Translations under genes and position numbers: made by a program | Notes under the pieces: model-generated | The model's database searches: none | The model's input: the letters and a program-made list of their open reading frames with translations, nothing else | Told to the model about the DNA's origin: nothing | Shown here: positions 1-39,732 of the stretch, in pieces | Layout: the number at the start of each line of letters is the position of its first letter | Numbering within the stretch: position 1 is the stretch's first letter | Source: Dyella nitratireducens | Lineage (GTDB): Bacteria; Pseudomonadota; Gammaproteobacteria; Xanthomonadales; Rhodanobacteraceae | Direction: 5' to 3' | NCBI RefSeq assembly: GCF_014642835.1 | Contig: NZ_BMJA01000003.1 | Location: 629,280 to 669,011, forward strand | DNA length: 39,732 nt

Positions 1-20
1 GGTGAAGGCCGGAATGACGA
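1..20. repeat. Right end of a REP-type repeat cut by the window edge
   Basis: The first bases read as the right arm (AAGGCCGGAATGACGA) of the GTCATTCCGG...CCGGAATGAC palindrome that recurs at 17504, 24101, 29226 and 32821. Only one arm is inside the window. Confidence 0.6.
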
Positions 21-93
21 TTCGCTCTGAAGCAGTATTAACGTGAACTTCGGCTCTCGCCGGAGTGCTGGAAAAAAACGTAGGGATATCTCA

Positions 94-169
94 GGTTGCA
101 AACCCCAACATCACCATGCAGGTATGGTCCCCGTGTTGGGGTTTACACCCCAACCTACCAAGTCCCACC
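94..169. repeat. Degenerate GTTGGGGT/ACCCCAAC inverted repeat at the 3' end of the efflux operon
   Basis: GGTTGCAAACCCCAAC and GTTGGGGTTTACACCCC face each other across a short loop and end in CAACCTAC. This is a decayed copy of the perfect 29-bp inverted repeat at 17606-17681. The TAG stop of the outer-membrane lipoprotein gene (155-157, minus strand) lies inside the right arm. A hairpin here could also protect or end the operon transcript. Confidence 0.7.
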
Positions 170-1597
170 CAACGCCTTGATCAACCCGACATCCGCCGCA
201 AACCTGCGCCGCGACAACTCCACCTGCGCACGCGTCTGCGCCAGGTTCACACTCTGTGTCGTCACCACCTCAAGATAATCCGTAGCGCCATCCTGATAGC
301 GAACCATCGCCAGGTCCGCAGCTTTCGATGAAGCATCCACGGCACGCTGGTGCGCCACCGCTTCATTCGCCAATACATGCAACGACGCCAGGTTGTCTTC
401 CACCTGCTGGAACGCACTCAACACGGCCTGCCGATAATCCGCAGCGGCCGCATCGCGCTTGGCTTCAGCAGCGGACAGTTGCGCATGGCGGCGGCCACCA
501 TCGAACAAGGTACCGATCAGCGCCGGACCAATGGCCCAGAAACGGCTCGGCAGCATCGCCAGTTGTGCAAAGTGCGAGGCTTCCAGGCCGCCCGTTGCGG
601 AAAGCATCAAATCGGGAAAGAACGCCGAGGTCGCCTCGCCCACATCGGCATTGGCGGCAGCAACACGGCGCTCCGCGGCGGCGATATCAGGGCGGCGTTG
701 TAGCAGCGTTGACGGCAAGCCGACAGGAATCGTGGGCAACGGCAACGTCTTGTCCACCGGCGGCAAGCTGAAATCAGCCGGCGGTACACCCATCAGCACG
801 GCTATGGCGTGTTCACGCTGCGCGCGTGCTTCGCCCAGGTCGATCAATTGCGCCTTGGCCACTTGCAGTTGCGTCTCTGCCTGTTCCAGTTCCGATTCGG
901 AAGCGATACCGCCATCGAATTGCGTCTGTACCAGGTTCTTTGCCTGCACGTAGTTGTCCACCAATTGCTTCAGCAAGCTGGCTTCCACATCGATCTGGCG
1001 CAAATCCACATAATCAAGCGCCAGCTCCGCATGCATGCTCAAGCGCATCGAGGCGAGATCCGCGTCGCTGGCCTGCGCACGCGCGTTGGCAGCATCGACG
1101 GCATGACCGATGCGATCGAACAGATCCGGTTCCCATGATGCCGTTACGCCCATGGAATAGTCCTGCACGGTACGTCCAGCCAGCGAATGCCCCAGCACAT
1201 CCTTCGAGGTGTGATTGATATTGGCACCCGCACCCGCCGTGACTTGCGGAAAATACGACGACCGCGCCACGCCGATCATCGCCTGCGCCTGCTTGAGATC
1301 GGCCAGGCTCTTCTGGATGTTCTGGTTGCCTACGTCGACGCGTGCTTCCAATTCATCCAGCGTGGCATCGCCGAATACTTTCCACCACTCGCCGCGATCT
1401 GCCGCATCACCTGGCTGTGCAGCCACCCAGCCCTGCGGAGGCGTGCTTTTTTTGGACATGTCCTCCTTGTAATGCGCCGGTACGGTCACGGAAGGCCGTA
1501 CATAAGCGGGGCCCGGCGTGCAACCCGACAGCGCGGCAATGCCAAAGCCGGCTGCCAACAGAAAACCAAACTTCACCGAGTACTTGCGTGCATACAT
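155..1597 (-). CDS. RND efflux outer-membrane lipoprotein (TolC/NodT-type OMF)
   Basis: This is the outer-membrane channel of a tripartite efflux system. The 480-residue protein starts MYARKYSVKF, has a hydrophobic signal and a lipobox LSGC, so it is predicted to be a lipid-anchored OMF of the NodT class. Two internally similar halves rich in Ala/Gln/Leu helices (for example SLADLKQAQA and AFQQVEDNLASL) match the repeated coiled-coil hairpins of this family, and the length is typical. I chose the ATG at 1597, which has GGGAG 9 bases upstream, over the in-frame GTG at 1615. The latter overlaps the adaptor gene, whose stop is 15 bases upstream of the ATG. It is the last gene of the permease-adaptor-OMF operon. 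The stop codon lies in a repeat, so the extreme C-terminus (LGGTW) may have been set by the repeat insertion. Family assignment is firm; the substrate is not visible. Confidence 0.93.
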   Translation of the reverse strand: MYARKYSVKFGFLLAAGFGIAALSGCTPGPAYVRPSVTVPAHYKEDMSKKSTPPQGWVAAQPGDAADRGEWWKVFGDATLDELEARVDVGNQNIQKSLADLKQAQAMIGVARSSYFPQVTAGAGANINHTSKDVLGHSLAGRTVQDYSMGVTASWEPDLFDRIGHAVDAANARAQASDADLASMRLSMHAELALDYVDLRQIDVEASLLKQLVDNYVQAKNLVQTQFDGGIASESELEQAETQLQVAKAQLIDLGEARAQREHAIAVLMGVPPADFSLPPVDKTLPLPTIPVGLPSTLLQRRPDIAAAERRVAAANADVGEATSAFFPDLMLSATGGLEASHFAQLAMLPSRFWAIGPALIGTLFDGGRRHAQLSAAEAKRDAAAADYRQAVLSAFQQVEDNLASLHVLANEAVAHQRAVDASSKAADLAMVRYQDGATDYLEVVTTQSVNLAQTRAQVELSRRRFAADVGLIKALGGTW

Positions 1598-1611
1598 GAC
1601 TGCTCTCCCGA

Positions 1612-2754
1612 TCACGCCGACGTAGCCGGATGCTGGTTGATGCGCACAGACTGCCCTGCGCTGATGGCATCGCTGGGATTGACGACCACCTGCTCGCTCC
1701 CCGTGAGACCGCTGCGAATTTCCATGCGTGTGCCGAAGTCACGGCCCAGCGTGACCGTTCGCAAGCTCACCACGCCGTGCGTGTCGACCACGGCCACCTG
1801 CACGCCTTGCGGGCGGAACAGCAAGGCATTGGCCGGCAGTGATAAACCAGGGTTGGTACTGGTCAGCGTCAGGCTCACTTGAGCGAACGCACCGGGCATC
1901 AAGCTGCCGTCCGGGTTGTCCATATCCACCTCCACGCGCAGCGTGCGGCTGCGCGGATCGATGGCGCCGGCCGTGCGTGCCACCGTACCGGCAAAAGTGC
2001 GGCCGGGATATTGCGACAACGTCAGCTGCGCTTTCGTGCCGGCCGTGACATAAGGCGCATCGTCCTGCGGCACGTTGACGAAAATGCGCAGCCGGTCGAT
2101 TTCCGACAATTCGAACAAGGCCGCGGGTGGGCCGCTGTTGCCGGCGTCGATCAAGGCGCCGACGTCCACATTGCGCACGGTGATCACGCCATCGAATGGC
2201 GCATACACTTTCTCGTAGGACTGCAATTGCTCCAGCCGCTTCACATTGGCGAGCGCAGCGGCCAGCGTGGCCTGCTTTGCCTGCATGAGGCTGATGTTTT
2301 CTTCGGCCGATTGCTTGGACACCGCATTCTTCTTGAGCATGTCCGACCAGCGATCCGCCGTGACCTTGGCGATTTGATAGTTGGCCGATGCCATGGCCGC
2401 ATCCGAACGCGCCTGTTCGAGCTGCGCATCCACTTCAGGCGCCTCGATCTCGGCCAGCAGTTGGCCGCTATGTACGTGCGTACCGATATCGGCATACCAG
2501 GCTTTCAGATAGCCGCTGGTGCGCGCATAGATGGCCGCGCGCTGATAGGCCTGGATATCGCCGGGAAGCGTCAAGACTTGCTGTGCGGATGCACGCATGG
2601 GCGTGACGACGGAAACGGTGGGCTTACTCAACGCTGCCGTTTGCTGTGCAACTTTGTCACGCGCCACCAGGCGCGGCAGACCGCCGATGGCGAGTGCTGC
2701 GCATACAGCGACGGCGATCAAGGTGATAGTCAACTTAGGCTTGGAAAGATTCAT
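1612..2754 (-). CDS. RND efflux periplasmic adaptor (membrane fusion protein)
   Basis: This is the adaptor that joins the inner-membrane pump to the outer-membrane channel. The 380-residue protein starts MNLSKPKLTI with an N-terminal membrane anchor (ITLIAVAVCAALAIGG). It is followed by the barrel-sandwich/lipoyl halves (IYARTSGYLKAWYADIGTHV and VYAPFDGVITVRNVDVGALI), a coiled-coil hairpin between them (about residues 100-170), and the beta-barrel and membrane-proximal domains. The start at 2754 has GGGAG upstream and sits 13 bases after the permease stop; a longer open frame reaches 2853 but would overlap the permease gene. It resembles adaptors of the HlyD/AcrA family that serve HAE1- or MexF-like pumps. 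Co-transcription with both neighbours is inferred from the tight spacing. Confidence 0.93.
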   Translation of the reverse strand: MNLSKPKLTITLIAVAVCAALAIGGLPRLVARDKVAQQTAALSKPTVSVVTPMRASAQQVLTLPGDIQAYQRAAIYARTSGYLKAWYADIGTHVHSGQLLAEIEAPEVDAQLEQARSDAAMASANYQIAKVTADRWSDMLKKNAVSKQSAEENISLMQAKQATLAAALANVKRLEQLQSYEKVYAPFDGVITVRNVDVGALIDAGNSGPPAALFELSEIDRLRIFVNVPQDDAPYVTAGTKAQLTLSQYPGRTFAGTVARTAGAIDPRSRTLRVEVDMDNPDGSLMPGAFAQVSLTLTSTNPGLSLPANALLFRPQGVQVAVVDTHGVVSLRTVTLGRDFGTRMEIRSGLTGSEQVVVNPSDAISAGQSVRINQHPATSA

Positions 2755-2767
2755 GACTCGGCTCCCA

Positions 2768-5700
2768 TCAAACCGACGGAGAAGGCAAAGAAGGAGATGA
2801 CGCATCGTCTGACGTTCGCTCGCGTGCACGCAGCCACTGATGCACGGCCGCAAACACGGTCGGCACGAACACCAGCGTGGCGACGGTGCCGAACATCAGG
2901 CCGCCGATCACGGCACGGCCAAGCGGTGCGTTCTGTTCGCCACCATCGCCCAGGCCCAGCGCCATGGGCAGCATGCCGATCAACATCGCCAGTGCCGTCA
3001 TCAACACGGGACGGAAACGTGTGCCGCCGGCATCGAACGCCGCTTCGATCGGCGTTGCACCAGCCGCCAGCCGCTCCCGCGCAAAACTCACCACCAGAAT
3101 GCTGTTGGCGGTGGCGATGCCCACGCACATGATCGCGCCCGTCAAGGCCGGCACGCTGATCGTGGTATGCGTGACGAACAGCATCCAGGTGATGCCCGCC
3201 AACGCACCGGGCAAGCCGCTGATGATGACCAGCGGGTCTACCCACGATTGGAAATTCACCACCATCAGCGCGTAAACAAGGAGCACCGCGAAGAGCAGGC
3301 CGAACAGCAAGCCTTGGAACGAGGACTGCATGGTCTGCACCACGCCGCGTACGACAATGCTGGAGCCCGCTGGCAGTTGCGCTTCCGCCTGCTTTACCAG
3401 CTTCTGTACGTCACTGGACACGGAGCCCAGATCGCGCCCCTGCACGCCAGCAAAGATGTCGATCACCGGTTGCACGTTGTAGTGCGAGACCACGGCATCT
3501 TGCGACGTGCGTGACACCGTGCTGAGCGAGCCGAGAATCGGCGGCAAGCCCTGCGGATTGCTGCCGGAGCTTACGTTCAGCGGAATATTGCCCAGCGCTT
3601 GCAGCGAATCGATGGTGTACTGCGGCGATTCGGTCATCAGCGGATAGCTCACGCCATTCTTGGGGTTGAGCCAGAAGTTCGGCGAGGTCTGCGAACTGCC
3701 CGAGAGTGCGATCAGCAGATCCTGCGCAATCGTGCGCTGCTGGAAACCCGCCTCGAGAGCCTTGACGCGATCGACGTTCACATTGATGGACGGCGCATCG
3801 TCAGGTTGCTGGATGCGTGGATCGACCAGCCCGGGCACGTTGCGGAAGGACCGCAGCAAACCCTCTGCCACCTTGCGGTTGCCCGCGCTGTCCTTACCCA
3901 CGACCTGCACGTCGATCGGCGAAGGCAGGCCGAAATCCAGCGTCTGGCTGATGATGTCCGCCGGCAGGAATGAGAACGTGATGCCGGGGAAATCCTGGTT
4001 CAAGCGATCACGCAACAGCGTCACGTATTGCTCGGTGGGTTTGTGATCCGCCTTCAGGCTGATCAGGATGTCCGCATCGGAGCTTCCCACCGGCATCGAG
4101 GAGTCGTACGTCATATTGATGCCGCTGACCGGCAGGCCGATGTTGTCGATCATCGTGTCCAGCTGGGAGGCCGGAATCATGGTGCGGATGCGCTGTTCCA
4201 CCAGATCCACCAGGCGCGCAGTCTGTTCGATGCGCGTACCGGTTTGTGCACGCAGGTGCAGCCGGATTTCTCCGGTGTCGGAAGTGGGGAAGAAATCGCG
4301 GCCCAGCAACGGCAGCAACAGCAGCGATGCGCTACACGCGATCGCGAAGGTCAACGCAACCCGTTTGGGATGGGCGATAGCAAGCTGCAGCGCATGCTTG
4401 TATTTGCCATGCAAGGACTCGAAGCCACGCTCGAAACGCTGCTGAAAACGGCGCAACGCCTGGAATCGCCCTGCTCCGCCTTGGTCACCATGCTTCTCAT
4501 GCTTGAGCAAGTACATCGCCAGCGTGGGAATCAGCGCGCGGGAGAAGAAATACGAAGCCAGCATGGCGAACACCACCGCTTCGGCCAGCGGCACGAACAG
4601 GTAGCGCGCCACACCCGACAGCAGGAACATCGGCAGGAACACGATGCAGATGGAAAGCGTCGAAACCAGCGTCGGCAAAGCGATCTGCGCAGAGGCGTCG
4701 ATGATCGCCTGCATCAGGGCCTTGCCCGATTCGCGGTGATGGCTGATCGCCTCGATCGCCACCGTGGCGTCGTCCACCAGAATGCCCACCGCCAGCGCCA
4801 GGCCACCCAGCGTCATGATGTTGATGGTCTGCCCCAGCGCCGACAGCACGATCAGTGACGTGATCACGGACAGCGGAATGGTGATGGCAATGATCAGCGT
4901 GGCGCGCCAGCTGCCCAGGAACAGCAGGATCATCATCGCGGTGAGTCCCGCGGCGATCACGCCTTCGCGTACGACACCCGCCACGGCGGAACTGACGAAG
5001 ACCGATTGATCGGAAACCGGTTTGATCTCCAGTGCCTTCGGCAAACCGGCGGCGATTTTCGGCAGCAGGTTCTTTACGTTCTGGATGATGTCCAGCGTCG
5101 ACGCATCGCCGCTCTTTTCAATCTGCAACAACGCCGAGCGCGTGCCGTTCACGCGCACGATATTGGTTTGCGGTGCAAAGCCATCGCGCACCGTCGCCAC
5201 GTCGCGCAGGTAAATCACGCCGCCCGGCGTGGCCTTGACCGGCATATCGTTGAGTTCGGCCACGGAGGCCGGACTGCCATTCATGTTGACGTTGTATTCC
5301 CGCGCGCCGATCTTCGCCGTACCGCCGGGAAGAATCAGGTTTTGCGCGTTGACGGCATTGACGACATCCAGCGGCGACAAACCGCGCGCCTGCATCGCTT
5401 GCGAGTTGATGTCGACCATGATCTGCCGCACCTTGCCGCCAAACGGCAACGGCACCGCCGCGCCCTGCACCGTGGCGAGCTGCGTGCGAATGAAGTTGTT
5501 GCCCAGGTCGTACAGCTGCTGCTCCGACAGCGTTTTGCTGGACAACGCGAGTTGCAGGATCGGTACCGTGGAGGCGTTGTAGGAGATCACCAACGGCGGC
5601 AACGTGCCGGACGGCATGACGCGAAGGATCGACTGCGCGCTGGACACTGCCTCCGCGATGGCGCGGTTGATATCCGCACCCTGGTGGAAATACACCTTGA

Positions 5701-5974
5701 TCACCGCCGTGCCGTTGACGGTCTGCGATTCGACGTGCTCGATGTTGTCGACGTCGGAAGTGAGCGCACGCTCGAACGGCGTGGTGATCCGGTTGGCCAT
5801 GTCATCGGCGGAGAAGCCGTTGTAGGTCCAGACGATGCTCAATACCGGAATATTGATGTTGGGGAAGATATCGGTCGGCGTACGCAGGATCATCAGCGGA
5901 CCGATGATGAAGAGCAGCAAAGCCAGCACGATGAAGGTGTACGGTCGGCGCAGCGCCAGATGAACGATCCACAT
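2768..5974 (-). CDS. RND multidrug efflux permease (AcrB/MexF superfamily)
   Basis: This inner-membrane proton/drug antiporter of 1068 residues has the usual RND length. It begins MWIVHLALRRPYTFIVLALL, with TM1 directly at the N-terminus. The conserved TM4 proton-relay pair is present as GILVDDATVAIEAI (about residue 402), and the large periplasmic loops contain typical porter segments such as NIEHVESQTVNGTAVIKVYF. AAGGGG lies upstream of the ATG. It is the first gene of the minus-strand operon and is transcribed divergently from a two-component system that probably controls it. The sequence (TPTDIFPNINIPVLSIVW) points to the group annotated as multidrug efflux permeases rather than CzcA metal pumps, even though the adjacent regulator is of the heavy-metal class. 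The substrate is unknown. Confidence 0.95.
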   Translation of the reverse strand: MWIVHLALRRPYTFIVLALLLFIIGPLMILRTPTDIFPNINIPVLSIVWTYNGFSADDMANRITTPFERALTSDVDNIEHVESQTVNGTAVIKVYFHQGADINRAIAEAVSSAQSILRVMPSGTLPPLVISYNASTVPILQLALSSKTLSEQQLYDLGNNFIRTQLATVQGAAVPLPFGGKVRQIMVDINSQAMQARGLSPLDVVNAVNAQNLILPGGTAKIGAREYNVNMNGSPASVAELNDMPVKATPGGVIYLRDVATVRDGFAPQTNIVRVNGTRSALLQIEKSGDASTLDIIQNVKNLLPKIAAGLPKALEIKPVSDQSVFVSSAVAGVVREGVIAAGLTAMMILLFLGSWRATLIIAITIPLSVITSLIVLSALGQTINIMTLGGLALAVGILVDDATVAIEAISHHRESGKALMQAIIDASAQIALPTLVSTLSICIVFLPMFLLSGVARYLFVPLAEAVVFAMLASYFFSRALIPTLAMYLLKHEKHGDQGGAGRFQALRRFQQRFERGFESLHGKYKHALQLAIAHPKRVALTFAIACSASLLLLPLLGRDFFPTSDTGEIRLHLRAQTGTRIEQTARLVDLVEQRIRTMIPASQLDTMIDNIGLPVSGINMTYDSSMPVGSSDADILISLKADHKPTEQYVTLLRDRLNQDFPGITFSFLPADIISQTLDFGLPSPIDVQVVGKDSAGNRKVAEGLLRSFRNVPGLVDPRIQQPDDAPSINVNVDRVKALEAGFQQRTIAQDLLIALSGSSQTSPNFWLNPKNGVSYPLMTESPQYTIDSLQALGNIPLNVSSGSNPQGLPPILGSLSTVSRTSQDAVVSHYNVQPVIDIFAGVQGRDLGSVSSDVQKLVKQAEAQLPAGSSIVVRGVVQTMQSSFQGLLFGLLFAVLLVYALMVVNFQSWVDPLVIISGLPGALAGITWMLFVTHTTISVPALTGAIMCVGIATANSILVVSFARERLAAGATPIEAAFDAGGTRFRPVLMTALAMLIGMLPMALGLGDGGEQNAPLGRAVIGGLMFGTVATLVFVPTVFAAVHQWLRARERTSDDASSPSLPSPSV

Positions 5975-6062
5975 CTCGAACCCCTTGCCCGCCCGACGGG
6001 CCTTTGAACGGAGGATGGTTCAGAGGCTAGGCTCCGGGCGCTTGCCGGGTACTGACAGGGAC

Positions 6063-6082
6063 CTGACGGTTTTGTAATCGCG
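6063..6082. promoter_or_regulatory. Candidate response-regulator box, efflux-operon side
   Basis: CTGACGGTTTTGTAATCGCG lies 89 bases upstream of the RND permease start. It recurs with one mismatch at 6370-6389 on the other side of a repeat element. Its TGAC...TGTAAT layout resembles boxes of CusR/CopR-type response regulators. That this regulator binds it is an inference from the divergent two-component genes. Confidence 0.5.
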
Positions 6083-6141
6083 GTTGGGTGCATACCCGAA
6101 TGACGCTTACTTAAGCGCATATCTCAATCATCGCGAAAATT

Positions 6142-6303
6142 GCTCCCTCCCCTGCTTGCAGGGGAGGGTTGGGGTGGGGTGCGAGCGAAGCGAGCGGCGG
6201 CGGGCAGACGTCGCTGCAAGACATATCCTGGCGTCATTCGGCTACGCGCTAAAGCACAAGCAACCCCACCCCAGCCCTCCCCTGCTACCGCAGGGGAGGG
6301 AGC
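6142..6303. repeat. Nested inverted-repeat (MITE/BIME-like) element
   Basis: Outer arms GCTCCCTCCCCTGC (6142-6155) and GCAGGGGAGGGAGC (6290-6303) are perfect inverted repeats. Each half is itself a hairpin: CCCTCCCCTGC-TT-GCAGGGGAGGG on the left, and the same arms with a TACC loop on the right. GGTTGGGGTGGGG and CCCCACCCCAGCC extend the outer stem inward. The right half and its flank (GCTAAAGCACAAGCAACCCC through GTGCCATTCG) recur at 22021-22128. No protein is encoded. The element fills most of the 466-base gap between the divergent efflux and regulator operons. Confidence 0.8.
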
Positions 6304-6369
6304 GCATTGTCACAAGCGTTGAGATGCGCGCCTATGTAGTGCCATTCGGTACAAACCCCAACCTACGAT

Positions 6370-6389
6370 CTGACGATTTTGTAATCGCG
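6370..6389. promoter_or_regulatory. Candidate response-regulator box, two-component side
   Basis: CTGACGATTTTGTAATCGCG is the partner of the box at 6063-6082 (19 of 20 bases identical, same orientation). It lies 51 bases upstream of the response-regulator ATG, which suits autoregulation. Together the two boxes bracket the repeat element. Confidence 0.5.
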
Positions 6390-6440
6390 ACATACAACGC
6401 ATACGACTATGATCTGCCTAACCCAAAGGCGAGAACCCCT

Positions 6441-7121
6441 ATGCGCCTGCTTGTTGTCGAAGACGAAAAGAAAGCCGGCGAGTACCTGAAGAAGGGGCTC
6501 GAGGAATCCGGCTTTACCGTCGATATCGCCACCAATGGCATCGACGGCCTGCATAACGCGCTGGAAGAAGACTATGCGCTGATCGTGCTCGACATCATGC
6601 TCCCGGGCATGGATGGCTGGGAGGTGCTCAAGCGTTTGCGCGCCAAACGCGACACACCCGTGCTGTTCCTCACCGCGATGGATGAGTTGGAAGAGCGCGT
6701 TCGCGGCCTGGAACTGGGTGCCGATGATTACCTGGTAAAGCCGTTCGCCTTCGTGGAACTGCTGGCCCGCATCCGCACCCTGCTCCGCCGCGGCCCGCCC
6801 AGGGACGTGGAGCACGTGCATATCGGCGACCTGGAAATCGATGCCATTCGCCGACGCGTACGTCGCGCCGGTCAACGCATCGATCTCACCCCGCGCGAAT
6901 TCTCGCTGCTGCAATTGCTCGCGCGGCGGCGCGGCGAAGTACTGAGCCGCACGCAGATTGCATCCTATGTGTGGGACATGAATTTCGACAGCGACACCAA
7001 TGTGGTGGAAGTGGCGATTCGACGCTTGCGCTCGAAGGTTGACGATGGTTTCGACATCAAGCTGATCCATACCGTGCGCGGCATGGGCTACGTGCTCGAT
7101 CTCGAACACGAGGACGAGTAA
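6441..7121 (+). CDS. OmpR-family response regulator (heavy-metal CusR/CopR type)
   Basis: This is a DNA-binding response regulator of 226 residues. It has a receiver domain (1-115) with acidic residues in [12 protein letters not shown], the phospho-acceptor Asp51 in [14 protein letters not shown] and the Lys of YLVKPF. A C-terminal OmpR winged helix follows ([50 protein letters not shown]). [16 protein letters not shown] is typical of the heavy-metal response-regulator subgroup. I chose the ATG at 6441 because it begins the canonical receiver; an in-frame extension back to 6084 would run through the repeat element. It overlaps the kinase gene by one base (TAATG), so translation is coupled. 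It probably controls the divergent RND operon through the TGTAAT boxes. Confidence 0.93.
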
Positions 7122-8506
7122 TGCGCCTTTCACTTACCGCGCGGCTCACCATCACCTTCGTGGTGATCACGGTGGCCTGCTTCAGCGTGGTAGGCCTGCT
7201 GCTGTTCAAGGAAGTATCCCGGCGCATCTATATCCATGACCAGACCAACATCATGCTGGATGCACGGCATCTGCGCAGGCTGGCTGAGGAACTGCAATCG
7301 CCGGACGATCTCCTCGCGCACAAGGATCGGCTGATCGCGCTGGTGCTTGGCGACAATGCAAACGGCTTGCGCGTGCTCGGCAGGAATGGCCAGGTGCTGA
7401 TCGATCACGTACCGATGGGCTACATGCTGTCCACTCAGCCGGTCGTTCCGGCGGACCAGCGCATCGTTCCTGACAGCATCCAGTCATGGAAGGACAACAA
7501 CGGCAACGAGATACGCGGCGTCGCCACGGCCGCCACACTGAAAGACGGCGAATCGGTGACCATCGCCATGGCACGCTCGCTTGCAGACCGTACGGCCTTG
7601 TTGAACAAATATCGCAGCGATGTATTGCTTTCCCTGTTGACAGGTTTGCTGGTCGCCGTATTGCTCAGTTTCCTGCTGGTGCGCCGCGCGTTGCGTCCAC
7701 TCAGAGCCATGGCCGAAAGTGCCTCCGCCATTACCGCCCAGCGCTTGAGCACGCGCATGCCGCTGCAGCATGCCCCCACCGAACTGCTCGCACTGGCTGC
7801 GTCATTGAACGACATGCTCGCCAGACTGGAACAAGGCTTTGCACGCGTATGGCAGTTCACAGTGGACCTGGCGCACGACCTGCGCACCCCCATCGGCAAT
7901 CTGCGCGGCGCCAACGAAGTAGCCCTGAATCGCCATCGCTCCCTGGCTGAGTACGAGGCATTGCTCGGCTCCAATATCGAAGAATGCGACCGCGTCAGCC
8001 GCACCATCGAAAGCGTGCTGTTTCTGGCGCGCGCGGAAAGCCCGCAATTTGCCATGCAACGCGTGGAACTGGATACGGCGCTGGAACTGCAGCGTATTGC
8101 CGACTACTTCGAGGGACTTTCTGCCGACGCAGGCGTTGCCATCGAGGTGGAGGCATCGGCTACGGTGCGCGCCGACCGCGACCTGTTTCGTCGCGCGGTG
8201 AACAATCTGCTGTCCAATGCACTGCGCTATACACCCTCCGGTGAAACGATTCACTTGCGTGCGGTGAATACGGGGAAAGGCGTGGAAGTCAGTGTGGAAA
8301 ATCCCGGCCGCCCGATCGATCCGGAGCATTTGGATAAATTATTCGATCGTTTCTATCGTGTGGATCGGTCGCGCAGTGATTCGGCGACGTCTACGGGGTT
8401 GGGGTTGTCGATTGTGAAGAGCATTATGGAGTTGCATGGGGGCGCGGTGTCGGTGCAGAGTTCGGGGAGCCTTACGCGTTTCACGCTGCATTTTCCGCAG
8501 ACATGA
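7121..8506 (+). CDS. Heavy-metal-type sensor histidine kinase
   Basis: This is an inner-membrane sensor kinase of 461 residues, partner of the preceding regulator. TM1 is LTITFVVITVACFSVVGLLL (about 10-29). A periplasmic sensor of about 135 residues follows, then TM2 around LLSLLTGLLVAVLLSFLLV, then HAMP (RRALRPLRAMAESASAITAQ). The H-box is VDLAHDLRTPIGNLRG with phospho-acceptor His252. The ATPase core shows the N-box NLLSNALRYTPSGE, the F-box LFDRFYRVDRSRS and the G-box STGLGLSIVKSIMELHGG. The order and length match CusS/CopS/IrlS-like kinases. The periplasmic sensor lacks an obvious His/Met metal-binding cluster, so the stimulus is open. The stop codon abuts the palindromic repeat at 8506. 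Confidence 0.93.
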   Translation: MRLSLTARLTITFVVITVACFSVVGLLLFKEVSRRIYIHDQTNIMLDARHLRRLAEELQSPDDLLAHKDRLIALVLGDNANGLRVLGRNGQVLIDHVPMGYMLSTQPVVPADQRIVPDSIQSWKDNNGNEIRGVATAATLKDGESVTIAMARSLADRTALLNKYRSDVLLSLLTGLLVAVLLSFLLVRRALRPLRAMAESASAITAQRLSTRMPLQHAPTELLALAASLNDMLARLEQGFARVWQFTVDLAHDLRTPIGNLRGANEVALNRHRSLAEYEALLGSNIEECDRVSRTIESVLFLARAESPQFAMQRVELDTALELQRIADYFEGLSADAGVAIEVEASATVRADRDLFRRAVNNLLSNALRYTPSGETIHLRAVNTGKGVEVSVENPGRPIDPEHLDKLFDRFYRVDRSRSDSATSTGLGLSIVKSIMELHGGAVSVQSSGSLTRFTLHFPQT

Positions 8507-8585
8507 CGTAGGTTGGGTTAGCGCAGCGTAACCCAACAATGCCGCATGGATACGTTGGGTTACGCTGCGCTAACCCAACCTACGT
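8506..8585. repeat. Perfect 32-bp inverted repeat with 16-base loop
   Basis: The arms run 8506-8537 and 8554-8585. Each starts or ends ACGTAGGTTGGGTTAGCGC and its complement, and every base pairs. Each arm can also fold on itself (GTTGGGTTA / TAACCCAAC). The left arm begins on the last base of the histidine-kinase stop codon, so the hairpin lies where a transcript end or mRNA-protecting structure would be. The GTAGGTTGGG edge is shared with the repeats at 94 and 17606. Confidence 0.85.
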
Positions 8586-8634
8586 GACGACCGCTCCGCA
8601 CAACGTAATTGAACGACCACCCGAGACACCCACC

Positions 8635-10947
8635 ATGGCCAGCAAAACCAAAATCCCAGGCGTAAGCAAATATGACGGCCCTGCCGGCGGCTGGGGCGCG
8701 CTGCGTGCGGTCGCCCAGGCGATCGGTGGCCAGATGGCAATCGGCCGGGAAACCTCCGCGCTGCGCCGTGTGAACCAGCCGGCAGGCTTCGATTGCCCCG
8801 GCTGCGCCTGGCCCGACCCGAAACACACCAGCTCCTTCGAGTTCTGTGAAAACGGCGCCAAGGCCGTGTCGTGGGAAGCGACAGCGAAACGCGTACGGCC
8901 GGAATTCTTCGCGGCGAATACGGTGACCTCACTATGGGATCTCAGCGATTACGCGCTGGAAAGCCTGGGCCGCATTACCCACCCCATGGCGTATGACGCA
9001 AAGACAGATACCTACGTCGCCATCGAATGGAACGAAGCGATGGCGCGCATCGGCGAGGCGTTACGCGCATTGCCCGATCCACGCATGGCGGAGTTCTACA
9101 CCTCCGGTCGCGCGTCCAACGAAGCCGCGTTTCTGTATCAGATCTTCGTGCGCGAATACGGTTCGAACAATTTCCCCGATTGCTCGAACATGTGCCACGA
9201 AGCCACCAGCGTCGGCCTGCCCCAATCCATCGGCGTGGGCAAAGGCACCGTCACGCTGGAGGATTTCGATCATTGCGATGCGCTGTTCTGCATCGGCCAC
9301 AACCCCGGCACCAATCATCCGCGCATGCTTTCCACCTTGCGCGAGGTCGCCAAGCGCGGCGTGCCGATCATTGCGGTCAATCCCCTGCCCGAGCGTGGGC
9401 TGGAACGCTTCACCTCGCCGCAGGACCCAGTGGAAATGGTGGCGGGCATGGCCACGCCGATCGCCACCACTTATTACCAGATCAAGTCAGGCGGCGATCT
9501 GGCCATGCTGAAAGGCATGATGAAGTGGCTGTTCGATGAAGACCGCAACGGCGCAGCCGGCGTCATCGACCACGACTTCATCCGCGAGCACACCACGGGT
9601 ATCGATGCATTGCTGGCCGATATCGATGCCACCTCGTGGGACGTGATTGTTGCCACGTCGGGGCTGACGCGCGAGGAGATCGAAGCCATTGCCAAGATCT
9701 ACAGCCAGGCGAAGAACGTCATCGTCTGCTACGGCATGGGCATCACCCAGCATGCGCATGGCACCGAGAACGTGCAGCAGATTGCCAACCTGCTGCTGTT
9801 ACGCGGAAACATCGGCCGCCAGGGTGCCGGCATCTGCCCGCTGCGTGGCCATTCCAACGTACAGGGCAATCGCACGGTCGGCATTACCGAAAAACCCAAC
9901 GATGCATTGATCGCCGGTATCGAGCGCGCGTTCGGCTTCACCGCACCGAAGGAACATGGGCACGATGCCGTGCGCGCGATCCAGGCGATTCGGGACGGCC
10001 ACTCGAAAGTGCTGATCAGCCTCGGCGGCAATCTCGCCGTGGCGATGTCCGATCCGGAAGCCACCTTCGCAGCCATGCGCAATCTCGACTTGACGGTGCA
10101 CATCACCACCAAGCTCAACCGCTCGCAGCTGATCATCGGCAAGCAATCCATCATCCTGCCGTGCCTGGGCCGTACGGAGCTGGACGTGCAGGCCGAAGGA
10201 GTGCAATCCATCACCGTGGAAGATTCCATGTCCATGGTGCACGCCTCGGCCGGCGAACTGGAGCCCGCTTCCGAGCACCTGCGCTCGGAGCCGTGGATCG
10301 TCGCCCACATCGCCAAGGCCACACTGCCCAATACACACGTCGAATGGGATGCACTGGTCGCCAACTACGACCGCATTCGCGAGAAGATCGCGATCGTGTA
10401 TCCGGATTTCTTCGATTTCAACCAACGTATTCGCCAGCCTGGCGGCTTCCGTCTTTACATCGCGGCCTCCGAAAGAAAGTGGGCAACACCGGAAGGCAAG
10501 GCGCGTTTCCTGCTGGCACGCGGTTTGGACGAAGACCCCGCGCTGCCCTCCAAGCATTTGAAGCTCACCACCATCCGCTCGCACGATCAGTACAACACCA
10601 CCATCTACAGCTTGAACGATCGTTATCGCGGCATCACCGGGCGACGCGACGTGGTGTTCGTCAATGCCGATGACCTGAAAGCCAGCGGACTCAAACACGG
10701 CGACCGCATCGACGTGGAAGTGGTCGGCCCGTATGCCGCAGACACCAATGGCAACGCGCGCGCCGTGCGCGGCTTTGTTGCCGTGACCTACCCGATCGCA
10801 GCGGGCACGGTGGCGATCTATTACCCCGAAGGCAACTGCCTGGTCGGCCTCGACAGTTTCGATCCCGAATCGGGAACACCGACGTACAAATCGGTTCCGG
10901 TGTCGCTGCGCCGGTCGCGTGTCAAGGCGCTGCCTGTGGATGCATAA
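8635..10947 (+). CDS. ydeP: FdhF/YdeP-family molybdopterin oxidoreductase
   Basis: This is a cytoplasmic-type molybdopterin (bis-MGD) oxidoreductase of 770 residues, in the formate-dehydrogenase-alpha-like YdeP family. In E. coli YdeP is associated with acid resistance; its substrate is not established. The N-terminus has the YdeP hallmark FDCPGCAWPDP, with two cysteines rather than the four-Cys iron-sulfur motif of FdhF. The core shows NFPDCSNMCHEATSVGLP around a candidate Mo-ligand cysteine, cofactor loops (GMGITQHAHGTENVQQIANL, LRGNIGRQGAGICPLRGHSN) and a C-terminal molydopterin-dinucleotide-binding domain (SLNDRYRGITGRRDVVFVNA). I took the ATG at 8635, because the longer frame from 8539 runs through the inverted repeat. 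No fdhD or iron-sulfur subunit adjoins. No Tat signal is evident. Confidence 0.9.
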   Translation: MASKTKIPGVSKYDGPAGGWGALRAVAQAIGGQMAIGRETSALRRVNQPAGFDCPGCAWPDPKHTSSFEFCENGAKAVSWEATAKRVRPEFFAANTVTSLWDLSDYALESLGRITHPMAYDAKTDTYVAIEWNEAMARIGEALRALPDPRMAEFYTSGRASNEAAFLYQIFVREYGSNNFPDCSNMCHEATSVGLPQSIGVGKGTVTLEDFDHCDALFCIGHNPGTNHPRMLSTLREVAKRGVPIIAVNPLPERGLERFTSPQDPVEMVAGMATPIATTYYQIKSGGDLAMLKGMMKWLFDEDRNGAAGVIDHDFIREHTTGIDALLADIDATSWDVIVATSGLTREEIEAIAKIYSQAKNVIVCYGMGITQHAHGTENVQQIANLLLLRGNIGRQGAGICPLRGHSNVQGNRTVGITEKPNDALIAGIERAFGFTAPKEHGHDAVRAIQAIRDGHSKVLISLGGNLAVAMSDPEATFAAMRNLDLTVHITTKLNRSQLIIGKQSIILPCLGRTELDVQAEGVQSITVEDSMSMVHASAGELEPASEHLRSEPWIVAHIAKATLPNTHVEWDALVANYDRIREKIAIVYPDFFDFNQRIRQPGGFRLYIAASERKWATPEGKARFLLARGLDEDPALPSKHLKLTTIRSHDQYNTTIYSLNDRYRGITGRRDVVFVNADDLKASGLKHGDRIDVEVVGPYAADTNGNARAVRGFVAVTYPIAAGTVAIYYPEGNCLVGLDSFDPESGTPTYKSVPVSLRRSRVKALPVDA

Positions 10948-11010
10948 AGATGCCGCCCTTGCCACGGCCTACGACGCGATCAACACCGAGTGGCACATAA
11001 CTTAAGCTTC

Positions 11011-11086
11011 GTCGCCCCGGCGAAAGCCGGGGCCTAGCGCCTTGACTGAAGAGCAAAGTCGCTGGGTCCCGGCTTTCGCCGGGACG
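11011..11086. repeat. REP-type palindrome (GTCGCCCCGGCG variant)
   Basis: GTCGCCCCGGCGAAAGCCGG and GGTCCCGGCTTTCGCCGGG are opposed arms of a GC-rich palindrome. The same variant occurs at 21428-21504. It fills the gap between the convergent YdeP and alpha/beta hydrolase genes. The remaining sequence to 11147 includes AAGTAAGTGCCATTCGGAT (11130-11148), a motif shared with 22107-22128, which runs into the hydrolase stop codon. Confidence 0.8.
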
Positions 11087-11147
11087 ACGGCTTGAGGTTT
11101 TTTTGCGGTTCCCAAGGGAAAGAGAACTTAAGTAAGTGCCATTCGGA

Positions 11148-12251
11148 TCAACGACCTTCGCTACCCGCCTTACCCACAAGCATCTCGAACTGCTCGGCAG
11201 TCTGCTCATCGGTGAAGTTGCAGTGCCCATCACCAACCGGTGGCAGGACCGTCAGCAACTTGCCGTGACCCGCCGCACGTACCTGGTCAGGATAGATGGC
11301 ATGAAATCGCTCGGGTACCGTGGGATCGAACGCGTTCCATTGCATCACCAGCGGCACATCGATGTTGCCGGTCAACGTGACGTTGCGTTGGACATAGGCC
11401 ATCGCAGCGGGCGAGCCTGCATAGCGATGCACCTTGCGGTTGAAGACAGCATCATCGCCGAAACCGCGATACACGGTGTTGCGGTTGTCGACCGGCATGC
11501 CGCCTGCGCGCTGCTCCAACTCACGCAGCGCCATGTAATAGAGCGACAGCGGTAGCGTTTCTGGCTTTTCCTGAAGGCGCTTTGCCAGTATGGCGGCTTC
11601 TTTCGGATGCGATTGCAATGCCTTGGCGAAGACATCCGGGGGGATGAACGGTGGCGAGTTGGGAGCAGCCAGATCCGGCAACACACCGGGAATCAATGCA
11701 TCGAAGGCCAGCAACGGCGTCACGACGGCGCGCGCTATGAATTCGGGTGTCGAGACCGTCACGCCGCAGGTGACCATGGCGCCCGTGTAGGCATGCCGAT
11801 AGCGCTCGATGCTTGCCACCACCTCCAGGCCGCCCAGCGAAAAGCCGTAAATATAGGTGTGGGCAGGACGAGCGAAGGTATGAATGAAATAGTGGCGAAG
11901 ACGTTCGTTGTCGACGATGGCGTCGCCGACGGCCCAGCCTTGCGACCTGTATTGGCTCTGGGCAACGGCATAGCCCAGCTTGAAAAAGACAGGCGTGGAG
12001 TCGGCTGCCCGCATCGGCGTCGCTATCGGTGCACCCACGGGCTGGTAGCCATGCATCAGCATGACCAGGTCGCCGTTCCAGTTGGCGGGGATGTCGATGC
12101 GATAGAGGGCGCCCTGTAATGTTCCGGTATGAGTGCCAGGCTTCAGATCCGCAGCGATCGCAGGCAGAGAGCCGATGCCGATCCAGGCCACCAACACCAG
12201 CAAAGCATGGATCAGTCGAAAGATCGCGTAGCGTGGTACTGCAGGTTTCAT
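11148..12251 (-). CDS. Secreted alpha/beta hydrolase
   Basis: This exported hydrolase of 367 residues has a signal peptide ending near SLPAIAADLKPG. The alpha/beta-hydrolase oxyanion strand LVMLMHGYQPVG and the nucleophile elbow YGFSLGGLEV (Ser138) are visible. HCNF close to the C-terminus (GDGHCNFTDEQ) offers the catalytic His, and an Asp probably lies in QWNAFDPTVPERF. The fold resembles prolyl-oligopeptidase-like or esterase proteins; the substrate is unknown. I took the ATG at 12251 because GGAG precedes it. The leader and signal peptide are strikingly similar to those of the upstream serine hydrolase (RYAIFRLI against RYATFRLI, preceded in both by the same untranslated stretch). It lies 64 bases downstream of that gene and is probably in the same transcript. 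Confidence 0.85.
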   Translation of the reverse strand: MKPAVPRYAIFRLIHALLVLVAWIGIGSLPAIAADLKPGTHTGTLQGALYRIDIPANWNGDLVMLMHGYQPVGAPIATPMRAADSTPVFFKLGYAVAQSQYRSQGWAVGDAIVDNERLRHYFIHTFARPAHTYIYGFSLGGLEVVASIERYRHAYTGAMVTCGVTVSTPEFIARAVVTPLLAFDALIPGVLPDLAAPNSPPFIPPDVFAKALQSHPKEAAILAKRLQEKPETLPLSLYYMALRELEQRAGGMPVDNRNTVYRGFGDDAVFNRKVHRYAGSPAAMAYVQRNVTLTGNIDVPLVMQWNAFDPTVPERFHAIYPDQVRAAGHGKLLTVLPPVGDGHCNFTDEQTAEQFEMLVGKAGSEGR

Positions 12252-12315
12252 GTCGTCACTCCTGGCTTTTGACAAAGCGGGCGTCATTCCGCTTAGACAG
12301 TTCTATTCGCACTCG

Positions 12316-13482
12316 CTAATGCGCTTGATGCGTCGTCGCATAGTCCTTATGCAGAAACTCTGAAACGCGAAAGCACACCGGCGGATTGACGTTGCTGAGC
12401 ACGATGACGGTTTCTCCGGTGTGCGGGTAATTACGCACATCGGTGCAAACGCCACCGGCGCTGCCGCCATGTCCCCAGCGAAAGTCGCGCTCAAGATGGC
12501 CCGGGCCATAGTCGGTCGCAAAGAAGCCAAGGCCGAAGGCCATGCGGTAGATCTGGGTTGCCTGTGCGAATAGCGCTGGCGAAATGAGCTTGCCGGATTG
12601 CAAAGCTTGAACGAATCGATACATGTCGCCAGCGGTGGATGCCTCGCCGCCAGCTGGAAAACCGGGCAAGGTTTCGCAATTGAACACCAGCTTGCCATCG
12701 TCGGTGGTGTAGCCCCGGGCGAGATCCGGGTCCGTCGATGCGCAGTCGATAAATCCGGTGTGCGCCATGCCGGCTGGTTCGAAGATATGGCGGCGCAGGT
12801 AACTCTGGAAATCCTCGCCAGAGACGACTTCAACCATGCGGCCTAAAACGACGAACCCGAAATTGCTGTAGACCTGGTTTGTACCCGGTGGGAAGGCGGG
12901 TGGCTGACTGCTTTCCAGCGCGACCATGTCGGCGACACTGTGCACGCGTGCGCGATTGGCCGCATTCTCATTGCCCAACAGCCCGTCATCGCCCGCGCCA
13001 CTGGTATGCGAAAGTAACTCGCGGACGGTGACCGTGTCGGCAAAGCTGCGGTTCGGATAATCCTTCAACACGTCGCCGACGTGTGTATCCAGCGACAGCC
13101 ATCCCGCCGCAATCTGCTGCCACACCGCGACGCTGGTGAACATCTTGCCGGCCGATGCAAGGTTGAAGCGCGTATCCAGCTTGATCGGATCATTGCCCTT
13201 GGCATCGCGCTTTCCGTAGGCCTTCTCGAACAATACGTGTCCATTCCTGGCGACTAGCACGACACCCGAGAACTTATTTTCCCTGGTCAACCCCGAGGTA
13301 AAGCTATCGAGCCTTGCGAATACAGGGTCATTCGAATTCATCGGTCCGTTGTCGGACTGGGCAAGGCTGGACTCCGGATCGGCTGCGACCGAAGGCCGAG
13401 AGCTGATGCCGATACAAGCTGCCAACACAAACCCGATAGGGATCAGTCGAAAGGTCGCGTAGCGTGGTGCTATACGTGTCAT
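12316..13482 (-). CDS. Secreted beta-lactamase-fold serine hydrolase
   Basis: This exported protein of 388 residues belongs to the class C beta-lactamase / PBP4* / esterase (Pfam Beta-lactamase) family. It has a signal peptide (LIPIGFVLAACIGISS...VAA). The active-site tetrad SAGK (Ser110, in NLASAGKMFTSV), YSN (NQVYSNFGF) and HGG (FRWGHGGSAGG) are all present in the right order. Family members hydrolyse peptidoglycan peptides, esters or beta-lactams; which applies here is not visible. The start at 13482 has GGAG upstream; an in-frame extension to 13566 lacks a signal-like N-terminus. It is downstream of the blaI-M56 pair on the same strand (162-base gap), so it may be a target of the repressor. 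The leader duplicates that of the next gene. Confidence 0.88.
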   Translation of the reverse strand: MTRIAPRYATFRLIPIGFVLAACIGISSRPSVAADPESSLAQSDNGPMNSNDPVFARLDSFTSGLTRENKFSGVVLVARNGHVLFEKAYGKRDAKGNDPIKLDTRFNLASAGKMFTSVAVWQQIAAGWLSLDTHVGDVLKDYPNRSFADTVTVRELLSHTSGAGDDGLLGNENAANRARVHSVADMVALESSQPPAFPPGTNQVYSNFGFVVLGRMVEVVSGEDFQSYLRRHIFEPAGMAHTGFIDCASTDPDLARGYTTDDGKLVFNCETLPGFPAGGEASTAGDMYRFVQALQSGKLISPALFAQATQIYRMAFGLGFFATDYGPGHLERDFRWGHGGSAGGVCTDVRNYPHTGETVIVLSNVNPPVCFRVSEFLHKDYATTHQAH

Positions 13483-13644
13483 GTCATCACTCCTGCGAAG
13501 AAAAAACGGGCACGAGAACCTTGTTGCGGCCATCACTAATGGCCACAGCGAGATCGGATGAGGCAAGTTGTCGGTCAGGTCTACGGTACGAAGACCATGG
13601 GGGAAAACCGGCAGTAAAACGGCTTCAGTAGTATGGGAAGGCGC

Positions 13645-15261
13645 TCACCAGATTCGAGTACCCGTGTATTGGAAAGCGCTCGCCAGGATTCCATCCTCGA
13701 CTACCAGCAACACCGTTTCCGTTCCGTGTTGGCGCTTGACGAGGTAACTGTCTGAGCCGAACTTGGTGACCCCTGTGAACGTATAGGATTCGACCGGTCC
13801 GAGCTCGGCGAGAAACTTCTCTCTTGACGCCTTGTTGTGAGTGCGTACCCAGGCCAGACCATCACTCATGCCTGCGCCGCTGTCGGGATCACTGAGGAAC
13901 AATCGCAACGCTTTCTCGCTGCCAGGAAACGGTTGCTGCGCCTTGATGCGTGCGACAAGTGCATCGCTGATCCGGTCGGCGGCGACTTTGTCGATGCGCG
14001 GCTGGTCGAAGATAACGCGCCCGTTCTGGTTGGCAACCACTCGCACGGCATGCCCATCGGCGTCCGTGATGAAGCGCACCGTGGCGTCCATGCTCTTATC
14101 CCCGGGGAACCGCATCACGCCAAGAGGGTTCGTGCCCTCCACGGCGAACCGATTCTCGCCGAGAGGAGCGATACGGAACGGCTTCGGCACGCCGATCTCC
14201 CCACTGACGCTGACGGCGAGACCGTTGCCGGCACGCGTCACGGTAATAAGCGAGATGGGGCTGAGCTGGTAATAGCCTGTGTAGTGATCAAGGGTGTCGC
14301 CACTCGGGATCATCGGAGTATGGCTGTCGCGGTGACCGATATCGGGCGGCGTTACCTGGGTCGCGAAGGCCGCCATCCCCAATGCAACGGATGCCAGCGC
14401 CGCGACCGACACACCTGCCCACTTCTTGGGCTTGCGCAGCATGTGCCTGATCCGCAGTTCCAGGAACGATGCGGAATCGGACATCGCCGGCACCACACCG
14501 ATGCGGCTCGACTGGTGCTGCCCCACGTGGATCAGCGTTTCGCAATACACATCGACATCATGCCCGCCGCGCAGGACACGGGCATCGCAGTCCACCTCGA
14601 TCGCGCGACGCAAGCGGCGGAACTGCCACCACAGCAACGGGTTCCAGGGCATCATCGTCAACAGGATCAGGGTGAGCGCGACGAGCTGTGGGTCGCGTGC
14701 ATGCAGATGCGAACGCTCATGGGCGATCGTGCATTGTTGCTGCGCCTCGCTTGCCTGCAGCAGCCACGCAGGCACGACGATGCGCGAACGTAGCAGGCCG
14801 ATGACGGCCGGCCCCGCATCGGGCGCGACCATGACATGCTCGCCACACAGGCGCCCTTCGCGCCAGCCGCGCTTGCGCCGATGCAATAGCGCGGAGCCCA
14901 AAATGAGCGTGAGCAGCATCAGCGCCGAGGCAGCCATCCAGCCACCGCGTGTCAGCGTATCGATGTCGACGGACGTCTCATACGATGGCGTATCGTCAAG
15001 ATCAAGCAGCATCGGCGGCATCGGTATCGATGTCGTGTCGCGCAAGACGATCGACGTCGACGCCGTGCTAGACGTAAAGGTGTCGGGAAGCCGTATCGAC
15101 ACGGTGGCAATCACCGTCGGCAGCACCAGCGAACCGGCCAGCGTTGCCATCCACACCCACCGCGTCGCGGCCCCGCGAACCTTCGCGGCGCGCTCGGCCG
15201 CAAGCGCCGCTGCACTCAACGTAAGCGCGACCAGCACGGCATACATCATCCAGGCCATCAT
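13645..15261 (-). CDS. M56-family (BlaR1-like) membrane metalloprotease with unusual C-terminal domain
   Basis: This is a membrane zinc protease of 538 residues. N-terminal TM helices (MYAVLVALTLSAAALAAE; WVWMATLAGSLVLPTVIATV) are followed by a further TM near GWMAASALMLLTLILGSALL. The zinc motif HERSH (HExxH, His181-His185) lies in CTIAHERSHLHARDPQ. Another TM is LALILLTMM-like, and a last one (WAGVSVAALASVALGMAAFA) comes before an extracytoplasmic C-terminus of about 220 residues. In BlaR1/MecR1 that C-terminus is a penicillin-binding sensor. Here it begins LDHYTGYYQLSPISLITVTR and looks like a DUF3471-type beta domain instead. The ATG at 15261 overlaps the blaI stop (TGATG); an in-frame GTG one codon earlier is possible. 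It probably cleaves or inactivates the repressor on sensing an unknown signal. Confidence 0.87.
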   Translation of the reverse strand: MMAWMMYAVLVALTLSAAALAAERAAKVRGAATRWVWMATLAGSLVLPTVIATVSIRLPDTFTSSTASTSIVLRDTTSIPMPPMLLDLDDTPSYETSVDIDTLTRGGWMAASALMLLTLILGSALLHRRKRGWREGRLCGEHVMVAPDAGPAVIGLLRSRIVVPAWLLQASEAQQQCTIAHERSHLHARDPQLVALTLILLTMMPWNPLLWWQFRRLRRAIEVDCDARVLRGGHDVDVYCETLIHVGQHQSSRIGVVPAMSDSASFLELRIRHMLRKPKKWAGVSVAALASVALGMAAFATQVTPPDIGHRDSHTPMIPSGDTLDHYTGYYQLSPISLITVTRAGNGLAVSVSGEIGVPKPFRIAPLGENRFAVEGTNPLGVMRFPGDKSMDATVRFITDADGHAVRVVANQNGRVIFDQPRIDKVAADRISDALVARIKAQQPFPGSEKALRLFLSDPDSGAGMSDGLAWVRTHNKASREKFLAELGPVESYTFTGVTKFGSDSYLVKRQHGTETVLLVVEDGILASAFQYTGTRIW

Positions 15262-15635
15262 CACGGCTTGCCCTTGTCGGCGCGTTCGGCCAGCAATTGA
15301 CGCATGCGGCGTATCTGCTCGGCACTGAGCTTCTGCTCCGAAACAAGGTGAGAAAAGAGCAGCTCCGCCGAGCCCTTGAACAGCTTGTCGGTCAGATGCT
15401 GCACCGCGTTCTTGCGCGCCGCCTGCTGCTTGATGCTGGCGAAGTAGCGATGGCCTCGCCCCTCTTCCTCATGCCCGACATAACCTTTGCCTTCGAGCGT
15501 GCGCAGCACGGTGAGCACCGTCGTATAGGCGAGCTCGTCGCTCAATCGCTCGCGGACTTCGGCGACCAGCGAGGGGCCGTGATCCCATAGCGCCTGCATG
15601 ACATCCGCTTCGCGATCGGTGAGCGAAATCTTCAT
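15261..15635 (-). CDS. blaI: BlaI/MecI/CopY-family repressor
   Basis: This 124-residue winged-helix repressor has the HTH in LTDREADVMQALWDHGPSLV and ELAYTTVLTVLRTLEGKGYV. The wing is EEEGRGHRYFA, and the C-terminal dimerisation and cleavage region resembles BlaI. It binds dyads of the TACTACA type in this family. Its length and its overlap with an M56 protease gene match the two-component BlaI-BlaR arrangement, where proteolysis lifts repression. Two dyads (15655-15674 and 15696-15715) lie just upstream of its start, consistent with autorepression and possibly control of the divergent TPR-sulfotransferase gene. The gene symbol is used in the family sense; no true beta-lactamase is proven here. 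Confidence 0.9.
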   Translation of the reverse strand: MKISLTDREADVMQALWDHGPSLVAEVRERLSDELAYTTVLTVLRTLEGKGYVGHEEEGRGHRYFASIKQQAARKNAVQHLTDKLFKGSAELLFSHLVSEQKLSAEQIRRMRQLLAERADKGKP

Positions 15636-15654
15636 GGCGTCTGCTGGCCCCGTG

Positions 15655-15674
15655 TTAACTATGGGTGTAGTTGA
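15655..15674. promoter_or_regulatory. BlaI-type operator dyad 1
   Basis: TTAACTATGGGTGTAGTTGA has arms TTAACTA and TAGTTGA (one mismatch) around a 6-base spacer. It lies 20 bases upstream of the blaI start. The same spacer and arms recur 41 bases away, about four helical turns. Confidence 0.75.
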
Positions 15675-15695
15675 TACCCGGGACCTCCCGGCTTG

Positions 15696-15715
15696 TCAAC
15701 TATGGGAGTAGTTGA
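15696..15715. promoter_or_regulatory. BlaI-type operator dyad 2
   Basis: TCAACTATGGGAGTAGTTGA has perfect 7-base arms (TCAACTA/TAGTTGA). It is the better of the two dyads and lies between blaI and the divergent TPR-sulfotransferase gene, so it could govern both. Confidence 0.75.
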
Positions 15716-15816
15716 TGGATCGCCTGCTGCAGGCCGGATCGGCGCTGGTACTGGGTGCTACGTGCAAGACCCCTGACGCTTGCATAGACTTGGGCGAAGC
15801 ATTTCCGAGACGCCCC

Positions 15817-17415
15817 ATGACCACTGATCCCCGTGCCCTGCCCCCAGTCCAGGCTTTGCTGAGCGAAGCGGCGCGTGCTTTCGAGCAAGGCAACCTGATG
15901 CAGGCCGGGCAACTTGCCCTGCAAGCCACGCAGATCGACCCCCATAACGCCGAGGCTCACTACTTCACCGGGTTGGCCTGCCTAGAAACCGGGCAGTTGA
16001 ATCGTGCGCTTGAGCATTTGAATCGCGCCGTGTCGCTCAACACCCGAAGCGCCGAGTACACCACGCACTTCGCCCGGGCGCTGGCGCTGGCGCAGCGCCA
16101 TGGCGAGGCCTTGCAGATCGCCAATATCGCCTACGCACTGACGCCGAATCATCCACTGACGCTGGATGCGCTGGGTGGCGTCTATATGCAATGCAATGCG
16201 CACGAGCGTGCCAATGTGTTGTTCCGGCGGGCCGTTGCACTGATGCCGGACCATGCCATGTGCCGTTTCAACGCGGCGGTGACCTATACCTTCACCGGCG
16301 ATCTCACTGCCGCGGAGGCCGAGTTCAACGCCTGTCTCGAACGGTTGCCGACGCATTGGCCTGCTTATGGATTGCGTTCCCGCCTGCGGCGGCAGACGGC
16401 GGACAACCATCACGTCGATGCCTTGCAAGCGCTGCTCGCCGATCACGCGAACGACGTCGATGCGCAAATCCATCTACACGGAGCATTGGGTAAGGAATAC
16501 GAAGATCTTGGTGACTATGCCAAGGCTTTTGAACATTTGAGCCTGGGCAAAGCAGCAGCGCGACAACGTGTGGCTTATCAGCCCGAGCAGGACCGTGCCA
16601 TGGTCGATGCTCTGATCAAGGCATTTCCCACCGTTGTGACGACCGACAACGGTTACGGCAGCGACGAACCCATCTTCATCGTAGGCATGCCACGCTCGGG
16701 CACCACGCTGGTGGAGCGCATTCTGTCCAGCCATCCAGAAGTCTATGCGGCCGGCGAACTGATGAATTTCGGCGTGCAGCTGCAACGCCTGGCTCCCGCT
16801 GACGTTCCCGCACGGTTGGATCCGACACTGATCGCACAATCGCATCGATACGACTGGGAGCGCCTGGGGCTGCGCTATGTGGATAGCACGCGACCGCAAA
16901 CCGCCACCAAGCCGCGCTTTATCGACAAGCTACCGCACAATTTCCTGTATCTGGGATTGATCGCGAAAGCCTTGCCGAAAGCGAAAATCATCTGCCTGCG
17001 CCGCCATCCGCTGGATACCTGCCTGAGCAATTTCCGCGAAACCTTTGCGGAAAACTCCGCCTTCCACGGCTACAGCTTCGACTTGCTCGACATCGGCCGC
17101 TTCTACATCCAGTTCGATCGCATGATGACGCATTGGAACACCGTGCTGCCGGGACGCATCTTACAAGTGGACTACGAAACGCTGGTGGCCGAACAGGAAG
17201 CCACCACGCGACGCCTGCTCGAGCACTGCGAACTGCCGTGGAACGATGCCTGCCTCAACTTCCAGCAAAACAACGCAGCCGTGGCGACGGCAAGCACGGC
17301 GCAGGTGCGTGAGCCGATGCATCGGCGGGCGGTGGGACGGTGGGAGAAGTATCGGCCATGGTTGGGGCCTTTGGAGCAGTTGCTCGACCAAGCGGGTTGC
17401 GCGTCATTTCGCTAG
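15817..17415 (+). CDS. TPR-repeat sulfotransferase fusion
   Basis: This protein of 532 residues joins two modules. Residues about 1-270 form tandem TPRs (for example AAEAEFNACLERLPTHWPAY and AEAHYFTGLACLETGQLNRA). Residues about 285-532 form a P-loop sulfotransferase with the 5'-PSB motif FIVGMPRSGTTLVERILSSH. A 3'-phosphate-binding stretch (CLRRHPLDTCLSNFRETF) and a later YETLV segment follow. PAPS-dependent sulfation of a protein or glycan acceptor is the expected reaction. Such TPR-sulfotransferases are common in Xanthomonadales, often as hypothetical tyrosyl-protein sulfotransferases. The start at 15817 avoids the operator; a longer frame from 15712 starts with TTG inside dyad 2. No signal peptide is seen, so the cellular site is unclear. 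Confidence 0.88.
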   Translation: MTTDPRALPPVQALLSEAARAFEQGNLMQAGQLALQATQIDPHNAEAHYFTGLACLETGQLNRALEHLNRAVSLNTRSAEYTTHFARALALAQRHGEALQIANIAYALTPNHPLTLDALGGVYMQCNAHERANVLFRRAVALMPDHAMCRFNAAVTYTFTGDLTAAEAEFNACLERLPTHWPAYGLRSRLRRQTADNHHVDALQALLADHANDVDAQIHLHGALGKEYEDLGDYAKAFEHLSLGKAAARQRVAYQPEQDRAMVDALIKAFPTVVTTDNGYGSDEPIFIVGMPRSGTTLVERILSSHPEVYAAGELMNFGVQLQRLAPADVPARLDPTLIAQSHRYDWERLGLRYVDSTRPQTATKPRFIDKLPHNFLYLGLIAKALPKAKIICLRRHPLDTCLSNFRETFAENSAFHGYSFDLLDIGRFYIQFDRMMTHWNTVLPGRILQVDYETLVAEQEATTRRLLEHCELPWNDACLNFQQNNAAVATASTAQVREPMHRRAVGRWEKYRPWLGPLEQLLDQAGCASFR

Positions 17416-17472
17416 AAAAGCCGAGGTTCGCAGCAATGGTGTTTCAGAGCGATGCGTCATTCCGGCCTTCGC

Positions 17473-17497
17473 CCACTGCTGTCCGGGGAAGTTTCGT
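17473..17497. repeat. Dispersed motif CACTGCTGTCCGGGGAAG
   Basis: CACTGCTGTCCGGGGAAG followed by TTTCGTA recurs at 24065-24090 and, less exactly, at 21332-21355. It occurs inverted at 21532-21554. All copies lie beside REP palindromes, so it appears to be a component of a composite repeat. Confidence 0.6.
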
Positions 17498-17503
17498 AGC
17501 TCC

Positions 17504-17579
17504 TCGACGTCATTCCGGGGAAGTCCGGAATCCATGCTTCGTACTCGCCATGGATTCCGGCCTTCGCCGGAATGACGTC
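17504..17579. repeat. REP-type palindrome
   Basis: CGACGTCATTCCGG at the left and CCGGAATGACGTCG at the right pair perfectly at the ends. Inside are CCGGAATCCATG and CATGGATTCCGG arms. This is the GTCATTCCGGCG family found throughout the window. Confidence 0.85.
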
Positions 17580-17605
17580 GAGGCAAGACTGGCTTTTTCT
17601 CAGAA

Positions 17606-17681
17606 CGTAGGTTGGGGTGCAAACCCCAACACCGGGATCTATAGGCGCATGGCGGTGTTGGGGTTTGCACCCCAACCTACG
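17606..17681. repeat. Perfect 29-bp inverted repeat (CGTAGGTTGGGGTGC family)
   Basis: The arms 17606-17634 and 17653-17681 pair at every position around an 18-base loop. Each arm is also self-complementary (GTTGGGGT/ACCCCAAC). The right end supplies the TAG stop of the serine hydrolase gene on the minus strand (17677-17679). A decayed copy ends the OMF gene at 155. Confidence 0.85.
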
Positions 17682-18831
17682 GCTCACGCCTATGAATTGC
17701 CTCGCCCATGGCTTTCAACGCACCCTCGGTGCCTTCGCAAGTATCGTTGGCCAGCAGCACGAAACCTTCATGCTGCTTGGGATAAAGCACCACCTGGCTG
17801 GACATGCCGAAGCTACCGCCGCCATGCCAGATGACGGGCTGGCCGTGGTCGCTGCCAAGATTCCAGGCCATGGCTTCGCCATCGTTGGCATCACCGGTCA
17901 AGACTTGATGCGATAAGCGGACAACGGCATCGCCATCATCCAGTTGCCAGCGGACATATTTCGCCATGTCGCTGGTGGAGGCATACAACCCCCATGCAGC
18001 ACCTGCATTGGGCAGATGGTACGGCGCGATGTTGCCATGGCGATCATAGCCGTTGACGAGACGCGCCTGCCCGCTGCCGTGCAGTGTGAAGCCGGTCGAG
18101 GACATACCCAGCGGCTGCGTGATGTATTCACGCAGCAACTCGTCGATCGGCTTGCCATAAACCTTTTCCAGGCCCAACCCGATCACCAGAAAACCTGCAT
18201 TGGAATAGACGAACGTTTCACCGGGAACATTGCGCAACGCTGTGTTGTGCAAGGCCGCCAGAAACTGCTCGCGACCGAAACCCTTGTTCAGCGCGAACAT
18301 GCGCGCGGTGAAATCAGGCGCGTCCTTGTGCGCAAAGATGGCATCCGTATCGGGAATGTCACGCGGCATGCCGGCGTGGTGGGTGACGAGTGTGCGCAAG
18401 GTGATCGGCTGGCCGTTCCAGGCAAGATTACTGTAATCGCCCGGCAGGTCTTTGCGAAAATCACCGTCCAGGCTCATGCGACCATCGACAACCGCTCGCG
18501 CCGCCAACGCCGCGGTAAACGTTTTGGTGACGGATGCCAGCTCGTAGATGCTCTGTGGCGTCGGCAGCTCGGCTTTGCTGCGCGAGGTGCTGCCGTAGTC
18601 GTAGAAGTAGGTGTGGCCTGCTTCCACCACCGCGATGGAAACGCCAACGTGGCAGCGATTGCGAAAGTAGTCGTTGGCGGCCTTGTCGACAGCGATATCC
18701 AGGGCCGAGCGATGCGGATTATCACTGGATGTTCCTGGCATCGCAGCGCCTATCGAACTGACGGCGCTCAAACAAAGCCATACCAGGATGCAACCCAATC
18801 GCCGTACATGCCGAGCAATCCGTCGTTGCAT
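17677..18831 (-). CDS. Secreted beta-lactamase-fold serine hydrolase
   Basis: This exported serine hydrolase of 384 residues belongs to the Beta-lactamase (class C/PBP4*-like) family. It has an Arg-rich N-terminus and signal peptide (LGCILVWLCLSAVSSIGAA). The active-site SVTK (Ser100, ASVTKTFTA), YSN (FVYSNAGF) and HGGG (VIWHGGGSFG) are present in order. It is a paralogue in fold, not a close copy, of the gene at 12316. Its start at 18831 has GAAGGAATAGGG upstream. On the same strand, 71 bases upstream, ends a 28-codon gene driven by a sigma-54-like promoter, so the two could be co-transcribed. The stop codon lies in the 17606-17681 repeat. The physiological substrate is unknown. Confidence 0.87.
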   Translation of the reverse strand: MQRRIARHVRRLGCILVWLCLSAVSSIGAAMPGTSSDNPHRSALDIAVDKAANDYFRNRCHVGVSIAVVEAGHTYFYDYGSTSRSKAELPTPQSIYELASVTKTFTAALAARAVVDGRMSLDGDFRKDLPGDYSNLAWNGQPITLRTLVTHHAGMPRDIPDTDAIFAHKDAPDFTARMFALNKGFGREQFLAALHNTALRNVPGETFVYSNAGFLVIGLGLEKVYGKPIDELLREYITQPLGMSSTGFTLHGSGQARLVNGYDRHGNIAPYHLPNAGAAWGLYASTSDMAKYVRWQLDDGDAVVRLSHQVLTGDANDGEAMAWNLGSDHGQPVIWHGGGSFGMSSQVVLYPKQHEGFVLLANDTCEGTEGALKAMGEAIHRREP

Positions 18832-18902
18832 CCCTATTCCTTCAAAAAAATATGACTATGGCTGTCGATCAAGGCAGGCAGCGAATCAAGGTCAACGATG
18901 AC

Positions 18903-18989
18903 TCATGCCAGCATGGCAGCCAGCGTCGACACGCAGATCGCAACACATGCGGCGAAGAAACTGTTGAGCATCAGGGTTTCGAGTTTCAT
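18903..18989 (-). CDS. Putative 28-residue membrane peptide, copy A
   Basis: This is a short gene, unrecognised by family. It begins MKLETLMLNSFFAA and ends STLAAMLA, with a single hydrophobic stretch (about residues 8-28) that could span the membrane. GGAGAA lies 7-12 bases upstream of the ATG. A second copy at 27255-27341 encodes the same peptide with two changes (Leu3Phe, Ala28Val). The six codon differences besides the stop include four synonymous ones (AGT/AGC, GCA/GCC, TCG/TCC, CTG/TTG), which argues for selection on the protein. A sigma-54 consensus promoter 46 bases upstream and palindromic sites further up are conserved in both copies. Possible roles include a regulatory or toxic membrane peptide, or an exported signal; nothing in the sequence decides. 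Confidence 0.7.
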   Translation of the reverse strand: MKLETLMLNSFFAACVAICVSTLAAMLA

Positions 18990-19034
18990 GGCGGTTCTCC
19001 ATTTCATGAGTGATTGAAGCTTTCGAGCTTGGTA

Positions 19035-19052
19035 TTGCAAAGCCGATGCCAA
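19035..19052 (-). promoter_or_regulatory. Sigma-54 (-24/-12) promoter of peptide gene A
   Basis: On the minus strand TTGGCATCGGCTTTGCAA matches the RpoN consensus TGGCAC-N5-TTGC with GG at -24 and GC at -12 in exact register. The expected start point near 19025 leaves a leader of about 36 bases before the ATG at 18989. The 18 bases are identical in copy B although the flanks have diverged. Confidence 0.78.
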
Positions 19053-19117
19053 CTGCGCCAATGCCTCGAAACCCGCATAACGGCGCCATTTGCGAGAGGT
19101 GACGAGATTTATCCGAG

Positions 19118-19164
19118 CTGTCCGCGGACAGTTGTCCACGCTGTCCGGACGGCGCACGGACAAC
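19118..19164. promoter_or_regulatory. Palindromic enhancer-like cluster upstream of sigma-54 promoter A
   Basis: CTGTCCGCGGACAG (19118-19131) is a perfect 14-bp palindrome. It is followed by GTTGTCC (19131-19137), GTCCGGAC (19143-19150) and CGGACAAC (19157-19164), the outer pair forming an inverted repeat around the inner one. The cluster lies about 90-140 bases upstream of the expected transcription start, the usual place for a bacterial enhancer-binding protein. The binding protein is not in the window. Confidence 0.7.
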
Positions 19165-19277
19165 GCTGTTCTTTTCCGGTGCCAAGCATTACGCGCATAC
19201 TGGAAGCGCTTCATCCGCCCGAAGCGATCAGGGGCCTCAACTCACCATGCCGGGCAACAGCCCTAAGCGAGGTTCTC

Positions 19278-20051
19278 ATGAACGCCATCACACCCTGGCT
19301 AGCCTTGTCGTTCACGCTGTTATGTGCCACCGGAATTCGGGCGGCGGATACGAGTAGCTCAACCATCGTGCGCGATTACACCGATATCGTTGCACCTGCC
19401 GATCAGCAAGCGTATGAAACCGGCATTAAAAACTTTAATGAATGCCTGCATCAACACGGCTTCAAGTACACATGGAAAGCGTGGATACACGAGACGGGAA
19501 ATACCTACGCTTATTCGTATGTCTCTGATCCGCTTTCATGGGAAAGCTTTGATGCGATGAACACGGCAGGCAAGGCCTGCGACCAGGCTCTCAGGACGGC
19601 CGTCAATCCGCATTTGAAAAGCGAGACCAGCGCGTTCTTCGAAATAAAGCCGGAATTAAGTCATATGCCTAAAGGCATGGCGCCGACGTCAGCCTTTATT
19701 GAAGTGAGATTTTTCAAACTCAAGCCCGGCCACGAAGCCGTGGAAGCTTTCAGAGATGCCGTCAAAAAAATTGCCGCGGCTGCCGAGAAGTCCAATTGGA
19801 CTGTCAACTACATGTTCGGGGAAGTTCGGGAAGGTGGTGAGGACGCGCCCGATTTCATTCTGGTCATACCTGCCAAAAGTTGGGCGGATGTCGGCAAAGA
19901 TCCCGACCCCTCCGTGTGGAAGATGGTCGAGAACGTCTACGGCAAGGACGATGCGCAAGCGATCCGTAAATCCGTCAACGACACTGTCCAGAATGAGTCG
20001 GAACACGTAGATAGTTACAGCGCCGAATTGACGTACACGGCTGCCCATTAA
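19278..20051 (+). CDS. Secreted protein of unknown function
   Basis: I do not recognise this 257-residue protein. It has a signal peptide (MNAITPWLALSFTLLCATGIRAADT) and no other membrane segment, so it is likely periplasmic or secreted. Two regions, around HGFKYTWKAWIHETGNTYAY and EVRFFKLKPGHEAVEAFRDA...NYMFGEVREGGEDAPDFILV, look like paired alpha+beta halves of a ferredoxin-like/dimeric barrel fold. That is an impression from strand-helix periodicity, not a family match. AGGTTCTC precedes the ATG. It is transcribed away from the sigma-54 peptide gene and ends at a clear intrinsic terminator, so it is probably monocistronic. Confidence 0.8.
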   Translation: MNAITPWLALSFTLLCATGIRAADTSSSTIVRDYTDIVAPADQQAYETGIKNFNECLHQHGFKYTWKAWIHETGNTYAYSYVSDPLSWESFDAMNTAGKACDQALRTAVNPHLKSETSAFFEIKPELSHMPKGMAPTSAFIEVRFFKLKPGHEAVEAFRDAVKKIAAAAEKSNWTVNYMFGEVREGGEDAPDFILVIPAKSWADVGKDPDPSVWKMVENVYGKDDAQAIRKSVNDTVQNESEHVDSYSAELTYTAAH

Positions 20052-20073
20052 TGATCAGCAACCTTTGACTTTA

Positions 20074-20100
20074 GCGGCCCGCCATGCGGGCCGTTTTTTT
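20074..20100 (+). terminator. Rho-independent terminator
   Basis: CGGCCCGC-CAT-GCGGGCCG is an 8-bp perfect stem with a 3-base loop, followed directly by seven Ts. It lies 23 bases after the stop of the secreted protein gene. Confidence 0.92.
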
Positions 20101-20145
20101 GGATATGACATAAACCATTATTTCCCTGAAACAGGGTGGATGAGG

Positions 20146-20784
20146 CTAGCAAGCGTTAACCGCTAATTGCGCAGCGAAAGCCCGTTTGTAGGCAGGCCGC
20201 GCTTCACCGCGGGCAACATAAGCAGCCAGGTTGGGAAATTCGTCGAGAATGCCCGATGGCCGCACCCTGAGCAGCACCGACACCATCATCAGGTCGCCCG
20301 CACTGAACGCGCCATCGAGCCAATCAGCATCGCCCAGACGAACAGAAAGTTGGCCGAGCCGATGGCGGATGCGATCCGCAACCAACGGCAGGCGCTCCTT
20401 GCTCCAAGGCTTGTCGCCCTCCACAAACCTGACGATGACGAGTTCAAGAATCGGCGGCTCCACCGAGTTGAGCGCGGCAAACATCCATGTGATCGCACGC
20501 GCCCGGGCGTTGGCATCGTCCGGCAGCAAACCCGCATGGTGCGAGGCGATATGGAAAATGATCGCGCCTGACTCGAACAGCACAAGATCGCCTTCCTCGT
20601 AGGTTGGAATCTGGCCGAAAGGATGAAGGCGCAGATGTTCGGGCTCCTTCATCGCCTGGTGTGGAACAAGACGGACCTCGTAGGGTTGGCCTGCTTCTTC
20701 AAGCGCCCAGCGAACACGCGTATCCCGCGCCAAGCCCTTGCCGCCATCGGGCGACCGTTCAAAGGCGGTAATGGTGATGGTCAT
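20146..20784 (-). CDS. Glutathione S-transferase family protein
   Basis: This 212-residue cytosolic GST has an N-terminal thioredoxin-like domain (TAFERSPDGGKGLARDTRVRWA, LHPFGQIPTYEEGDLVLFES with the cis-Pro before TYEEG and the ES glutathione-binding pair). A C-terminal all-helical domain follows. GAGGAG stands upstream of the ATG at 20784. It lies 27 bases downstream of a YciI-type gene on the same strand and probably shares its transcript. It is one of three GST genes in the window (others at 27711 and 30959). The substrate is not predictable from the sequence. Confidence 0.9.
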   Translation of the reverse strand: MTITITAFERSPDGGKGLARDTRVRWALEEAGQPYEVRLVPHQAMKEPEHLRLHPFGQIPTYEEGDLVLFESGAIIFHIASHHAGLLPDDANARARAITWMFAALNSVEPPILELVIVRFVEGDKPWSKERLPLVADRIRHRLGQLSVRLGDADWLDGAFSAGDLMMVSVLLRVRPSGILDEFPNLAAYVARGEARPAYKRAFAAQLAVNAC

Positions 20785-20811
20785 GGCAAGGCTCCTCTCC
20801 GCGTCGGCGAC

Positions 20812-21180
20812 TTATTGGCCATCAGGCATTTCAGCAAATGGCCGAATCTCGATCTCACTTGGTCCCGGCATGGGATTGGGGCAGCGCTTCACCCAAGCGA
20901 CCGCCTCGGCCATGTCCTTGACCTCCCAGATCCAGAAACCGGCGACCAGCTCGCGGGTCTCGGCGAATGGCCCATCCGTCACCGTGCGGCCAGCTCCATC
21001 AAACGCGACACGCTTGGCTTGCGAGGTAGGCTTGAGGCCCTCGGCCACAACAAGAACGCCGGCATCGCGCAGTTCATCGTTGAATTGACCCATCGCCTTC
21101 AACATCCCGGCCATCCACTCCGGCGAGGCAGTTCCTGTTTCGCTTTCTTCCGTCGCCTTTACCAATACGAGCGCACGCAT
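20812..21180 (-). CDS. YciI/YCII-related small protein
   Basis: This 122-residue protein begins MRALVLVKATEESETG and contains WMAGMLKAMGQFNDELRDAGVLV, FDGAGRTVTDGPFAETRELV and FWIWEVKDMAEAVAWVKRCP. That is the layout of the YCII-related (DGPF) family, a ferredoxin-like fold. The DGPF motif is present in TDGPFAETRE. These genes often accompany an ECF sigma factor, but none is seen here. The ATG at 21180 has AAGGAG upstream; the open frame extends farther up without a start-like context. It is the first gene of a pair with the GST. Function in the family is poorly defined. Confidence 0.88.
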   Translation of the reverse strand: MRALVLVKATEESETGTASPEWMAGMLKAMGQFNDELRDAGVLVVAEGLKPTSQAKRVAFDGAGRTVTDGPFAETRELVAGFWIWEVKDMAEAVAWVKRCPNPMPGPSEIEIRPFAEMPDGQ

Positions 21181-21331
21181 CGTTTGTCTCCTTGTTTGAG
21201 TCGGCCTTGTCGATCTGTCATCAGAGCGACGAACGGGGTTTTCGGAAATCGACACGGTCCTGTAAATTTTTTGATTGGGGAGGGGTGGGAATAACTGCTT
21301 GCAAGTCAGGAGTTGCGACGACGCGAAGGTC

Positions 21332-21554
21332 CACTGCTGCCCGGGGGAAATTCGCTGCGCTCTAGACAGGCATCTGCCACTCAACCGAAGCCTCTATGTT
21401 TGCCAGCCCATTCAACGCTAGCGATTCGTCGCCCCGGCGAACGCCGGGGCCCAGTGTCTTTGACGATCTGCAAGTCGCTGGGTCCCGGCTTTCGCCGGGA
21501 CGACGAACATTCAAGTAGTCGGCAAGCCAGGCAAAATTTCCCCGGACAGCAGTG
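21332..21554. repeat. Composite repeat: inverted flanking motifs around a REP palindrome
   Basis: CCACTGCTGCCCGGGGGAAA at the left and TTTCCCCGGACAGCAGTG at the right are inverted copies of one motif. Between them lies the GTCGCCCCGGCG/CGCCGGGACGAC palindrome (21428-21504), also seen at 11011-11086. This accounts for most of the gene-free stretch 21181-21657. The rest (21181-21331) has an AT-richer run and no coding or RNA signal that I can support. Confidence 0.75.
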
Positions 21555-21657
21555 TGCTTTCGCGGGAACGACGACTCGCTTCAAACTGGCCTTCGTGCCC
21601 GATTTTCAGTGTGTCCACTTCGCGTTGCGAAAACGGACATCGAAGGGATATCGCCTT

Positions 21658-21948
21658 TTACCCCTCGTCCCGCACATCCTCGTCATCCCATTCGTAAAAG
21701 GGCGGCTCATAGATAAGAGGATCAACCTTGTAAGGGCCACCAAGACCCTCCGGTTTGAGCTCGGGAAATCGCGCCCAAATGAGCTCCCCCAGATCGAAGA
21801 CAGCATTCATGGCCTTGCCGACAGGCCGGCGATACTGATGCCAATGCGCTTCATCGTCTTTGTCTCTCACAAAGGCAGCGGATTGATTCAACAAGCCTGC
21901 GATTTGCAAGAACAAAACATTCAGCCGATCCGCGTCGTCTCTGTTCAT
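21658..21948 (-). CDS. Small acidic conserved-looking hypothetical protein
   Basis: I do not recognise this 96-residue acidic protein with certainty. It has helices around MNRDDADRLNVLFLQIAGLL and RRPVGKAMNAVFDLGELIWA, then a Pro/Gly/acid-rich tail (LKPEGLGGPYKVDPLIYEPP). The RRPVGKAM...LKPEGLGGPY pattern resembles small conserved proteins found beside toxin or antitoxin genes, but that is only an impression. I chose the ATG at 21948 because AAAGGAAA precedes it. It has no signal peptide or membrane segment. It stands alone between repeat-filled gaps. Confidence 0.65.
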   Translation of the reverse strand: MNRDDADRLNVLFLQIAGLLNQSAAFVRDKDDEAHWHQYRRPVGKAMNAVFDLGELIWARFPELKPEGLGGPYKVDPLIYEPPFYEWDDEDVRDEG

Positions 21949-22020
21949 GAAATTTCCTTTGCGCGTTGCTGCGGCCGGATGTTGCCGCAAGGCATATATC
22001 CTGGAGACATTTGATTACAC

Positions 22021-22128
22021 GCTAAAGCACAGGCAACCCCACCCCAGCCCTCCCCTACTGTCGCAGGGGAGGGAGCGCATCACGGTAAACGTTGGTATGC
22101 GCGCTTAAGTAAGTGCCATTCGAATCTG
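22021..22128. repeat. Second copy of the CCCTCCCC repeat (right half of the 6142 element)
   Basis: GCTAAAGCACAGGCAACCCC and the hairpin CCCTCCCC...GGGGAGGG (22048-22073), then GAGCGCAT and GTGCCATTCGAAT, match 6250-6345 almost base for base. The left half of the element is missing here. AAGTAAGTGCCATTCG also occurs at 11130. Confidence 0.8.
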
Positions 22129-22146
22129 CGCCTATTTGGATTCAGC

Positions 22147-23907
22147 TTATGGCCCCGCAGTGGTCAAGCCATATTTGCTGGCACGTGCCTCGATGTCCGG
22201 ATTGATCGCGCGTGCGGCAACTAGATCGGCATTACCCGCGGCCGTTTGACCGCTGCGGATTTTCGCCAAGCCGAGACCATAGCGCGACCAGGCAGAACGC
22301 GGGTTTTGCGCGACCGCCTGTTCATAGGCTTTGATCGCTTCGGGATAATGTCCCAACCGCAATTCCACCATGCCGAGACTGTCGAGATAGGCGGGAATTT
22401 CACCATCGCGCTTGATCGCCTTGTGGCAGTCCTTCAAGGCGTCGTCGAGCATCTGATTGCTCAAGCCACGCGCCCAGCAACGCTCGTTGAGTGCGGAACC
22501 GAGCAAGGCGTCATCACTGTGCAGATGAATCCAGTCATCCAGCAAGGGGAGTGCCGCAGCAGGTTGCTCGAGTTGGATATCCAGGCTGGCAATCGAACGC
22601 GCCTGCCTTGATCCGGCAGGGGCCAGCGCGCTTGCCGCTTTCACGTCAGCGGCCGCACCGTCGGGGTCCTTGTGCCTGATGCGTAATTCGGCTCGCAGCA
22701 GCAAGACGTCAAGGTTCTTTGGATCCAGGCTCAGTGACTTGTCCAGATCGGCGAGTGCTGCATCGGGCTGCTTATCCCCTAGATTTGCTCTCGCACGGGC
22801 CGCGTAGTAATCGGCATGATCGGGTGCCATGCGGATGGCTTCGTCCAGATCGGCGACGGCTGCCTTGGGTTCACCGCGAGACAAGTGCGCTTCACCACGC
22901 AAGGCGTAATCGCTTGCAGTCTTGGGCGCACCGTCCGCGGCCGTGCCGGCATCGGTATTGTCGCCGTCGCCGGGCGCTGTGGCGAAGGCAAACACGCGTC
23001 CGCCGTTGTAGGTGAAATAAGCCTTCCCTTCGCTGTTGGCGATGAACATGTGATGGGCGAGGAGAAAATCCAGGCCGAGCAGCATGTCGGTTTCGTGGTC
23101 GCCCATGCTTCCATCAATGACCAGCACCTGGCTGTGATGGATGGTTTCCGTGCCGACCGAGAACGCATCGACCGGCACCGTCCACGTCTTGACCGACTTG
23201 CTGCCGATGCCGAAGCTGCGATGGTCGACTTTGACATCCGGCCCATTGAGATCGATCCCGGCTCGCTCTGCGGCGCTACGGGTTATCAACGTGGCAGGCG
23301 CCCCGGAATCGAGCATGGCACGCACATGCTTGCCATTGATCGTGACGCTGAGAAACGTGCGCCGATCGGTCTGGTTGTTGGACGGCTCGAGATCGGCGAC
23401 GTTGTAGTTGCCATCCTTAGACCAATACGCCAACGACATATCCTTGCAGTGTTCCACTTTGAACAGGGTCAATTTGCCGTGCGCAAAATCGATTTCCAGA
23501 TCGGCAAAATCGAGCAGGTTGGCCCCAAGCAAGCCATAGCCCATGTCGGTACCACCGACAATGAAATCAATTTTATGAAGCGTCGTATCGAGGACGCCGA
23601 ATTCCTGGACGTCCGCGAACTCGGCATTCGCACCACCGCCAATACCGTAGACGCGAAAATCAAAGGGCAAAGCCCGCAACCTGAGACCCAGCGCCGCCGC
23701 GTTGGCCTTCGACATGATGTTGAAGAATGCACCCGTGTCGAGGGCGAGGCGTGTGTCGCTACCGTTGATCTTCACCACGGTGGTGGCTCGTCCACCAATC
23801 AGGTCCACCGGCAACGTGCCGTATTTCCCCACGTGGCAACTGTCAGCCCAAGCATGGCTTGCGAGCGAAACGCCGATAGCCAGGCAGCAAAAACGCCATA
23901 GCCTCAT
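22147..23907 (-). CDS. Secreted retropepsin-like protease with TPR C-terminus
   Basis: This exported protein of 586 residues has a signal peptide (FCCLAIGVSLASHAWA). Two retropepsin-like aspartyl-protease domains follow in tandem: the first has RLALDTGAFFNIMS (about residue 56), the second has RAMLDSGAPATLITRSAAE (about 205), each with the D(T/S)G signature. A later GLDFLLAHHMFI resembles the closing strand of the second. About residues 325-586 are tetratricopeptide repeats (EAHLSRGEPKAAVADLDEAI, RANLGDKQPDAALADLDKSL). Two D(T/S)G lobes in one chain could form an intramolecular pepsin-like dimer, with TPRs for binding partners or substrates. It is flanked by repeats on both sides and is probably monocistronic. 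Confidence 0.87.
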   Translation of the reverse strand: MRLWRFCCLAIGVSLASHAWADSCHVGKYGTLPVDLIGGRATTVVKINGSDTRLALDTGAFFNIMSKANAAALGLRLRALPFDFRVYGIGGGANAEFADVQEFGVLDTTLHKIDFIVGGTDMGYGLLGANLLDFADLEIDFAHGKLTLFKVEHCKDMSLAYWSKDGNYNVADLEPSNNQTDRRTFLSVTINGKHVRAMLDSGAPATLITRSAAERAGIDLNGPDVKVDHRSFGIGSKSVKTWTVPVDAFSVGTETIHHSQVLVIDGSMGDHETDMLLGLDFLLAHHMFIANSEGKAYFTYNGGRVFAFATAPGDGDNTDAGTAADGAPKTASDYALRGEAHLSRGEPKAAVADLDEAIRMAPDHADYYAARARANLGDKQPDAALADLDKSLSLDPKNLDVLLLRAELRIRHKDPDGAAADVKAASALAPAGSRQARSIASLDIQLEQPAAALPLLDDWIHLHSDDALLGSALNERCWARGLSNQMLDDALKDCHKAIKRDGEIPAYLDSLGMVELRLGHYPEAIKAYEQAVAQNPRSAWSRYGLGLAKIRSGQTAAGNADLVAARAINPDIEARASKYGLTTAGP

Positions 23908-24064
23908 GACTGGCTACCTCCGTGTGTGATTTGGCTGCCGAATGCAAATCTAGCGGCGGGCGCCGCACACGCCACTGTCCTTAAAGCATATCCCTGCATG
24001 AGTCCCCCCGGATTGTTCCATGGTGTGAAATCGCAACCATCAAGGCCGTCATTCCCGCGAAAGC

Positions 24065-24168
24065 GCACTGCTATCCGGGAAAGTTTCGTAACACCTCACC
24101 GTCATTCCGGCGAAGGCCGGAATCCATGCTTCGTACTGGCGATGGATTCCGGCCTTCGCCGGAATGAC
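24065..24168. repeat. REP palindrome with adjacent CACTGCT motif
   Basis: GCACTGCTATCCGGGAAAG (24065 onward) precedes a clean REP pair at 24101-24168: GTCATTCCGGCGAAGGCCGG at the left and CCGGCCTTCGCCGGAATGAC at the right. It sits between the retropepsin promoter region and the 3' end of the LysR gene. Confidence 0.85.
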
Positions 24169-24190
24169 GATCACGCGCACATCCCGACTT

Positions 24191-25099
24191 TTAAACCATC
24201 TCCCCAAACTTGGCCTTATACAAATCACCCAGCCAATCAATAAACACCCGCACGCGCCGCGATAGCTGCCGACGATACGGATAAAGCGCCGTAAGGGGCA
24301 AGTCCGGGCTGCGCCATTCGCCCAATACTTCCACCAGCCGCCCATCTTGCAACGCATCGTCGATGTGAAAGCGCGGCAACTGGATCAACCCACAACCGCG
24401 CAGTGCGCTAACGACGTAATTTTCTGCGTCGTTGACCGCAATCCATCCACCAAGACCAAATGCGCACAACTTGTCGTCAACGATCAGCTCAAGCGTGTTG
24501 TCGATGCCGGTGCTGCTGGAGAAGAACTTCACCGCCTGATGATCAGCCAGCTCGCCGGGATGTTGTGGCGTGCCGAAGAAGGCCAGGTATTCCGGGCTCG
24601 CGCAGATCACTTGCGGCATCTTCGCCAGTGGGCGGGCGACCAGGGTCGAGTCGCGCGGGACGCCGGCTCGAATAACGCAATCGACACCTTCGCGCAGCAA
24701 ATCGACCAGGCGGTCGCCACTGCTGATCACCAGATCAATGTTGGGGTAGCGGCTGCGAAACTCGTCGATCCTGGGCAGCACGATATGCGTGGCATGCGTG
24801 GTGGCCATATCCACGCGCAGCGTGCCGCGCGGATTGGAGGCGATGTTTTTCAGCGACGATTCGGCATCTTCCAGATCGCTAAGAATAAGCACGCAACGCT
24901 CGTAGAACGCCTGCCCGTCCAACGTGGGGCGCACCTGGCGCGTAGTGCGTTCAAGCAGCCGAACCCCGAGCCGCGCTTCCAGCTGCTGGATGGCGTAGGT
25001 CGCCGTGGGGCGCGGCATATCCAGCATGTCGGCTGCCCGGGTAAAGCTCCCGGTTTCCACGATGCGGGTGAACAACTGGAGGGTTTCGAGTCGATCCAT
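24191..25099 (-). CDS. LysR-family transcriptional regulator
   Basis: This 302-residue regulator has an N-terminal winged HTH (LETLQLFTRIVETGSFTRAA, PRPTATYAIQQLEARLGVRL) and a periplasmic-binding-protein-like effector domain. It resembles the group controlling NAD(P)H-dependent short-chain dehydrogenase or quinone-related genes. The ATG at 25099 begins the canonical MDRLETLQLF start. It is divergent from an SDR-SDR-DUF3861 operon (start 25219), and the 119-base AT-rich interval should hold its binding site. Regulation of that operon is inferred from position, as is usual for LysR members. The effector is unknown. Confidence 0.93.
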   Translation of the reverse strand: MDRLETLQLFTRIVETGSFTRAADMLDMPRPTATYAIQQLEARLGVRLLERTTRQVRPTLDGQAFYERCVLILSDLEDAESSLKNIASNPRGTLRVDMATTHATHIVLPRIDEFRSRYPNIDLVISSGDRLVDLLREGVDCVIRAGVPRDSTLVARPLAKMPQVICASPEYLAFFGTPQHPGELADHQAVKFFSSSTGIDNTLELIVDDKLCAFGLGGWIAVNDAENYVVSALRGCGLIQLPRFHIDDALQDGRLVEVLGEWRSPDLPLTALYPYRRQLSRRVRVFIDWLGDLYKAKFGEMV

Positions 25100-25218
25100 G
25101 CGCCTATTGTTAATTTATATTGAATTACGGTGTCATATTTAATGCATTTATCCATGTCAGGCAAATGATCAGACTCGCTCCCCAAGGGCACTCCCGCCCT
25201 TTCACCCAGGAGCGATCC
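25100..25218. promoter_or_regulatory. Divergent LysR / SDR-operon promoter region
   Basis: This is the only strongly AT-rich stretch in this part of the window (TTAATTTATATTGAATTA at 25110-25127, then ATATTTAATGCATTTAT). It lies between the divergent starts. An imperfect TAATT/AATTA dyad here is the best candidate LysR site. AGGAG at 25208-25212 is the SDR ribosome-binding site. Confidence 0.5.
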
Positions 25219-25962
25219 ATGAACTCGAACCTAGTCAAAAGCGCCATCGTGACCGGCGGCTCACGCGGTATCGGGCAGGCCATTGCCATGCGTTTGGCGG
25301 CCGATGGCTTTGCCGTCGCCGTGAATTACGCCGGCAATGCAGCCAAGGCACAGGAAACGGTCGCCGCCATCGAAGCCGGCGGCGGCAAAGCCATTGCCGT
25401 ACAGGGCGACGTTGGCAATCCCCAGGATGTGGCGCGCCTGTTCGCCGCCACCAAGAAGGCCTTCGGCCGTATCGACGTCGTCGTCAACAGTGCCGGCGTC
25501 ATGCCGATGGCAACTATCGCCGAGAACAATCTGGAAACCTTCGACAAGGTCATCGCCACCAATCTGCGCGGTGCGTTTGTCGTCATGGCCTTGGCGGCAG
25601 AGCAGTTGGAAAAGGACGGCCGCATCATCGCGTTGTCCAGCAGCGTGCTTGCCAAGTCCTTCCCTGCTTACGGTCCTTACATTGCCAGCAAGGCAGGCGT
25701 GGAAGGCCTGGTGCACGTGCTGGCGAATGAGCTGCGCGGACGCGACATCACCGTCAACGCCATCGCGCCGGGACCGGTCGCCACCGAGCTGTTCTTCAAC
25801 GGCAAGAGCGATGAGCAAGTCACGCAGATCGCCAAGCTGGCGCCGCTGGAGCGCATCGGCACCCCCGAAGAAATCGCCGCCGCCGTGTCGTTTCTGGCCG
25901 GCCCCGATGGCCGCTGGGTGAATTCCCAGGTCATCCGTGTCAACGGCGGTTTCGCCTATTAA
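25219..25962 (+). CDS. Short-chain dehydrogenase/reductase (classical SDR)
   Basis: This 247-residue classical SDR uses NAD(P)(H). It has the Rossmann glycine motif AIVTGGSRGIGQAIA, the NSAG motif (VVNSAGVMP), the catalytic Ser in ALSSSVLAKS, and the catalytic YIASK (Tyr-x-x-x-Lys). A C-terminal GPDGRWVNSQVIRVNGGFAY is typical of the FabG-like group. AGGAG lies upstream of the ATG. It is the first gene of a three-gene run (21 bases to the next SDR), divergent from a LysR regulator. The substrate is unknown. Confidence 0.92.
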   Translation: MNSNLVKSAIVTGGSRGIGQAIAMRLAADGFAVAVNYAGNAAKAQETVAAIEAGGGKAIAVQGDVGNPQDVARLFAATKKAFGRIDVVVNSAGVMPMATIAENNLETFDKVIATNLRGAFVVMALAAEQLEKDGRIIALSSSVLAKSFPAYGPYIASKAGVEGLVHVLANELRGRDITVNAIAPGPVATELFFNGKSDEQVTQIAKLAPLERIGTPEEIAAAVSFLAGPDGRWVNSQVIRVNGGFAY

Positions 25963-25983
25963 TTCCGAATCGAGGACATCGTC

Positions 25984-26889
25984 ATGAAACAGGTCATTCT
26001 CGTTACAGGCGCATCCAGCGGCTTCGGCGCGATGAGCGCGCGTGCGCTCGCCGATGCAGGTCATATCGTCTACGCCAGCATGCGCGATACCGCCGGGCGC
26101 AATGCTCCCCAGGTTGCGGCAGCACGCGACTACGCGGCACAGCACCACGTGCAACTGCACACCGCAGAGCTTGATGTTCAATTACAAGCTTCCGCCGACG
26201 CAGCCATCGCGCAGATCATCGCCGAGCAAGGGCGCATCGACGTAGTCATGCACAATGCCGGTCACATGGTGTTTGGGCCAGCGGAAGCCTTTACGCCGGA
26301 GCAGTACGCACAGCTTTACGACGTCAATGTGTTGGGCACGCAACGCGTCAACCGTGCGGTGCTGCCACACTTGCGTGAACGCGGCAAAGGGATGTTGTTG
26401 TGGGTGGGCAGTTCCAGCCATCGCGGCGGCACGCCACCGTACCTGGCACCGTATTTCGCCGCGAAGGCGGCCATGGACGCGTTAGCCGTGAGCTATGCAG
26501 GCGAGTTGGCGCGTTGGGGGATCGAAACAACCATCGTCGTTCCAGGCGCCTTCACCAAGGGCACCCATCACTTCCTGCACGCGGCATCGCCTGCCGACAA
26601 AGAACGCCACACCGCGTACGACAATGGCGCCAATCACGGGCTGGCCGATGAAATCCTGAAGAATCTGGCTGCGTGTGAACCAGCGGATGCCGATCCGCAA
26701 AGCGTCGCCAAAGCCATCGTCGACGTAGTCAACCTGCCCTTTGGCCGACGCCCCTTCCGCGTCCACGTCGATCCCGCCAGCGATGGTTGCGAAGTGGTCA
26801 ACGCCGTGGCCGATCGCATTCGTGCGGAGTTTCTCCGCCGGATCCAACTCGGTGATCTGCTCTCGCCCCGTGGACAGCAGACCACCTGA
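25984..26889 (+). CDS. Short-chain dehydrogenase/reductase, extended C-terminus
   Basis: This SDR of 301 residues has the glycine motif ILVTGASSGFGAMSARALAD, the NAG motif (MHNAGHMVFG) and the catalytic Ser (LWVGSSSHRGG). YFAAK carries the Tyr and Lys. It is longer than the first SDR through a C-terminal region (about 225-301) with helices and LPFGRRPFRVHVDPASDGCE, as seen in SDRs of the ketoreductase/oxidoreductase group acting on larger substrates. It follows the first SDR by 21 bases and precedes a DUF3861 gene by 49 bases. This order suggests a LysR-controlled stress or xenobiotic reductase operon, which is an inference. Confidence 0.9.
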   Translation: MKQVILVTGASSGFGAMSARALADAGHIVYASMRDTAGRNAPQVAAARDYAAQHHVQLHTAELDVQLQASADAAIAQIIAEQGRIDVVMHNAGHMVFGPAEAFTPEQYAQLYDVNVLGTQRVNRAVLPHLRERGKGMLLWVGSSSHRGGTPPYLAPYFAAKAAMDALAVSYAGELARWGIETTIVVPGAFTKGTHHFLHAASPADKERHTAYDNGANHGLADEILKNLAACEPADADPQSVAKAIVDVVNLPFGRRPFRVHVDPASDGCEVVNAVADRIRAEFLRRIQLGDLLSPRGQQTT

Positions 26890-26938
26890 GCGTACCGCCC
26901 ACTACGTTCGCACATACCCATCACGAAGGAGAAATGTC

Positions 26939-27232
26939 ATGCCATTAGCCAACTTCAAAATCCAGGTCGAGCGCATGGATGACGCCGCTTCTGCACCGCT
27001 TGTCTTCGAAGTTCAAAATCATGACGACATCTTCGCCATCGTGGAGCGCGTGCGGGCGGGCACGGCCTTTGCCGAGAACGATGCCATGGCACTCGCCGTC
27101 GGCCTGAAACTTTTCACCGGCGTGATGTTGAACCATCGCCACGATCCCCTCTTCGCCGATGTGCAGTCCGCGATGCGGATGTTTATCGGTAATCTGAAAT
27201 CGCGTATTGCGGCGACGATGGAAAAAACGTAA
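26939..27232 (+). CDS. DUF3861-family protein
   Basis: This 97-residue protein contains FEVQNHDDIFAIVERVRAGT and ENDAMALAVGLKLFTGVMLN followed by HRHDPLFADVQ. I recognise this as the DUF3861 signature (HDDIF...GLKLF...R.PLF). The function of that family is unknown. GAAGGAGAA precedes the ATG. It is the third gene of the SDR operon. It ends convergently with the sigma-54 peptide gene B, whose stop is 22 bases away. No signal peptide is present. Confidence 0.8.
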   Translation: MPLANFKIQVERMDDAASAPLVFEVQNHDDIFAIVERVRAGTAFAENDAMALAVGLKLFTGVMLNHRHDPLFADVQSAMRMFIGNLKSRIAATMEKT

Positions 27233-27254
27233 GGGGACCGAAATCAGCGCTTGC

Positions 27255-27341
27255 TTATACCAACATGGCAGCCAGCGTGGACACGCAGATCGCAACACAG
27301 GCGGCGAAGAAGCTGTTGAGCATCAGGGTTTCGAATTTCAT
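27255..27341 (-). CDS. Putative 28-residue membrane peptide, copy B
   Basis: This is the second copy of the short gene at 18903. The product begins MKFETLMLNSFFAA and ends STLAAMLV, one predicted membrane-spanning stretch with two cysteines (in AACVAICVS). GGAGAA precedes the ATG with the same spacing as copy A. Unlike copy A it has no same-strand gene close downstream, because it converges on the DUF3861 gene. The peptide can therefore be expressed without a serine hydrolase partner, which makes the peptide itself the common product of the two loci. No family is recognised. Confidence 0.7.
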   Translation of the reverse strand: MKFETLMLNSFFAACVAICVSTLAAMLV

Positions 27342-27386
27342 GGCGGTTCTCCGATCGATGATGAGTTGAGGCTTTCGAGCTAAGCG

Positions 27387-27404
27387 TTGCAAAGCCGATG
27401 CCAA
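27387..27404 (-). promoter_or_regulatory. Sigma-54 (-24/-12) promoter of peptide gene B
   Basis: TTGGCATCGGCTTTGCAA on the minus strand is identical over 18 bases to copy A (19035-19052) and lies the same distance from its ATG. GG and GC are 12 bases apart as RpoN requires. Confidence 0.78.
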
Positions 27405-27470
27405 CCGCATCAATGCCTGGAAAACCGCATAACGTCGCCATTTGCGGGATATGGTGAAATGAAGCTTGAT

Positions 27471-27516
27471 TGTCCGCGGACAGTTGTCCAGGTTGTCCGG
27501 ACGGTGGACGGACAAC
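27471..27516. promoter_or_regulatory. Palindromic enhancer-like cluster upstream of sigma-54 promoter B
   Basis: TGTCCGCGGACA (27471-27482), GTTGTCC (27483-27489), GTCCGGAC (27495-27502) and GGACAAC (27510-27516) occur in the same order and spacing as in copy A. Between this cluster and the promoter the copies are clearly less alike. Confidence 0.7.
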
Positions 27517-27593
27517 GCTGTTTCCTTAGATCCCGGCGACACTCGTCAAATCATAGGGACAGCGTGTGATCGCGCTGCTCGATGCCTTTGCTC

Positions 27594-27700
27594 GTCATTC
27601 CGGCGAAAGCCGGAATCCAGTTTAAATACGTCGTGCGAAGCACTCATACCCTTTTATATCGTGTGCTTCGCACGCCATGTTTGTACTGGATTCCGGCTTC
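27594..27700. repeat. REP-bounded composite repeat with ATACGTCGTGCGAAGCACTC core
   Basis: GTCATTCCGGCGAAAGCCGG starts the element and GGATTCCGGC ends it. Inside, AAATACGTCGTGCGAAGCAC faces GTGTGCTTCGCACG. The same core occurs at 29226-29403. With the sigma-54 control region this accounts for the gap 27342-27710. Confidence 0.8.
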
Positions 27701-27710
27701 TCAATAACGA

Positions 27711-28355
27711 TCATTCGACGAGCGCTTTAGCCAGCCACGCCTTTCTCGACTTACACGTCTCCATGGCGCGCTGGTAGCCTTCTTGTGCCCTGGTACGGGC
27801 CATATAGGACCGCTCCACCTCACCAAGCCTGACACCCCCACTTGTTTGCGCCAACTCCAAGGCATAAGTCACCGAAATGTCAGCGGCCGTGAACACCTCG
27901 CCGGCAAGATAAGGCGTACGTGCAAGCTGGCGGGTTACCAACGTCAGGCGACTCTCGAAAACGCTTAGCGCCTGGTCAGCGCTCCAGTTCTGCCGCTCGG
28001 ACTCCGGCGCAAAATTGCGGGCACCGACGACGAAATAGATCGAGGCTGCGAGGCCTGCTTCACCAAGGTGGAGAAACTGCTGGTAAGCAGGGAAAGCAGG
28101 ATCGTGCGGCGCCGGCGCGAGCGGCGTCGGGCCATAGCGAGCCATCAAGTACTCCATGATGGCAATGGACTCGACCATCGTGACGTCGCCGTCCTGAATC
28201 GCCGGAATGAAGCCGGCAGGATTGATGGCCAGGAATTCTGTGTCTTTCTCGACACCGGCCAGCAGGTCGACCGGCCTCAGCCGATACGCCAGCCTCATCT
28301 CCTCCAGCAGCCAGATAACCCGGAATCCCCTGCCTTCGCCAAAAACGGTAATCAT
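27711..28355 (-). CDS. Glutathione S-transferase family protein
   Basis: This 214-residue GST begins MITVFGEGRGFRVIWLLEEM. The thioredoxin-like domain has NPAGFIPAIQDGDVTMVESIA (cis-Pro and ES glutathione contact), and the helical C-terminal domain contains YLAGEVFTAADISVTYALEL with the N-capping box. The ATG at 28355 is preceded by GAGG; a TTG at 28364 would add three residues. It belongs to the general beta/theta-like bacterial GSTs. No partner gene is obvious. The REP-bounded repeat follows its 3' end. Confidence 0.9.
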   Translation of the reverse strand: MITVFGEGRGFRVIWLLEEMRLAYRLRPVDLLAGVEKDTEFLAINPAGFIPAIQDGDVTMVESIAIMEYLMARYGPTPLAPAPHDPAFPAYQQFLHLGEAGLAASIYFVVGARNFAPESERQNWSADQALSVFESRLTLVTRQLARTPYLAGEVFTAADISVTYALELAQTSGGVRLGEVERSYMARTRAQEGYQRAMETCKSRKAWLAKALVE

Positions 28356-28425
28356 ATGTCGCAATCCTCATATCGCTGTGAATGGACGGAGTGAGCACTC
28401 TGCTCGGAGGCTCTCTAAGCGACGA

Positions 28426-28722
28426 TCAAGATCCAAGGAATTCGACATCAACCGTCGTGGTAGACGCTGTCGTTTCGTCAACGCCGCAGCCCATCGCTTC
28501 CGCCTGCGCCGCGTAGGCATTTGCCAACACGTCAAAGTACTCGCCACTGACAGATGATGGGACGTGTTTTATGCGAAGGTGCGGCAGTCGGGCGTGCCCA
28601 TCCAGCGAGATGACTACGACACGCCCGACATGAGAGAAGTAGCGCGGATCGCCTGGGTGACAGCCCAAACGATCCGCTGGCCACCACCAACTAACAGCGA
28701 GTTGACTATGGTTATCGATCAT
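28426..28722 (-). CDS. Possible small hypothetical protein
   Basis: An open frame of 98 codons starts MIDNHSQLAVSWWWPADRLG and ends VDETTASTTTVDVEFLGS, with a stop 70 bases upstream of the GST start on the same strand. I do not recognise the product and see no convincing ribosome-binding site. The frame continues open upstream to 28848. The segment SHVGRVVVISLDGHARLPHL is protein-like, so it may be real, but this could also be spurious. If it is not a gene, 28356-28924 is an otherwise empty interval. Confidence 0.35.
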   Translation of the reverse strand: MIDNHSQLAVSWWWPADRLGCHPGDPRYFSHVGRVVVISLDGHARLPHLRIKHVPSSVSGEYFDVLANAYAAQAEAMGCGVDETTASTTTVDVEFLGS

Positions 28723-28924
28723 AATAAGGCACCGACACGTCTTCGTGTTCCCACCATGGTGCATTTCCCCTACTTCTCCGCCGCGCAGGCTGTGCGACGT
28801 CGAGCCGAAGTGGGCACTTGCCGAAGCGGAAGCAGCTGATTCCGACAAAGCGAGCAGGATTTTTCCTGAAGCCCTTCACGCCGCGCGCAATACGCGGCGT
28901 GACCTAAGCGTGTGGAGAACACAA

Positions 28925-29197
28925 ATGGAAGATATGCACGGCGGCCGCTGCGGACCGCAACTCTATCTATTGTCCCGAGACGGCTACGAAACCCTCAAAC
29001 GTCTTCAAGCCATGCTGGATTTGATGGCACACATCACCTACAACGAGGAACACACGGCGAACAGCGATACCATGATAACGATTGGCCGCGCGGAGCTTTA
29101 CTTCATCTTTCAGGCCTTCAACATACAGCTGGATGATGTGCTTGACGGTCTAGGTAATGAGAATTGGCTTGGCGACTCAAGCTCTACATGCCAGTAG
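28925..29197 (+). CDS. XAC0095-like small protein
   Basis: This 90-residue acidic protein has PQLYLLSRDGYETLKRLQAM, LMAHITYNEEHTAN and LYFIFQAFNIQLDDVLDGLG. A Y-L-(L)-S/P-x-x-(G/A)-x-x-x-L-x-x-L head with a C-terminal amphipathic helix recalls the XAC0095 family of Xanthomonadales, whose function is unknown. GGAG lies 8-11 bases upstream of the ATG at 28925; a second ATG at 28934 is possible. It has no signal peptide or membrane segment. It stands alone. Confidence 0.65.
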   Translation: MEDMHGGRCGPQLYLLSRDGYETLKRLQAMLDLMAHITYNEEHTANSDTMITIGRAELYFIFQAFNIQLDDVLDGLGNENWLGDSSSTCQ

Positions 29198-29225
29198 AAG
29201 CAGAAAAGGCCGTTCTAGCCTCGAT

Positions 29226-29403
29226 GTCATTCCGGCGAAGGCCGGACGTAGCGCGCAGCGCGGAGAACGTCCGAAGGACGGCCCCGCAGGGGTGAGCGAA
29301 GCGAATCATCCAGTTGAAATACGTCGTGCGAAGCACTCAAGGCATTTATGTCGAGTGCTGCGCACGTCATTCTTGACTGGATTCCGGCGTTCGCCGGAAT
29401 GAC
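29226..29403. repeat. REP-bounded composite repeat
   Basis: GTCATTCCGGCGAAGGCCGG at the left and CGTTCGCCGGAATGACGAC at the right bound an element that shares GAAATACGTCGTGCGAAGCA with 27594-27700. It also contains a hairpin GAACGTCC/GGACGGCC and GTGAGCGAAGCGAA. The GNAT gene on the minus strand ends inside it (29367). Confidence 0.8.
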
Positions 29404-30152
29404 GACTCGGTACCGCTGCACTGAGCGGCAATCAAGTTAGCCAATGTCACGCGCTGAACACCGGCAGCGTCGAAATTTTCGGGGGCCAGCCATCGCTCGA
29501 ATGCCATTCGGATGGCTGGCCAGTCGCGGTCGATCATCGCAAACCAGGCGGTGTCGCGTGAGCGGCCTTTGTACACCACCGCCTGTCTGAAGATGCCCTC
29601 GTATTGAAAACCATAACGCAGGGCGGCAGCGCGGGATGGTGCATTCAAGTGATCGCACTTCCATTCACACCGCCGGTAACCAAGGTCATCAAATACGTGG
29701 CGCAATAGCAAAAACATGGCTTCGGTAGCGGCAGACGTGCGTCGTATCAGTGGCGAGTAAGCCACATGGCCTATTTCGATGACGCCGTTGCCGCTATCGA
29801 TTCGCATCAGGGCGAGCATGCCAGTCGGTTCGTGCGTGGCCAGATCGATAATCGTGTAGTGAAGGGGATCGCGGCTTGCAGCAGCCTTTATCAGGTGACT
29901 ACGGAAACTTTCTGCATCGGCGAACGGCCCTGCACTCATATACGTCCAATCCCGCCCGTCGGGCGCCGTACTGTATGCGCGATACAGACCGTCCACGTGG
30001 CGATCGACGTCGACTGGTTCTATGCGGCAAAAGTGACCATTTAGCGGCGTATGGGGTGGCACAGGACGAGCAGTCCAGTGCGGCAGCGGCGCGCCGATGG
30101 GCTGCTGAAAGGCATTGACCAGCATTTCTTCTTGATTGACGCAGGTATTCAC
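29367..30152 (-). CDS. GNAT-family N-acetyltransferase (RimJ/RimL-like)
   Basis: This 261-residue protein is similar to RimJ/RimL-type acetyltransferases that act on protein N-termini or small amines. LNGHFCRIEPVDVDRHVDGL starts the domain. VIEIGHVAYSPLIRRTSAATEAM has the acetyl-CoA-binding region, and YRRCEWKCDHLNAPSRAAAL with YGFQYEGIFRQAVVYKGRSR is a signature of this subgroup. The start is a GTG at 30152 with GAGG upstream; an internal ATG at 30125 is an alternative. The last 12 residues (SSFRRTPESSQE) are translated from the REP-type repeat, so the original C-terminus was probably shorter. Confidence 0.85.
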   Translation of the reverse strand: MNTCVNQEEMLVNAFQQPIGAPLPHWTARPVPPHTPLNGHFCRIEPVDVDRHVDGLYRAYSTAPDGRDWTYMSAGPFADAESFRSHLIKAAASRDPLHYTIIDLATHEPTGMLALMRIDSGNGVIEIGHVAYSPLIRRTSAATEAMFLLLRHVFDDLGYRRCEWKCDHLNAPSRAAALRYGFQYEGIFRQAVVYKGRSRDTAWFAMIDRDWPAIRMAFERWLAPENFDAAGVQRVTLANLIAAQCSGTESSFRRTPESSQE

Positions 30153-30231
30153 GATCCAACCTCTCTTGGAAAATGGCGTTCCGATTGGCCACGCGGCGAG
30201 ATGTTCGCTTAGGCGACTCCGCTGTCCTGTT

Positions 30232-30861
30232 CTATTTCACGGTTAGTCCTTCGATCAACAACGCGGTAACTCGTTGCGATGCATGTTCGACGAACAACGC
30301 ATCATCGGAGCCTGTAACGCGCCTTCCGCAGATCAATAGCGCCAAGCCATGCACCAAAGACCAGGCAGCCAATGCCAAGTCCCTGGGATCTCCGGCACGG
30401 AACTTACCCTTTTCCTGGCCCGACTTGATGATGTCGGTAAGCGTTGCATAGAGCGCGTCACTCGCTTCGACAAGCGCGGGATAGCACTGCCAATCCGAAA
30501 TCGCCGGGCCGAACATCAACTGCAAAAGGTGCGGCTGCTCAACGCCGAAACGCACGTATGCGCCACCGGCAGCCTGCAGCTTCCGGGTGACCCCGCCTCG
30601 TGTGGCGGCGATGACCTGCCCCATCGTTGCGCTCAGTTCGCGAAAACCCGCTTCGGCAAGGTCTGCCATCACAGCTTCCTTGTCGGCGTAGTGCCGATAA
30701 GCCGCGGTGTGGCTGACGCCAGCCATCTGCGCGATTTCACGCAAGCTGACCGTGTCGACGCCACGCTCCGCCATCAAGGTGGCGGCGGCGGAGCGCAACG
30801 CGCTCTTCAGATCGCCGTGGTGATAGGCCGACCGTTTGCCGGGCCTGGAAGAACGGTTCAC
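30232..30861 (-). CDS. TetR/AcrR-family repressor
   Basis: This 209-residue repressor has an N-terminal TetR HTH (SLREIAQMAGVSHTAAYRHY following AAATLMAERGVDTV) and a larger C-terminal ligand-binding domain similar to WHG/TetR_C_13-type. A GTG at 30861 with GAGG upstream is the start. It is divergent from a GST gene at 30959. The 97-base interval contains a TGGAAACAT/ATGTTTCCA inverted repeat that overlaps a good -35/-10 pair reading toward the GST, so repression of the GST and of itself is likely. The ligand is unknown. Confidence 0.9.
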   Translation of the reverse strand: MNRSSRPGKRSAYHHGDLKSALRSAAATLMAERGVDTVSLREIAQMAGVSHTAAYRHYADKEAVMADLAEAGFRELSATMGQVIAATRGGVTRKLQAAGGAYVRFGVEQPHLLQLMFGPAISDWQCYPALVEASDALYATLTDIIKSGQEKGKFRAGDPRDLALAAWSLVHGLALLICGRRVTGSDDALFVEHASQRVTALLIEGLTVK

Positions 30862-30880
30862 TTTCTCGCCTCGCCCAATG

Positions 30881-30909
30881 TTGACAGTGGAAACATGTCT
30901 TCATAGTAT
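30881..30909 (+). promoter_or_regulatory. Sigma-70 promoter for the GST gene
   Basis: TTGACA (30881-30886), a 17-base spacer and TAGTAT (30904-30909) make a near-consensus promoter reading toward 30959. The inverted repeat at 30888-30922 lies across the spacer and -10. Confidence 0.7.
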
Positions 30910-30922
30910 CACGATGTTTCCA
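30888..30922. promoter_or_regulatory. Candidate TetR operator
   Basis: TGGAAACAT (30888-30896) and ATGTTTCCA (30914-30922) are perfect 9-bp inverted arms with a 17-base gap. GTTGACAG and GTAACAAC extend the symmetry outside. They sit between the divergent TetR and GST genes. Confidence 0.72.
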
Positions 30923-30958
30923 GTGGTAACAACAAACCATCTCCCGTTGGATAAGGCC

Positions 30959-31627
30959 ATGCTGACCGTCCACCATCTCAATCAGTCCCGCTCGCAACGT
31001 ATTCTTTGGATGCTTGAAGAGCTGGGGGTCGAGTACGACATCGTGCGCTACCAGCGCGACCCCAAAACGCTGCTGGCACCGCCGGAACTACGCGCCATTC
31101 ACCCGCTTGGCAAAGCCCCGGTGGTGACGGATGGATCTCATACCCTGGCAGAATCCGGCGCCATTCTTGAGTATCTGGTTGAGCGTTATGGCGAGGGCCG
31201 ATTCGTTCCTGCGCAAGGTTCGCCTGAGTATTTGCGCTATCGCTATTGGATGCACTACGCCGAGGGATCGGCGATGCCACCGCTGTTGCTCAAACTGGTC
31301 GCCGGAAGAATCGCCAAGGCGCCTGCTCCCTTCTTCATGAAACCCATCACCCGGAAGATTGCTACGTCATTGCAGGCCGGCTTCGTCGATCCCCAGCTCA
31401 ATCTCCACTTCGGCTACATCGCGGAAGAACTCAAGCACACGGGTTGGTTTGCCGGCAGCGAGTTCACCGCCGCCGACGTTCAAATGAGTTTTCCGATTGA
31501 ATCCGGCGTGGTGCGCGCGGGTGCAGGCGTACATCCATCGATACGTTCATTTCTTGAGCGCATTCGCGCTCGCCCTGCCTACCAGCGTGCACTGGCTCGG
31601 GGTGGCGACCACACGCCATTGAGCTGA
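30959..31627 (+). CDS. Glutathione S-transferase family protein
   Basis: This 222-residue GST begins MLTVHHLNQSRSQRILWMLE. The glutathione-site segment is HPLGKAPVVTDGSHTLAESG, and the helical C-terminal domain includes FAGSEFTAADVQMSFPIESG. SRSQR suggests a Ser-type N-terminal active site. GGATAAGG precedes the ATG; an in-frame ATG at 30914 lies in the operator and is less likely. It is divergent from TetR and is probably induced by the repressor's ligand. It is the third GST of the window. Confidence 0.9.
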   Translation: MLTVHHLNQSRSQRILWMLEELGVEYDIVRYQRDPKTLLAPPELRAIHPLGKAPVVTDGSHTLAESGAILEYLVERYGEGRFVPAQGSPEYLRYRYWMHYAEGSAMPPLLLKLVAGRIAKAPAPFFMKPITRKIATSLQAGFVDPQLNLHFGYIAEELKHTGWFAGSEFTAADVQMSFPIESGVVRAGAGVHPSIRSFLERIRARPAYQRALARGGDHTPLS

Positions 31628-31687
31628 GTAACGCGTGGATTCGCTTCACCTGCTGATTTCTCAAACAAAACCTGGAGGTCGATTTAT

Positions 31688-32140
31688 ATGGCTATCAAAG
31701 CCTTTCGTTCTCATCATCGGCTGGCCATGATGATGAGTATCATGGCTGGCATGTTGTCGCTATCCGCATACGCTGCGAATGTGACCGTAACTGTGGATGG
31801 TTTACGCAATGCCAACGGCACGGTCCGGCTCAAACTGGATGGTTCGGAAGCAGGCTGGAACAACAAGGCACAAGCTGCCGCCACAGGCCATGTCAAAGCA
31901 GCAGTCAATGCCGTGAGCTATACCTTCAGCGATATTCCACCCGGCACTTATGGACTGCGCGTGTATCAGGATGAAGACGATAGCGGCAAGCTGCGAACCA
32001 ATATGCTTGGCATTCCCAAAGAGGGCTACGGCTTCAGTAATAATCCATCCGTGATGGGTATGCCGTCGTTTCAGCAAGTGCAGTTTACGGTGACTAAGGA
32101 GGACATCTCTGTCGTTATCCATCTTAAACACGGTATATAG
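31688..32140 (+). CDS. DUF2141-domain secreted protein
   Basis: This 150-residue exported protein has a signal peptide (MMMSIMAGMLSLSAYAANVT) and a DUF2141 beta-sandwich domain. Recognisable parts are VTVDGLRNANGTVRLKLDGS, YTFSDIPPGTYGLRVYQDED and GKLRTNMLGIPKEGYGFSNN. The family is periplasmic and of unknown function. A strong GGAGG stands upstream of the ATG. It follows the GST by 60 bases on the same strand, so it could be co-transcribed, but its job is not clear from that. Confidence 0.9.
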   Translation: MAIKAFRSHHRLAMMMSIMAGMLSLSAYAANVTVTVDGLRNANGTVRLKLDGSEAGWNNKAQAAATGHVKAAVNAVSYTFSDIPPGTYGLRVYQDEDDSGKLRTNMLGIPKEGYGFSNNPSVMGMPSFQQVQFTVTKEDISVVIHLKHGI

Positions 32141-32264
32141 CGGCGAGCGACATCATCTAACAAAGTCATCGGGTTTCTTTTTCTCCGCTTTTTGAGTAGC
32201 GCCCTTTAGCTGTCTCTTCCGCTATGCTTCCACGTCGTTTTAGCCCTTGAAAGATAGGCATCCC

Positions 32265-32747
32265 ATGACGAATAGGTTCTTTTCATATGCCCTCCTCGGC
32301 CTTCTTGCGGTGTCTGGCATGAGCGCTTCAGATGTCTCCCTGGCTGGTGATGCGGCCAACGTTATTTCCCCAGATAAGCTGCCCTTCGTCCAAGTTTCGC
32401 AAGGTGTACGACTGAAGGAGCTTACGGGGCGTGCAGCGCCCGTCGGTGCCAGGTCGACGCTCGGCAGCGTTGCGCTATTCGAACTGGACCCGGGTCATGC
32501 AAGCGCATGGAGCCATAACAAGCTCGGCGAGGAATCCTTTTTTATTCTGCAAGGGCATGGCGAAGTTTGGACAGGCAACACGGCGCATCCTGTTGGCCCG
32601 GGTGATTACATTCTCATTCCGCCTGCCGTTGTTCGTTCCATCAGAGCCAGCAAGGGCGAGATGCTGAAGTTCTATGCCATCACGACGCCGGCGTGGAGCA
32701 AGGATGATGATGTGCTGGTGCCGGCCCCTGAAGGTGCGCCCAAGTAA
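32265..32747 (+). CDS. Secreted cupin-domain protein
   Basis: This 160-residue protein has a signal peptide (FFSYALLGLLAVSGMSASDVSLAGD) and a single cupin_2-type barrel. The metal or substrate segment is GHASAWSHNKLGEESFFILQ, then the second motif TGNTAHPVGPGDYILIPPAV. One His of the classical pair is replaced (SHNKLGEE). It is annotated in relatives as a cupin-domain protein; the reaction is unknown. The ATG at 32265 follows AGATAGGC. A TTG extension to 32247 is possible. A REP palindrome lies 3' of it. Confidence 0.85.
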   Translation: MTNRFFSYALLGLLAVSGMSASDVSLAGDAANVISPDKLPFVQVSQGVRLKELTGRAAPVGARSTLGSVALFELDPGHASAWSHNKLGEESFFILQGHGEVWTGNTAHPVGPGDYILIPPAVVRSIRASKGEMLKFYAITTPAWSKDDDVLVPAPEGAPK

Positions 32748-32820
32748 TGATTGGAGCTGGAGCTGCTGTCATTCCCTTAGAAAAACCGACGTTCACGACT
32801 CTGCTATTTCAGAGCGAATC

Positions 32821-32929
32821 GTCATTCCGGCGAAGGCCGGAATCCATTTATATCCATGCGAGATACATGTCGATTCAGTGAAAGTTCTACGCAACGATCT
32901 GCATGGATTCCGGCCTTCGCCGGAATGAC
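32821..32929. repeat. REP-type palindrome pair
   Basis: GTCATTCCGGCGAAGGCCGG at the left and CCGGCCTTCGCCGGAATGAC at the right are perfect inverted arms around an interior of about 70 bases. It lies between the convergent cupin and AraC genes. Confidence 0.85.
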
Positions 32930-32944
32930 AAGCAAACCACGTCA

Positions 32945-33847
32945 TTAACCCACACGCCGCACATGCCGCCGCGGCGCTGTCCCCATAACCCGCTTGAACG
33001 CCGTGCTGAACGCACTCTCAGAGGTATAACCCAGCGACAAGGCCACGGCAGAAACCGGCTCTCGCGCATTGCGCAGCCGATCATCCGCCAACAGCATCCG
33101 CCAGCGCGTCAGGTACTCCATCGGCGGCTGCCCTACTTTGCTTTTGAAGCGCAGCGCAAACGCAGTGCGAGACATGCCGGCAACCCGAGCCAGCTGTTCC
33201 ACCGTCCAAGGCTGCGCTGGCTCCGCGTGCATGGCGGCAATGGCGGCGGCCAGTTGCCGATCCGCCAGTGCAAACAGCCAGCCCACGCCGGTGCCTGTCT
33301 CCTGCAAATGCGCGCGCAACGTGCGCACTAACAATATCTGCGCCAACTGTTGGGTAATGAGGAAGCCGCCAGGCTGAGGATCACGCGCTTCCTCGGACAT
33401 GTGTTCGATGCAGATGCGCAACGCAGCCTTGGCCGGCTCATCGCGCACATGCAGTACCGGCGGCAGCATGCTCAGCAGAATGCTGGCGTCGCCCACCATG
33501 TCGCAGTAGCCACCAAGGCTGAGGAATTCGCCGCCGCCATTGAGCAGCACCGGCTCGCCCGGTTTCTTCTTCGCCATAAACATCGCCGGATCGATGGGCG
33601 TGATATCCAGTCGCGAGCCGATGCGGAAGGGGCGGCCACGCGGCAGGAGAAAGCAATCGCCAGCTTGCGCCACAAAGGGCTCCGCCGAGCCATCCATCTG
33701 CGCCAGGCAACTGCCCCGGACGATCGCCTGGAACTTGATGCCCTCGTGCGCCTGGAATGCGATGCACCAGTCGCCGGCAGCATCGATCCCGCCCGAGATG
33801 TAACTGCGCAGCTTGAGCAGCGCGAGCACGTCGGAAAGCGGATCCAT
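32945..33847 (-). CDS. AraC-family regulator with cupin_6 sensor
   Basis: This 300-residue regulator has an N-terminal cupin_6-type ligand domain (DCFLLPRGRPFRIGSRLDIT) and a C-terminal AraC double HTH (WTVEQLARVAGMSRTAFALR, PVSAVALSLGYTSESAFSTA, then FKRVMGTAPRRH). It resembles the regulators beside oxidoreductase genes. It is divergent from two SDR-type genes (33984, 34883) that it probably controls. The start is uncertain: the ATG at 33847 begins the typical MDPLSDVLALL, but two further starts (ATG 33865, GTG 33877) lie in a 12-base tandem duplication just upstream, and none has a strong ribosome-binding site. Confidence 0.88.
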   Translation of the reverse strand: MDPLSDVLALLKLRSYISGGIDAAGDWCIAFQAHEGIKFQAIVRGSCLAQMDGSAEPFVAQAGDCFLLPRGRPFRIGSRLDITPIDPAMFMAKKKPGEPVLLNGGGEFLSLGGYCDMVGDASILLSMLPPVLHVRDEPAKAALRICIEHMSEEARDPQPGGFLITQQLAQILLVRTLRAHLQETGTGVGWLFALADRQLAAAIAAMHAEPAQPWTVEQLARVAGMSRTAFALRFKSKVGQPPMEYLTRWRMLLADDRLRNAREPVSAVALSLGYTSESAFSTAFKRVMGTAPRRHVRRVG

Positions 33848-33853
33848 GGAGGC

Positions 33854-33876
33854 TTGAACGATCATTTGAACGATCA
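33854..33876. repeat. 12-bp tandem duplication at the AraC start
   Basis: TTGAACGATCA is repeated at 33854 and 33866, one 12-base step apart. Read on the minus strand it adds (M)IVQ-(M)IVQ in frame before the likely start. Confidence 0.7.
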
Positions 33877-33983
33877 CGAAAGAACTATGGAGTTTTAAGC
33901 ATAGATTGTCCCGATAGCCCTGCCTAGACTGCGCCACGACAGTCAACGCCGCATCCGCGCGGCAACGATCCCAGGAGATTGCG

Positions 33984-34886
33984 ATGCTCGTCTTCGTCAC
34001 CGGAGCCACCGGCTTTATCGGTTCGTCCACCATTCCCCACCTGCTCGCCCGCGGACATCGCGTGCTGGGCCTGACCCGCTCCGAGACCGGTGCGGCTGCG
34101 CTCAAGAAACTCGGTGTTACACCGCATCCTGGTTCGCTGCAGGATTTGGAGAGCTTGCGAAGCGGCGCGCGCCAAGCCGATGCGGTTTTGCATCTGGGTT
34201 TTGAACATGATTTTTCCCGCATCGCGGAAGTTTCCGCGCTCGACAAGAACACGATCGAGGCAATGTGCGGCGTGCTGGAAGGCTCGGGCCGCCCCTTCAT
34301 CGTGGCGTCCGGCACCGCCCTGCTCGCTCCCGGCCGCGTGTGCACGGAAGACGATGACGCGCGTCCCGTTTCGGATTCGTTTCCACGCTCCTCCGAACAA
34401 ACTGCCGCGAGCTTCATCACACGTGGCGTTACCGCTGGCGCAGTGCGCTTCGCCCCTTCCGTGCATGGACGTGAAAAGCAGGGATTGGTGAGCTACCTGA
34501 TCCAGATCGCGCGCCAAACCGGTGTTTCTGCCTACGTCGGCGACGGCAGCAATGTGTGGCCCGCCGTGCAAGGCCAGGACGCAGGCGAGCTGTGCGCACT
34601 CGCCGTGGAAAAAGCCGAAGCCGGCGCGCGCTGGCACGCGGTGGCAGAAGAAGGCGTGCCTTTGCGCACCATTGCCGAAGCGATTGGCCGCGGCATGGGT
34701 ATTCCAGTCGTAAGCAAGACACCAGAAGAAGCACTCGCTCATTTCAGCTGGCTGAGCCACTTCGTGGGCTTGAGCGTGCCTGCTTCCAGCAAGAAGACGA
34801 AGGAGAAGCTTGGATGGCAACCGCGTGGCATCGGCTTGATTCAAGAGCTGGATGAAATTTTTGCGGATGCCGGCGTAACACCGTGA
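33984..34886 (+). CDS. NAD-dependent epimerase/dehydratase-type (extended SDR)
   Basis: This 300-residue extended or atypical SDR has the motif FVTGATGFIGSSTIPHLLAR (GxxGxxG) and a long C-terminal substrate domain. The classical YxxxK site is not evident, so it may be an atypical SDR (NmrA/epimerase-like) using NAD(P). GGAG lies upstream of the ATG. It overlaps the next SDR gene by four bases (GTGA) and the pair is divergent from an AraC regulator. The function may be reduction of a carbonyl or quinone substrate; the substrate is unknown. Confidence 0.88.
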   Translation: MLVFVTGATGFIGSSTIPHLLARGHRVLGLTRSETGAAALKKLGVTPHPGSLQDLESLRSGARQADAVLHLGFEHDFSRIAEVSALDKNTIEAMCGVLEGSGRPFIVASGTALLAPGRVCTEDDDARPVSDSFPRSSEQTAASFITRGVTAGAVRFAPSVHGREKQGLVSYLIQIARQTGVSAYVGDGSNVWPAVQGQDAGELCALAVEKAEAGARWHAVAEEGVPLRTIAEAIGRGMGIPVVSKTPEEALAHFSWLSHFVGLSVPASSKKTKEKLGWQPRGIGLIQELDEIFADAGVTP

Positions 34887-35611
34887 GCGAAGCGCTGATG
34901 TCTCTTGCCGGCAAGCGCGTGGTAGTGATTGGCGGCACCGCCGGCATCGGCTTCGCAATCGCGATGCTGGCGCGGGAAATCGGTGCGGACGTAGTTGTCG
35001 CTTCCAGCCATCAAGCAAACATCGATGCCGCCATGGCGCGTCTGGATGGCGTAACCGGCAGCGCCATGGATCTGCGCGATGAGAGCAGCATTTCGCGCTT
35101 CTTCGATACGCTGGGAGCTTTCGATCATCTCGCCATTACCGCGGGCGACTGGGACATTCCGATATTTGCACCCACCCGTGACATCAACCTCACCGCGGCG
35201 CGCGACAGTTTTACGGTGCGTTTCTGGGGAGCATTGGCTGCCGTCCAACACGCTTGCCGCGTGATCGATCCGACCGGTTCGATCACGCTGACCAGCGGCA
35301 TGCTTGCCTACCGCCCTATCAAAGGTGCGCCAATGGCCATCGCCATATCTGGGGCGATTGTGCATCTGGTTCACGGCCTGGCTGTCGATCTGGCGCCGCT
35401 ACGCATCAACGTCGTATGCCCAGGGATCACACTGACCGAACAGGTAAAGCAAATGATGCCGCCGGAACGGCTGCAGGCTTCCGTTGCGCCGCTGCTTTTG
35501 CCACGAGGGGCAACGCCGGCAGAGGCTGCTACTGCGTATATCTATTTGATGCTCAATGGGTATGCCACGGGTCAGGTTCTTCCGGTGGATGGTGGTGGTT
35601 CTTTGGCGTAA
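34883..35611 (+). CDS. SDR-family protein lacking the catalytic Tyr-Lys pair
   Basis: This 242-residue SDR-fold protein starts with GTG at 34883, overlapping the preceding stop. The cofactor motif VVVIGGTAGIGFAIAML is intact, and ITAGD replaces the usual NAG. After the Ser-containing TLTSGMLAYRPIKGA, the expected YxxxK segment reads AIAISGAIVHLV, with neither Tyr nor Lys. The C-terminal YATGQVLPVDGGGSLA is normal. It therefore binds nucleotide by inference but should have an altered or no classical reductase activity. It is probably co-expressed with the upstream epimerase-like gene under the divergent AraC regulator. Confidence 0.88.
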   Translation: MSEALMSLAGKRVVVIGGTAGIGFAIAMLAREIGADVVVASSHQANIDAAMARLDGVTGSAMDLRDESSISRFFDTLGAFDHLAITAGDWDIPIFAPTRDINLTAARDSFTVRFWGALAAVQHACRVIDPTGSITLTSGMLAYRPIKGAPMAIAISGAIVHLVHGLAVDLAPLRINVVCPGITLTEQVKQMMPPERLQASVAPLLLPRGATPAEAATAYIYLMLNGYATGQVLPVDGGGSLA

Positions 35612-35680
35612 ATTTATTGACAAGCTTCTGCTTTATGAGCAGTTGCCAGTTGCTCTGTCTTCAGCCTCATCGCCGCGAAA

Positions 35681-35699
35681 GCCCGTCACTTCGACGGGC
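35681..35699. terminator. Possible bidirectional terminator hairpin
   Basis: GCCCGTC-ACTTC-GACGGGC is a perfect 7-bp stem with a 5-base loop between the convergent SDR and secreted-hypothetical genes. It is preceded by AAA and followed by GTTT, so the U-tract is weak in both directions. Confidence 0.55.
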
Positions 35700-35709
35700 G
35701 TTTCCACCA

Positions 35710-36387
35710 TCACTTAGCCAAGCTAAACGCCCAAGCCGTAATTTCGCTCTTTACTGCGTCCACATCCCCCTGCCCTCGGAACTGACGCTGGATCGTCAAT
35801 CGGACGAGGCTTCCTTTACTAAGGACAATCGCGGCCCCTTCGCTAGTGTCGAAGGAGAAAGTATTTCCACCCTTAGATATCTTGCGCCGCCTGATTGACA
35901 CAACCGTATACGCACTCGAATTTACGCGCTGCATGGAGACAAGCACAGGCTGATCCATCGACATACTTCCCGTTTGGGAAGCATTGGGCGACGTTTTACG
36001 CACCAACTCTTCTACGTAGCGCTCGTAGGCCGCTTTATTTTGGTTCCACAAGGGCTGAGCATTTTCCCACCGCCTCTCGGTCGTGACATAGAGCTTATCA
36101 ACATCAGCTGTTGTCGAAGGACCGGAGTCTTCGTGAAACAGTGCAACGGCGAATGCAACTTCCAAGGGGTAGTTTGCGCCATTTACCTGCGTTTTCTCAT
36201 CGGAAACGAAGCAACCGCTGAGAGTCCCAAACTGAGTGGCAACACGCCTCATGCTGTCCAATAACGGACTTTCAGGCGCGCAAACACTTAGGCCTTTTGG
36301 ACCTGGCACGACGACATCAGCCGACCATGTCGTCAAAGGGAACAAGATAAGAAAAGACAGAAAACAAGCGGTTTTCCAAGGCTTCAT
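35710..36387 (-). CDS. Secreted protein of unknown function
   Basis: I do not recognise this 225-residue protein. It has a signal peptide (KTACFLSFLILFPLTTWSAD), Cys residues in LSVCAPESPL and LSGCFVSDEK that could pair, and no other membrane segment. It contains VEELVRKTSPNASQTGSMSM and a C-terminal beta-rich part (AYTVVSIRRRKISKGGNTFS). It is the first gene in a region with lower apparent GC and unfamiliar codon use. It is probably monocistronic. The 190-base interval upstream (36388-36578) is AT-rich (AAAAAAAAGATACTTC) and shows no other gene. Confidence 0.75.
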   Translation of the reverse strand: MKPWKTACFLSFLILFPLTTWSADVVVPGPKGLSVCAPESPLLDSMRRVATQFGTLSGCFVSDEKTQVNGANYPLEVAFAVALFHEDSGPSTTADVDKLYVTTERRWENAQPLWNQNKAAYERYVEELVRKTSPNASQTGSMSMDQPVLVSMQRVNSSAYTVVSIRRRKISKGGNTFSFDTSEGAAIVLSKGSLVRLTIQRQFRGQGDVDAVKSEITAWAFSLAK

Positions 36388-36578
36388 GCTAGACGACCCC
36401 TATTCCTGATACCGCTCAAAAAAAAAGATACTTCTTTTTCTTTTATTCTTTTCTCGGACAAAGAATTATGACTCCTCATTTGTTTCGACTACCGCTCGCC
36501 TAAAGCATCGAAAGGATATAGCTGGCAGTTTAATTTAGCCATCCGAAAAATAGGAGGTAGCTCAACGCCACTTCCGTA

Positions 36579-36833
36579 TTAATTACCTTGCTTCCGTTCC
36601 CTGAAGCTCATTCCAATGATCTTGTTTGACGCAATACGCCCATCAAGCAGCGCTTTGGCGGCGTCGTTGACGAAGATACGTGTAGCTACGGCAGCATCGC
36701 GAAAGATCGTTGGCTCAGCGGGAACGAGGTGCTCATGAAACACTGGCGCCTGGATGTAGCCAACCACCATCTCTGAGCGCTCACGGTCGACGCAGTCTAG
36801 GATGTTGGTGACGTTGTAGGCCGGTAAAACGCG
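36579..36833 (-). pseudogene. 5'-truncated Imm11-like (DUF1629) immunity gene remnant
   Basis: An open frame of 84 codons reads YNVTNILDCVDRERSEMVVG, then VFHEHLVPAEPTIF, then TRIFVNDAAKALLDGRIASN, and ends SFRERKQGN. The order 'NVT..(L)DC.D.E.SE ... P..IFR ... (I)FV(N/T)...' is the C-terminal half of Imm11/DUF1629 immunity proteins of polymorphic toxin systems, as I recall the family. A TAG stop (36834-36836) precedes it and no ribosome-binding site or N-terminal half is visible, so it is probably a fragment. An internal ATG at 36770 could start a 63-residue peptide. Confidence 0.6.
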
Positions 36834-36912
36834 CTAGGCGCAATAAGCCGAGGACGAAAGGATGATCCCATCGGCGCCGAATATCAGCATCCCCCATGGG
36901 AAAAGACGCCGG

Positions 36913-37839
36913 CTAAGTTTTTTTGTCTTCGTCCGGCTTTACGGTTTTCCGTACACTTTCCTGCAAATCTGCAACTACATTTTTCATCATGTCCGCGGTT
37001 TCATCCGTTCGCTTTTGGTACTCACTCAGATCAAAGCGCCTGTAGCCTAGTTCCTTGCGCGCATACTTCAACAGGGCGGGCATTTGCTTTGCAAGCATGG
37101 CTAAATACTCCGTTGCGGCGGTCGCCATTTTGTTAGTCAGCGTGTATGCGTCTGCTGCAAACGCTTTCTTTCTCTCGTGCCTCTTTTGTATCTCAGCGCT
37201 GTAGTATTCGCAGTGCTGATTGAGTCGTGCAAGGCGTGCCGCGTCCTCATTTCCTTCGATCGTCATTCGGCGAAGTTCATCAATAAAAACACCCCTTTCC
37301 CGCGCGAACATAGCGATGTCTTGGTCTGCGGTAAGTAAGTCGACGCGCAGTTTTTCGATAGGCGCGCGCATTTCCATCAACTTGATCATGGCCCGGCCGC
37401 TTGAAATTTTAAATTCACTTAGCAGTCGCGACATTTTCTGAGGCGCAATTAACTCGACCCTTGCGATTGCTGATGCGGTGTCTTGAAATTGCTTTTGTGT
37501 CTCCTTCATCGGAATGTCGACATCACACATTCTCCCAAGGCAGGCGGTTTGTGATTGCGCAGCGTCCACAAGATCAAGATAAAGCTGCCGTCGCAATTCA
37601 TACCGACGTTGAATGACGTCACTGATCCACTTTACGCCCAGCGTAAACAGGACTCCGTAGAGCGCAAGCATGCCCGTATTCGTCCACTGAAAAAGCCCAT
37701 CGCCTCCCGGTTGCGGCACCAATTGGATCACAGTCGCCGCGTTGTTCGTCGATGGTGCACTTACGCCAGCAGAGGCCGCCGCGAGCGCAGGCGTGCGGGC
37801 GGCGGTAGTAGTCGGTTGACTTGCCTTTGTCGTATCCAC
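36913..37839 (-). CDS. Membrane-anchored helical protein of unknown function
   Basis: I do not recognise this 308-residue protein. It starts with a Thr/Ala/Pro-rich N-terminus (about 1-50), then one membrane segment (TGMLALYGVLFTLGVKWISD, about 56-75) followed by a long charged, helical C-terminal part. That part includes RRYELRRQLYLDLVDAAQSQ, ARERGVFIDELRRMTIEGNE and EYYSAEIQKRHERKKAFAAD, and is likely coiled coil in the cytoplasm. The start is GTG with AGGGG upstream. It stands between the Imm11 remnant and the winged-helix/HEPN pair, transcribed away from the latter. A defence or membrane-sensor role is possible but unsupported. Confidence 0.72.
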   Translation of the reverse strand: MDTTKASQPTTTAARTPALAAASAGVSAPSTNNAATVIQLVPQPGGDGLFQWTNTGMLALYGVLFTLGVKWISDVIQRRYELRRQLYLDLVDAAQSQTACLGRMCDVDIPMKETQKQFQDTASAIARVELIAPQKMSRLLSEFKISSGRAMIKLMEMRAPIEKLRVDLLTADQDIAMFARERGVFIDELRRMTIEGNEDAARLARLNQHCEYYSAEIQKRHERKKAFAADAYTLTNKMATAATEYLAMLAKQMPALLKYARKELGYRRFDLSEYQKRTDETADMMKNVVADLQESVRKTVKPDEDKKT

Positions 37840-38211
37840 ACTTTCCCCTAATTCACTCCGTCAGCTTAAATGCAAAACCCGTCGGGGCGGGTGGGCTTTG
37901 TTCTATGCCGGCGGGCAGCCAATCGTCTGCCAGGCGGCGCCCTTTTATGTCTAAGATGTAACTATTTTTATAAATTTCAATAAGATATATCGTGGTGGAC
38001 ATAAACAAAAAATTGAATTTCTAAGGCCACCCACAACGCGAATTACGAGGTGTCGAGGCCCCCGCCCGGCATACCCATGAGGGAAGGACCCAGAGCCAAA
38101 GGCTGGCGTCCAATAGGTGTCTTGTTGTATCAGTAGAGCTGATCTGGCGGCCCTCCCCCCGGACTCGGGGCGACTAGGACGTCATCTACATAGGCCTATG
38201 TGGGGGAGCAT
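37840..38211. other. Gene-free interval upstream of the wHTH-HEPN operon
   Basis: It is AT-rich at 37950-38030 (TTTTTATAAATTTCAATAAG), a likely promoter region. Then it turns GC-rich with a hairpin (GGAC...AGCC-AAA-GGCT...GTCC, 38086-38111) and a CCCC-GGACT-CGGGG stem near 38155. A 14-bp palindrome touches the ribosome-binding site. No coding frame is convincing. A small structured RNA cannot be excluded. Confidence 0.5.
38188..38201. promoter_or_regulatory. 14-bp palindrome before the wHTH gene
   Basis: ACATAGGCCTATGT is perfectly self-complementary and ends directly at GGGGGAG, the ribosome-binding site of the gene at 38212. It is well placed for autoregulation by the winged-helix product. 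Confidence 0.55.
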
Positions 38212-38832
38212 ATGAGCGATGCGAGTGCAGTGAGTGGCGCGCAGGTTGAAACGGGAGCGGGCGCATCTAATGGCGGAGGCTCTCCAAGCATCGACATATC
38301 GAGGGTCGTGAAGGCTTCTGCGACCATAACTGGTGCTCTAGAGTCGCTGAATTCAGACGAAAGGCAGCGTGTATTGCAGGCTGCGGCCGCTCTTTTCGGC
38401 GTAGATGTGTTTGTTGCTGATGATAGAAGGGAGAAGGCGGAAGATAGGGACGATCGTGATTCCGATAGCGGGCAAAAGAGAAAATCAAGTAAGCGGCAAT
38501 CAATTGTGGAATTTCTGGAAGGATGTAACCCGGCGACGAATCCACAGCGCATCGCTTGCTTTGCCTACTACCGGGACAAAGTAGAGGGGAATGAAAATTT
38601 TGCGCGAGGTGATCTCTCGGGTTACTTCGCACAGGCCAAGCTCCCTGCGCCGGGCTCAAATTACGCCAGAGACTACAACCTTGCAGTCAGGGAAGGCTGG
38701 ATTCACGACGAGGGAACGAAGTCTTACCTAACGCAAAAAGGCGAGAAGGCAGTGGAGGCCGGGTTTGAAGGGAAAGCCAAGGCTCGCGGCGCGGCGGCGA
38801 CTAAGAAGCGGCGGGGTAAAAAGGCTGAATGA
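38212..38832 (+). CDS. Winged-helix-type protein of a two-gene module
   Basis: This 206-residue protein has a low-complexity N-terminus (Ala/Ser/Gly-rich). The segment VVKASATITGALESLNSDER is followed by LQAAAALFGVDVFVADDRRE. A basic/acidic linker follows, then (about 95-185) a winged-helix-like domain: IVEFLEGCNPATNPQRIACF, AYYRDKVEGNENFARGDLSG, YNLAVREGWIHDEGTKSYLT. The C-terminus is a Lys/Arg tail (ATKKRRGKKAE) suited to nucleic-acid binding. The family is not one I can name firmly. The start at 38212 has GGGGAG three bases upstream (short), with a GTG at 38200 as the alternative. It overlaps the HEPN gene by four bases (ATGA). Confidence 0.75.
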   Translation: MSDASAVSGAQVETGAGASNGGGSPSIDISRVVKASATITGALESLNSDERQRVLQAAAALFGVDVFVADDRREKAEDRDDRDSDSGQKRKSSKRQSIVEFLEGCNPATNPQRIACFAYYRDKVEGNENFARGDLSGYFAQAKLPAPGSNYARDYNLAVREGWIHDEGTKSYLTQKGEKAVEAGFEGKAKARGAAATKKRRGKKAE

Positions 38833-39581
38833 TCGACCCGTCAAAGCTCCTGGCAAACATACCGGACTCTCTCAGAGATCCCCTCATTGAGGAATACCGT
38901 GGAATTTGCAGCGCCTACAGTGAGGGGCGCTGGAAGCTGGCGTCGCTGGATGCTGGGCGTTTTTGTGAGGTTGCCTACACCATCATTCATGGCGCCGTTT
39001 CTGGCACCTTTGCCGCGGCACCACAAAAGCCCAGAAACTTCTTGGCGGCTTGCCAGGCCATGGAGAATATGGTTCCGGTTCCCGTTGGTGATAGATCTCT
39101 CCGCATTCTGATTCCGCGGCTGTTGCCTGCGTTGTACGAGGTTAGGAATAACCGAAACGTCGGCCACGTCGGAGGGGATGTGGTCGCCAATAAAATGGAC
39201 TCATCATTTGTTCGTGAAGCTGCGGCGTGGGTGGTTGCAGAGCTGGTGCGCATTACGCATGGAGTATCCACGTCAGATGCGCAAGATGCTGTGGATGCTC
39301 TGGTCGAGCGTGCGAATCCCTTGGTGTGGGAGGTCGACGGAATCAAACGAGTGCTATCCGCTGGCGTGAAAATAAGCGACGAAGTGCTCTTGCTTCTTTA
39401 TTCAACGCCCGGATGGACAAAGACTAGCGACCTGAAGGTTTGGGCACACAACAATGCAAACATCAATCGGGTTCTCGCGGGCCTTTTCGGGAAGCGCTTG
39501 ATCGAGGTTCGTACGGATAAAGCGATGATTACGCCACTTGGCGTAAAGTTTGTGGAAACCAAGTTGCTAAAGTCGAGCTAG
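38829..39581 (+). CDS. HEPN-like protein with C-terminal winged helix
   Basis: This 250-residue protein has an all-helical N-terminal domain (about 1-150), with ASLDAGRFCEVAYTIIHGAV and LYEVRNNRNVGHVGGDVVAN. The latter holds Arg106-x6-His113, the R-x(4-6)-H signature of HEPN ribonucleases. A C-terminal domain (about 185-250) reads LLYSTPGWTKTSDLKVWAHN and NRVLAGLFGKRLIEVRTDKA, like a winged helix. HEPN proteins are metal-independent RNases of toxin-antitoxin, Abi and CRISPR-associated systems. Its four-base overlap with the winged-helix gene makes translation coupled. A role as the toxic effector, with the upstream protein as regulator or antitoxin, is an inference. The apparent codon use differs from the chromosomal core genes. 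Confidence 0.75.
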   Translation: MIDPSKLLANIPDSLRDPLIEEYRGICSAYSEGRWKLASLDAGRFCEVAYTIIHGAVSGTFAAAPQKPRNFLAACQAMENMVPVPVGDRSLRILIPRLLPALYEVRNNRNVGHVGGDVVANKMDSSFVREAAAWVVAELVRITHGVSTSDAQDAVDALVERANPLVWEVDGIKRVLSAGVKISDEVLLLLYSTPGWTKTSDLKVWAHNNANINRVLAGLFGKRLIEVRTDKAMITPLGVKFVETKLLKSS

Positions 39582-39588
39582 CTTACGG

Positions 39589-39617
39589 GATGACCAACTC
39601 CAAATCAGTTGGTCATC
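39589..39617 (+). terminator. Hairpin after the HEPN gene
   Basis: GATGACCAACT and AGTTGGTCATC are a perfect 11-bp stem with a 7-base loop, 7 bases after the stop. There is no T-run, so this may be a factor-dependent terminator or RNA stabiliser. It could also mark the end of the IS-bearing segment. Confidence 0.55.
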
Positions 39618-39629
39618 GCTCGAAACCCC

Positions 39630-39698
39630 TCGACGTCCCCCCGGTTTTGAGTAGCGCAAGGATTTGGAGTCCAATCCCGCAACGGAAGGAGATTGGAC
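39630..39698 (+). mobile_element. Left end of an IS3-family insertion sequence
   Basis: GACGTCCCCCCGGTTTTGAG resembles the terminal inverted repeats of IS3-family (IS51/IS407-like) elements (CCCCGGGTTTT). It precedes GGAAGGAG and a transposase start by about 70 bases, the usual leader length. The other end is outside the window, so the exact border is not confirmed. Confidence 0.55.
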
Positions 39699-39732
39699 GT
39701 GAAGAAGCGTTTTACCGAGGAACAGATCATCG
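39699..39732 (+). CDS. IS3-family transposase OrfA, 5' end (partial)
   Basis: A GTG preceded by GGAAGGAG starts MKKRFTEEQII, the beginning of the HTH_Tnp_1/OrfA protein of IS3 elements (usual continuation GFLREAEAG). The gene runs off the window after 11 codons. It places an insertion sequence directly beside the wHTH-HEPN module. Confidence 0.8.
   Translation, partial: MKKRFTEEQII

Follow-up and report, generated by a model that had tools for sequence, protein, structure and literature searches.

Single-helix membrane peptides as a likely dispersed arm of a sigma-54 export-pump regulon in Rhodanobacteraceae

The closest described counterparts of the locus considered here are small membrane proteins that accompany a transporter or act on a sensor kinase. 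VraH of Staphylococcus aureus is presented as a transmembrane protein belonging to a two-component regulon together with the VraDE ABC transporter, and a duplicate, VraH2, is also described (PMC6291627). In E. coli, the small membrane protein AcrZ attaches to the membrane component of AcrAB-TolC and raises resistance to some substrates (PMC7267776). A third case is MgrB, described as a small membrane protein acting on the sensor kinase PhoQ (PMC12719787).

The window, that is, the whole stretch of 39,732 nucleotides of Dyella nitratireducens DNA that was analysed, holds two members of a peptide family that can be set beside these systems. As with VraH, the family peptides share regulon signals with an ABC transporter and are duplicated; VraH is encoded with its transporter (vraDEH), whereas the genes considered here are scattered and sigma-54-driven. 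The likeness to AcrZ is that of a small membrane protein tied to a tripartite pump, binding being putative and a matter of analogy for the family peptides. AcrZ is single-copy and its partner AcrB is an RND pump, whereas seven sigma-54-driven copies here would go with a MacAB-like pump; AcrZ is not known to be under sigma-54 control. MgrB is one gene in a feedback loop, in contrast to the seven dispersed peptide genes of this genome.

The peptide A gene and its control unit

Peptide A (MKLETLMLNSFFAACVAICVSTLAAMLA, 28 residues) was recognized by reading the frame and by comparison with its family. Its gene occupies 18903..18989 on the minus strand, with the ATG at 18989 and the stop codon ending at 18903, and encodes one hydrophobic helix, predicted to be a single membrane helix from a mean hydropathy of up to 2.18 over 19 residues. 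A GGAG ribosome-binding site (18997..19000, minus strand) lies 7 bases 5' of the ATG, and like sites precede the ATG in relatives. Pairwise comparison of 33 distinct short genes, 528 pairs in all, gives a mean pN of 0.145 and a mean pS of 0.555; the resulting pN/pS of 0.26 indicates purifying selection, and copies A and B differ by a pS of 0.20 and a pN of 0.03. The first-pass annotation had proposed a 28-residue helix frame with a good ribosome-binding site and had named the lack of a conserved frame in homologues as grounds for dropping it; the frame is conserved, and the selection acting on it supports translation. The best-kept residues are E4, L8, F12, C15, C19, and M26, with conservation at positions 2, 4, 8, 12, and 19 being partly by construction because the pattern used to collect the genes (K/Q/N2, E4, L8, L/F/Y12, and C/A/G19, plus a required ribosome site) set them. 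Helical periodicity is weak, with a peak at 99 degrees that was equally strong in 454 of 20,000 permutations.

A sigma-54 (-24/-12) promoter, TGGCATCGGCTTTGCA, matches TGGCAYN5TTGCW exactly at 19036..19051 on the minus strand, and transcription of copy A would be expected to start near 19025. Exact matches number two in the window, one upstream of each peptide copy, and 28 in the whole genome, where the reversed string has 5; if a single mismatch is tolerated, the window contains 7 sites, which is not clearly above chance (3.9 expected, with 7 reached in 11 of 100 shuffles). A motif search placed the promoter-proximal activator palindrome TGTCCGCGGACA at 19119..19130, and a promoter-distal activator site, TTGTCC...GTCCGGAC...GGACAA, was read by eye at 19132..19163. 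Between the activator sites and the promoter, alignment of units delineated a conserved spacer element, AAATGGC...TATGCGG(T)TTT (19069..19091, minus strand).

The same architecture was found among relatives. Among 84 genes collected by peptide similarity alone (4 of 88 were left out, being known solely from motif-fetched loci), which are related by descent and therefore not independent observations, 74 carry a -24/-12 site (TGGC-N8-[TA]GC) 50-75 bases before the ATG. The GTCCGCGGAC palindrome lies upstream in 73 of these 74, one gene having no exact palindrome, and for 67 of these genes its start is 77-79 bases upstream of the promoter. The 10 genes without a promoter of their own all lie 11-120 bases behind another peptide gene. 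An RpoN-type promoter and a palindrome at enhancer distance, first pointed out for copy A, thus recur at near-fixed spacing in relatives collected through the peptide, and comparison establishes coding frame, promoter, and palindrome alike. These grounds support the proposal that a 28-residue membrane peptide is encoded and translated here under sigma-54 and enhancer control.

Behind peptide A, a gene for a beta-lactamase-fold serine hydrolase (PF00144; 17677..18831, minus strand) starts 71 bases after the peptide stop. No terminator-like or sigma-70-like site was found within 18600-19400, and a search for a terminator between peptide A and the hydrolase likewise returned none. In 10 other loci a short peptide gene is likewise followed, in the same orientation, by a hydrolase gene whose product is 61-77% identical, and copy A is therefore probably the first cistron of a two-gene unit. 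This close and recurrent pairing is also what could be cited for regarding the short frame as a leader or RNA feature, with the downstream hydrolase or an RNA as the functional product of copy A. Such a reading is very improbable, given that purifying selection acts on the amino acids, that copy A RNA folds no better than its shuffles (z 0.26), that copy B is followed by a convergent gene, and that the peptide recurs in many contexts, the 151 neighbouring proteins at 81 loci falling into 92 clusters.

Peptide B (MKFETLMLNSFFAACVAICVSTLAAMLV, 28 residues; 27255..27341, minus strand), recovered by family search, has a promoter identical to that of copy A (27388..27403, minus strand) and the palindrome TGTCCGCGGACA at 27471..27482, located by motif search; the convergent gene downstream encodes a DUF3861 protein. 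Alignment with the copy B unit delimits the duplicated unit around copy A to 18902..19170 (minus strand), with 228 of 270 aligned columns identical. Because the identity spans everything between the distal activator site and the stop codon, both included, promoter and peptide constitute one duplicated unit. The two copies noted earlier in the window stand, although the genome total of seven peptide genes goes beyond that pair.

Several other features surround copy A. Its activator sites sit between the peptide gene and a divergent gene (19278-20048, plus strand) for a 257-aa protein with no Pfam match. A large inverted repeat with arms of ~29 bases, judged by eye, lies at 17606-17682 between a sulfotransferase gene and the hydrolase gene and adjoins CATTCCGGC-type repeats. 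An M56 (BlaR1-type) peptidase gene (13648-15264, minus strand) is located close to the hydrolase gene.

Size, spread, and length classes of the family

The seven peptide genes of the genome, most of them encoding 28 residues, are dispersed over six promoter units, two being in tandem behind one promoter. The family as a whole consists of single-helix peptides of 27-73 aa, and its 88 distinct genes fall into 35 of at most 30 codons, 24 intermediate ones of up to 55, and 29 of at least 56. The intermediate class (46-52 codons in the genes inspected) has an alanine-rich tail. In many long forms the tail is variable and terminates in a CALPPDGVVCPR-like motif, and the long forms have a C-terminal cysteine pair; the 27-28-residue forms have no sequence beyond the hydrophobic helix.

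The control regions of these classes also vary. Sites agreeing with at least 8 of 9 positions of the IHF consensus used for scoring (WATCAANNNNTTR) occur in 16 of the 23 long-form, 2 of the 22 mid-form, and 1 of the 32 short-form units, against chance expectations of 1.3, 0.25, and 1.2, respectively; an IHF site common to all units was therefore rejected, such sites being found mainly in long-form units. The spacer element of the short-peptide units contains no IHF consensus, and what these spacers keep is the AAATGGC...TATGCGGTTTT element (26 aligned at a spacing of 78).

With a single 28-aa query, matches at E<=1 were obtained in 31 of 61 genomes. They comprise all 16 genomes of the genus (the present one among them), 14 of the 21 remaining family members, and a single genome out of 24 from other families, whose match was weak (E 0.147). 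With a 25-row profile, 95 of 398 order genomes gave matches, all of them within the same family, and among 369 genomes of the class the present genome was the sole match. A scan of named sequences yielded 31 loci in Dyella, Rhodanobacter, and Frateuria, which are Rhodanobacteraceae, as well as in a few metagenome bins, one labelled Eremiobacteraeota. A 67-aa form used as query retrieved 34 proteins, the named ones being called hypothetical or uncharacterized and none having a Pfam domain. No match was found for the 28-aa and 68-aa forms among Pfam models (E<=0.001), for the 28-, 51-, and 68-aa forms among NCBIfam models (E<=0.01), or for a plasmid-borne unit in 72,556 plasmid records. The expectation that such a gene is normally missed agrees with these results: the family is real and conserved, and it is unannotated in the sources examined. 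The idea that the peptide is a piece of an FtsX permease was rejected, as hhalign probabilities with the N-terminal helices of the A- and B-type permeases were 0.4% and 2.4%.

A few loci lie at the margins of the family. In a degenerate copy in G025 (locus L032, contig C4, ~93790), the start codon is replaced by ATA and the frame extends further; its sigma-54 site is kept and the exact palindrome is absent, and, having no ATG, it was excluded from the counts. In G016 (locus L176, contig C4, ~70720), a 69-aa frame, MKTELFFLRSLLLVCATVAGLALSGMV...CP, lies behind a palindrome-promoter unit and resembles a remote relative, with K2, E4, L8, C15, and M26 kept. This candidate was also left out of the family counts, and it raises the possibility that the family may be wider than the profile indicates. 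Long- and mid-form units at L014/L053, and also at L042, L130, L173, L187, L205, and L211, are followed by related genes, suggesting descent from a single locus; by its sequence, we take the gene at L014 to encode a TrmL-like tRNA methyltransferase.

Control sites shared with an export array

The control unit is not confined to the peptides. In the 5.68-Mb genome, TGTCCGCGGACA occurs at 6 places and its reversed control at none. By itself, the 10-base core GTCCGCGGAC is no rarity, with 12 places versus 16 for the reversed control; in combination with the promoter it gives 9 hits, with 0 in the control, so the combination is beyond chance. These 9 hits represent 8 promoters, one palindrome having been counted on both strands; six of them stand before peptide units, one before a macA-macB-permease operon, and one before an FtsX-permease pair located apart from it. 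A pcm-tolC unit is also preceded by the palindrome, without a canonical -24/-12 site in this genome, and three more of the 12 GTCCGCGGAC places show no unit of the palindrome-promoter kind.

Across the family, the composite motif was present in 154 of 197 genomes and its reversed control in 15 of 197, as counted from the listing. Downstream of 30 composite-motif loci that were listed lie 8 family peptides, 7 MacA-like adaptors, 3 FtsX permeases, 2 pcm genes, and 4 other genes, with no clear frame in 6; the MacA, FtsX, and pcm labels in loci L114-L184 were assigned by eye from N-terminal sequence, with no domain search. At 16 loci (L114-L129; genus g42 and kin, one per genome), the motif is present with no peptide behind it; what follows the unit is a MacA, permease, pcm, or different gene, or a stretch lacking any clear frame. 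In six family genomes no peptide was found by either the single query or the profile. Together with the 16 loci, these genomes suggest that the regulon can exist without the peptide. When ten pump and regulator proteins were sought in 67 peptide loci (flanks of 1.5 or up to 5 kb), a single 31% ATPase match was the only result, and the peptide genes are therefore not beside the pump in those loci.

The export array ends in an NtrC-type protein (Response_reg/Sigma54_activat/HTH_8) and a HAMP/HATPase kinase. In the two stretches inspected (L070 and L052, both on contig C1 of this genome, ~914600-941600), ~15 permease-like genes, identified by their N-termini and mostly alternating in A/B order, follow one macA and one macB, and a YkuD-like gene, the NtrC-type regulator, and the kinase close the array. 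Two array permeases checked in Pfam contain FtsX and MacB_PCD, and the YkuD-like protein scores just under its cut-off. In 15 of 20 stretches with an ortholog of the regulator, macA and macB lie upstream of it, and 8 of the 15 come from three families of the order besides the present one; no macA was found within the stretch examined in the remaining 5. An exact palindrome precedes macA in 7 of the 15 (L218, L222, L225, L227, L229, L231, and L232), and most of the other macA stretches show TGTCC or GGACA half-sites by eye.

The regulator co-occurs with the peptide. It is found at 78-100% identity in 29 of 30 peptide-bearing family genomes, no close ortholog being found in the peptide-bearing G014 (86% complete). 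Of the seven family genomes in which the single query detected no peptide, six carry it at 70-72% identity; the seventh, G026, has it at 83%, with one peptide detected by profile. From its position and this co-occurrence, the array's NtrC-type regulator is likely to be the protein that binds the palindrome, an assignment that is putative. The supposition that an enhancer system is dedicated to the peptide did not hold, because the array, whose promoters carry the same palindrome-promoter unit ahead of its MacA/MacB/FtsX genes, also encodes the likely activator. The evidence instead supports the peptides being a dispersed arm of a sigma-54 export-pump regulon. With regard to co-expression, palindrome and promoter are common to peptide units and pump operons as judged from sequence alone, and comparison establishes these shared control sites. 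No literature on sigma-54 in connection with small membrane proteins, MacB/FtsX, or efflux in this group was found in open-licence PMC articles.

Since the array that shares these sites encodes a kinase-regulator pair, and the peptide is a single helix with conserved cysteines (plus the C-terminal pair of the long forms), the peptide might be a feedback regulator that binds the system kinase and turns signalling down or up, in the manner of MgrB and PhoQ. This appears improbable: seven dispersed copies per cell, together with the three length classes, exceed the needs of a simple loop, and regulator orthologs, mostly kinase-adjacent, are present in other families of the order in which the profile found no peptide.

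The pump itself recalls MacAB-TolC, darobactin-type exporters, and ADOP (TIGR03434) in having an RND_mfp-type adaptor, a DarD/MacB-like ATPase, and permeases that match the two ADOP halves. Of these, the adaptor exceeds its RND_mfp cut-off. The best hit of the ATPase is DarD, the ATPase of the darobactin exporter (252.8 bits, against a cut-off of 375), and its MacB hit likewise falls short of the curated cut-off. One A-type permease examined matches the first half of the ADOP model at 160.2 bits and one B-type permease the second half at 170.3 bits, both below the cut-off of 622.3. In contrast to ADOP, each permease half here has a gene to itself, and the two types alternate along an array that includes a single ATPase gene. 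Judged by its genes in the stretches examined, the pump is MacAB-like and combines numerous permease genes with one for the ATPase.

An exporter of this type also invites the view that the peptide is its substrate, released or processed from the membrane as a signal or antimicrobial. The shared control sites, the best score with DarD, and the variable tail of the long forms, ending as it does in a recurrent type of motif, would suit a cargo. It is precisely the hydrophobic helix that is best kept, though, and the shortest forms consist of nothing else; the low pN/pS and the varied neighbours (assessed by clustering only) also speak against export, which is accordingly rated as unlikely.

Proposed role of the peptides

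The explanation that we hold to be the most probable, with a fair margin of doubt, is that the peptide is a membrane accessory or modulator of the co-regulated exporter; it is favoured because the control sites are the same and the peptide is a single helix with no catalytic part. In the proposed mechanism, sigma-54 RNA polymerase would transcribe each peptide unit from its -24/-12 promoter upon activation from the palindrome starting ~78 bases upstream, the activator likely being the NtrC-type regulator at the end of the MacA/MacB/FtsX-permease array. The partner kinase would sense an envelope signal, such that pump subunits and peptides are made together, with the copy A unit probably adding its beta-lactamase-fold hydrolase. 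The peptide would insert as one inner-membrane helix, presumably with its N-terminus in, and its conserved face (E4, L8, F12, C15, C19, and M26) would pack against a co-regulated membrane protein, an FtsX-type permease being the likeliest, and so alter the stability, activity, or substrate range of that protein. We infer the palindrome-binding protein, the topology, and the action on the pump, the last by analogy with the systems introduced above.

Permease and peptide numbers show a modest relationship. Matches to the A-type permease, taken from at most 28 scored candidates per genome, number 1-17 in peptide-bearing and 1-7 in other family genomes. The correlation between permease and peptide copy numbers gives a rho of 0.63 over 37 family genomes, 0.41 in the 30 peptide-bearing genomes, and 0.54 over 22 genus means, in statistics that ignore descent and with peptide counts that include weak matches (E<=1). 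G003 has 2 peptides and a single A-type permease. A bolder and rather doubtful extension would regard the peptides as interchangeable one-helix subunits pairing with duplicates of the split ADOP/FtsX permeases around one ATPase and one adaptor, forming a combinatorial exporter. If this were true, different peptides would tune different permease pairs within one sigma-54 regulon, and peptides and permeases would have expanded together within one bacterial family.

What emerges is a sigma-54 export regulon in which the peptide genes form a scattered arm, rather than a private enhancer system for one peptide. A multi-copy family below the usual gene-calling size now has a promoter, an activator site, a probable activator, and, under the accessory-peptide explanation, a probable partner. 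Sigma-54 regulons would thereby widen to include scattered tiny membrane proteins, and the results suggest that small pump modulators can be found through the DNA signature of an activator instead of by protein search. For Rhodanobacteraceae, they point to a large export system whose permeases and peptides have seemingly multiplied together.
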